From contig NW_002476347.1 in assembly GCF_000189635.1 (NCBI RefSeq), positions 79,832 to 143,831 of the forward strand: a stretch of 64,000 nt of DNA, read 5' to 3'. The notes beneath the pieces were generated by a model. That model searched no databases. It was not told where the DNA came from and worked only from the letters and a program-made list of their open reading frames with translations. This DNA is from Tetrahymena thermophila SB210. Its lineage: Eukaryota; Ciliophora; Oligohymenophorea; Hymenostomatida; Tetrahymenidae. A program made the position numbers and the translations under genes. Below are positions 1 through 64,000 of the stretch, one piece after another; positions within the stretch are counted from its first letter, which is position 1; each line of letters begins with the position of its first letter.

Positions 1-2110
1 TAACAGGGAAATTTTAAATTAGAAATCCTTAAAGAGTTTTTTAAAAGTGTTGGAGGAACTCCATTTATAATAATTAGCATCATATGTATAATTTTTCAGA
101 AATAATATTTTTACTTACTTTCAATAATTTTATCAGTAATAGCTGCTTACACAGTTGCAGGTGTGTTTTCTAAATTAATATAATTAGATGTGTCTAAAGA
201 TGCTCCTAAAGATTAATAATTTAAAGTCATGATGGGGTACTGTGCTTTGAACGCTTTATGCCTTTTATTGGTAATGGCTTTTGAGCTTTATATTGTAATT
301 AAAATGGCAAATCTCTCAAAGTAATTACATAAATCCATCGTTTTTGAATTGCTCAGAGCTTCCTTTACAAAATTTTATAACTTGATTACATCAGGAAGAA
401 TTATGAATCGCCTTTCTAAGGATATTTATCAAGTAGATATGTAGGTTACTTAGGATATGTCTAGTAATTATTACAATATTGGAGGTTTATTTTTTTCTAT
501 AATTACAACATTTATCATTTGTAATATATCTACCATTCCCATTGGTATTTGCTACATCTTCCTAGCTGTTTTTATTGCATTTATATTCTTAAAAGCAAAA
601 AGATAGTTAGCTAGAATAGGTAATGTTCATTTTACATTCAGAAATTCATAACTAAAATTTATTTATTTATTTATTCAGAGGCTACTTCTAAAAGTCCAAT
701 TTTGCAATACTTTTCAGAAATAATAAGAGGTATATTTTATGTTCGCTATTGCGTTTGCTACTAAAAAATGAAAAATACTTTCCAAGAATATGTTGATATA
801 GATTTGAGAAATCAAATAGCTCTTAATGGAGTTGAATTTTGGTTTGAATGTATTTCAAATTTTTTAAACATGTTCCCAGTTTTAATAAGTGTAGCAATTG
901 TGGTAAGAAATTAATTTTTGTCAATTTCATTTTTAAAGTATTATTTTATTAGTATTATGACATGTCTGTTTCAGCAAATAACGCTGTGTTAATGGCTGTG
1001 TAAGTATCAGGAATAGCTATCAGCTTAGTTTATTTTACTAAATCATGGATATCTTATGAAACTCATTTAGTAAATTATGAAAGATGCCTTAAATTAAAAG
1101 AGTAAATATTTTTAAAAATGTTGAATTATATAAAAAATATTTATTTTTGGTATTTAAAAAGGAGTATTATTCCTGAAGATTACGAGTTATAAATTTAAAC
1201 AATAAATTCTTAAATTTAATAAAATAATTAATCTAATAATTCTAACTATAAACAACCTGATATAGAATCAAACTAAAGAAGTTACAATAGCTAGTTTGAA
1301 TCTGAATATGACTGCTTTTATTAGCAATAAATAGTTTTCAAAAATGCTTCTTTTTAATATAGGGAAGACCTCCCTAATTGTTTATAGAATCTCAGTATAA
1401 AATTTTCGGGTAATGAAAAAATTGGTGTAGTAGGAAGAACAGGAGCAGGAAAAACATCAATAACTCTAGCTCTAACTAAAGTACTAGATCTTGTTGAAGG
1501 AGATGTACTAATTAATGGAAAAAGCATTTCTGAGTATCCTCTAAAAAATCTAAGAAAAAGTATAATAAGTGTTGTAAGTTAAGAACCTTATATTTATGAA
1601 GGAAGTCTTAAATAAAACCTTGATCCGTATAATTAATACACAGAAAACTAGATTATAGATGCATTTAAGAAATGTGGATTTAGTACTTTTCGTTCTTTTA
1701 AAGATGGACTTAAAACCTAAGTAAATATTTATCATATTTATTATTTAGTATAACTTTTTCAAAAACAGATTAGTTAACTGGGTGATAACTTATCAGAAGG
1801 TGAAAAGCAGTTAATCAGCATATGCCGCATAATCTTGAAAAAATCTAAGATAATAATTGTCGACGAACCAACTAGTCATATCGACGCATCTATGGAAGAT
1901 CATGTCACAAAAGTTCTAAATGACTGTTTTTAAGATTGCTTAATGATTACGATAGCCCACAAAATAAAAACCATTATGAATAGCGACAAAATACTTGTTT
2001 TAGACCATGGTTAAGTAAAAGAATTTGATAGTCCTTAAACTCTGCTTTAAAATAAATAATCTTTATTTTCTGGAATACTGAATAAGATTAATTAAAATGG
2101 AATCAATTGA
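1..2110 (+). CDS. ABCC-type ABC transporter, 3' part (copy 1 of 4)
   Basis: C-terminal half of an ABC exporter: linker, second transmembrane domain and second nucleotide-binding domain (NBD2). The 5' part lies outside the window. The visible exons are 1-85, 137-619, 679-902, 953-1101, 1162-1720 and 1769-2110. Exons of 483, 224, 149 and 342 nt match the complete copies downstream base for base in length. NBD2 has Walker [11 protein letters not shown]-loop VVSQEP, signature LSEGEKQL, Walker [10 protein letters not shown] and switch histidine in TIAHK. The protein ends at TGA 2108-2110 after ...GIN, an ending shared by all four copies. TAA and TAG must be read as Gln throughout. The family pumps organic anions, conjugates or drugs across membranes; the substrate cannot be told from sequence. 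No frame breaks seen. Confidence 0.93.
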
Positions 2111-3621
2111 TTGATATTTTGGAACTTAATTTTTAAAAATTTAGGAGAAAAGTAGAAATCAATCTGTCTAACATAATATTTTATTTTTTGTATTTAATAT
2201 AAAGTAAATAAATACATATTGAGTACACTCTAAAATAATAAAATTTATTTATAATATAATTTTTGTACATTGTATTTTATCTAATCTTCCTTCTTTTTTA
2301 AACAAATTCTTTTACTTTAAAATATAGCTGTTCAACTAAATATTTTCAAAAAATGGTTGTTAATATATAAAGGTGCTAATTTTTGAGAATCTAAAGTATA
2401 TATTAATTTCATTTGTTTAAAAATATTTTTTTTATATTTGTAATAAATTATCTTATATTTAATTCATTAATCCTTCCTTACTAAATTTGATTGTAAAAAA
2501 TTATATGATAAGTTCAAACTAAAGTTTTTATTTAGGTTAGACAATACTTTTTTCTTTCATATAACATGAAATTTATGCTATAAATAGCTTATATTAAACT
2601 AATAAAATATTTTTTTTATCTTAATTTAATAACCAAAGATCAATATAATAACTAAAATTTTTAGATTATATTCTAAAAATTAGCACTTAAAAAATAATTT
2701 AGATTAAGACAACCCACTATAAAATACAACTTTAAATACATATTTTATATAAAAGCTTAAATTTTTTTAAAAGCACCTGATCAGTAATTTTATAAAATTT
2801 AATTACTCAACTACTTTTTTAATTAAATTTACTTAATGTAGTTTTATCCTTTTAGTATTATTATTAACATGACTAAGAGTCAAACATATTCTAAAAGCAA
2901 AAGATACTCACTAAAATTTAGAGAAAGTTCTCATTAATATCAACAAAAAATATGAAGACAAGTACCAAATATCGATATTTATTTCTCTGCTTACAAAAAA
3001 TTCAGAGTAATGAGTATTTAATTTTCAATTTTAAATTGCTGTAATGATAATGCTATCTGCGATATATTCTGTGAATATGTTAATATATTTATTTATATAT
3101 AAGAATATTTATATTGTTAATAAAGAAATTAAATTTAATTAAGAAATGATCAGAAAATATATCTTTTTTTACTTATAAATCAATATCCAATTAAAAATTA
3201 AAGATCAGCAATTGATAAAACCTGACCAAAAAATTATATTTAAATTATTATTCGTTTAAATATACGAATGTAACTTGAATTTTCTTTGTTATTTTCACAA
3301 TAAAATAAGATGCTAAGTAATTTAAGTTTTCATAAAATTGTTTTAAATTGAATATTATTATTTAAAATTTATTTTAAAATAAGACTTAATTTCTCAGATT
3401 AACAAATACAATAGACTTTAGATAATTAAAAAATAAATAATTTAAATTTTACATGAATATACAGAAAGCATCTTTTTAACTTCTGTTCAAATATGATAAA
3501 TTATTAAATTAGTTGCTTCATATAAAAATGAAATTTCTATTGAAGAAATAAATATAATTAATTAAAAATAAAGTTCTAACTTAAAAAATAAAAGACAGAC
3601 TTAAAAAGATATCCGATTGAT
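2111..3621. other. Intergenic, ABC copy 1 to copy 2
   Basis: About 1.5 kb of AT-rich sequence. Open stretches exist in several frames but none shows a domain or motif. It probably holds the 3' end of copy 1 and the promoter of copy 2. An in-frame TGA at 3541 limits how far copy 2 could extend upstream. Confidence 0.6.
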
Positions 3622-6600
3622 ATGAAAAATAATTAATAATAAAATGATATTGAAAAATAATTCACATAGTAGCTTTTAAATAATGTGAAAGTGAACATAC
3701 CTGAAAATCCATTTGAAAAAGCGAATATATTTTCAAGAGCATTCTTTTTCTGGGTTTATCCTTTGCTTAAGGTAAACATATCTTTAGTATTAGATTACAA
3801 TTAATTTTTTATCATATTTCAAAAAAGATATCATAAAAAAGAAGTTTACAATAAGAAGATGTCTTCAAATTAAAAGATAAAGATACTAGTGAGTTTAACT
3901 TTAATAAATTCAACACTATTTATGAAAATGTTAAAGTTGATCCAAAAGTTGTTAATAAGCTAAGAACTGCTTTTTTTAGAACTTATAAAAGTAATTTAAA
4001 TATTATATTATAAAACTATTATAAATTATACTTTCTTAAAAGAGGAGATCTTCATCTCTGTAGGACTTTACTTTTTGTATTTACTCTCTAGTGTTGTTAA
4101 TATGCTAGCAATTTAAATATTGCTATAAGCATTTAAATCAGATGATAGAGGAAAAGTTGGGCCTCTCGCTATTGGATTATCAGTTATGGCTTTAGTTTAT
4201 TTTACATAGTCTATTATTCAGTCAAACTATAATTTTTATTATGTAAATAAACTTTTTTATAAAAATAAATCATAAATTAATAAAATTTATTGAAAAGAGC
4301 GTTCTTACAGTAAGAATGACTGGAGCTTTGAGCATGAAAATATTCTAAAAAACATTATTATTTCCTATGCAAAGAAATTAATTCTACAAAATTGGAGATA
4401 TATTGAACATGATCTAAGTTGATATTCTTCAAGTAAAATTAACATCTCAATTAGAAATTTAAAAATGCATTAAAAAATAATCAAATTTTAAGCAACTAAA
4501 TATCAAAATTTTTTTTTTTTTAATTACTTTTATAGATAGTTTCTTACATATAGAGTCTCTTCACACTAATATTTTCTTTTATATTTCTTATCTTATCATT
4601 TTACTTATGCTATGCTACCTTAAATGACTTTGGTATTGCATTAACACTTTTTGCTTGTGTTTTGGTTTCTTTTAGTTTTTCATTAATCTTTGGTAAATGG
4701 TATGGCTCTATGCAAAAGAAATTTATGCATGAGAAGGATCTTCGTATGAGATCTTTAGAAGAAATGATCAGGGGTATTAAGACTATAAAATATAATGGTC
4801 TTGAAACATTTTTTGATGAAAGAGTAAATTTATTCTTCAAAATTAAATTAATTTAATTTTAATTTTAAATTAAAGATTAAAAAGCTTAGAGAAAAAGAGT
4901 TAAAACAGTTAAAGAAATAAAGGATTTTAGCCAACTGCAATGAATTTTTATAGAATTTTTCATGCACTTTTACAATTTTTACAATAACCTTTGCTTTTGG
5001 CATAAGTTCATTTAGTGAATTCTTAGCTATTTTTTCTTCGTTTTAGCTTATCTAATAGTTTGTCTAAAATGTTCCTTTGTCAGTTTAAGGAATAGTCATC
5101 GGATCTAATTCTATGAAAAGATTAGATAATTATTTAACTGAATCCTTCATCTATAAATTAAATTCTGACACTACAGAGGAAAATAATTAGGTTAAATAGA
5201 GTGGTTCCTCTATTTTTATTTAAAATGGTAATTTTTCATGGAATAATTAACTGAATATCAACTAAATATAGAATTCTGTAAAACTAACAAAAAGAGAAAG
5301 AGAGTCTATATCTTAAAAATAATCGAGCAGTGTATTTTAATTAAAAAATTTAAATCTTAATGTAAAGTAGGGAGAATTTGTAGTTATCTATGGAGAGTAA
5401 AATTTATTTTTACAATTAAATTAAATTTATTTGTTTAATCAATCATTAGATTGGGAAGTGGTAAAAGCTCTATCCTTTAGGCTCTCTTAGGAGAAATGGA
5501 AGTATAGGGAGGTGAAAACTCTTTTTAAAAAATGGTCTAAATAAATGGGAGTATAAGTTTATGCACACAAGATCCATGGATACTTTAAGACACTGTAAAA
5601 GAAAACATAATCTTTGGATAATCCTATGACTCTATTAGATACAAATAAGTTCTTTAAGTTTGCAGCTTAGAAGAAGACATTGCCTACTTCGTTGATGGAG
5701 ACCAAACTAACATTGGAGAAAAAGGGTAAAAAATTTAAATTAATTTACATTTAACAAGATTTTGTATTTTAATTTTGAATAATTTTTTAGAGATACACTA
5801 TCAGGTGGTTAAAGAAAGAGGGTTAATCTGGCAAGATCAATTTATAAAGATTCAGATATTTATCTTTTGGATGACCCTTTAAGTGCGCTTGATGTTGGAG
5901 TCGCAACTTCTATTGCTTAAGAATGCTTTTTGGGAATGCTTAAAGGGAAAACAAGGGTTATTTTTACTAGTAATCTAGTCGGTATGAATAAAGCTGATAA
6001 GATTATTCTTATTAAAAATGGTGAAATTGTTAGTGAAGGAAATTATAACTAAATTAAAAAAATAATCGCTAAAGAGGGAAACAAGGAAGCTGAAAATGAT
6101 GAAGATCTGGAAGAGTTAGAGAGAAGTTAATCCAAAGTTCTTTTAAAAAGCAACTAAAAACCAAAATTTGAAGAGTAAAACTATACTAAAAAGATGATTC
6201 AAACAGAAGATATCTAGCACGGGTACATAAAATTGCTTGTCTTTAAACAATTTGCTAAAGATTTAGGAGGATTATTATTTAGTTTGGTTTTATTCTTAAG
6301 TAATAATAGATTTTATAAAGATTATAATTAATAATATTTTGATATTTTTATTACAAAAGTGTTTATAGGACTCGTAACTTTTTTTTTACTAACTAAATTG
6401 ATTATGCAAGATGTAGATGATGATGCTCCTAAGGATAAATAATTTAAAGTTATGATGCTTTATTGTCTTTTTGACACTTTGAGAGTAATATCTATCTTCA
6501 TATATGAAACTTTTGTAGTCTTAAGAATGCTTTCACTATCTAGATTTTTACATAAGTCTATAGTTTTTAACTTATTGAGAGCTTCTTTTACAAAATTTTA

Positions 6601-8358
6601 TAATTTGATCACAACTGGACGCTTAATGAATCGTCTTTCTAAAGATATTTATGAAGTAGACACAATTATACCTTATGATTTTAACTAACTTATAAATTAA
6701 GTTGGGATGGTTGTCGTTTCAGGAGCTTCTACTATTATAATATGTTAATTCAAAATAGCTTCAATTGCTATTGTCTATTTCTTTATTGCTCTATTAATTT
6801 CTTACTTCTTTCTTACTGCTAAAAGATAAATAGTCAGAATAGGTAATTAATTAATTAATTCATTATTTTACCAATAAGATAATTAAAATAAATTTATCAT
6901 AATAGAGGCTACTTCAAAAAGTCCTATCCTGTAATATTTCTCAGAAATTCTTAGAGGTCTTACATACTTACGTAGTTGTGTAAAAGAAGAATTGATCAGA
7001 GATACATTCTAATAATATGTTAATGTAGACTTAAGAAATTAAATAGCTCTGAATGGAATTTAATACTGGTTTGAATCAATAGCTTCTTTTTTGAGTATGT
7101 TTCCTATATTAATTTCATCAGCATTAGGAGTAAGATTAATTAATTTAAAATAAATTAAATTTATTTTTTAATTAAAAATAGTATTTTGATAATTCAATTT
7201 CATCCTAAACTGCTATGTTAATGGCACTATAAGTATCAAATTTATCTATCAGTATGATTAAATTATCTTAGACATGGCTTGAGTGTGAAACGCGTCTTGT
7301 TAATTATGAAAGATGCCTCAAATTGAAATAGTAAATTGAATTAAGATTTTGCTTATTTTATTTAAAAATGACATAAAAATATTAACAGAAACATTGTCTT
7401 AGAAGATTACTCAAATGAGAACGGAAATATTGAAAATTCTCTCTAAATTTCTATTTAAAATAATGATAATTCAGAAAATGAAAATAAAATTTCTTAAGTT
7501 GGAAATTAGAATTCTTAATTATCTCATAGCTTTAACTAAGAGCAATCAATTATTTTTTAGAATGCTTCTTTTTAATATAGAGCAGATCTACCAAATTGTT
7601 TATCTAATTTGAACTTAAGTTTCACAGGAAATTAAAAGATTGGCGTAGTTGGTAGAACTGGAGCAGGAAAAACATCTGTAACTTTAGCTCTAACAAAAGT
7701 AATTGATTTGATTTCTGGAGATGTAATAATAAATGGAAAGTCTATTAAAGATTATTCACTATAAGAATTAAGAAATATAATCAGTGTTGTTAGCTAAGAA
7801 CCTTATATTTATGAAGGAACTTTAAAGCTCAATTTAGATCCTTACAATCAGTACACAGATAAATAAATCAATAATGTCTTCTAATAATGTAGATTTAATA
7901 GCTTTAGTTCATTTTAAAAAGGTCTTAATACTGAAGTAAATTTATTTTTTATTTGTCAGTTTGTTTTTCCATTTATTAATAGTTTAGAATATTTAATTTA
8001 TTCTTTTTAATTTTAGATAAGCTAATTAGGTGATAACCTTTCCGAAGGTGAAAAATAGCTTATCAGTATAGCTCGTGTCATTTTAAAAAAATCTAAAATC
8101 TTAATTGTTGATGAGCCTACTAGTCATATTGATGCTAATATGGAAGAGTTTATTACTAATATTCTTTATGAAAATTTCACAAACTGCTTGGTGATTACTA
8201 TTGCTCATAAAATTAAAACTATTATGAGCAGTGATAAAATTTTGGTATTAAATCATGGAAAAATATAAGAATATGATTCTCCTTAAAATTTATTAAAAAA
8301 TAAAAACTCTTAGTTTTCAGAAATAATCAAAATTATCACAAAGCACAAAATTAATTGA
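3622..8358 (+). CDS. ABCC-type ABC transporter, complete (copy 2 of 4)
   Basis: Full ABC exporter of the short MRP/CFTR layout (no extra N-terminal TMD0): TMD1-NBD1-TMD2-NBD2, 1328 aa. Exons: 3622-3771, 3828-3990, 4043-4242, 4298-4432, 4536-4823, 4876-5396, 5450-5725, 5791-6299, 6360-6842, 6906-7129, 7182-7330, 7389-7935, 8017-8358; total 3987 nt. The start is the first ATG after an in-frame TGA at 3541. NBD1 (about residues 460-690) has Walker [21 protein letters not shown] with Gln written TAA at 5810-5812, and Walker [13 protein letters not shown]. The switch His is Ser (FTSNLVGM), as in CFTR NBD1. NBD2 has Walker [10 protein letters not shown] near residue 1120, signature LSEGEKQL and VDEPTS. 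So the ATP sites look asymmetric, as is usual in ABCC proteins. It should be an integral membrane protein; substrate unknown. Confidence 0.95.
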
Positions 8359-10171
8359 ATTGTTATTTCATATTTCTTTCTATAAGTAATTCTATTTTAA
8401 TTATGTTTAACTATAAAAATAAATTTATTTATGCAAAATTAATTTTAGCTAAATATTATTTAGATCTTAAAGTCATTCTTTAATAATTTAAATACTAAAC
8501 TATTAAATGAATGTTTTTTCAATAGATTTTCAATTAATATTATAAAAAAATTGCTTTGATTTATATTCTAGATAAAACTACTTTAGCATTCTGCAAAAAA
8601 TAATCACCACTAATTTATTAGCGATTATTTAAATAATACTAAGAACTGAACATAATTAAATAAAAGATATGAATAAAATAATAATTCATTTTCTGACATT
8701 AAATAAAAAATAGCGAGCCATCAAAATATTTACAAATTTTGATTAAAATAATAAAAAATTGCACCATATTTTCATAATTTGATTTAATTTTCAGAATTTT
8801 TAAACTAAAAAAATCATCAAATAAAATCACTTTTTTAAAATTTAATAACTTTACCTTATTAGTCTGTTCATAATTCATGAAAAATTGAATTATTTATAAA
8901 AATTAAAATGGATTAAATTTTTCAAATTAATTATTTATTTTGAAATAAATAATACTTTAATAGAAGGTAAATTTAAAGATTAAATTGATAATTGAATGAA
9001 AAGTTTTAGTTTTAAAATAACAATAAGGTTCTTGATAAAAAAAATTCAACCATTTGACTCTGAAATAAAATTATAATAAACAGAATTAGGAATTAAATAA
9101 TAGAAGAAATTTAGACTCAATAACTTAATTAATTTAAAATGTTTAAGTAATAAAAAATTAGATTGTTGATTGTAAAAAATGTTAAACATAACAAAAACAT
9201 AGATTAATAATTTGGAAGTTTCTTCACATTATATTTATGATAGCAGTTGAATATTTTAATTACTATTGTTTTGATATTTCCATTAAAATAATAAATAAAA
9301 ATAACCAATAAACTTTATTGTCATATCTATTAAAATTAAGAATTTGTTATTATAGAATCAATAATTATTATTAAATTTATTAAGTTTAAAATTTACTTAA
9401 TTTTAAAAGACGTTTAACATTATTTTAGTTTAAAATCCAACATTTTTAAAAACTGTAATTCAGTTATTTTTGAATAGTTTAAATTTCTGGAAAATTGTAA
9501 AATTCAAATCTAATCAATAAAACTCTTTACTTATTGTATGATTTTTTTTGAAGCAATAATTAAAAGCTGAAAACACAAAAAAAAAATAATAATCTTTTAT
9601 TAAAGTGGAAACGTAAGGTAAGTTGAGATATTATTTGTAATTTATATAGATATCATTTATTTTAATTAAAAGATTTCAATTTTAATTAAGAATTTATCAG
9701 GCTTTAGAATGATTTTTACTAAACATATCTTTAAAACATAACCAAAAATGAGCTATCTAGTCAGAATTAATTAATATCTAAATCAAAATTAATTTTGATC
9801 AGAAAAAAATCAAGAAAGATGTCAAGAAGGGCGATAATCTCAAATTCAGGACAAAGAAAGAATTTAGAAACTAAATTATAAAGATGGTATATATGTGATA
9901 AGAATAAGACTTTTAACTTTTAGATTATTTTAAAATTAAAATTATATTTTATATTAAATTGATTACATACTTGAGTTAATAATTAAAAAGCGATGGTTGT
10001 TTTTTTTCAATAATAAAAAAGAATATCCAACGAATAATTATTTGCTTTGAAATTACAGGAAAATTGGTTGTTTAAAATATAATAATTATAATAAATATAA
10101 ATTTACAAAAAAATAAGAATTTAAAACAAAATATAAAACAAAAAAACCAATAATAAATAAATTTGTTTTAA
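8359..10171. other. Intergenic, ABC copy 2 to copy 3
   Basis: About 1.8 kb, AT-rich, no gene supported. Near 9790-9900 there is a short Lys-rich open stretch of about 35 codons ending in TGA on the plus strand. It has no recognisable motif and I do not call it. The right end should hold the promoter of copy 3. Confidence 0.6.
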
Positions 10172-13100
10172 ATGTCACATCAAAATCAAAAATCTAAAGA
10201 CGAAGAAAACAACTTAAATCAGTCTTTCATTTAAAAATAAAAGAAAACAGATTTAGAAGATACTAATAATCCTTTCAAAAAAATAAATATCTTCTCAAGA
10301 TTATTATTCTTTTGGATAAACCCACTTCTTAAAGTAAAATATTAAATATTATTAGGCTTATTGCTAAATTAAAAAAAATTTTAAAATAGAAATCGCACAA
10401 ATAATCTTTATCGCAGGAAGACATCTTCTAATTGTATAAAAAAGACCAAAGTCAATATAATTTTGAAAAATTTGAACATGTTTATGAAGAAGTAAAGAAT
10501 GATCCTAAAGTGAAGAATAAAATCAAGACAATTTTCTTCCGAATTTTTAAGAGTAATTAATATCCTCTAATTTAATGCCTGAAATTACAATTTATATTTT
10601 TAAAATAAAGAGGAAATATTTATAGTAGTAATACTATACTTTTTTAGTTTAATGAGCTAGATTTTGAACACTTTATCTGTTAAGATGATTCTTCTTAGTT
10701 ACGCTAGTCCAGACCGTGGAAGTTCACTTGCTCCCTTATTGCCAGGCATTTTTTTATAGTCTGGTGTATACATCTTTTAATCGATCATAAAATCTAACTA
10801 TAACTTCTACTATGTAAATTAACTAATTATATGAAAAATTTTTATTTTAATTTAATTTTATATTGTATTAGAGCTAACTTACAGTTAGAATGACAGGAGC
10901 TCTAAGTCTAAAGATATTTCAAAAAACTTATTAATTTCCTATGTAAAGAAATCAATTTTATAAGATTGGAGATATTCTAAATATGGTCTAAGTAGATATC
11001 TTATAAGTAATATTTAATTTTTTTGCTTGCTTGTTTCAAAATTTATTAATATTATTTATTATAATAAATTTAAATTTAATAGATTGTAACTTACATATAG
11101 AACCTCTTTACTTTCCTTTTTGTATTTCCTTTTGTTATCTTCTAATTTTATCTCTGCTATGATTAGATATAGAACTTTCTAATACTTTTGATCATGATTG
11201 CTGTTTGTATTGTAACTTTTATTATTAATTTAGTTTTTGGTAGATGGTATGGATCTATCTAAAAAAAATTTATGCATGAGAAGGATTTGCGTATGAGATC
11301 TCTTGAAGAAATGATGAGAGGAATAAAAACAATCAAATACAACAATCTTGAAGACTTTTTTGATAATAGAGTAAATAATTTACTTATTAAAATTCAGCTT
11401 TATAATTAATTATTCTTTTATTAATTAGATTAAATAGAAAAGAGAAAAAGAAATCAAATAATTGAGACTATAAAATTTACTCGTTAGTTTTACTAATTTT
11501 ATATCAAACATATCAACTGATGTGAATGTTCTTTTGATAACTATTATATTTGGAATTACCTCTTTAAATGAGTTTCTAACGATAAATAGTACATATGGAA
11601 GTGTTTTGGGATATTTATCTGTTATTCCTAATGCCATACAAGGTATTGTGGTAGGTTCAAATTCTATGAAAAGAATAGACAATTATCTTACTGAGTCTTT
11701 TATTTATCAGCAAAGTATAGATTATTAAAAAGAAGATATAGAATAATCTGAATTAGTTATTGAAATCAAAGATGGTAACTTTTCTTGGGAAAACTAAATT
11801 GACATTTCTAATATCTAAAGCTCAGTGAAACTCAATAAAAGAGAAAGACTATCTTTCTCTTAAAACAATCAAATAAATGCATTTAAGATTAAAAACTTAA
11901 ACTTGAAGATTAAGAAAGGAGAATATGTAGTATTCTATGGAGAGTAAAAAGTTTATTTATATTATTATAAAAAATTAAAAATTTTTTTTAAATATAGCTT
12001 AGGTAGTGGTAAAAGTTCAATTCTATAAGCTATTTTAGGTGAGATGGAAGTACAAGGAGGTGAGAAAGCTTTTTAAAACAAAGTTAAAGTTAATGGAAGT
12101 ATCAGCTTATGCACTCAAGAACCTTGGATAATATAAGACACTGTCTAAGAAAATATTTTATTTGGATAATCAAAGGATCAACTAAGATACAAAACAGTAT
12201 TAAAAGTTTGCTGCTTAGAAGAAGATATTGCTTACTTTGTAGATGGAGATCAAACTAATATAGGAGAGAAAGGGTATATTATTTTTTTTAATTTAATTCA
12301 ATTAACTATCTTAAATAAATTAAATAAAATTATTTAATTTTAAAATATTGTTAAATACCATATCTATTTTTTTTTATAGTTTCATGATTTTTTTTTTAAT
12401 TGAAATAGTTAAAATAATTTATGATATTTATTACCATTTATGATCTCGATTTTTTTACTAATATTTATAAATTATTCATTTTAAAAAGGGATACTTTATC
12501 TGGTGGTTAGAGAAAAAGAGTGAATTTAGCAAGATCTATTTACAAATAAGCTGATATCTACGTGATGGATGATCCTTTAGCAGCCCTAGATATAGGTGTT
12601 GCTTCTTAGATATCTAAAGAATGCTTTGAAGGAATGCTTAAAAATAAAACAAGAGTTATTTTTACAAACAATCTAGTTGGAATGAGCAATTCAGATAGAA
12701 TTTTTGTTGTAAAAAATGGAGAGATAGTTGATGAGGGAAATTACGCCTATGTCAAAAGAATAATACAATCTAATTTGAATAAGGATTTCAATGAAGAGTA
12801 AGATAAAATTGAGGAAGAAAAAGAAAGAGAGTAGTCAAACGCTATTCTTTAAAACCATAAAAAGCTTAACTAAGAAATATTTAATAACAATTATACTAAA
12901 TAGCTTATTTAAATTGAAGATATTTAGTAAGGATACATCAAATTTGAAGTATTTAAAGAATTTGTTCAAGATCTTGGAGGATTCTTCTTTATATCTACTT
13001 TATTAATACGTAAATTCATTTTTTTAATTTTATGTTTCTATGCTAGTTAGATAGTTATTAATTAATATTTATTTATAAAGTTTTAGCAGGTTTCATATTA

Positions 13101-15449
13101 AGTAATATGTATTCTAGACTAGTCATATTAGATGTTAAAAACGATGAAGACTCAAACACTTAATATAACATAATGATGTTGTATTGCTTATATGACTCTC
13201 TTAGATTAGTTTCAATACTATTCTATGAATAATTTATTATTTTTCGAATGGTATCTCTTTCAAGACTCTTACATAAATCTATTGTGTATAAGTTACTAAG
13301 AGCCTCTTTTACTAAATTTTATAATTTAATTACAACTGGCCGTCTTATAAATCGTCTTTCAAAAGATATATATGAAATCGATATGTAAATCCCTAAAGAT
13401 TTTGCTACTGTATTAAATAATTTTGCTACTATAATTGTTTCTGGAGTAACTGTTATAATGTTATGTAATATAAAAACCATGGCTATTGCAATATTTTATA
13501 TATTTTTAGCCATTTTTATAGCATATTATTTTATAACAGCCAAAAGATAGATAGTTAGAATAGGTAATTTATTTTTTTTTATTTTAAATTGATATTAAAA
13601 ATATCTCAAATTATTTAAGGATAATTACCAGGATTGATTTAAAAAGTTATTTTTTAAATTATTTATTAAATAATTTTTCAAATTCATGAGAAAATATAAT
13701 AAATTAATTATAAATAAATAATTTAGCCCCCAATTTTGAAATTTTCACTTCAAAAATTAATAAAAAAAAGCTAAATAAATTTACATATTATTAGGTAAAT
13801 TATTTTCAATTTCAAATTAAAATTAATAATATTATTAATTTTAAATCAATAAATATTTTTTTTTTATAATTCCTAAATTATTATTTAAAATATACCAATT
13901 AAGCTTTTAGTGTAATTTAAACCACTAAATTTTTCTTTAGCATATTGCTATATATTTGAAAATGTCACCTACTTCTTAATCATTAAAAAATATTTTACCT
14001 TTAATTAAAAGAGGCTACATCTAAAAGTCCAATTCTGCAATACTTTTCAGAAATAATAAGGGGGTTATAGTATGTCCGTAACTGTGTTGAATACCAAAAT
14101 ATAAAAAACAAATTTTAGGAATATGTTGATATTGATTTAAGGAACCAAATTGCTCTTAATGGTGTTTAGTATTGGTTTGAATGCATTTCTAACTTTTTAT
14201 TTATGTTTCCAATTCTAGTAACTTTAATAATTGTTGTAATCAATTCTTTTTTAAAAGTTATTCATCAGCTTAAAAATTTTTATTCAAACAAAAGTACTAT
14301 GAAACTGATGTTTCTCCAAATACAGCTATCATGATTGCAGTTTAAGTTACTAACTTGTCAGTTGGATTTATTATCTTCTCTTAAGGATGGATTTCATTTG
14401 AGACTCATTTTGTTAACTTTGAGAGGTGTCTAAAATTAAAATAGTAACATTTTTTGATTTGATATAAGTTTTAAAATTTAATTAAATAAAAGGAATATCA
14501 TTTCTGAAAACTATGAAGACTAAGCTGCTCTAGATACAAATTAATAAATAAAATCTTCTTCTTAAATTATTTTTGAAGTAGAAGAAGAAGCTCCACCTCT
14601 CCTTGACCAAAACTTTGATTCGATATCTGATTGTAAACCTCAAAGTGCAAATGTAGATTATCGACAATCTATTATTTTTAAGAATGCCTCATTCTAATAT
14701 AGAAAAGATATTCCTGCATGCTTGAAAAACATTAATATTAAGTTTATGAGAAATGAGAAAATAGGGATTGTTGGAAGAACAGGAGCAGGAAAAACATCTA
14801 TTACTTTAGCTTTAACAAAAATAATAGACTTAGTTTAAGGCGATGTTTTAATTAATGGAAAGAGCATTTAGACTTATAGTCTTAAACAACTCAGAGAAAC
14901 TATTAGTGTTGTTAGCTAAGAGCCATATATTTTTGAAGGTAGTCTCAAGCTAAATTTAGATCCATATAGGCAGTACTCAGACAATGAAATTCTTTAAACA
15001 TACAACTAGTGTGGATTCAGTAACTGCTATTCTTTTCAAAAAGGATTAGATACAGAAGTAAATTATTTTTAAAAGAATGTTTCTAAATTATAATTTTAAA
15101 AATAAAGATAAGTTAGTTAGGTGATAATTTATCAGAAGGTGAGAAATAATTAATCAGCATAGGTAGAATTATACTCAAAAAGTCAGAAATAATTATAGTT
15201 GATGAACCAACTAGCCATATAGATGTATAAATGGAAGAACATGTAACAAGAATTTTGAATGAGAACTTCAAAAATTGTTTGATGATCACTATTGCACACA
15301 AAATAAAAACTATAATGGGCAGTGACAAGATACTTGTGTTAGATCATGGTGAAGTACAGGAATTTGATAACCCAAACACTCTTTTATAAAATAAAAATTC
15401 ACATTTTTCTGGAATATTAAATATGATAAAGAATAATACAATTAATTGA
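10172..15449 (+). CDS. ABCC-type ABC transporter, complete (copy 3 of 4)
   Basis: Complete paralogue, 1341 aa. Exons: 10172-10333, 10390-10552, 10611-10813, 10872-11006, 11083-11370, 11429-11943, 11998-12273, 12489-13009, 13081-13563, 14012-14235, 14295-14443, 14493-15057, 15108-15449; total 4026 nt. Layout is TMD1-NBD1-TMD2-NBD2. The N-terminal elbow reads NPFKKINIFSR followed by an aromatic run. NBD1 has [20 protein letters not shown] with Gln written TAG (12508-12510), a Walker B with DDPLAALD, and Asn in the switch-His position (FTNNLVGM). NBD2 has [23 protein letters not shown] and VDEPTSHID. Intron 9 (13564-14011, 448 nt) and intron 7 (215 nt) are much longer than in the other copies. 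The gene ends ...TIN-TGA. Probably a membrane efflux pump of unknown substrate. Confidence 0.95.
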
Positions 15450-16191
15450 TTTATTTATTAAAAAAAGGAGTTAAATAATCATATCTCTTTATTTTTATTA
15501 TATTTCTATATTATTGAAATTTCATATTCGTAAAATCACTTTTATTAAATTTCATCTTCTCTTAATTTTTTTAATTTCATTTTATAGTTTTATTTTTATT
15601 TATTTATTTTATTTGCATAACAATATTGTAAATTATTTTACTAAACTTATTAAATTAATTATTTTATTGTTTTTAAATTTTAAAATCTCAAATTTTACTA
15701 CTTTTTAATTGTAGAGGGCAATAATAAACTATTTTTTTTGGGTTATATGCTAAAAATATTTAAAAATTAAATTAGGGATTACTCATATCACATTTAATAA
15801 AATTCTTAACCCTATTTATGATAATAGTTTGAAATAAAGATCGATTAATAATTATTTAGAAACTTTATGGGAAAAAATAAATTCAGCAATTAATCTATTT
15901 TGCATTATCTTTATCTTTAATATACAAAAGTATCACTTTAATTAAGAATTTATCAGAATTATTAATATTTACAAAAAATAACAAAAGGAGATCTCCATTC
16001 AAAAGTGTTTGAAATTAGTCAGAAAACAATATATACCTGATCAATAAAACAAATTTTTTTTGATGCTTGATAATCTAATTATATAATGCAAATATCAGAA
16101 AAATAAATAATTATCCTGAATATAAGTAGATATGATTAATTTTGTAATAAAAATTAATTATATCAATAAAAATAAAAAAAACAATTACTTT
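15450..16191. other. Intergenic, ABC copy 3 to copy 4
   Basis: About 740 bases between tandem paralogues. AT-rich; a short open frame at 15514-15708 is T-rich with no motif. No gene supported. Confidence 0.6.
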
Positions 16192-19100
16192 ATGAGTAAT
16201 AGAATAAACGACATCGAAAATCAATTTAAAGAAATAAATGAGAAACTTATCAGCTAAAAAGATGAAAATCCTAAGGAAATGCTGAATAGCCCTCTAGAAA
16301 ATATAAATATATTTTCAAGAGTGTTTTTCCTATGGGTTAATCGACTGCTAATTGTAAAATATATTTTTTTAAAGCTGGATTAAATAAACTTTTTATCTCA
16401 AAAGAAATCGCATAAAAAAGCATTAAATCAAGATGATATCTACTAATTATAAACAAAAGATAAAAGCCAGTATAACTTTGAAAAATTTGACAAGGCTTAT
16501 GAAGATATTTTGAAAGATGAAAAAATTAAAAATAAAATGAGAGCTACTTTTTTCAGAATTTATAAAAGTAAAAATTAATTTTATTAAAATTCAAAGTAAA
16601 AATAATCATTTTTTTAAATAAAAAAGAGGAAATTGCTATTTGTATTATCCTTTACTTCATCAACTAGTCAAGTTATATACTTTTAAATCTAGTTTTTTAA
16701 AAATTACTTGAAAGTTTTATCAGTCCATAACGTGGAGAGTCTTTCCTTTTAATATTATATCCTGTTTTGTACTTTATTGGAGTTAGTGTTCTCTAATCTA
16801 TCTCTAAATCAAACTTTAACTTTTACTATGTACATTTTAAACTTAGTTATATTGTATTAATTACTATTTTTAATCTTAGAGTTTACTTTCTGTCAGAATC
16901 ACTGGGGCAATAAGCATGAAGATATTCTAAAAAACATATTGCTTTCCTATGCAAAGAAATTAATTTTATAAGATAGGAGATATATTGAATATGGTCCAAG
17001 TTGATATATTGCAGGTAATAAATATATTTTTTACTTTAAAACTTAGTTTTTTTTAATTATAGATTGTGTAATACATTCAGAGTTTATTTTAATTTGCACT
17101 AGTCTTTCCTTTTATTGGATTTTCAATCTATTTGTGCTATGATTAAATAAAAGAGTTTATTGTAGTTTTAGTGATGTCTCTTTGTTGTTTTGTAACATTT
17201 GTGTTGTGTCTGATATTAGGCAAGTTTTATGGTTCCGTTCAAAAGAAATTCATGCACTTAAAAGATCTTAGAATGAGATCTCTTGAAGAGATGATGAGGG
17301 GAATAAAAACTATCAAATACAATAGCTTAGAAACCTTTTTTGATTAGAGAGTAATTATTTAAAATTATTTTATTTTTTTTGTTAAAAAAAAGTTATTTAT
17401 TATTTTAATAATTTTTAAGATTCAATAAAAAAGAGAAAAAGAATTAAAACAAATCAGAATTTAAAATTTTCTTGTAAGCATAAATTCTTTTACTTCAAAC
17501 ATATCCTCTGTCATAACAATTTTGCTCATCACATTTTTATTTGGTATAAACTCTCTTGGGTAACTAATTATGATTAATAATACTTACTAGATTCTCTTGG
17601 CATATTTAGTGTTTGTTCCTTCTTAGATACAAGGTATTGTAGTTGGTTTCAACTCCATGAAGAGAGTTGATAATTATTTGAGTGAATCTTTTGTGTATTA
17701 GTATTAAATTTCAGACTCTGATAATAATGAGAATATCTCAAGCGATGATTTCTCTATAGAAATAAATAATGGATAGTTTACTTGGAAAAATTAAATTGAT
17801 GTTGACAAAATTTAAAGTTCTGTAAAGCTTTCTAAAAGAGAGAGATTATCTTTATCATCTGTTGAAGAAAATACCTTTTAAATTAGAAATTTAAATTTGA
17901 AAATTAAGAAAGGAGTGTTTTTTGTATTTTATGGAGAGTAATTTATTCTAAACTTTATGTAAATTAAATTTATTGTATTATTAATTTTTTAGCTTGGGCA
18001 GTGGTAAGAGCTCTGTTTTGTAAGCAATGCTTGGAGAGATGGAAGTTTATGGAGGATAAGAATCATTTTAGAAAATGGTAAAAATAAATGGCTCTATCAG
18101 TCTCTGCACATAAGAACCCTGGGTAATTTAAGACACTGTTAAAGAAAACATTTTATTTGGATAACAATACGATTAAAGTAGATATGAATAAGTTCTAAAA
18201 GTCAGCTGTCTAGATGAAGATATTTCTTACTTTGTCGATGGAGATTCAACAAATATTGGAGAAAAGGGGTAATACTTACTGAATTTTTCCTTTTTCAATT
18301 TCATTTTTCTTTTTTTAATTTCATTTTTCCTTTTTTATTTACTTAAAATTATAAGAATAAAATTAAAAAATGTTTATATGATTTTAAAGAGAAACTTTAT
18401 CTGGTGGTCAAAGGAAAAGGGTAAATTTAGCCAGATCAATTTATAGAGAAGCTGATATTTATATTTTGGATGACCCTCTGTGTGCTCTTGATATTGGAGT
18501 GGCAAGTTTTATTTCAAAAGAATGCATAAGAGGAATACTAAAAGATAAAACAAGACTAGTCTTTACAAATAATTTGGTTGGAATGGAATAAGCAGATAGA
18601 ATTTTTTTAGTTAAAGAGGGAGAGATCACTCAAGAAGGAACGTATAATCAAATAAGGAAAATTATTGCTTAAGAATAAAATAAAATTTATGATGGGGAAG
18701 AAGAAAAAAAAGAGATTGAGTAAGAAAGGAGGTAGTCAGTCAATATTCTACAAAGTTCCAAAAAGCTAAAAAATTTCTAAATATAAAGCTAAAATCACAC
18801 AAAAAAACTTATTTAAACTGAGGATATTTCTTAAGGCTATTTTAAATTAGAAGTTTTTGTTGAATTTATTAAAAATCTTGGAGGATTCTTTTTTATTTTT
18901 GGAATTTTAATATGTAAAATAAATTAATTAAATTATAAAATAAATATGTTTTTTATTAATTATAGTGATAGCCGGTTATATATTAATTAGCTATTATTCT
19001 TAAATTATTGTGCAAGAAGTTAAAAGTGATTCTACATAGGAATAACAATTTAAAATTATGATGCTCTATTGTCTTTATAATGCAGTCAAAATTACTTCTA

Positions 19101-21012
19101 TCTTTATTTACGAAATATTCATAGTTTTTAGGATGGTTTCTCTTTCTAGATACTTGCACAACTCAATAGTTTTTTCACTCCTTAGAGCTTCATTCACTAA
19201 ATTTTATAACTTAATCACAACTGGACGTCTAATGAATAGACTTTCTAAAGATATTTATGAAATAGACATGCTGATTTCTAAAGATATTTAAACATTTATT
19301 AGCTTAGTTGGAACAATTGTTGTTTGTACAATAACCACAATGACCTTGTGCAATATAAAAACCATTTCGATTTGTATAGTATATCTTTTTATTTCTGCTC
19401 TCCTTACTTACTACTTTGTAACAGCTAAAAGATAAGTCACTAGAATAGGTAAATTTTAACTTTTAGTTTTATTTCAATAAAATTGTATTTATGGATTTCA
19501 AATATTGATAACTAAAAATAAATTGATTTAAGAAACAAATTTTTGAATAGATTTTACCAATACCAAAATCAAATTTCTTAAAAATAAATTTTAAAAATAG
19601 AGGCCACATCAAAAAGTCCAATTTTATAGTACTTTTCTGAAATAATTAGAGGTATTTTCTATCTACGTAATTGTGTGAAGTATGCTAATATAAAAGATAA
19701 TTATAAAGATTATGTTGATGTTGATTTAAGAAATCAAGTGGCTTTAAATGGTATTTAAAACTGGTATGAGTAAATTACTGCAGTACTGTGTGTCATACCT
19801 TTGTTATCTGCCTCATTTTTAGTTGTAATAAATAAATTATAATTTTCTGATTTTAATATAATTATCATATTTGTAAATACAGTATTTTGACATGAACATG
19901 GATGCCAACTCTTGCTTTATAGTTGTATCATAAATATCAACGTTATGCAGTACTTTTATTTAATTTTCCAATTTCTACATTTCTTACGAAACCCATTTAG
20001 TAAACTTTGAAAGATGCTTTAGACTAAAATAGTAAATTTATATTTTCTTTTAATTTTTAGTAAATTATTGATTATATTTCATAGGAATGTTCTTTTGGAA
20101 AACTATGAGACTGAAGAAGAAAATCATGATAAAAAAAATATTTAATTAAACAATTCAAGTATTTATCAATTAAATGATGATATTGAATAAGCAAGCTATG
20201 CTTCTAGGTAGTAGCTGAATTATTAACAATCAATTGTTTTTGAAAATGCATCATTTTAATATAGAGAAAATCTTCCAAACTGTTTAGTCAATATTGATCT
20301 TACTTTTTAAGGTAGTTAAAAAATAGGAGTTGTTGGAAGAACTGGTGCAGGAAAAACATCAATAACTCTTGCTCTAACAAAAATTATAGACTTAGTTTAA
20401 GGAAATCTTTTAATAAATGGAAAACCTATTTAGAATTACTCACTAAAAGAACTTAGGGATACTATAAGTGTTGTTAGCTAAGAACCTTATATTTTTGAAG
20501 GAAGTCTTAAACAGAATCTTGATCCTTATGGAACATACTCTATAGAAGAAATAAATAGGGTATATGAAAGCTGTGGTTTTTCTAATTGCTATTCTTTTTA
20601 AAAAGGACTAGACACATAGGTATAAATATAAAATTATATATATTTTTATCAAATTTTTTAATTAATTTAGATAACTTTACTTGGTGATAATCTATCTGAA
20701 GGAGAAAAACAATTAATCAGCATTGGAAGAATTATCCTCAAAAAATCGAAAATTATCATTGTAGATGAGCCTACTAGTCATATAGATTTGCATATGGAAG
20801 ATCATATAACCAAAATTTTAAATGAATATTTCAAAGAATGCATGATGATTACAATTGCTCATAAAATAAAAACTATTATGGATTGCGATAAAATCTTAGT
20901 ACTAGATCACGGAAAAGTGCAAGAATTTAACAACCCTTAAATTCTACTTTAAGACAAGCATTCCCTTTTTTCAGGAATCGTTAATATGATTAACGAAAAA
21001 TCAATAAATTGA
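16192..21012 (+). CDS. ABCC-type ABC transporter, complete (copy 4 of 4)
   Basis: Last member of the array, 1333 aa. Exons: 16192-16353, 16405-16567, 16627-16829, 16880-17014, 17063-17350, 17420-17937, 17993-18268, 18390-18913, 18966-19448, 19601-19824, 19883-20031, 20085-20619, 20671-21012; total 4002 nt. All intron positions and phases match copies 2 and 3. NBD1 has GSGKSS, then [14 protein letters not shown] with a normal CAA Gln (18409-18411), Walker [13 protein letters not shown], and Asn for the switch His (FTNNLVGM). NBD2 has [29 protein letters not shown] and TIAHK. The end is ...SIN-TGA. Exons 1, 2, 4, 5, 7, 9, 10, 11 and 13 have the same lengths as in copy 3. Substrate and target membrane cannot be read from the sequence. 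Confidence 0.95.
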
Positions 21013-21726
21013 ATTAATTGTAAGTAATAAATAATATTTTATAATAATAAATAGATAAATAATATAGTTCATATAATTTATGTTAATACATACTTGTTAA
21101 TATTCTTTCAGAAAAATATTTAATTTTACTATTTTTTTTGACTTTCCCATTAAATTAACATTAAGGCTATAATTGATAGTATACTACTATTATTTAAATC
21201 ATTAAATAATTTAGTATATATTAGTGTATTCTTTAGAAATAGATTTTTTTTTTAATTTTTAAGAATTTTTAAAAAGAAATAAAAATTGATGGTTTTACCA
21301 TCTTGCTTGATTAGTAAAATAGTAAATTAAATTTAAAATAAACTCTTTTTAACTAATAAAAGAATTTAAATAATTTATATATAGACTTATTATAAATAAT
21401 GGAATTTAATAATACATTAATTTGGTTATATTTATAAATGATATTTCAAAATTTTAATTTTAATTATTAAATGATTTTGAATATATCTTTTCTAATTATT
21501 AAGAAAATAATGATGTTCTTTCAAGTATATAAATTATTTTAATTGTAAGCATGTTTTGTATTTATTCAAAAGGATTGATCAAAATAAATAATATAGATGT
21601 AACAACAGATTGTTTAATTATGTTGTTTCATTTGTAAAAGAATAAAACTAAATGTAAATAACATTATTAAATTATTTAGATTATTTAAATTTTTTATATT
21701 CAGGTATATACTCAATAATAGATGAA
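21013..21726. other. Intergenic, convergent 3' ends
   Basis: About 700 AT-rich bases between the 3' end of ABC copy 4 (plus) and the 3' end of the LRR gene (minus). Nothing else recognised. Confidence 0.6.
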
Positions 21727-24271
21727 TCAACAACATATCTATGATGAGACCAATCTTTACATTTTATAGATTTTACTTTTTAATTTAGCTTTACTTACAT
21801 GATTAATGCCATTCATTCTTTTATTTAAAAAAAATATACTGTTTATATGATTAATAAAAATTAACAGAATCCATAAAAGTTGAAAGTTAATTAATTCTTA
21901 AAGATTTAATTAATATTACTTTATTAGTTGAAGATAATTAATTTTTTTAAATTTTTTCACTTTTGGATTTATTTTGTTATTGAAGTTTTAAAAGTAACTT
22001 ATTTTTTTTATTTGATGTAGAAAATAGTTTAATTTGAAAATCTAAATGAAATAAAATTTTATTTTTTTACATAAAATCAAGCTTCAAATTTAATAAAAAT
22101 TTAAAAGCACTCAATTCATTAACTAAACCATCTACTCCTAATTCACCAATACTATTAAAACTATTAATAAAATATTTTACTATTAAAAATAAGAAAAAAA
22201 AAATTTTAATTAAAACTAAAGTTCTAGGTTGAATTAAAAAACAACTTTAATACCTCATATATAGTTAAAGATCTTTGAGTTATGTACACTTTGCTATTCC
22301 TTTAACTAGATCATTCATTCCTTACCCCTTTATTTGATTTTAGCTTTAAAATTAAAAAATATTTTAATTAAATTGTAGTAAAAAAATCTTTAAAAGATTT
22401 CTAAACTAAACAAAAATATCTGATTAATATCAATAATTTTTTATATTAATTACTATAATTTAATGATCAATTTTTCTAAATTTATACATTAACTCAATCC
22501 TAGACCTAAGTTTATTGCATGATAATCAGAAATGTTATTAAGTCTGTTATTTAAAATTTTTTTAACTGTTGAAAGGTGTTTTTAAAAAAGATAAAATCAT
22601 ATAATTGATCTATATAATTTTACGGAAGATTAAGTTAGAAGGTTATAAGATTAATACATGAACTTAATCCTTAACCTATTCCAGTTACATCAGAACCATA
22701 TTATTAAATTCCCCTTTTAAATAAAAGAAAATATAAATAATTATTTTATGACATAATTTTAATCTTCAAATTAATTCAATCTAAATAAGTTAATAAAATA
22801 AAATATATTTATATATATATTGTATTTTACTTTGTAATTAATAAAAGGATTATTTTTTTTAAAGAAATAGAAAATAAAATTTTTAAACAAACAAAAATAA
22901 ATAAATAATCAATTTTAATAAGATCAACATTTTAATGATCTATTTTTTAATTTTTATTGTAATTAATATTTAAAAAATAAATATTAATAAAAACTTGCTA
23001 AAAATTCATTTATTAAATTTTTTATATTAAAAAACATATTACTTTTAAGAATAATCAAATATTAACTTTTTAAGTGAAGCATTTTTTCCAAGCCCAGCTA
23101 GCAAATCCTTTCCGCCTTTAAGTGAGATATTATTCCATCTGTTTTAAATAAAAAATTAATTAAAAAATAAGGTGATCAATATTAATAGTCTAAAAATAGA
23201 ATAGAATAATTAAAAGAAGTACGAAAGATTTAATTTCAAACTCTAGAGATTTGGGCAACTACCTATTTTAGTACCTAAAGCAGTAGCGCCTTTTTGATTT
23301 ACATAGTTTGCTCTAATTATTTATCAAAAAATATTAAAAAATAAAGCTCTAATAACTGCTAATAGATTTTATGCTCAGCATTTATTAAAATTGTGAAAAA
23401 AAGATATATTTTTTAATTTTTATAGCAAATTTTAATTTCAATTTTAATACTCACATATTATTTTTTCCAAATAATTTAAATTTATTAAATACTTTAGATC
23501 TAAGTCTAAAACTGAAAGTTTTTTGCAGTTTTTTATTCCAGTAGCTATATCTGATATTCCTTAATCATTTATTTCATTTTATCTTATATTAAAAAATTTA
23601 TATTTATAATTAAAATTGAATTTTATTTTATTTACTAGAGTATTAGAGAAAGAAATTCAAGATTTTTCAAATTTTTTAATGTTACACCCAAAACAGATGA
23701 TCCTTTTTTACCAATCTTATTATCCCTTTTTAATTTAATGAATATTTAAATATTTATTATAAATAAAATAAACAAGAAATTTATTGCATTCTTTTGTAAT
23801 TAAAATTATTAAGGTTAACAATTATTTAAATAGAAAGTAAATAAATGAAATTTATAGAAGGAATATTTTTATAATTTGTTTTGTATTGACTATCAAATTT
23901 TGATTTTATTAATTGATTGTATAAATTTAATTAAAAAAATCTATTAAAATAATAACTATACCTTAAATTTAGACTTAATCTAGTTAAATTTGTAAGGTAA
24001 TACAATTTATTACATAGCGTTTATATACATGCATCATCTAGTTTCTAATTTCTTTTTTAAAATCTTATAAGTCAGCTAAAATTTGCTATATTTTTTTTTT
24101 AATCTAAAGTATTTTTTGAAATAGTAATTACTCTAATTTTAGTTCTAGCTAGGTATCAATTTAATCGTTTGAGTCTACAAACTTTTATTTAAAAATAAAA
24201 ATATTTTATATTATATATAAAAATTTACATACTTCTTATAATTGTTTAAATGTTATAGCTTTAGATATCAT
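21727..24271 (-). CDS. Leucine-rich-repeat protein with one repeat per exon
   Basis: A 331-aa protein of ribonuclease-inhibitor-like leucine-rich repeats, 12 exons, 996 nt. Exons in coding order: 24233-24271, 24132-24181, 23962-24051, 23636-23725, 23493-23582, 23223-23312, 23043-23138, 22624-22713, 22454-22543, 22254-22343, 22071-22160, 21727-21817. Seen directly: eight of the internal exons are exactly 90 nt and one is 96 nt, and each starts and ends in phase 2. Each encodes one repeat of the pattern N-x-I-x3-G-x3-L-x3-I-x2-C-x2-L-x2-L-x-L-x-L, e.g. CINLITFQLNL. The short first exon starts MISKAITFKQLQE. The last exon carries a weak repeat and TGA 21727-21729. LRR proteins of this shape are usually protein-binding scaffolds; no partner can be named. 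It lies 3' of the dynein gene on the same strand. Start and last exon are less sure than the repeats. Confidence 0.8.
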
Positions 24272-24932
24272 TTTATTTTTTTTATTAAATCTTCTTTAAA
24301 TGTATTTTTAAATTATTCAATATCTTAACTAAAAATTTGTAATATTATTCTTAAATTCCTAACTTTGTTTAATATATTAATTTAAAAAATTATCTTCAAC
24401 ATGCTATCGAATCAGTAAAGTATTCAAATAAAATAAATTTAGAGAAAAATAGAAAAGGAATGAATATTTTAAAATTATCTCAAAAATCAAATTCTTTTAA
24501 TTTTATTTTATAATTTATAGGTTGTAAATTTCAAACTCTAGTTTTTATAAAAATTTTTACAAAACACATATACAAGTAGTATTGCTATTCTCAAAATATT
24601 ATTTTGTGAGTAGTAAATATATGATTAGTAATATTAATAAAATATTTTTTAGTAAAATAAAATTTATAAGAAATGAAAAAACATTTAGAAAAAGGTTTTG
24701 CATAATATTAGAATATTTTTTTCAAAATTTGGATGTTCTTAAATTAAAAATAAATCAAAGTAATTCCTCATAAAAATAAATAATTTTATTAATTATAAAG
24801 GTTTTCATAAAAACTCTAAATATATCTAATAAAAGTAATCTTATGGAATTAATTCCAAAATAAAATATGTATTGTGAATTTGCAAAAATATTTATTTTTA
24901 TTTATTGATTTTTGGTATTTATTTAAGTAAAA
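24272..24932. other. Intergenic, dynein 3' end to LRR gene start
   Basis: About 660 AT-rich bases. It should hold the dynein 3' untranslated region and the LRR gene promoter. A plus-strand open frame at 24582-24773 has no motif and is not called. Confidence 0.6.
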
Positions 24933-27900
24933 TCAGTCTGCTAAGGACATAAGAAGAGCTGTACCTCTCTTAACCCAGAAATCTTAATCTGAGCTACCTT
25001 GAGCAGATGGGTTAGGTTTAATTGGAAGCATAACAGTAAACATATAAGAAGGTTTTTCTCTGACACCTGTTCTGTTAGGATAAATATAAGTAGGGCATGC
25101 ATATTTAGATTCACCCTTCTTTTGCTTTTACTTTCCTTCAAAGTAGACTGGCTTAAAGAGAATTACAGGCATTTAATAGTGAAGTTTCATAGGTTCTGCA
25201 TCAACAATGTAATTTTTGTCTCCATCCCATTTGGCACCTTCAAGGTATAAACCAGAAATATATGCACCTTCTTTAGCAGGAGTGCTAACATGAGTATCAT
25301 AAGGAAGGAAACTATATTTTATTAAAAAATCAGTTAATTTTAAGCAATTTTTAAATGAATTAATAAATTATTTTTAATTTTACCTAAAGTCCCAGCCAAA
25401 TTGATCAATAGGAACTCTTAACTTTCTTGCTGATTGTTAGAGAAGAGCTGTAGTGAAACCTGTAGGGAATGATAAACCAGAAATCCAAAATACATTTGGT
25501 TGTTAATTCTTTTCTCCCCAAACTCTTAGTTGGTCAATACGTTTGATAAGATCTTCAATCCATGACTGAAGAGGTTTGAGAGAATAATAGCAGTATTTCC
25601 AGCTGGATGGAACTCTGCCATCAAATAGACTATCAAGAACGATTTCAAGATCTTCTGAAATGAGTTAAATACCTTGAATACCTTTATCCAAATTGATAAG
25701 AGACTGTTTGACGAAAACTAGCAATTTATTGTAACGATCTATTTCTTGATTTAGGACAACTCTCAAAGGATTTCCTTCATCATATGCACTAGTTTGTCTT
25801 TTAACTTCATCAACATCTATAAGTTCAGGTAATTTTTCCATGAGTTCTTTGATAATATTAGCAACTTTGCTTTCTTTAGAAACACCAGCAGAAGAAGCTA
25901 TTTGTGGTGAGAGTGAGATAATAGATTCAATCAAAGAATTAGATTATATAATTTATGAAGAAATTTCTGCATTAATATGCTAACCGAAAGTTTCTGGACG
26001 CTCAATTGGTGGGAATTCATCAATCTTACCACGATAATAAGTAAGTTCTGAGCCAGTCTTTTCTAAGTTCTTTAAGTCCTTAATGTTTAATTCTTCAGGG
26101 ACAAAATAGAATTGTTAAGAAGGGTCACCGAGTTTATATTTTTCATCGAAAATAACTTTATCATTAAAGAATTGATTAGCGTAGACGTTCAACAGTCTTC
26201 TATCCCAATCATCGGTAACTCTACCACCATAGGTTACATCAGAAATTAAGAATCTATTTGATTAAGAATACAATTTTTCAAATTTATGAATTAAATTAAA
26301 AATTTGTTATTTACTTAATGGCATCCCAAGGAGGAGATTTGTTCTAAACTTACTGTTCACCAGAGCCAGGTTAAGTGCTTTGTTATTGAGCAGACTTATC
26401 AGTGTGAACTTACTAATCAATGTACATCTACAAAATATTATCAGATGTTTCCCAATCTGAGTCATTAAAGTCATAAATAACATTCCAACCAAGTTATTTG
26501 AAACGTTTTCTCTCAACAATAATCTATTTAATATTTTAAATGTAATTTTCAATAAAGGTTATTTTATAGATGATAAAATTGTTTCCTAAAACAATAATTA
26601 ATATTGTAGAGTTTTGTTTTTATGAAAAAAAAAAAAAAAATGAAATATTAATAATTACACTGTGGAACCAGCAGAGAGAGAAGACTAATTTTTTGTAGTA
26701 TGATTTATTGTTAAGTCTAACAGCTTAATATTTGTCAGAGGGCATGTTATTAAAAAGACGAAGCATGTTAGATTTAACACCTTTAGATGGCTCAGTAGTT
26801 ACTTTTACACATTTTTGAAGAATGGAAATAGGGAACTTAGGATGAGGAGAAGATGATAACCAAAGTCTGAAATTATCATGAATATCGCTTCTATTCTATT
26901 CAAGATTTTCAATAATCTTTTCAAGATCTTTAAGGAAACTAAGTGATAAGTGACAGTTAGCAAGATAGAGCCAGTAACCATTCTTGCAACCTTCAGCAAC
27001 TTTTTCACGAGCTTTACGAGCTTGACCTTAACCGAGAGATACAGGAACAAGCTAAATGTTCTTTTGATCAGCGAATTGTTACAATTAGTTATAAGGATCA
27101 ACACCAGGAGAAAGAATGAAGATAACAGGTGAGGTCTTAGTTGAATCAGCATAAACAGTTTCAAATGTGAAAGAGGGAGCAGTGATATATTAGGGACCAA
27201 TTTTATTTTCAACAAATTGAGAAGCACTGAAAATAACTCTATCAGGACGAATAGTCTTTACAATAATTAGCTTACGCAAGTGATCACACTTGGTGTCCCA
27301 TTCACCAGGTAAGGCATCACTTTCAGGAGTGGATGACATGTACCAACGTTTCCATTCCTTAGAGTTATGAGTGAAAGCACCAATAATACCTTTATTAAAA
27401 GAGGAAATTTATTAAATTAAATCAAAAATATTTTCTATCTACCTGTAAAGTTAGCCATCTTATCGAGATCGCAAATGGTATCCCAAGATTATTGAGTAAT
27501 CCAGTCTGGATTGGGATTAGGAGGTTGAGTCTTTCTATCTTATCCTGTGTCACTACCTCTCAAGAAGAAATTGAATTCTTCAAGATTAACATCAGTTGAT
27601 AATCTTACAGCCATTTAGATTGAAAGAAGAAGCTTGTCACTTTCAAACAAACCTCTGCAAGCATATTTATAAATTTCTTCTTTGTGCTTTTCTGATATAC
27701 TGTTAAGTTTATCATTTAAGGAATCGTTAACAGCTGCACCTTTGTTAATGTAATTATCAATAGTTCTCTAGAACAATTGAATGTATGACTCAAGAGAGAA
27801 CTAATACATATTATTAATAAGACCAAACTCATTTATAACGAAGAAGAGCTTTGATGCTGTTGTTGCCAAACTTACGTAGTTCTTTCTTAAATTCATGGTC

Positions 27901-30900
27901 TTAGTCATTTAAGCAGCACCAGTTTCAATTTAATGTCTAACATCTAATTTTTAAAAAATCAAATGATATATTAATTAAAATATAAAATTTATTAAAACAC
28001 AAGAGTTTTTTATTAATTATTTTTTAATTTCAAGCAGAAAAAAAAAATTTCTTATACAAAAAAAGAAACCACTTTTAAGTAATATTTACCTTCTTCTGTT
28101 TCTTTGGCGACTTAGAGTGCCTTGATAAGATCTAAATCATCAATAAGTTAACCTTTAGTTTCTTAGAGCATACGAAGAATCTTATCATCAAGATCCTTTA
28201 GCTTTGATTCATTGTCTGCTTTCTTACGAACTAGGTCATTCTTTTACTTTTCAAGGTTTGCTTCCATTTTTTAGATAACAACTGAAATTAATTGATCTTG
28301 GAGACCTTCTTCTTTGACAGCAAAGTTGACTAAAGTAACTCTTGTACTTACTTCAGCTTTGTATTTAGGATTAGCCAATTTAGTTGTCATATAGAATCTG
28401 AAGTCTGGATTATACTTAATTTCCTTATCTGCACCTATACAAAGTAAAATACCACCAGTAACTTTCTTCAAAGATTTATTCAAGATGGGTTCAAGAGCAG
28501 GATCTATTTCTTCATCAAGGTTTTAAAGAATAACTACTTGACCCCATGAAATAGCTCTCTCCAACAAGGTTATGTAGTTTTCTGTTTAAGGATCAATAAT
28601 CTACAATTTTTCTCTATCTTAATCTCTTTCTGTGTTTTTAATCCAAGTGTTAGCTTATTATTGTGGGTCAATCATAAGTGGGAATCTACTACCTAAAAAT
28701 ATCATTCAAATAAATTTTAATAAATAAACACATTTATAAAATTAAATCTTCACTTTTTGTAACAAGTACTGCGTTTTCTTTAGAGAACTAATCATCAGGA
28801 AGACCCTTAAATGTCCAATTTAAGAATGTAATGGGTTTGACTAAGAAGTCTGGGAAATTATAATCTCTGCTGTGCTAAATTTTAAGGTTTCTAACTTAAG
28901 CTAATAAAGCATCCTTCATGAAGATTCTTCTATACTCAGAGGGGAAAGGACCAGCATAAGACATAAATGCTGCTGACATAAGAGAATCACCAATTAGATA
29001 TTCAAACTTTTATTCAAAGATAATCTTTCTATCTTTCCAACCTTCCTTGGTGCCCTCTAAACCTGAGATAAGCTTTTCAGCTCTTTCTTACTTGTCTTAA
29101 AGAATCTTATTTTATTCTTCCAAATTTTGTTTATCAGTCTTAGCTTATTCAAGTTATTTCTACAAAATCATAATCTTTTCTTGTAATTTCGATAAGTTAT
29201 CTTACAAATTTTGTAATTCTTCTTCTGATTTAGCTAATCTTTCTTTCAATTAGTTGACTTTAATTCTCTTTGGTTCAATATCCTTGAATGCTTTTGCATA
29301 CATTTCCATAGCCAAAACCCAACGCCACATAGACGCACCGGCTTCGGAAATTTATTGAATCTTTTCAATACTCATCTTAGGGTCATGAGTCAACTTTTCA
29401 ATCTTAAGTAAAGTTTTTTAAGAGATTTTATCTTTTTCTATATTTTATAACTTAGATAAGAAATCAGGAGCAGCAAGTTCTTTCTTTGCACTAGCCCAAG
29501 AGGGATCCTTCACTAATTTTTTTTAATATTTATTCAATTTAATGATTTGAAGTTAAAAATAATAATCGCTTACATAACAAAATCATAATAGCTTGCATGA
29601 CAACATCAATACCTGCAGGAGGTGAAGTGAATGATTTTACTTCTGCCAATTTATTTTTATTGAGATTTGCAAGACCTTCTTCGGCCATACGAAGAGCTGG
29701 CATAGCAGCTTGAAGATCTTATTCAGCATCAGCGGAAATACGAAGAATTTCAGCCTTTTCCTTTTCGACAAGAACAGTTTTTTGTTCAACATACTTTTGC
29801 TTTTCATTAACATCACGTGATTCACCTTCAATCTTAATCATAAGATCTTCTACTTCCTTTTAACTCTTTTATAATTATATTTATGATATTTGTAATTATT
29901 GTTTCAACAGTTCTGAGCTCTCACCAGCTTCATCAAGCTTATGGAGACCAAGTCTAAGCTTAGTAATTTCATTACCATATTCCTTCTACTTCTATTCAAG
30001 CAATTCTACATAACCCTTGACTAACTCGATATAATTTGTAGGAGTTACATAATACATTCTCTTTAAGGTAGCATACATATCATCAGCCATTTATAAAACT
30101 TTAGTATGGGCTTAACTAAAGAATGTAGCAATTGCCTTTCTAAGAACTTCTCTACGTTCTTCTTCTATTTTCTCTTCAGCTAATTTGGCTTCTTCTTCTG
30201 CAATCTTCTTTGGATCAGGTTTAGCATCTTTCTTTTCAGGTACTGGAACAGGAGTCTATTTCATTACAAATATATTTTTAAATAAATTAGATTTAAACAG
30301 AAAAAAATTTTTAAATTATCAATTTTAAATACAAAATATTAATTTAAAAAAAAATAATGTAAATTAATTGAAAGAAATATTACAGGCTCTTGCTTAAGAG
30401 GAACTTCCTTGATTTTGTCTTGAAGTGTTAAAGTCTTAAGATATTTATTAGCGACTTCAAGAAGAGCCTCTTCAGGCCAAGGCATGTACCAAATGATAGT
30501 AGTATTGTTTACTAAACCAGGATACATTCTTGTGTAGTTACGGAGTGAATCACCTGTTTTACTCATACATAACATAAGATGGAAGTTATTTTGGACACGA
30601 GTGAAGAAGAAATCAATCAAATCTTCATCAAAAATACGAGCGTCTTTTTCTAAATTGTGATGCTTAATATATTCTTTTCTCATTTTTTCTTTAATTTGGG
30701 GATAGTCATCCTTTTGACTGAACAAATTAGGAATTTCTCCTACAGTTAGAATGTTGTTGATATCTTCAATGAAACCTTCATTAATAATCTAGTTATCACT
30801 AAACAAGAAAACACCGCTCTATATTTTTTAAAAAAAATTAAAATAAGAAAATAAATAAATGAATAAAATTCATACTTTTCCTTTGTAACCTGCTTCTTCA

Positions 30901-33900
30901 GCCCAACGCTTAATATCATCTCTAAATTCTTTAACTCTGTAATTTCTAGATATTTCAATTTACCAAAGAGAGTAGCCAGCGATGAAAGCAGCTAAACGAG
31001 TGAGAGAGTGTCTACCTGAACCACCTTCACCAACAAGCATACCATGACCTTTTCCTAATTTTACAATTCTGTGGATTTTGCAAACATAAGAAATAGCTTC
31101 TTCGAAAAGAACAATAGGCATAGGAGATCTTTAATTCTTATTGAAATCATCTAACTTTTATTCAACAGTTTGCTTTAATTAAGCACGATCTTTGTAGCCT
31201 ATTTCAATATAAATAGGTTTACCACCAGATTCTTCCATAAAATCAACAAAGATAGTGTCCAACTCTTCTTCATTAGTGCATTCTCTCATATTAGATCCAA
31301 GGGTTTATTCAAGTTAATCAGAAATCAATTTCTTTAATTAGAATCTGTCTTCGAATGAAATAAGTCTATCATGGAAAACTCTTAAGCATTCGTGCACCCA
31401 AAGTCTGAAAATTGTCATTTTAGAATCACAATAGAATCTATCAAGCATATAGACACCTTAGATAACCTTGGAAATATCTCTTAAGTTAAAGACATAGTGA
31501 GATTTCTTAGGAGTAGGAAGGAAGTTTTCAGAAACAGTTCTAAACAAGTTCAAAGTTGCCTAAGCAACAGGTTCTGATTTATTATTTAAAAATAAATTTG
31601 TATATGAGAATTTAAAAAATTATTGAGATAATAGTATCACCAAAAATAAATTTTAGTTAAAATTATTATTTTCTTTAACTAAAATATTGCTGAATAAAAT
31701 GAAAATTACCTGCTAAAGGTTTAATTTCTTCTTCAAATTCATGGAACTTGTGGTTAAGAATAGACTAGAAGATTCTTCTCACTTAGTTATCAGTAGGGAA
31801 TGTGAAGTTAATTAGATTGAATTTTCCTTGAGTTCTTTTTGAAATTTGAGCTCTACCACCACCTGGAGGACCCATAGCTGCTATGAATTAGATATCAAGA
31901 ATCTATTTAAAGAGATCTCTAGATTGTCTGTCGAACCAGCCTTCGTAGTCCATCCATTATCTAAAGAGTTCAAGAGGAGGTTGACTACCAAAAGTGTCTT
32001 TTCTGGGCATGTTGAGATCATCAACAAATATAACCATCTTCTTACCATCAGGAATCATTTTATATTTAGTTCTTCTAACAAGCTTGGACTCAATCATATC
32101 TTGAGTTTTCAAAGAATTTGTCTAGGAAGAGAAAACAATATTCATGGAAGTGTAAGAATCGTCCAATTCTGAAAGAATTCCATTAATAACAGCAGTCTTA
32201 CCAGTACCAGTATTACCAACAACAAGAATATTTATTTTATTTTTTAACAATGTCTAAATTACAAATCTATTTCTTGCACTGTCAACTGTTGGGACTAACA
32301 TTTTATGATATGGCATATTAGGGCCTGGTTTCCATACACTGGCATTGATCTTATCTTCCCTAAATTAATTAATTTTAAAATTTGAATTAAATTTTATCAA
32401 TATTAAATTAAAACAAGTTATGAAAAATAATTACCATGAAGCCCATTCATTTTTGTCAACATTAATGTAATAATCATATACAGTGTTAGAGTGAGGGAAG
32501 ATACTTTCGATATCTCTCATATGATAGTCAATTAGCTTGCGACCATCTTCATCTACTGAAGCACCAAATGACCAAATCAAAGCGAAAGTAAACCACTTTT
32601 CAAGTAGGGCGTAATAGATTTCGTTTTTGGTAGGGATTTCAAGACCAATAGTTTGACTTTCCATCTTGATGAAAGAATCCATAAGCCTGCAAAGTGCAAT
32701 AACGATATTTATATCAGAACAAGGTACCAATTCCTTGCACATCGAACGAGTTTTGAATAATCTCATAATCCACTTAATAATATTAAATATTTTGTTTTGA
32801 ATATTGCAAATAATGTAAGTGAAGAAATTACCTTATCAACAAGATCATAGAAGAAATCTTAAACATCTGGATCTTTCATTCTGCCAATCCATGCTTCTAT
32901 GTATGGTCTCCAACCTAAATCATTAGGATCAATATAAATCATACCAGCACGAGAAACAGTAGCAGGAGAAGCAACAGAGAGATCTTCTACTTCGAAAACT
33001 AAACCTACTTATTAAGGTAAACTGATACGATCACCATTCAATAAAGTTAAAACTTTATTATCATCCAAGACAGTATTCATAGATTCAATCCAAAGAGTAT
33101 CTACAGGTCCATCCAAGATCATCCATCTCTAATCAAGAGATTCATCTTTACACAAACGAGCCATCATGCTTGATAAAACACCTTCATTCCATTCCAAAGT
33201 TGAGTGGTCAACAAAACCAAAAAGTTCATTAAGAGTAACAGTCTTAGGATTCAAAACTTCAGTTCTTACAGCAGGGAAAGGAACTTAGCCTTATTTATCT
33301 CCTTAAGTCATTTATTTGTTTAAAGAACTATTTTATAAAATTTTTGCTTAAATTTAAACAATACTAAAAAATAAAAGAAAATTTTAAAAATAGTTTCATA
33401 CTTTTGTCAATATTTTTAAATTTTAACTTGATTGATAAAAAAATATAAATTGTTAGAGAAAATTGTTTATTATTTACTTCATTGCTTTTTGTAACATCTT
33501 CCAGGTTGTAGTCTTACCAGATAAAGATTTACCGACAAGCATATTACCATGACGAGTGTTTTTGGAATCATAAAGTTAAATGCACTTATTGATCATTTCG
33601 ACTTTAGGTATAAGTTTTTCGTTTCTCATTTCAGCCTCAATAGCCTCATAAAGCTTAGTGTTCTCTGATTCAGGGAGATCAGTATTGGGGAAAAGATCAT
33701 TAAAAAGAGCGTTAAAGAGGAAAATATCTTCTTGAACGAATTTTGGCATGTTCATGTCATAAATAGCTCTCATAAGAATCTTTTATTCTTTCATGTTTTC
33801 TTCACTTTCAGCTTCCTTTTCACGTTCTCTGTCTCTGTTTCCTGCTTAATCAGAGTTGCTATCATTTCTACGAATTGCACCAGCGCAGTTCAAGACTGAC

Positions 33901-36900
33901 TTAATAGCTCTGAGACCAAAGTCGTAGTGATCTTATTTAGATAATTGTTGAGTCATCAAATTATATAATGTAACCATCTTAATTGACAAAGGTCTACCAT
34001 TCTTAAAACCTTCTGATTGAAGCATAATTTCACAAATAATGGTTGTTTCTGGAACCATCATAGAAATAGGACGGAACAATGATTTCAAGTTATCAGGAAG
34101 TTCAGATCTACCAGCATAACCAGGATTCATAGTAATAAAAATAGCGCATTAATCATTAATTGAAATAACTTCTTCTTCGAATTCAAAAGTATTTTGTTCG
34201 CGGTCTTCTCCTAATTTTCTTAAGGCATTCATGATAGAGTGCATTTATTGAGCAACGACAGAAAGTACTTCTACTTCAATTCTATTAAACTCATCAAAGC
34301 AACCCCAACCACCTAAAATTATATAATGAATATTAGTTAATTTTAAGAAGTTAAAAGACAAACAAAAAATATATTTTTATGTTAAACCAGCCTCAATTGT
34401 TCAGTAAATACAAATGAGAATAAAAAATAAGTTTAATAATTTTTACCTGTTTGAATAAGACCTGAAAACATTCTGCCTATTGACTTGTAATCAAGACCTT
34501 CTGAACAGTTAAAGACAAGTACGAATTTACCCATACCTTTACCAAGATCTTTAACGGTTTCAGTTTTACCAGTACCAGCTGGTCCTTATGGAGCACCACC
34601 CTTATTAAGTTTCATAGCAGTAGTTAAAGTCATGTAACATCTATCTGTCAAAGCAGTAATGACTAATCTACCATTATTGCCTTGGTATTCATAACCGTAA
34701 GGGAATTTCGTATTAGTTTATTTGATTTCAACTTCCATACAGTCACCTTAAATGTTTTAGTAGAATCTTAATTGTTTTAACCAATCGAAAGCTGTGTCAC
34801 TGAAACAAGTTTTTTATAAAGATTCAATAATATCTTTAGCGTGAACTTCAATTGTAATCAAAGCTTTATTTAATTAATTTTTTATTGAGTATTATTATTA
34901 AAAATTTAAATATGTAATTTTTACCAATAAGTTTTAATCTATCTGTTTCGGTCGAGGGCTTTCTAACTAACTTAGTTAATTCAGCAAGGAAATGATTTTT
35001 ATCATCCTTAACTGGCTTCCAAGCCTTGTGCTTATCAGATTTTTCTGAGTTACTGATATTATGCAAAACTGCACCACATTCCTGAGTCCAATGGAGTTAA
35101 GACGCAACAATCAGCAACTAACCAGGCCAGCTTGGAATCCATTTTTCAACCCATCTATAACCTTCTTTCTTTTTAATACCAGCATGAGTTTTGGTTAATT
35201 CTTTCTTTAATGTTTCAAACATGCGCTACTCAACTGTTTTTAACCATTTCTCAACACCAAATTCACATGTTACCTTGCTACTTAAATTAACCTTTTCACC
35301 ATCTGGAGATACCATGGTTATGACTTCATGATTCTCTTAAGGTCTTCCCTGATATTTTCATAAAATATTAAATTAATTTATCTTAATAAAGTATTTTAGA
35401 TGATAATTTTACCTTAACATTTTAACCCATAACAGTATTGATTTACAACTTTTTAATACCTTCAAAGCACTTTTTGATATGTTTGTTGACCTTGCTAGGA
35501 TCTTTAGAGTTACCTAAAATTTCAAACAAATCATCGTTAGACAAGAAATAGAATCTAGGGAATTCCTTTCTGTTTCTTTCAAGCAATTAGAAAAGAATCT
35601 TTTGACTCTCATCAAGCTTTTTGCTCATTTCTAACAATTCGTTTAAGAAACCTTCTTAACTCAAGCTATTTGAATAAAAAAAATTTTAAATTAGATGAAT
35701 TAAATAGATAAATAGATTTGAATATTACGCTTGTTTTGCATTCTTGGTTGCATAAATATCTGCCATATATTTTTAAAGTTGCTTTTCAATTTTACCGAAT
35801 TTAGCAATATCACCAACCAATTATTTATCTTGTTCATTTTGTTGAGAAGCAAAAATACTCTCAAGATAAATCCATTGACGTTGTACTTGTAGTAAAGCTT
35901 CGAGGGTTTCTAAAATATTTTAAAGACAAGTTTCCCATTGTTCAATATCAGTTTTGAATGATTCATAGAACAGGGTTGTTTTTTATGCTGAAAGCACACC
36001 CATATCATCTTCTAAAGCTGAGAATATATCATCAGCCTTCTTGACTTTATAGTATCCTTTCTTGTGTTCATCCATGACTAATTCAAGACGAGACCATCTG
36101 TTTTTGATATTTTCTAAAGCAGACTCAATTTTATATTCTTCTCTTGCAACTTCGCAAACTATTAAATAATTAATAAATTTGAATATTTTATAACATTTTT
36201 AAAAATAAATTTTTTATTACCTTCACGAACTGAATCAGCATATGTTAATAAATTAATTTTAAAGATTTCTTATAAAGTGAAGGAATCACTTTCATAATCT
36301 AATATAGTTTGTAAATATTTTTAAAGCTTATCCCAATGTCTTTAACGCATGAACTTTTCGCCTAACATCTTGATTAAAGGAAGAGTTTATCTGAATTATT
36401 CTACGTTGTTACGTAAAGAGTTAACAACTTCCCACTTTTTCATTTCCTTAGGATATGAATTGATTTTGGTTTAGTAATCATCAGCCAAATCATCAAGTTC
36501 TTCGTTATTAAATTCGCGGAACTTAATATGTTTGTTCTTTTCCCATTCTTTATCCCAGTCATCTTTAGTTTTCCAGACATCTTGCAAGTTAGCTATTTCT
36601 TTTTCAACGCTTTCTAGCTCAGAGCTAGGAGCATAATTGATATTAAAGAGTTCAAAACCGAATCTCATTTCTTTTTCTCTTTCTCTCAAGGCTCTTACGT
36701 TTTCTTTATACTCGTTAAGCATTTGGAATGCCTTTTCATTTGTTAAATTACCTACTTAGAAGGGAGCATTTGCCATAAATGTAATCTATTAAGTTTAAAA
36801 ATACACTTTAAAATTTCAAACAATTACACCAAAAAAAAATATACTTTATTATCTGAAACTTCCTTCATGAAATCATCAAGGTTTTTCATGGTGTCTTGAT

Positions 36901-39900
36901 AAAGATCATTATAAACCTTTTAGTTACGAATTTCCATTCTTTCAAGCATATCTCCGAACTTGATCCAAGCATCACGAAGAGTGTTCTTTCTGTAAATTTC
37001 ATCTTCCTTTAAGTTGATTTGGTAATCTTCAAGCAACTTGAATTTTTCTTCAAGAGGCTATAATTTATCACCAATATCAGGTTTGTCTTTCTTTAATTTT
37101 GCAAGTGATTCCATATTCTTCTTAAGTTAGTGAATATCTAAAGGAGTGGGTTCTAAGTGAGCCTCACTATTTTGGAACAAAGCATGCAAAGAATTTAAAT
37201 CACTAATAGCCTTTTCTTAGACTGCATTCAACAAAGCACTCTACCATTGAATTAGAACTTCAACTGTTTTAAAAATAGTAAATTTTAATTTATTTTTATT
37301 CATAAAATATTATTTTATTTTTTCAAGTATTTTTTAAATTTAAAGTATGTTAAAAGAAATTACCTATTGTGCTCTTAATATTTGTGTTATCAATAACTAT
37401 GCAATCTAATTTATCAGTTGTTTTTTGAGCTTGAATATCACTGGCAGATATTTCGAATTTTTCAATGTGATCTCTGATATTTGAAATTTCATCATCATGG
37501 TCTAAAATGGATTTGGAGTATTTGTGTTTCATGCTAGCATCTCCTTACCAGAAGAATTCTTTTTGTTTCCAAGGATCATACAATTCACCTGATGTCAATT
37601 TTTGGATGGTTTTATCCAAATTGCTGAGAATACTTTCAGTATATTTTTTAATTTCTAAATCACTGGCAATTGCAGAGAAATAGTCTTCTCTCTGATTTTA
37701 TTCTTCAAAGGTGATTCCCTATTCAGGTCCTTTGCGCTGAGCCATCATAGGATTGTTTTTCATTTCCTTTTCTTTTAATATACGTTGTTCTTCTAGCTTA
37801 TCTTTTCTTTCCTAGTTCATAATGACAGTCATTCTCTTAAAGTCTTGAATTATTTGAGTCATTAAGGTTATAGTTATCTATATCATCTATCTTAAGTAAT
37901 TTTATGAGGGTTTAAAAACTAAAACAGGTTGAGTCTTTCCATTTTCAGGAGAACCGTTTTCTATTTCTTGAGATAATCTGAAAATAGCAGTAGCTGGGTT
38001 TTTATCATCACCAATAACTCTGTACAATTCTAATAAACTGCTCTTATTTGCTTTCTTCAATGCTTCTTCTATCTTTTTATCAATCATAGCTACATAATTG
38101 AACCAGACTTTTTAAATTTCAGGTCCATCTTTCAAGAAGAACTCATATGTTTCACTTAAAATTCTTTTTATTTCATCTAAAGCAATCTAATTAAAAGAAA
38201 AATAAATATTAAGATAATATAAGGAGTTAATTAATTTACCTTGATTTTAATTTGCATATCTCTTCTGTGCTTTTCTTGATCTTCTTCAAATTATTTAATT
38301 TCAACTGTACGCTTTTTATCAATTTTAATTAGAATTCTTGTGGCGATTTCTACACATTTTTACTCAATCTTCTCAGTGTTGCTCTTGAACATTTTTAACT
38401 TATTGTAAATTTCGTTACAGCTCTTTCTACAATCACGCACAAAATTTTCTAAAATACCCTTAGAACTCCATTTCAACTTGCTGGTACCTGGCTTGATAAC
38501 CTTCTCAGTTTAAGAGTAGTGATCTTTAAAGAGATTCTTTTCCATAGGATCCATGTAATCAATAATTTTATTTTAATCTCTAACAACAAGCATGACGTAT
38601 TCTTTTAGAATTCTGAGGTTTTCTCTATGTAAAGTAGTGAATTCATCTGCGTAGGAAGGAACAACAATACCAAAGTTAATCAATTTCTTCCAAGCCACTA
38701 CTTCGCTCATTAACTTCTCGAGCTATCTGTTAAATTTAGACTCAAGGTGACCTTCTTTACTTCTCAAATTCTCCTTATATTTAAGTTCTGGATAGTCAGG
38801 TTCAGGCATGTAAAGGACTGGCTTATCCAAGAATTCATGTCCCAAAGACTTTTCTTCAAGTTCCTAAAAAATTAAATTAAAAGTATAAATATTATTGTTA
38901 GTAATTATCAAAAGAAAAATGATTTTTAAAAAAGAAATTACTTTGTTTTCTTCTTTCCACTCTTTGAACTTAACATTAATGATAAATTATTTAAAAGTAA
39001 GATGAATGGCTTCATATTTTTCTTATGCAATTCTCTTTGTTCCTTCATCAATGAAAAAGAGTCTGTCAATAGAGTCTTTCATCTTTTGGATTCTGTGAAT
39101 TTAAGCTCTGACCCAAATTGCTTAGCCAGAGTACTTACCATGGTGAAAGGGGAAGTTTAAAAGAGGCATATTTTTCTTCATATTATCATATTCTAATTTA
39201 GCTTTATCAAGTTCGGATAGGAACATGTTGATGACTTCAGTGGCTTTCTTTTTGACAGCCATTTTAATACTTTCTCTTTTAGCTAAGTAATCAAATGCTT
39301 CAAGCATTTCAACACCTTGCTAAACAGTGGAGACTTGTTCAAAACCAGTATTGATAATATTTTAATACATAATATCAAGATCTTTCATGCCATTCTTGAA
39401 CATATTGAATAAGTCATGCCAGTTAGATGCTTTAACATCTAAAATTTTGTCTTTGTCTGTTGCTCTAATTTTATCTATGTGCTTCTTAAAGCTTTCTTTG
39501 ATTTCTTCTAAAATATTTTCAATTTCTGGACCAATTGAACCTTTAGAAAATTATAATAAATTTTAAAATATTATTTATATAATAAGTTAATTTATTTGAT
39601 ACCACCAAATTAAGGAATTTAGCTGTTAGATCCTTTTGCAGCGAATTATAATTAACCTTCACAAATTTCAGTAAGTTCAGAGCATCTTTAAACAAAGGCT
39701 TCCATTTGAGCGAAAATTGAATTGTGATTGAAATCCCAAGCTCTCTTAGAAGCATTTTCCTTTCTTTTCTTGTTTATCAAGGCAGATGTGCGTTCATAAA
39801 TTTTTTTCCATTTTTTACCACACTCAATAGAGTCTTTTAGATCTTAAATGCACTTCTCTACATCTCCGTCTAGCATATCAGATATGTTGATCTAAGACTT

Positions 39901-41938
39901 GCAACGTTTAATGATTTCGTTAGAAATTTTGTGCAATAAACCTGAAATACGCTCCTATGAATTGTAATAATCAGAATGTTCCCAAATCATACGAACTCTG
40001 TTCAATAGAGAGGGTAGAATAGATGGAATTTCACGAGGAGTAGCCTTTTCAAGTTAACGGCATGAATCAAAAAGAGAATTCAAGAAATCTAAGTTGTTTT
40101 CTGCTTCAACTGATCCTGAGTTTATGTTTTTAGTTAATTCTTCAAAGGAAGGTACATAAGAACTATCAACTATTTTTAATATTTGTATGATGCGTTGTAA
40201 ATCAGGATTAACCAATTGTCTTTAAATATTTTATAAATTATTTTTTCTTCTTCTCCAGTAAATAATTTCATCTTGAGGTCCTGCATTTTCATTATCTTGT
40301 TAGGAGTCTTAATTGTTAACAATTTCTTTAATTTATCTGTACCAATAAATCAAAGTAGTTTCTAATCTTTAAATTAAATCTTTATCTAAAGAGGTAGCCT
40401 AAGTATCACTGAGATCTTCTTTAGGAATATAAAGTTTTGTGTAGCCTTCATTTTATTAGGAAGCCTCGGTGAGAGTAGCCATAAACTAATAGAAAAATAT
40501 AAATAAAATAAATAAATTGTTGTAAAAAAAGTAAATTTAATTACTTTGTGAAGTTAGGCAATGAACTCCTTCTTGACATTTTCTGGCCAAGCAGTGTCAG
40601 TGTAGATTTAAGGATTGTAGACATCATCCATCAATTTAAGAAGACTCTAGATGTGATTTTATTAAACTGACCCATGAGTGATAAAATCATCAATATTACC
40701 AACTTCAAAATTGACAATATGTTCATTTTGGTATTTAGTGAAGAAATAAAAATCAGGATCATAAGATTCTTCAGTTAAAATAGGAGGATCTACAAAGTTA
40801 TACTTGAGTCCATCTTTTTCTACCCAGAAATAAATATTCCTAATTTACAAATTTATTTTTTATTTTTATTAAATTTTATTAATTTATTAATTACTTGTGT
40901 TATTAATCTCCAAAAAATTAGCTGATTTGGTAGTCAAGTTCTTCATTCCATAGCTTCTCATCAAATGCATTTAAACCTTTTTCCAATTACTCCATTACCC
41001 AGGTTATTTTCTCCCCTATTTAAAAAATATATTTTAATATTTTACTATTTAAATGATCAAAAAAATAATGAAAGTTAAATTTTTAAATGGATTCTAAAAT
41101 TATTTTTAATAATTTTTTATTTGAAAGTTAAACTGATTGAATTTCTTTAATTATTTGATAATATTTAAGATTGTGAATTAAGAAATAATTATTTTCATTG
41201 ATATTAAAAAGTAAATTAAAAATTAAGTGGTTTTATAATTTTTTCAAATATAAGTTGTACTTTTACTGATACTTTGTATTAATTTTATTTATAAAGCAAT
41301 ACAATTAAAAGACCATTAAATACAATTATCTTTCATTCAATTTGTATGGGTTATGTGTTGTATTAAAACAAGCAAATATTTGGCCAGCTTGCATAAAAAT
41401 TTAAATAATGCTCAACTAATAAGACTAAAAGATATTCGGTTGATTAGTTTCATTACTTTTATGTATCGCAAATAAGAAAAATGTACTAAAAGAAACATAG
41501 TACAACCTTCTTAACTTGAATGAAAATAAACCTATAATATAAAAATATAAAAATCTTACTTGTTTCTTAAGAAATTTATTAAACTCCTCTTTTGTTTTGT
41601 TGGTCTTGCTGGCTGCTATCTTGAGATTATTATTTAACTACTTATCTCTTTACCATTTTTGTAACTACTCTTACAGAAGGAACTTCAGAAGGGTCTTTTC
41701 CATTCTTTTCAGCTTCTTTTCTCAACTCTTCAAGCTCTTCTGCAGGAATATTTTCTTCTACTTCTTCTTCTACATCTTCGTATTATTCTTTATTGCCTTC
41801 ATTTTCTTCTCCGTTTGCATGGTTGCCATTTACCTAATTACCATTTGTATTGGTTTCCATACCATTTTAAGACTAATTTTAGTCCACTTATTCTTAATTA
41901 TTATCATCTTGTTGATGATTATTTTCGTTATCACTCAT
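24933..41938 (-). CDS. Dynein heavy chain, complete, probably axonemal
   Basis: Motor subunit that uses ATP to walk on microtubules; 4805 aa, 27 exons, 14418 nt. Exons in coding order: 41560-41938, 40895-41015, 40545-40839, 39603-40485, 38942-39540, 38240-38863, 37364-38186, 36845-37263, 36221-36785, 35729-36158, 35413-35665, 34925-35348, 34447-34863, 33478-34312, 32832-33327, 32435-32772, 31710-32359, 30876-31573, 30384-30818, 29574-30255, 28754-29512, 28090-28692, 27443-27943, 26659-27389, 26315-26523, 25384-26253, 24933-25311. An acidic Asn/Gln/Glu-rich N-terminus (about 110 aa) precedes the tail domains. P-loops: AAA1 GPAGTGKT (about residue 2030, with CFDEFNR), AAA2 [10 protein letters not shown] (2337), AAA3 GNTGTGKT (2687), AAA4 [10 protein letters not shown] (3030). 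The coiled-coil stalk is at about 3230-3650. The C-terminus has [11 protein letters not shown] and RGTALLMSL. From memory these endings resemble the inner-arm I1 beta class (DNAH2-like); that class call is inference. Confidence 0.96.
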
Positions 41939-42848
41939 TCAAATTTTATTCAAATAACTTGGAAAAACTAAATATTTTAAAAAATGGATTATTTGTTATT
42001 GTTCTTTAACATAATTTATTTTTATGCTATTTATTATTTATTTTACGCTAATATCACTTTTAAATATTTTGCCAAAAACAACTAAAAAATGATGGATTAT
42101 TAGCTAAAAAATATTATTTTACTTTAAAAAGAATGAACTTATGAATAAGATGGGGCTTTATAATCTTTTTTACTCTAAGGCGTTGTTTAAAGGGACTTTT
42201 ATATTTAAATTATCAATAAAAGCTTCTATGAAAGATTTCCCTCTTGTTTTTCTTTGAATTTTTGTTAATTTAATAATTAAATATTTTTTAAAGTTTCTAT
42301 CAATAATAAATAATGAACAATTGATCATTTATATAGAAAAGTATAGAGCACATACTAATTTACATTAATTTTTTGAATTATTTATAAGAAATAAACAACT
42401 AAAAGGACAGTTTTACAAGATTTTATCAATACCATAAAATAATAATAAATAAATAAATAAATTTTTTAATATTGAATTATATTTTCATATGAGATATCTT
42501 TTCATTTTTAAATATATTCATTCATTTTCCTTTTCAACTTCAAATCAAAACACTTCTTTGCATCTTAAAAAATATTTAAAAGCTTTAAAATTATTATATA
42601 TAACATTTATATATTTCCTTTTTATTCAAAAGAATATTTATTATTTTTAAGAAGTTATTTCTTAAATTAAATACATTTTTTTTGAGGCTTTTAAAAATGA
42701 GCTTTTTGTTTATTTTGTTTACTGTTTGCTTTTATTTTTATATTTTACTTTAAAAAATATTTACTTTAATATTTATTCCTTTTGCTATCCAATCTATAAA
42801 AATTCTATTTGTTGACCTAGAGAATTCTGTTTTAGATTCTCATAATTA
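41939..42848. other. Intergenic, dynein start to tRNA array
   Basis: About 900 bases, AT-rich. It should hold the dynein promoter (minus strand) on the left. Near 42805 the conserved tRNA 5' flank begins. No protein gene or further RNA gene recognised. Confidence 0.6.
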
Positions 42849-42922
42849 GCCCGTGTAGCTCAGTTGGTTAGAGCGCGAGTCTCATAATCTCGAGGCCGAG
42901 GGTTCGATCCCCTCCGCAGGCA
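42849..42922 (+). tRNA. tRNA-Met (CAU), elongator, copy 1
   Basis: A 74-nt cloverleaf with discriminator A. Anticodon loop CTCATAA reads CAU, so Met. The anticodon arm with its T-T mismatch at 31-39 resembles yeast elongator tRNA-Met, and the acceptor differs from initiator type. Internal promoter boxes are visible: A box TAGCTCAGTTGG and B box GGTTCGATCCC. A T-run directly after it serves as Pol III terminator. Acceptor position 4 pairs C with A, an odd mismatch. Confidence 0.97.
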
Positions 42923-43085
42923 TTTTTTATTTTATTCCAAGGTGAAAATCAAACATAGCGAAAAATATTTCAAAATTTATTTAATTTCGTAAGATTGCTT
43001 GTGAACAAAAGAAAAGTTTTATTTTTTTCAATAAACAAATTCTATTAGTTGACCTAGTGTATTCCATTTTAGAATATCATAATTA

Positions 43086-43159
43086 GCCCGTGTAGCTCAG
43101 TTGGTTAGAGCGCGAGTCTCATAATCTCGAGGCCGAGGGTTCGATCCCCTCCGCAGGCA
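43086..43159 (+). tRNA. tRNA-Met (CAU), elongator, copy 2
   Basis: Identical by eye to copy 1 over all 74 nt, with its own T-run terminator and a diverged version of the same 5' flank. It starts 237 bases after copy 1. Confidence 0.97.
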
Positions 43160-43303
43160 TTTTTTTATTTTATTATAAACGAAGATAGAAAATTGAAAAA
43201 CATATTTTTAACTTATAATATTAAATACTATTTCAAAAAATGACTTTTTTACTCAAATTTTAAAAGTTATCCTAGAGAATTCTGCTTTAGATTCTCATAA
43301 TTA

Positions 43304-43377
43304 GCCCGTGTAGCTCAGTTGGTTAGAGCGCGAGTCTCATAATCTCGAGGCCGAGGGTTCGATCCCCTCCGCAGGCA
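43304..43377 (+). tRNA. tRNA-Met (CAU), elongator, copy 3
   Basis: Identical to copies 1 and 2; starts 218 bases after copy 2. The 5' flank CCTAGAGAATTCTGCTTTAG matches copy 1 closely. T-run terminator follows. Confidence 0.97.
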
Positions 43378-43537
43378 TTTTTTATTTTACTAAAATTGAG
43401 AATCGAATATATGAAATATAATTGCAATTTATTTAAAATATCATTAGATTGATAATAAACAAAAAAAGTTTTACTTTTAAAAATAAACATATTGTATTAG
43501 TTAACCTAGCATATTGCAATTTAGATTCTCATAATTA

Positions 43538-43611
43538 GCCCGTGTAGCTCAGTTGGTTAGAGCGCGAGTCTCATAATCTCGAGGCCGAGGGTTCGATCCC
43601 CTCCGCAGGCA
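43538..43611 (+). tRNA. tRNA-Met (CAU), elongator, copy 4
   Basis: Identical to the other three; starts 234 bases after copy 3. The 5' flank is the most diverged of the four. T-run terminator follows. Confidence 0.97.
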
Positions 43612-43617
43612 TTTTTT

Positions 43618-44289
43618 ATTTACTAAAAAAAGACTGAAAATATAGAAAGAAATCATTTTTAAATAAATAAAAACTAATTAAAATAATTGGTTTTAAGTTC
43701 TAGGCACTTTTAATTATAACAACTGTCCATTTCATTTAAATACATTTGATTTAGCAAGTATATATATTTAGTAAAATATCAAATATAAAAGTACTTAATA
43801 AATGAATATATATATATATGTGTGTTAATTACAAAATAATTTATATTTTTTAAAAATTTTTAGTGAGAGATAAATTATAAGAAGGATTTTACGATGATTT
43901 CTAATAAAAATCAAAAGAAATTATAATTAGGAATAAAGTTTAAATAGCGAAAAAAGAAAAAATTTACAATGAGCTAAATGATTCTTAAAAAGTGATTAGG
44001 ATTTAGTGAGAGTGAATAAATGAAAATAAAATTATTTTGAAAGAAAAATGATGAGCAATATTTTTTGTATTTTTTTGAATTTTTAAAATTGATTTTTATC
44101 TAAAAAATTAATTCAAAAGATTTTTTAAATTCTAATTAATTGAAAAATATTCTTTTTATTTTTCCTTAAGTTTTTAGAAAGTTAATTTTCCTATTTCTAA
44201 ATATTTTTTATTATTTTTTTATAATTAATAAATTTGATAAATTTTCTCTTAAATATTTCACTAAAAAAGCAAAATATTTTTAATATAAA
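43618..44289. other. Intergenic, tRNA array to first family gene
   Basis: About 670 AT-rich bases. A Lys-rich open stretch near 43890-43990 has no motif and is not called. Expected to contain the promoter of the gene at 44290. Confidence 0.55.
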
Positions 44290-45465
44290 ATGGATATTTA
44301 AGTTAAGTAAGAATATGATGAGCATATACAAACATAATAAAATTATTTTCTATTTAACTTCAATGAAAAATAGTTTAATGATGTAAAGGATAAAGAACAA
44401 TTTTATATGGAGCTATACTAATAAATCTATTAATAAATTATTAATTATAAACTTAAAATTCATTTTAATTTACCTAAAGTAAATGAATACTAATCTGGTA
44501 TGTGTTTTGTACTCAAAAGGCCATCTAACTCTAGTTTAGGAAGAATAATTAACGGTATGAATGCCTCTAAATATTATAATTGCTAGAAAGGTTTAGTATG
44601 CTATATAGGCCAATTAGCTTATCTTGATGGTTATTTCAGATACAATAAGACCTTAGGGATTAGAGTAGTCAGATTTGCTAGCAAAAATCAATTATAACTA
44701 AACGAGGATATACTCAAATACATAGACTTTGTTCTAATTCATATATTTGTTAGAGATATATCTGATGAAAATCAATTAAAATAAAGTGCATTTAAAGATG
44801 CAAATAATTGTTCAAGGAAGGTTTAATCACTATAAAACTATGATTATAATGGATATATGGAAAAAGAGTCTTCTGATTCTGAAGAGAAAACGTTTAATCC
44901 ACGTTTGATAAAATATGAAAAATTAAACAATAATGCGAGATAATTAGTTAAATCATAGAGCTAAATGTACTTTGATGGGAGAGATATTTAATTAAAATTA
45001 AATGATGAAACATAAATACAGAGTAAATATGGATAAGAATAAAGACGAAAAATTATTTTAAAAAGTAATTAGATCAAGATAGTAAAAAAATAGTCAACAA
45101 TAGAATAATAGAAATAGAATTTTGAATTTCCTTCATAGAAGATCATCGTTAAATAATAAAATGAGAGGATAATTACAAATATTTAACAAAAACAAGAAAA
45201 TAGTTTATGCATGAATAGGGAATATAATTAATATTTGGGAGAAAATAACTAAATTTAATAGATGTTATTTTAACTATTCATATAAAACAATGATCTTTAA
45301 TAAAAATTAATAGAAAAAGAAATCTCACAAAAAAAGGGAGAATTGATCGAGCTAGAAGCAAAATTATAAAAGCTAGTAGAGGAAAAAGAAGAATATATCA
45401 GGTCTCCAAAGTTGCTTAACTTATATTAAATGTTATCTAGTGAACAAAAAATTTAATTTAGCTGA
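44290..45465 (+). CDS. Unrecognised family protein A1 (intact)
   Basis: Single-exon gene, 391 aa (1176 nt), from ATG 44290 to TGA 45463-45465. I do not recognise it. Visible parts: a short polar N-terminus; a domain at about residues 18-160 starting YFLFNFNEKQFND and containing SGMCFVLKRPSNSSL, IGQLAYLDGYF, TLGIRVVRF and YIDFVLIHIFVRD; a Gln/Asn/Ser-rich middle with an acidic patch; and a C-terminal amphipathic helix region with QLFIQNNDLQQKL and KLVEEKEEYI. The paralogue at 48004 shares both ends. The alternating beta pattern of the domain with a conserved helix after it could fit an OB-fold, but that is a guess. No signal peptide or membrane segment seen, so probably soluble. Confidence 0.75.
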
Positions 45466-46019
45466 TGTTTTACATCTTTATTGCTAGTTAAAACTAAATA
45501 TTTGAGATATTATTAATCTTTTTTGTTGTTAATATATTAAATTTATGTCTGTTGTTTATTTTTAAATGAATAATTAATTTTTATTCTTCAATTTATATAA
45601 AAAACAATATTTTTTAAATGGAATTATAATATTTAATCATGTTGTTTATTTTTGAAAATATTATCTTAAAATATTGTAATTAATTGTAATTTAAAATATT
45701 ATTATTTAGCTAATTTCTGATGTAAAGCTAACTAACTAATTTGATTTTTGATAAAATTTAACTTAATATGCCTGATAGTATAAAGATACTTTCATAACTA
45801 AGCTAAAATGTTATCCCTATTATTATAGCAAGGATTTTATTTTATAAGAATTCTTAAACATATCAAAAAGTAATTAAAACAAAAAAAAATTGATTAGCTA
45901 GAAATTAAACAAAAAAGTAGAAATGAAAATAAAATTTAGTGTAGAATAAGAGCACAGCAAAGAAAATCATAATAAGAATATTTATATTTATAATTTACAA
46001 AAACAATTTTTTATATAAA
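45466..46019. other. Intergenic
   Basis: About 550 AT-rich bases after family gene A1. No gene or motif seen. Confidence 0.55.
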
Positions 46020-46480
46020 CAAAGATATAGAAGCTTACAACATGATGATATTTCATAAGATTTATCAACTACTAATTAATCGGGTATTTACCATGTATGA
46101 TGGATTTCTAAAAAAGATAAATATGAAGCAGTGATATGCTTCGTAATTAAAAGTGAACCCTGTGTTGAGTTATCGATAATCATAAAGCTTGTAAGGTTTA
46201 TATCATATTAATAAAAGAATAATTAATAAGAAATAAGTTTCTTACAAAGGTCTATTAGCATATCTAGATCGCTATTTTGAATCTGTATATTGTTTAGGGA
46301 TTAGAGTATAGAACTTAGTATGTAAGAAACAGACTAAAGGAAGTTAACATTTCTTAAGTGTTTAGATATTACTTTAATCGATTGTTATCATAAGCACAAG
46401 TTTTTGAAGCATGTTTTAGTGATAAATCTTAAATTTATGATTTTAAAGAGTAAACTACATATAAGTTTAGTTATATGATT
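46020..46480 (+). pseudogene. Decayed family copy P1
   Basis: Family similarity is scattered over the three plus-strand frames. It includes AVICFVIKSEPC (matching GMCFVLKRPSN of gene A1) and KGLLAYLDRYFESVYCLGI (matching IGQLAYLDGYF and TLGIRVVRF). These pieces are in order but separated by frame changes and in-frame TGA, so no intact protein is possible. No intron with good borders restores it. Placed here by order of motifs; the limits are approximate. Confidence 0.55.
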
Positions 46481-46559
46481 CAGATAAAAATTTTTGTTTA
46501 CATCATCCTTCATTAAAATAAATAAAGTAATATAATGTAGAACAGGAAGTTAGTTGAAT

Positions 46560-47470
46560 TAACTATAAATTTAAGATCGGATTCTTAGTGTATAAGTATC
46601 CTAATAAAGATTATAATGAAGAGGATATGCGCTTAATTTTAAAAGACCATCAATCTCTATCCTAAGTAATATTATATATGGTATGAATGGAGCGACAGCG
46701 TACAAAGGAAAGTTTGTCAAATAGGCGAATTAGTGTATCTCGATGACCGTTTAAAGTCTGATAAGAAATTAGGAATCAGAGTTGTAAAATTTAAAAATTA
46801 AAAGTATTACTAGGAAAATGAATGTTCACAATATTTTAAATATATGCTAACTCACATATAAGAGAGATATTACATAAAAAACTAATTAAATAAAAAGGTA
46901 TACTAAATGATGGAATATGAAGATAAAGAGGACTCTGTATACATTATACCTTAGTAAGAATACATTATTTAAAATGAGCAACCTGTCAAAATAAATGTTT
47001 TCAATCAGCAGAATAATTTAAATTTTAAGAGGATTACAAGTCAGCAAAAGCAATTTATAAAAATGAAAAAAGTGTCTATGAAAAGCTTCTAAATTCATTT
47101 TTAAAATAAAAAAATTAGTAAAATTTTATTGGAGAATCAATTTAAGAAAAGCAATAGCAAAATTAATCCTACTAATTATAAATAATATTAAAGTAAAAAT
47201 AAGAGAATATGACTAAACATAATTAATTTAAGACTAACAGCTCTAATTTAAATATAAAAATTGAAAAGAAGCCAAACAAAGTAAATAATGATTAAATCAT
47301 TACATATCAATTGATTATCTAGAATAATGAAATCAAGTAATAATTATTGTAAAAATAAATTGAGTAAACGAAGAAATAATTACTAGATTAAGAATAAAAA
47401 TTAATGCAATTAAGATAAGGAATTGAAAACTTAACGAAACATCCAAATCAAATAAATTAAAAAGAATATC
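46560..47470 (+). pseudogene. Decayed family copy P2
   Basis: Second broken copy directly after P1. The domain is recognisable in two frames: GYALNFKRPS then IIYGMNG, followed after a frame change by VCQIGELVYLDDRLK and KKLGIRVVKFKN. A Gln/Asn-rich middle and a C-terminal helix segment (LIIQNNEIKQQLLQ) also match the intact members, with at least one more frame change between. It keeps the full architecture, so decay is probably fairly recent. Limits approximate. Confidence 0.6.
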
Positions 47471-48003
47471 TTTTAATTATTAAACTATATTTTTTTAAAC
47501 TGTTTTAATTATTTAATAAAACTAAATCTTATTTTTTTATTTGCTTCATTCAATCTAGCAAAATTAAATATTTTGCATATTATTTTAAAAGTATTTAATA
47601 AATTATTTTATGATATCATTTTATCTTTCTTAAATATGAGTTATAATGAATTTTATTTTTTCTATAAATATTTAAGAGATGCAAATTTTATTTATTAAAA
47701 AATTTTAAGATTACTTCTTTTAATTTTAATTCTATCAAAGGCTATTATGAAATTTAATTTTGTTATTAATCTGCTTAATCTTCTAAATTTTCTATGCATT
47801 TAATTAAAGAAAATATTATTAATTTTCATGTAAAAAGTGTCTTTATATTTTGATGTTGCGAATGAATATCTTGCTTGTTATATTTTTAATACAAAATATT
47901 AAATTTCAAAATAATTTATAATTTTTTGATTTTTTAAATTAATTAATTAGTTAAAAGTAGAAAAAAATAATAAAGAATCTTAATTAGCTAGCTATATTCT
48001 AAA
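47471..48003. other. Intergenic
   Basis: About 530 AT-rich bases before family gene A2. Nothing recognised; probably holds its promoter. Confidence 0.55.
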
Positions 48004-49170
48004 ATGAATAACAATATCATAATTAAGAAAGAATAAGTAGATCCAATAGAAGAATAATAAGACTATTTTCATTTAGAATTTAGTGAAAAATATTTTAATA
48101 GTCTAGAAAATAAAGAAAAATATTATTTGGATGTTTATAGCCGCATTTATGATTTGATATAGAGTAAAAAACTAAAGATGTATGATGATTTTCCAAAATA
48201 AGTGATATATCAATCAGGAGTTTGTTATGCGGTAAAAAGACAAGTTAATTCATCATTAGATAGAATTATTATTAATATGAGTGGGTCTAGATATTATAGG
48301 TGCGATAAAGGAAAAGTTTATAACATAGGTTCTCTGGTTTATCTTGATGGATTTTTTAAATTTGATAAAAAGCTTGGAATTAGAGTGGTCAGAGTTTTTA
48401 GTAAAAGCTAAAAGCAACTTAACTAAGAAGTCTAAAAATTTATAGATATCATTTTAGTACACATATATAATAGAGATCTAGAAAATGGAAACTACAAATA
48501 AAAAACCATAGATGAAGTTTATAGCAAATCAAAATAAAATTATTAGAATAATGAAGATTCAAATAGCATGATAGATGAAGATCAATCAGATATATATGAA
48601 TCAGAACCATATATGCCACCCTCTTAAATATAATAAAAACTAAACCAATAAGTATTATAAAAATCATTAAAAGAAAATTAAAATTAAGAAGAATTTGAAT
48701 ACATTGAACAACCTTAAAAAATAAAAGACAATAAAATAAACAAAGATGAGTCAGACCGCTTTAAATAGCTTTCTTTACAAAACTTGTAAGTAGACGTAAT
48801 AGCAAATATGCCTAAATAATAACTAAAACCAGAGTTAAAATAGCAATAACTTTAGTAATAAGGCAATATTAATTTTGAATATAATTTAGATAGCTAATTA
48901 AGTTTAAAAAGTGAAATAAAATTAAATATAGACGAAAAAAACTAAGTTCAATAAGCGCTTTATTTATTATACATGCAAAATAATGAACTTTAGTAAATAT
49001 TAACAAAAAGAGATATAGCATAAAAAAAGGCAGAGGTGGCGATGTTAGAATAAAAGTTAAATAAATTGGTTTAAGAAAAGGAATTATATACTTAATAACC
49101 ATAGTAATTAAATATAGCTTAAATTATATAAAATAATATAAAAAAAGAAGAGTATGATAACTAAAATTGA
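48004..49170 (+). CDS. Unrecognised family protein A2 (intact)
   Basis: Single-exon gene, 388 aa (1167 nt), ATG 48004 to TGA 49168-49170. Closest to the gene at 44290. The N-terminal domain (about residues 20-165) holds YFHLEFSEKYFNSLENKEKY, GVCYAVKRQVNSSLDRI, IGSLVYLDGFFKFDKKLG, IRVVRVFSK and FIDIILVHIYNRD. The middle is rich in Gln, Lys, Ser and Asp. The C-terminal helix has LYLLYMQNNELQQIL and KLNKLVQEKELY. Conserved hydrophobic strands separated by a variable loop suggest a small beta-barrel; I infer this only from pattern. No known catalytic motif, signal peptide or membrane helix seen. Function unknown. Confidence 0.77.
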
Positions 49171-50898
49171 TACAAGGAACATTTGCAATATATTTTATTA
49201 TGCAATTTTAGTAATTTTTATAGCAAAAAATTGTTTAACATTTGCTCGTCATATAATAGATAAGGGGAATTATTGCCGGTCAACCCATATTAATAACCAT
49301 AAAACCAAAAATTTAACGTAATTATTTACTTCATTTAAAAAGTTTAATTTTAAGGAGGTAGAATCTTTTTATGGTATCTCAAGTACTAATATTATTATTA
49401 AAATTGTATTGTTAATTAATACAAATGAGTATACTTAAATATCTAAAATTAAAATATTTATATTAAAAATAAAACTAAATAAAAAAATGTAAATTAAAAA
49501 ATTTTTTTGTTTGTAATTTATTTGTATTTAACTCAATTTCTTAATATTAAAAATTCTAAAATATTTTAAGATTAAAAAAATCAGATTAATAATAAATTGT
49601 CTATCTTTGGCTTTTATTTGATTAAATATTCATTAAATTGATCAGATAATTCTGATAAACTCAGTTTATTTTAAAATATTAAAAAAGTTCGCTAAAAAAT
49701 AAATCAAAATAATTAAATGTNNNNNNNNNNNNNNNNNNNNNNNNNNNNNNNNNNNNNNNNNNNNNNNNNNNNNNNNNNNNNNNNNNNNNNNNNNNNNNNN
49801 NNNNNNNNNNNNNNNNNNNNATCAAAATAATTAAATGTAAAATAGATTACTTGATATAAATTTTTACTAAGTATTTTATAAAAGCTATCAAGTCAACAAA
49901 AATCTGTTTTAAATAGCGTATTAAAAATATTAATTACAAAAATGAATGAATTTTTAATCCAAAAATATAAGATAAATTGTTAATTACCATAATTTATTTG
50001 TTATTAATGATCTTCAGAAAGCTATTTTTATCAAAACAAACATAAAATTTATAACTAAGTACATTTAAAAGTTAGAATAAATTTAATATATTGATACATA
50101 ACTAAATGCTATTATGTGTTTTTTTATATTAACATATATTTTTTCACATTCAGTATGCAACATATAATTGACATTATAGCTTAAAGATCTAATTAAGAAA
50201 ATAAAGATTAATAGTTTATTTATTATAAAACAATAAAAGATAAATAAGAATTTAAAACAGAAGCTAATAAATTTAATTTACTAAGTGGAATAAATAAAAT
50301 ATTTAATTTCAAAATAAATAGTCTCAAGTTAGCGTTAGGTATAGTTTCGTGCATTAAAATATTAAACTTTAATGAATAATGAATGAAGGGAGATGATATA
50401 TTTTAATTAAGAAAAGAGTAAAGATATTTATTAAATATATAGGAATATAGTTAAAAATAAGAAAAAATATCACTTTAATTTGAGAGTATTTTTGAATAGA
50501 CTATTTTCTTTAATATTTTTTGTTTTATTAAATTTTGATATTAAGAAGCAAATTCAAGCTTTCTACCTTTTTAATATTAATAAATTATTATGTTTAATTA
50601 TATAATTCAATCAGAATATTTTTTTTGTTTTTAATGGCAACTCCTTAATTTTTAACATTCAATATTTAATAGTTTAAAATGTTTATTTAAAAATTTATTT
50701 TACCCAACTTTTAATTGAAATGAAATTTATGTTTGATTTAAATTTTAAAAATAATTATCTTGATATTTTTATTAGAATAAGAATAATTATTTTAATTTTA
50801 TTTAAAATTTGAAATATTAAACAATTCTTATTCAATCAAGCTCAAAATATTTTCATTTTTTATTTTTTATATTTTTAATAATTAATTTTGTGTATATT
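49171..50898. other. Intergenic region with assembly gap
   Basis: About 1.6 kb of known sequence plus 100 N. AT-rich with no supported gene. Around 50280-50370 a short plus-strand stretch reads like an isolated LRR-type fragment (LGIVSCIKILNF), too short to call. Confidence 0.5.
49721..49820. other. Assembly gap, 100 N
   Basis: A run of exactly 100 N, the usual placeholder for a gap of unknown size. The 18 bases before it (49703-49720) and the 18 after it (49821-49838) are identical (atcaaaataattaaatgt), so the two contigs probably overlap and nothing may be missing. Confidence 0.95.
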
Positions 50899-53507
50899 TA
50901 CAATTTTTAAAATCTAAATTTAATAATTAATTCTAATTATTACTATTTATAATTCTATTATTTCATTATAAATAAATATCTAGTTGATAACAAATTGCTA
51001 TAAATAAAAGAGTTTTTATTTAATTTGAGACTCTAAATAAATACTTAGATTTATTTCTAATAAATAATTTATATATTTAAATTTTTTATCCAAAATTTTA
51101 GTTTAATTTAATGCTGAGTATTGAAATATTTTATTTTGAAATATTTAAAATATGGAATAAAAAATAGTTTCTTTTAGTTTGCCTAGAAGAAATTTATTTC
51201 TTATTTTCTTTTAGCAAGCAAAATATATTTAATTATATTTATTATGTAGTAAAAAATTTGTTCTAATTAATTGAAGGAAATTTAGAATTATACTTCAATT
51301 TAATAAAAAGAATTGTTTTGATAATCTATTCAATTAGCGAGAAAAGAGATAATTAGATAAAAGAGTTTTATCTCAAATAAATAAAAGACTTTTATTTTTG
51401 AGATATTTAATATTAATTTATTATAATTAAATAGCATCTACAACAACAATTGTTTATTATAAGACTTTTTACGCGACTCCTGATCATAAATATGATTATG
51501 AGAATAAAGCTACTAATGTTATAATAAAGATATATTCTTTTTTTGATTATAATTCATTTCATTATCAAATTAATTACCGCCAAATCAAAAAAATTATGGA
51601 AAATATTATATGATTTTTGCTTTGTTTTCTTTAAATATTAGAAAATCAAGTGTTTTTCTCTCTTTTTTAATATAAAGAATTATAAAGTCTAGTTCATCAA
51701 TAGAGATAATAAAAGTGGAAATAATACTTGATTGAATAAATAATTAATTAATAAAAAATTCTAACAAAAAAGAAGCAAAAAAACATACTTACAAAAAAAA
51801 GAAAAATTAAGAATGAATAAAGAAGCTTATAAATAATAACCAATATCTGAAAAACTGGCTTTTAAAAATATACATTTTGATGATGATAAAGAATTAGCTA
51901 ATTTCTACATTTCTATATTTTAAAAATGCGTTGAGAATATTTCTAATTAATAATTGTCTTTTTTAGAGGAATTTCCTTAATTAAACCAAATATAAGTCGA
52001 TCGTTGCTATGTTATGAAACTCTAATCAAATGATCTAATAAGAATAGCTAGAAAAGTATAGTTTCTATCTGTTGGTAAAAAATATTTTAATGCAGGCAAC
52101 TTTAAATACGTTGTTGGTAATTTAACATTCTAACAAAAGAACCTATAATGTAGAATAGTTAAAGTTAATGATTAAAGAAATTTAAGTGATGATTATGAAA
52201 ATCTTAGGGATTTTAAATTTGTTCATTTCTACCAAATAGATGACAAAAAAAACCCAAAATAAAGCATCAAAAGTACAATTAAATACTATTATAACAAATC
52301 CTAATAGTAAGAATCTGAAGAAGTATAAGATCGACCTACTTCGCAAAAATCTAGTATCAATAAAAGTTAAGTACAAGAATTGCATGAATCTGTAATTTAA
52401 GAAAAAAAATTAGAAAATTAAATTAATACGAATCTGAAGAAAGAAAACAGCTCTAATTTAATAGATGAAGATTCTGAGAGCGAAGATAGTAATGAAGCAG
52501 CAATTACAAATAATTAGAATTAAATTACAATAAATAATAAAAATGCAAATGATATTTAAAGTAATTATCAGCTTTAGTAGTAACATGGTTTGACAAATCC
52601 AAATCAAAAAGAAGATTAGTCAGCAATAATACAAAATCTTCTTTATTTGATCAAGCAAAAAGATATGTAGCTCTTAGATTAGTAATAAATAATCTTACAA
52701 CACTAAATGCAATAATTAAATATGTAAAGATAAAGACTATTATCTTTGGACGATATAAATAATTACAATCCTTTATAAATAGGCATTAATAGTGATCATT
52801 ATAAAAATAACCCAAATGCTAATAGCTTAAATAAATTAGATAATAAGTTTTAAAATAAATAAATAAAAGTATAAGATGATGATCAAACAGAAATAATTGA
52901 ATTAGAAGATGATTGAAAAGATAATAATATTTTATAAAATAAAATTATTTTCTTTCTTAAATTATATTAATTTAAATAAATTAAAAAAATAAATAAATTT
53001 GCTTTGCTTTTAATCAAAATAAAATTCTAACTAACTAAACTAATTATATTTCATTTATTAATATTTGTTTTTCTTTATTATATATAGATTAAGATCAACA
53101 TTTTTATTTGTATCATTTGTAAATTAAAAAATATATGTTGAATAAAAATTACCTTAAATTTAAAATGATATAAATGAACATTGATTGATACTCCTTTGAA
53201 CAATTAAAATAAATTATCAAATAAATTTAATACATTTTATCTTTAACTTAAAAAGGTGGTGATTAACTAAATTAGATAGATAATCATTTTTTGGTATTTG
53301 ATAAAAGTAAAATGACCTAATTTTTCTAACCTAAATAGTTAAGTCACATTTAATTAATTTTTACACTTTTTTATAATTTAATTATGATCATTAAGCTAAG
53401 CTTATAAATATTTTCCTTTAATTTGTATCTATTAATTAAGATATTAATTTATCAAAAAGTGAAAATAAGTTTGAAAGAATTTAAGAAATAATATTTAGAA
53501 CAAAAAA
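50899..53507 (+). repeat. Tandem duplication, unit A
   Basis: About 2.6 kb unit that contains one family gene (51813-52916) with long 5' and 3' flanks. It recurs as unit B at 53617-56368. Similarity starts near CAATTTTTAAAATC and ends at TTAAGAAATAATATTTAGAA plus an A-run in both units. Flanks and coding part are both clearly alike, with small insertions and deletions. Confidence 0.9.
51813..52916 (+). CDS. Unrecognised family protein B1 (intact)
   Basis: Single-exon gene, 367 aa (1104 nt), ATG 51813 to TGA 52914-52916. It is a distant relative of the genes at 44290 and 48004: RCYVMKLQSNDLIRIARK, YVVGNLTFQQ, LQCRIVKVND and DFKFVHFYQIDD fall at the places of the corresponding motifs there. 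The N-terminal part starts MNKEAYKQQPISEKLAF. The middle is Ser/Asn/Gln-rich with an acidic run (DEDSESEDSNE). The C-terminal third is a Gln-rich probable coiled coil, ending IIELEDD. Its tandem twin lies at 54600. No known fold, signal or membrane segment recognised; function unknown. Confidence 0.75.
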
Positions 53508-53533
53508 TGGGGGGTCACATCAGGGACTCATTC

Positions 53534-53564
53534 ATTTTTGAATGGATATTTTTCATTCAAAAAT
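53534..53564. repeat. Inverted repeat (hairpin) in duplication spacer
   Basis: Perfect 11-bp arms ATTTTTGAATG (53534-53544) and CATTCAAAAAT (53554-53564) around a 9-base loop. It lies in the 109-base spacer between the two duplicated units and directly after a G-run (TGGGGGGTCAC). It could be a terminator for the upstream gene or a remnant of the join. Confidence 0.6.
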
Positions 53565-53758
53565 TATTTTTCATAAAACAAAAAAAAAAAAAAAGTCAAA
53601 ATACATAAAAATACATACAATTTTTAAAATCGGAATAGATAATAATTAATTCTAATTATTACTATTTTTAATTCTGTTATTTCATAATAAATAAATATCT
53701 ACTTTTTTGATAACAAATTGTTATAAATAAAAGAGTTTTTACTTAAATTTGAGACACT

Positions 53759-53839
53759 AAATAAATACTTAGATTTATTTCTAATAAATAAATACTTAGA
53801 TTTATTTCTAATAAATAAATACTTTGATTTATTTCTAAT
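53759..53839. repeat. 27-bp minisatellite, three copies
   Basis: Three head-to-tail copies of a 27-bp unit with core ATACTTAGATTTATTTC; the third has one change (CTTTG for CTTAG). Unit A has a single copy at the matching place (about 51038-51066), so the expansion came after the duplication. Confidence 0.85.
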
Positions 53840-54129
53840 AAATAAATAATTTATAAATTTTAATTATTTATCCTACATTTTAGTTTGATTTAATGCTAAG
53901 TATTTAAATATTTTATTTTGAAATATTTAAAATATGGAATAAAAAATAGTTTCTTTTAGTTTGCCTATAAGAAATTTATTTCTTTTTTTCTTTACGCAAG
54001 CAAAATATATTTAATTATATTTATTATATAGTAAAACATTTGTTCTAATGAATTTAAGTAAATTAGGAATTCTACTTCAATTTAATAAAAAGACTTATTT
54101 TGTTAATAATTATACAATTTGGGAGATAG

Positions 54130-54157
54130 ATAAATAAATAAATAAATAAATAAATAA
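54130..54157. repeat. TAAA microsatellite
   Basis: About seven TAAA repeats. The matching part of unit A has no such run, so it expanded or arose after duplication. Confidence 0.8.
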
Positions 54158-54599
54158 AAAAGTTTTATCTCAAATAAAGAAAAGACAATTATTATTGAGA
54201 TATTTAATATTTATCTATTTTAATTAATTAGCATCTACAATAACAATTGTTCATTATAAGATTCTGATCATAAAAATAATTATGAATTAGAATAAAGCTG
54301 ATAATGTTATAATATAGATTTATTCTTTTTTTTAATTACAATTCATTTCATTATCAAATTACTTTCAAATCAAAAAATTATGGAAAATGTAATATGATTT
54401 TGCATTGTTTTCTTTAAAGAATAGAAAATTAAGTATTTTTCTGACTTTTTTAATATAAAGAATTGAAAAGTCTAGTTCATAAAGAGAGATATTAAAAGTG
54501 GTTTTTTTATTTGGTTTATAAATAATTAAATTCATAAAAAATTCTAACAAAAAAAAAGGAAGCAAAAAAACAAACTTAAAAAGAATAGAAAAATTAAGA

Positions 54600-55772
54600 A
54601 TGAATAAAGAAGCTTATAAATAATAAAGAATATCTGAAAAACTGCCTTTTTATAATATTCATTTCGATAATGAAAAAGAATTAGCTAAGTTCTACATTTC
54701 AATATTTTAAAAATGCGTTGAGAGTATTTCTAATAAATAATTGACTCTTTTAGAAGAATTTCCTAAATTAGACCAAATATAAGACAACTGTTGCTATGTT
54801 ATGAAGCTCTAATCAAATGATCTAATGAGAATAGCTAGAAAAGTAAAGTTTCTATCTTTTAGTAAAAAATATTTTAATGCAGACAACTTTAAATACGCTG
54901 TTTGTAATTTAAATTAATAACCTATGAATCTATAATGCAGGATAGTTAAAGTTAATGATTAAATAAATTTAAGTGATGATTATGAAAATCTTAGGGATTA
55001 TAAATTTGTTCATTTCTACCAAAAAAATGACAGAATAAACCAAAACTAAATCATCTAAAGTACAATTAAATACTAAGATAACAAACTCTAACAGTAAAAA
55101 TCTGAAGAGGTATAAGATCGACCTACTTCACTAAAATCTTGTACTAATTAAAGTTAAGTAGAAGAATTGCATGGATCTGTAATTTAAGAAAAAGCATTAG
55201 AAAATAAAATTAATAAGAATCTAAAGAAAGAAAACAGCTCTAATTTAATAGATGAAGATTCTGACAGCAAACATAGTAATGAAGCAGCAACTACAAATAA
55301 TTAGAATTAAATTACAATAAATAATAAAAATGCAAATGAGATTAAAATTAATTATCAGCTTTAGTAGTAACATGGTTTGCCAAATTAAAGTCAAAAAGAA
55401 GATTTGTTAGAACAAATAAAAAATCTTCATTCTGAGCTTAATCAACTAAAGATATAGCTCAATTTAAAAGATACATAGCTCGGTCAAAAAGATAAAGTGA
55501 GCAATCTAAAAGAATTATAGATCATAGAATACATAAAAGTAATCTATTAACTCTAATTTCAATTATTTGATATGTAAAGTTAAAAACTTATGTAAACTAT
55601 ATATAATAGTTAAAATCCTTAATAAATGGGTATTAATAATGACTAATATTTAAATAACCCAAATCAGTTAAATGCTAATAGCGTAAATAAATTAGATAAT
55701 AAGGTTTAACATTAATACATAAAAATAGAAGATGAAGATCAAACAGAAATAATTGAATTAGAAGATGATTGA
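54600..55772 (+). CDS. Unrecognised family protein B2 (intact)
   Basis: Single-exon gene, 390 aa (1173 nt), ATG 54600 to TGA 55770-55772; tandem twin of the gene at 51813. The N-terminal half is nearly the same (CCYVMKLQSNDLMRIARK, YFNADNFKYAV, DYENLRDYKFVHFYQ). The C-terminal coiled coil is about 20 residues longer and quite different (EQIKNLHSELNQLKIQLNLK, then LKELQIIEYIK), while the last residues (IIELEDD) match again. So the helical part has changed much faster than both ends. Reading frame fully open. Function unknown; same possible beta-domain plus coil layout as the rest of the family. Confidence 0.75.
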
Positions 55773-56365
55773 AAGGATAATAATAAATTAATAAAAATAA
55801 AATTATTTTCTTTCTTAAAATATATTAATTTAAATAAATTAAAAAATAAATAAGCTTGCTTCGCTTAATCAAATAAATTCTAACTGAATTAATTAATATT
55901 TCATTTAATAATATTTGCTTTTCTTTATTATATATAGATTAAGATCAACATTTATATATATATTATTTGTAAATTAAAAAAATATATGTTGAATAAAAAT
56001 TTCCTTAAATTTAAAATGATAAAAATGAACATTGATTGATTCATACTCCTTTTAAGAATGAAAATAAATTATCTAATAAATTTAATACATTTTATCTTTA
56101 ATTAAAAAAGGTGGTGATTAATTAAATTAGATTGATAATCATTTTTTGGTATTTGATAAAAGCAAAATGAGATAATTTTTCTAATCTAAAAAGTTAAGTA
56201 ACATTTTAATTCATTTTTACACTTTATTATTATTTAATTATGATCAAAAGCTAAGCTTAAAAATATTTTCTTTTAATTTTTATCTATTAATTAATATGTT
56301 AATTTATTAAAAATTGAAAATGAGATGATTATGAAAAAGTTTAAGAAATAATATTTAGAACAAAA

Positions 56366-56834
56366 AAACCATCTCTCTTAGTAATGTACAACTCATTAAT
56401 TTACGTCCTGCTATCCACAATATCAAACCATTATCAGTAGCCAAACCAATTATAGCCAACATTGCTAGAATTATTATTTACATTTTAATAAATTTTACTG
56501 ATGAATTCTAACTTTCTGATTTTATTTTATGAATTAAAACTAAATTATTTCATAAAAATAATAAAAGATTAGTTAAAAATATAATCATATGAAAATTAGA
56601 AGAACATAGCTGATCTAAAGTTTATTACTAGCAATCTGAATTGCTCTGAATCAAAAAATATTTTTTTTAACATAAATTTGTATTTATAGAGAAAATAATT
56701 ATCATTCTTCTTCTTAAAATAATCTAAAAATTATAAACAAAATCCTGAAATAATTGAACCAAAAGAAACTAAATAATTAAAACAAAATAAGTAAAAAAGT
56801 AAATTTTGTTGGAATACAATAAATATGAGATGAT
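56366..56834 (+). other. Possible gene fragment or long open stretch
   Basis: Plus-strand frame open for about 150 codons to TGA near 56832, with a hydrophobic start (MYNSLIYVLLSTI) then a polar, Lys/Gln-rich part. Base composition of the first 110 bases is less AT-rich than its surroundings and begins exactly where duplication unit B ends. On the minus strand the same 110 bases read GLATDNGLILW, faintly WD-repeat-like. Open frames this long are not rare when TGA is the only stop. Not called as a gene. Confidence 0.2.
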
Positions 56835-57246
56835 TAATAATAGTAACTGATTAAAACATTTAATTAATTTATAAAAGGTTAATTTAATAAATTAAAACAC
56901 AGAATTAAGATAAATTGATTATTGAATTTATATTTATTGAAAGTTTAATGTTTAAAATTTGTTGATTTGATTATAAATATTTTTAATTTTCCAAAATAAA
57001 TTAAATTTTTTTGAGTTAAAAAATACGTTTAGGAATATTTAATGATAAAAATATTTAATAAATAAATTAGTTTTATTTAATTTAAAATTGCCTCATAAAT
57101 TAATTTGAAGAAATTTATTAAAATTTATATAGAATAATTATTCTTATTATTATAATTAATTTTTATTTATTATTATAATCATAATTTAGGTCATATTTAT
57201 TTTAGATTTTGTTTGTCAGTGATTTTCAATTTTTTTGTTTAGTATA
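56835..57246. other. Intergenic before channel gene 3' end
   Basis: About 410 AT-rich bases; should hold the 3' untranslated region of the minus-strand channel gene. Nothing else seen. Confidence 0.55.
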
Positions 57247-60200
57247 TCAAAATTAAGGGTTTTACCTATTAAAAATAGATTTTTATATCGGTGACAGGGC
57301 TTTTTTACTGTCAAACTATGCTAAATTTACTATATTTTGTATATTTTTATCTATAATTTCAGAATTAAGTTTAATTGGTATAAATTCTTTTGATTAAGGA
57401 CTATCTTTTTAGCTATGTTTGTTATTATTTAGGTCACTACCCTAAGAATACTAGCTCTCTTCTAGATTGTTGCGGTTTAAGGCAAAACTATTTACTCTAT
57501 TTCTTGTTCCTATTTTTTCATCTGAACCACTTCTATTTTTAGTATTTTATTTGCCTACATTAGGAGTTTCAAATCCATTTGATTTCTTCTTTTACAGTAT
57601 TTATTTTTTCTACAAGTACGATCCTCTTCTATTTTCTTTGATATTTTAATCATCTTTGCGTTATTTGTTTGCTTTTTATTTTTTTAAAGCTTTTATGAGT
57701 TTAGAAAATTATTTTCCAATAATTTTGTTAGCCTTTGCAATTACTCTCAGATAATTTCCTTTAGGGAAGTAATGCTAAAATTATTTTAATTCATCAAAAG
57801 ACATGATTGTGAATAGTGTTTCTAAATCGTTTTCATTTTACTAATAATTGGCACTTTCTGATTAGTTTTACAACTATAATTGCTGTAATTAAAGATTACT
57901 GCCTTGAAGGTTTTAAAATTAAGTAGACTAATTGCTAATAGGAACTATGTTTATAAGATTATTGTTATTCAGCATTTATTGGTCATAATTACTACTGCTA
58001 AGTTAAGGCAATAGCTGCAATTTTATATTTGAATACTGCTTTTAATATTAAGAGTGTGTATTTTTGATAGTATCATTACTTCCTTTCATAAGCGGAGTTC
58101 CCATCTCATTCATTTTGAAACCACTTTTCCCGACTCCTAAATAATTTTATCTGAATTGAGAAATAGAATTTGCCATGTTTACTCCATTTCCACTGTGTTT
58201 TCTTTAATTTAAGATATTTTACTGATCTATCAAATTCTTTCTCTGCAAGAAATTGAATTCTTCTTGAGATTCTATCTTATTTATCAAATTCATGTTGTGC
58301 AACTGCTATTTTTTTATGCTGATAGCTGATGTTGGTGATTGGTCTCCTTGTCTGCTTTTCTATTAGGAGCTAATACTTTCATTATTGCTTCTATTTAATT
58401 AGCTAGCAATCTTCGCCTTTTAGATAAAGTTTAAAACATTATTCTTGACAACATGTGAAGTTTATCTTGGAGATGGCATTGGGCTTAAGGGAGAATTCAC
58501 ATCTTGTTTCTAATTTTTTGCTCCAGGAAATAAGAAATTTGGGTTTCTTGCAGAAGGGGATAAATTCTATGTGTCTTATGTCGTCATGTTAGTTTTATTT
58601 TTCTTAAAGCTGGATTAAGAAGGAAGCTTTCCTTTTTATTTATCTTTAGAATGCATAGCTTTCTTTTTACCTTTATCATCGTGATCTCCGTAAGGAGTAG
58701 ACTCTTCAGATACTTAGCTATCTTTGTAATCCTTATTTGATTGAATATTTTTGTCATGATTAATATCCTCAAATTGAGCCTCATTCTAATGGAGATTAAT
58801 AAGGTTTTAACCAATTCTACTTATTTTTTTTCCATTTTTATTTAAATTTATAATTTGTTAATTACCTTAATTGTTAAAATATTTGCCATTTTCAGAGTTT
58901 TCTTAATTTTAAATTAAATGAATTAATTTTTAAGGCTGATGGCTTTATACCATAGAAATTCCTTATTTTCCAACTTAGTTATTTACACTTTTTGATGCAA
59001 ATATTCCTAAATTCTTAAATGATTAAGATCTAAGATTTTCAATTTTTTCTATCGATCTCCTTTTAATGCTAGGAGAGAATGTATTTTGAATTTCTGAGTG
59101 CTTGATTTCGTATTCTCCAAATCTATTTTGGCATGATTTTCTTTTATTTTTATCTGAATTAGGCATGATTTCATTTTAAATCATCTGCTCAGTTAGAGTA
59201 ATGTTTCTAATCATTTCAAGCCCGTTCTGAGAAGTTCTGCTTTTTCTTCTTTCTCTGCTCAATTGATCTTCTTTTCGTCTCTTAAGAGGACTTTGCTATT
59301 CTTAAGGTAATTTATTTTAATTTTCAGAAGCCTTTTAAAATAATTCATTAAAGTCTTTTGATTTGTTTGATTTTCTTCTTTTACTGTTAATATCTTAGTT
59401 AAAGCCATCTGCTATGTTCGAAAACGATATCCTTTTAGAGCTCTTTATTTCTGATTAGGAATTTGATATTAGAGTTTATGACCTTTAAGAGCTTTTTCTT
59501 TTCAAACCTTCTTCATTCAAACTATTAATTTTAACACTTTTTTCTTTTTTAATCTTCCTAGGATTGTTGCTGCTTTCTTAATTTTTTAAAGCTAATTCTT
59601 TGATGTTTGGTATTAAGTTTTGCTATTAATTTTATTTGCTAGAAATATTTTGTTGCTAACTATCCATTATTTCTCTAGGCTATTTCATTATCTAGCCTGT
59701 GTTTTTTGTGGTGCTTTTTTCTTCTTTTTCTATATTAAAATCATCAATTTAGTTTCTTGAATCTAATATTAAACGATCTTTTCCAGGTTCTTGCTTGCTA
59801 GATTTTTTACTTAGATCAAAATTATCTAAATCAGCTATGAATAAAAGCTGAGGAGATTATTCTTAATCAGAAAAGCAACCTATAGACATTTCTCTATCAT
59901 GCATTTATAGAGTTCCTTGTTTTTTTAATGTTTTAGGAGATAAGTTAGTAGCAATAGGTATTTTATTAATTGTTCTTATACTTCCTAAATCTGAGTTTGT
60001 CATTACTGTTAACTGCTTAAATCCAGCTCTTTTAATTATGTTAGCATCAGAGCTATTAAGATTTTCATTATTATTTTTACCTGTTATACTCTACTCCATC
60101 TTAATACTTCTGTTACTTTACTAATTACTATCATTCTTTTTTTGGATTATATTTGGCGATCTCTAGCATTCATCACGAGTCTCTTAACCAAGTGAATTAA

Positions 60201-63200
60201 GAATCTTATCAAACTTTCTAGTGTTTAATCCCGAAGAACCTTTTTCAGAAGTTATATTATTTTACGAAGGTAAAGATTCATCTTATTCTACAAGCTTAGA
60301 AAGGTGCATTTTGTTAAAAATACTAGTAATTTATCTCTTTCTTTATCTAACATGATCTTAATCTTCTTCGACTTCTTGATTTTAGTAGCTTTTTTGCATA
60401 GCGTACTAGCCTACATCTTGTATTTCAGTTGAGTTAACTATAGACATATTTAGTTCTTAATTCATTTATGATATCGTGTTATTCTTTTAAATTTAGTAGG
60501 ATGAATTCTACTCATTTTCTCCTTCCTCATTAATTACAGAATCGTATTTTTTTTTATTACTTTTTTTGCTATTTATACTCACACTATTATCTTCATCATA
60601 GTAAGTTTCAGTATCTTCCTCATCATTTTCATTGACACTATCTTCGCTGCTATTGTACTTTAAAGCATCTTCATCATATTCATCATCTTATGAAAAATCT
60701 TCGCCATAAAGTTCATCAAACATCAAATATTACTAATAATAATAATCCATAGTTTCTGTGTTTTAATTCCTCCATTTTTCTGCCTAATTATTTATTTTAT
60801 TAATGAAAATAAATTTAAAAATAAGGAATTTTTTAAAATATAAAAAATCTTACTGCTATATTTTATTCTTTTGAAGATGTGAAGTACCCAAAAGTGACTA
60901 TCCTCTTTCTATAGAATTTAGAATCTCTATGCTAATACAAATACTTTTTATTATCTTTTTTTATTATTATATATCTATCAGGCGAGTAATGAAAGTAATG
61001 GCAATGTTATATTTCATGATTGTAACTCTAGCAGCACTGACATTTCACTTCTAAAAACTCCTGGTTATTTTCAAATATAATAGCATCCTTAATATTGTTA
61101 AATTTCTCCATTTCCTAAGGCATATCTGAAATTAATTGCAAGAAATCAGATCTTCTGATCATTAACAGTTTTGAAAACTTAATTTAATTTTTTTAAAATT
61201 AATTTAATTAAATTGATTTGTAAATAAAACTTAATAAGTCTGTCTGAAATTTTTATTGAGAATTTAATTCAAAAAGTTATGATTAATTGCATTATTTACT
61301 TCTAAACTCCTAGCCATTTCTTTACGATCCTAGTTAGTAAAAAAACTCCATGCTCCGAAACATGCTCCAGGTCCTAAACTAACAATTTTTTTATAAATTT
61401 TTTCTCCTTCGTTGTTTTCTGAGTTATATTCTCGACAAATTTCAACCTTCCCTTTTTCTACAAAGTAAATAAACATATCATCATCTGACTATCCTTCAGA
61501 AAAGATAATTTAATTTGGTGTAGTATGTAGTATCTAAATGATGGGAATCATTTTAAGAATAATTGAGCTATTGAAGTTAGCACTGAAAATACCGTAATCC
61601 TTAAAAACTATTCTATTTGCTTCGACCATAAGTTTTTCACGCAAATTATCACTTAATGAATCAATAATTTTTTTTTCTAAGTCACTTTTATTTTGGTCTT
61701 ACTCTCTCCAGTAGTAATCTAAATATTCTCTAATCCTGTACTGCAAAGAGAAATTAATATTCTTATTGTCCATATAGTCATTAATGATATAGAAGAATTC
61801 TTTCATTTATCTATCTTATGAAAATAAATCAGAGAAAATTTAACCAATTTAACTGATTGTGTAAGCAAAAATAACACATGATATAAGCATAGTGCCAACA
61901 CTTGCAACTCTCTCAAAATTATTTGATGGAACAATATCGCCATACCCTACAGTGATCATAGTAACTGTAGAAAAATAATATGCAGCTATATATTAATTCG
62001 CCCATATATCATCTTTTTTAAAATTATTTCATAAATAAACCTTTAAAAAATAATTATTTTCTTAAATAAATAACTTGTTTTTTAATTATTCATTTTTTTG
62101 CATAAAATTTATTAATTCAGTAATTAGTGATTTTTATAATTTTCGATAATCTTTTTTAATTTTTTTTGAATAATTAATTTTGTTTTAAAATAAATAGAAT
62201 TCAATTTTAATAAAATTTAGGAAGTTAAAATAAATTAAGAAAATACCTTCCATGCCAATTTTTCGCATCCAATTATTTTGATTTAAGTGATATTCTTAGA
62301 GACCGATAAACAACCAAATGCATCCAAAAATATGGGAAAAAAACAAAATGTTAAGAATAAGCTTTATAAGAGATATAATATTAGAAGTTTTTGGAGTGAG
62401 ATGAAAGCTGTCTTCAAATTTTCTGAAAATCTTTTAAAAGTTCCTAAGTTTTACGAAGAAGAGCAGGACAAATACCTTTTCCACTTAAGAATCTTAGTTG
62501 CCTAACTCACTAATTAAAAGGGGAATTTAAGCTATTGCATCACTCCAGAAATAATATTTTATATAATAAATAAAAATCTTTTTTTTGTTGTTTACATTAA
62601 CTCCTTTTTCAAAATATCCTGTCACCATAGAAAAAAGAATATCAATTAGCATCATTAAGTGTAAAGTGTAACCTACATAAGGAGTAATGAGATCATGGAT
62701 AGAAACATTAATAGCAACATGTATAGGGATTATAAAAAAGTAAGTCATAAAAACAGTTCCAATTAATAAATCCCATACTAACTTAAATTTACTTGATGGC
62801 TCTATTACCGGAATATATTTTATTAACTTAACTAAGATTTAATACAATTTAAGATTTCTAATTAGATGGAGGAAGAAATATGTAGTATTGCTATTGTCAA
62901 TCGAATTAGCACTTAGATCATCTAAAATTTTAAAAAAGGGATTGCTGAATTGAGTCATAATGTTTTTGTAATGTTATGACTTTACAAAGAATCTTTTCAT
63001 TTCAACTGCTTGTTTCTTCAGTTTCACAAACCTTACCATTTTAGATAAATTAGATTCAACACTTTTTTCTGGAACTATGGTGCTTAACTTCTATAATCCA
63101 CCTTATTTGCTAAATATTGTTGGCAAAAAGGAAGAAAATGTCTTTGTCTTTGATTTTAAAGTTAGCTTCTCCATAAAACTTGGAATTGATCTAACTGATT

Positions 63201-63822
63201 GAGTATTGACTAAAATATTAGGGGTTTCTTCTTAAATTACATGATTACCTTATTTCTACTAATAAATATCTGAATCATTCTTTTAAATGAATGCTCTTGA
63301 AGTTTACCCTCCTTCTAGAATGAGCTTAGCGTCAATCATATGCTAAGTCTCTTCATTTTCTTTATTCAGAAATGTATTAGATGGCGATACCAAAAAATTT
63401 GAAGATTAATTTGAAATAGCTCCCTAAACCTAAACCTAAGCCTAAGCCTATCCTCCTTAAAGATTTTACTATTATTAAATGCTTAATCTTATTTTTCTTC
63501 CACTTTTAAAGTAATTGCTTTGCTGGTCTAAAGTAAATTCATGTCCCTCGCCATCTTATTTTATATTTTCAATCGGGGATAACTTTATTCTACCATGCTT
63601 TTCAGCTGGAGGATTCTTTTTATCAGAATTATTTTTTCCTTTATTAATACTTTTTATGCTTGGACTCATAACTGTAGGATTCTCATTTTTTATGGGTTAA
63701 TTAGTATTTAAATCCTTTTCCCTTTCTGTATTTTGCTAGGTTAGCAGCGTCTATATATTATCTTTATTTGTTGTGGTAAGTTGCCCTTACATACCAAGAA
63801 GTGAGGCATTTTCTGACAACAT
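57247..63822 (-). CDS. K+ channel with cNMP-binding-like domain, zinc knuckle and long tail
   Basis: Six-transmembrane cation channel of the HCN/EAG/CNG layout, 2049 aa. Exons in coding order: 62247-63822, 61300-62012, 60854-61177, 57247-60783 (6150 nt). A polar N-terminus of about 330 aa is followed by membrane helices from about residue 340 (LLIGTVFMTYFFIIPIHVAI) and an S4-like segment LLFVKLRNFQKIFRKFED (about 453). The pore STVTMITVGYGDIVP lies near residue 545; GYGD predicts K+ selectivity. The cNMP-binding-like domain (about 690-840) includes YFVEKGKVEICREY, LGPGACFGAWSFF and IRRSDFLQLI; the usual Glu of the phosphate cassette (FGE) is absent. A CCHC motif CQCCQSYNHEIQHC follows (codons 61001-61042), then HYSPDRYIIIKK. 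The last exon encodes 1178 residues of acidic, then Ser/Asn/Gln/Lys-rich low-complexity tail. Start is the first ATG after an in-frame TGA. It acts in the plasma or ciliary membrane. Confidence 0.93.
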
Positions 63823-64000
63823 TAAATTGTAAATTTTTTAACCTTCTTGTTTGTTTGGCTTGTATCTATCTTATTTTATAGACTAATTAATTACCTTTCA
63901 AATGTACAATACTTTATCAATAAACTAATTATTATAAAGTCAATTTAATTACTTTGCTAATAAGAAAAAATTTTTGAAAAAAAACATAAGTTATTTAACA
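63823..64000. promoter_or_regulatory. 5' region of channel gene
   Basis: The 178 bases upstream of the channel start on the minus strand. In-frame TGA lies about 75 bases before the ATG with no other ATG between. AT-rich, no specific promoter element recognised. A further upstream exon beyond the window cannot be excluded. Confidence 0.4.

Follow-up and report, generated by a model that had tools for sequence, protein, structure and literature searches.

A tandem and dispersed family of single-exon genes in Tetrahymena thermophila with a shared N-terminal domain and an excess of SUMO acceptor consensus motifs

Spt6 is a widely conserved transcription factor. In Tetrahymena it carries SUMO during conjugation, and in this state it is bound to chromatin; the same source reports roles of SUMO in conjugation and in the regulation of DNA elimination (PMC10830130). 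Genomes of the genus measure 84.9–116.1 Mb with a G+C content of 20–28%, and fast-evolving tandem families have been described in them (PMC6564038). Moreover, a topology of one helix plus five strands is given for NAM, CG-1, Gti1/Pac2 and Ssr4_N (PMC9252788), and residues W26, W75, H88, YY102/103 and Y132 of the AtCAMTA3 CG-1 domain are needed for DNA binding (PMC10417383). Here we compare with these systems a gene family found in a window of 64,000 nucleotides (the whole stretch of DNA analysed) of T. thermophila SB210, contig NW_002476347.1. The G+C content of the window is 24.0% and the genome measures 101.0 Mb, both in line with the genus. The left end of the contig reads N, and the right end is without a C4A2/G4T2 repeat.

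Read with ciliate code 6, the array on the forward strand comprises four intact genes, A1, A2, B1 and B2, each of one exon and ending in TGA, and two broken A-type copies (Table 1). This content, predicted originally from the letters alone, was borne out by the open reading frames, by alignments to A1 and by the lesions of the broken copies. Copy 1 corresponds to A1 residues 14–142 with a single in-frame TGA at 46132, and in copy 2 the domain piece and the C-terminal piece lie in different frames. The codon score of copy 1 (-0.06) is below those of all six intact genes of the family and above those of the intergenic windows used as reference (-0.24 ± 0.05 bits/codon). The frame of B2 stays open 5' of 54600, to an ATG at 53934; its start was set at the position aligned with the start of B1. 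Two dispersed paralogs were found on other contigs, namely C (551 aa, G000:C398, E 5.1e-13) and D (231 aa, G000:C114, E 5.6e-5), giving at least six intact family genes in the genome, and all six score as coding. Because all six, the dispersed C and D included, are single-exon ORFs, the absence of introns noted for the array characterises every intact member seen here. The original prediction did not include the two paralogs on other contigs, the SUMO-type motifs, the B tandem duplication or the difference in selection between the A and B pairs.

Table 1. Positions of family features in the window
Feature	Position	Strand	Remarks
Gene A1	44290-45465	+	391 aa, single exon; coding score 0.141 bits/codon
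A1 psi-K-x-E	44302-44313	+	VKQE, aa 5-8
A1 N-terminal domain	44341-44769	+	used in alignment and homology z
Broken A-type copy 1	45964-46356	+	domain remnant, E 1.1e-5 vs A1
Broken A-type copy 2	46709-47457	+	domain piece 46709-46858, C-terminal piece 47239-47457
Gene A2	48004-49170	+	388 aa, single exon
A2 psi-K-x-E	48022-48033	+	IKKE, aa 7-10; position similar to A1 motif
A2 N-terminal domain	48055-48477	+	used for predicted structure model
A2 C-terminal IKKE	49138-49149	+	aa 379-382 of 388
B tandem genomic duplication, first unit	50950-53500		ends approximate
Gene B1	51813-52916	+	367 aa, single exon; coding score 0.175 bits/codon
B1 N-terminal domain	51840-52262	+	used in alignment, tblastn and homology z
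B1 C-terminal IIELEDD	52893-52913	+	SIM-like
B tandem genomic duplication, second unit	53669-56367		ends approximate
Gene B2	54600-55772	+	390 aa, single exon; coding score 0.198 bits/codon
B2 N-terminal domain	54627-55049	+	used in alignment, tblastn and homology z
B2 C-terminal IKIEDEDQTEIIELEDD	55719-55769	+	SUMO acceptor consensus, acidic run and SIM-like segment

The shared N-terminal domain is about 140 aa long; its boundaries in A1, A2, B1 and B2 are our own. The pattern proposed for this domain lies far beyond chance by a shuffle test on 15 domain pairs: 14 beat all 300 shuffles with z of at least 8.0, and the pair B2-D (z 6.3) was topped by at least one of the 300. The A1 domain against those of A2, B1, B2, C and D gave z of 12.4–56.9, and Smith-Waterman z between A and B was 11.8–13.9. 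The claim that only a pattern remains between A and B needs qualification. Their divergence is real; it is less extreme than stated, since A and B are 24–27.5% identical and are found by tblastn within the window (E 1.4e-8 to 5.3e-5).

As had been expected, profile searches led to no known family: Pfam, NCBIfam (consensus, A1, A2, B1, B2 and C) and PDB sequences were all without a credible match to the domain. Weak lines from these three collections vary between members and were taken as chance, the strongest being DUF1088, which D matches at E 0.0029 with 17.8 bits, below the cut-off of 27. Among the titles listed in the literature searches, none appears to describe this family, which is not proof of absence. 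Structure prediction, suggested originally as a check, gave AF2 models of A2 and C that concur on one order, a long helix followed by five strands (counting strands of at least 3 residues), where strands 1 and 2 are separated by an additional helix and a short one precedes the last strand. In A2 the helix spans residues 34–53 and the strands residues 73–78, 100–108, 111–118, 124–131 and 149–156. The best of five A2 models has a pLDDT of 75.3 and a pTM of 0.72, while the fifth reaches only 46.9; the C model is the better of the two proteins' models (pLDDT 82.4). Weak PDB fold matches obtained with both models are Flpp3 (6pny) and AcrID1 (6exp), neither of them a eukaryotic nuclear protein, and Flpp3, recurrent but not significant (E 0.051 with the A2 model, 0.32 with the C model), was set aside. 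A viral origin was likewise rejected: in BFVD the A2 model had no Foldseek match at E <= 0.001 (the best, an uncharacterised 105-aa protein, has E 4.4e-3), and scanning viral contigs with the A1+A2 alignment turned up no relative.

Outside this domain, the six proteins (2318 aa) carry an excess of the SUMO acceptor consensus psi-K-x-E, with 16 occurrences against 5.3 ± 2.2 expected (0 of 1000 local shuffles); the test is post hoc, the motif having been spotted by eye beforehand. Not one of the 16 falls within the folded domain, and none of 2000 shuffles reaches this count (also post hoc). Without B1 there are 15 against 3.7 expected, and without both B1 and A1 13 against 2.7 (0 of 2000 shuffles in either case). 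No enrichment is seen in 13 control sequences, made up of 12 ORFs or exons of the window and a piece of the CG-1 gene of this genome (6 against 11.4 expected). Ten of 12 related patterns are at chance, including psi-R-x-E, psi-K-x-D (2 against 3.7) and K-x-E lacking the psi residue (15 against 14.2). K-x-E overall is raised (0.004) because psi-K-x-E is contained in it, and the inverted E-x-K-psi, which is also a SUMO motif, is weakly raised (10 against 5.1; 0.035). Within the last 20 residues, psi-K-x-E is present in four of six proteins (A2, B2, C and D), always as I-K-x-E, where 0.38 proteins are expected (0 of 5000 shuffles). B1 has a single psi-K-x-E and none at its C-terminus; directly before IIELEDD it reads IKVQ where B2 reads IKIE. 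For SIM-like motifs there is no clear excess (8, with 4.9 ± 2.2 expected).

B1 and B2 sit in tandem units of about 2.5 kb, of which the upstream and downstream flanks are both duplicated (86–92% identical, with 87% in the coding sequence). Given the duplicated flanks, retro-copying, raised originally for the founder of these intronless genes, was rejected as the mode of spread for B. A1 and A2 bear the mark of protein-level selection (2dL 117 relative to omega = 1), whereas B1 and B2 diverge in protein about as fast as at silent sites (ML omega 0.89, which does not differ from 1; by LWL85, dN 0.116 and dS 0.057). The reading frame is nevertheless kept in the B pair: its coding region has 4 indels where the flank rate would give 16, and the net shift is in frame (P 3e-4).

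The best reading of these data, and a tentative one, is a ciliate family of nuclear proteins under SUMO regulation. The folded N-terminal domain would bind a nuclear partner, be it DNA, RNA or a chromatin protein; the tail after it, probably disordered and Gln/Asn-rich, would offer at least one SUMO acceptor site; and SUMO attachment would alter the choice of partner, the time on chromatin or the clustering of the protein. In its favour are the motif excess, the shared order of the two models, the selection on A1 and A2, the frame kept in the B pair and the SUMO-modified Spt6 of Tetrahymena. Counting against it are the rarity of basic NLS-like matches, with none in A1, B1 or B2, the lack of a psi-K-x-D excess, the single site of B1, the SIM-like motif counts, the near-silent divergence of the B pair and the recurrent fold matches to proteins other than eukaryotic nuclear ones. 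A coiled coil in every member was rejected, as the heptad test is convincing for C (0 of 200 shuffles), borderline for B2 (0.03) and at chance for A1, A2, B1 and D. The PF11976 search for the SUMO gene gave 67 matches, many of them in tandem rows that read as polyubiquitin arrays, so this profile is not discriminating.

Q/N-rich tails are common in ciliates. Those of this family (24–31% Q+N), the sparse NLS-like matches, the lack of any functional domain and the weak rise of E-x-K-psi, which could mean a general charge pattern, would also suit a rapidly evolving orphan family of ciliate scaffold or structural proteins that have no role in the nucleus and whose psi-K-x-E excess reflects a charged-helix habit of the tails and not SUMO. 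We regard this as possible though rather unlikely, since the excess needs a hydrophobic residue before K and needs E, not D; moreover, the C-terminal motif recurs in four diverged members, and a Q/N-rich neighbouring ORF of 1165 aa has no such excess (2 against 1.6). Much less probable still is that the cluster is mostly neutral debris of recent duplications, with B1 and B2 drifting and only A2 and C mattering. The two broken copies fit such an origin, as do the omega of the B pair, its differences by codon position (56/46/47) and its protein identity of 71% at a DNA identity of 86%, but the deficit of indels, the codon usage kept in B1 (0.175) and B2 (0.198 bits/codon) and the identical C-terminal TEIIELEDD of both argue against it.

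The order found in the A2 and C models equals the topology in PMC9252788, that of the helix-plus-five-strand WRKY/GCM1 subgroup. The domain might be a far-diverged member of this group (NAC, CG-1 of CAMTA, WOPR, Ssr4), and the proteins transcription regulators that bind specific DNA sequences, whether or not SUMO controls them; we consider this improbable. When the A2 model was compared with PDB by Foldseek, the NAC domain of plant ORE1 ranked first (7xlj, E 0.037, prob 0.75; TM 0.37/0.42 over 166 columns) and its DNA complex fifth (7xp3, E 0.07), but the C model had no NAC among the 50 PDB matches listed (best E 0.32). With hhalign, a six-row NAC profile stayed at shuffle level (11.25 against 11.16 ± 1.9, reached by 69 of 150), and for a three-row NAC profile built from PDB alone E was 0.19 across 15 columns, a value taken without shuffles. 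Pfam NAM and CG-1 gave none at E 10 with the A1, A2, B1, C and D domains and the consensus, nor NAM at E 1 with whole A1, A2, B1 and B2, the NAM control ANAC019 scoring E 1.6e-47. NAC membership, raised by the A2 match, was dropped on the profile shuffles, the C model and Pfam. PF02365 (NAM) and PF09729 (Gti1/Pac2, also rejected) had 0 matches in the genome, where their control profiles were equally silent. For CG-1, a colinear likeness is visible by eye, best at the last strand (L-V-H-I-Y in the family, F-V-H-Y in CG-1), and a three-row CG-1 profile scored 16.27 (E 0.065; equalled by 9 of 200 column shuffles). However, confidence in this alignment extends to just 10 columns, and when the CG-1 of the ciliate itself was the sole comparison, 146 of 200 shuffles reached the score. 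That true CG-1 gene, on contig C65, is the sole PF03859 find of the genome search and, with exons joined by hand, served as positive control (E 4e-32); PF03859 gave none with the family consensus, which has 0 Pfam families at E 10. Because no family protein contains a tryptophan, counterparts of W26 and W75 are lacking, and those of H88, YY102/103 and Y132 have no confident alignment to the family. Judged by sequence profiles, support is absent for NAC and barely present for CG-1, and CG-1 membership was likewise rejected on its weak profile signal and the lack of a Pfam match. A combined version, in which the family are DNA-binding regulators with a NAC/CG-1-type fold minus its sequence hallmarks, outside green plants, with the recurrent C-terminal SUMO acceptor as a switch and a B branch that diversifies at, or close to, the silent rate, is a long shot.

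If the family is indeed nuclear and SUMO-regulated, a ciliate domain of no assigned role gains a testable function. New candidate SUMO targets would be useful given the role of SUMO in Tetrahymena conjugation and DNA elimination (PMC10830130), and compact single-exon genes with predicted acceptor sites are easy to tag and mutate. Were the domain NAC- or CG-1-like, a DNA-binding superfamily would reach past sequence detection.

Among known systems, NAC (NAM, PF02365) resembles the family in one N-terminal helix plus five strands, as predicted, and in being the top Foldseek match of one of two models, but its signature W-Y-F-F, G-Y-W-K-A-T-G and W-x-M-H-E-Y-R-L is absent here and there is no profile similarity. 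CG-1 (PF03859) has the same helix-plus-five-strand order and a V-H-Y that recalls the invariant H of the family in V/I-H-I/F/Y-Y/F; unlike CG-1/CAMTA, the family is without tryptophan, without a PF03859 match and without any other Pfam-detected domain of the CAMTA type, ankyrin repeats for example. With SUMO targets such as Spt6 the family would share Smt3 modification, if the motif reading is right; this modification is known for Spt6 (PMC10830130) and predicted from motifs here, and the family is without a relative in the collections searched. Finally, the fast-evolving tandem families highlighted in PMC6564038 are LRR genes with many introns, whereas the present genes are single-exon and have no Pfam LRR match; what they have in common are tandem duplicates and a raised rate of protein substitution.

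The four intact single-exon genes of the original prediction, and its two broken copies, are present in the window (see table), and the proposed common pattern is visible in alignments of the ~140-aa N-terminal domain. A1 and A2 represent subfamily A, and B1 and B2 subfamily B; both broken copies are A-type and are located between A1 and A2. The family is larger than this array. We searched the genome (101.0 Mb, 445 contigs) with A1, A2, B1, C, D and a hand-made consensus as queries and obtained two more intact single-exon members, C (contig 398, 551 aa) and D (contig 114, 231 aa), while no further site outside the window appeared at E 10. These counts are lower bounds; broken copy 1 was not recovered by the same searches, so further decayed copies may have escaped. 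Smith-Waterman comparisons of the domains (300 shuffles per pair) gave z scores of 11.8–13.9 for A-B, 24.9–26.0 for A-C, 12.4–15.8 for A-D and 8.0–12.6 for B-C pairs, 8.1 for B1-D and 8.0 for C-D. The weakest pair was B2-D (z 6.3, score 78, with the best shuffle higher at 81). The homology among family members is therefore real, and plain tblastn recovered it as well. With frames translated by NCBI code 6, all six intact ORFs scored 0.14–0.26 bits per codon in their own frame; 900-nt intergenic windows scored -0.24 ± 0.05, and the broken copies were intermediate (copy 1, -0.06; copy 2, 0.08).

Features of the window around the family array
Feature	Position	Strand	Remarks
Tandem ABC transporter genes	848-21012	+	several copies with repeated nucleotide-binding domains; one piece is ABC_tran (Pfam)
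Dynein heavy chain gene	~25-41 kb	-	split over many frames; two pieces carry Pfam DHC_N1 and MT, respectively or together
Four tandem tRNA-Met (CAT) genes	42849-43611	+	immediately 5' of family; start-to-start spacing 218-237 bp
A1	44290-45465	+	single exon
Broken copy 1	45964-46356		A-type
Broken copy 2	46709-47457		A-type
A2	48004-49170	+	single exon
Run of 100 N	49721-49820		between A2 and B1; either an assembly gap or a withheld stretch
B1	51813-52916	+	single exon
B2	54600-55772	+	single exon
Ion channel gene	57247-63897	-	GYGD filter and cyclic-nucleotide-binding domain; downstream of family

The ABC transporter, dynein heavy chain and tRNA-Met genes are all upstream of the array. Beside the ion channel gene, and likewise on the minus strand, lies a Q/N-rich ORF of great length (>1100 aa). 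The G+C content of the window is 24.0%; this value and the size of the genome agree with Tetrahymena macronuclear genomes, which are reported at 84.9–116.1 Mb and 20–28% G+C (PMC6564038).

B1 and B2 lie within a tandem genomic duplication of ~2.5 kb, with 86–92% identity outside the coding region and 87% inside. Because it takes in both the upstream and downstream flanks, retro-copying, which had been raised for these intronless genes, is disfavoured as the mode of array spread. In the flanks, 1419 aligned bases contain 21 indels, of which a single one has a length divisible by three. Over 1100 bases of coding sequence there are 4 (lengths 63, 4, 1 and 9), which taken together preserve the frame, versus 16 expected (P 3e-4), so both reading frames are maintained by selection. 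Protein divergence of the pair proceeds at about the silent rate (dN and dS 0.154 and 0.132 by NG86, 0.148 and 0.175 by YN00, 0.116 and 0.057 by LWL85), and the maximum-likelihood omega (0.89 whole, 0.70 domain, 1.04 tail) nowhere differs from 1. The pair may be diversifying or relaxed, and the data favour neither. The A1/A2 divergence is old (NG86 dN 0.50, dS 1.38, silent sites saturated); omega = 1 is rejected (2dL 117), but the omega values themselves carry no meaning because the fitted branch length is far beyond saturation.

Behind the domain the proteins continue as Q/N-rich tails (24–31%), in which aromatic residues and cysteine are scarcer than in the part that bears the domain. Here, and in the N-terminal leaders, we noticed by eye the motif psi-K-x-E (hydrophobic residue before K) and then counted it, so that its shuffle figures are post hoc. 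The six proteins carry 16 outside the domain, leaders counted, and none inside, versus 5.3 ± 2.2 expected for whole proteins (16 reached in 0/1000 local shuffles) and 4.1 ± 1.9 outside the domain alone (0/2000). Of twelve related patterns, just two rise: E-x-K-psi, the inverted form (0.035), and K-x-E overall (0.004), the latter because it contains psi-K-x-E; in the same proteins, non-psi K-x-E is at chance level and psi-K-x-D is not raised. Thirteen control ORFs or exons, including a piece of a CG-1 gene on contig 65, gave 6 motifs versus 11.4 expected, and a 1165-aa Q/N-rich neighbour ORF gave 2 versus 1.6. Given the size of the excess over shuffles and these specificity controls, a chance origin is unlikely, though the counts are post hoc. 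The final 20 residues hold the motif in four of six proteins versus 0.38 expected (0/5000 shuffles): A2 (IKKEEYDNQN), D (IKFEALIKLIK), B2 (IKIEDEDQTEIIELEDD) and C (IKIEEEQQERIQLD). A1 is without it, and the B duplicates differ at this site, with IKVQ in B1 (just before IIELEDD at 52893-52913) and IKIE in B2 (within the C-terminal segment 55719-55769), while their TEIIELEDD tail is identical. Near the N-terminus, A1 has the motif as VKQE and A2 has it as IKKE. The SUMO acceptor consensus is psi-K-x-E, and the arrangement of A2, B2 and C, with acidic residues behind it, is known as a stronger form. The IIELEDD segment in both B proteins looks like a SUMO-interacting motif, a type that shows no clear enrichment across the family.

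As for the domain, no credible match was found in Pfam, NCBIfam or PDB sequences, in agreement with the original prediction, which knew no family of this layout; the strongest line was the Pfam family DUF1088 on D (E 0.0029, under its cut-off). AlphaFold2 models were built with six or seven family rows. That of A2 (pLDDT 75.3, pTM 0.72) has helix 34–53, strand 73–78, helix 85–94 and strands 100–108, 111–118, 124–131 and 149–156, and that of C (pLDDT 82.4, pTM 0.80) the same element order. Foldseek found no match at E 0.001 or better for either model in PDB, or for A2 in BFVD. The best PDB match of A2 was a plant NAC domain (E 0.037), which is of interest because NAM, CG-1, Gti1/Pac2 and Ssr4_N have a common helix-plus-five-strand fold (PMC9252788). 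However, this match is absent among those listed for the better C model, whose best PDB match was Flpp3 (E 0.32), rank 2 for A2. The family profile compared with NAC no better than shuffles and with CG-1 only slightly above them (score reached by 9/200). Contig 65 carries a true, intron-containing CG-1 gene of CAMTA type (G000:C65:653182-653492, -; PF03859 E 4e-32, joined exons), so this lineage does have CG-1 itself at its disposal. We regard the NAC/CG-1 relation as a lead, short of membership; that the domain is NAC/CG-1-like and binds DNA is a separate and weaker claim than SUMO regulation, and an improbable one.

Regulation by SUMO is the reading that we prefer, though tentatively: the family may comprise putative nuclear proteins, in which candidate psi-K-x-E acceptors outside the domain would confer SUMO control. 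This reading draws on the acceptor-type motifs together with what is described for Tetrahymena itself, where SUMO works via the E3 ligase Ema2 during conjugation and a SUMO-modified form of Spt6 is bound to chromatin (PMC10830130).
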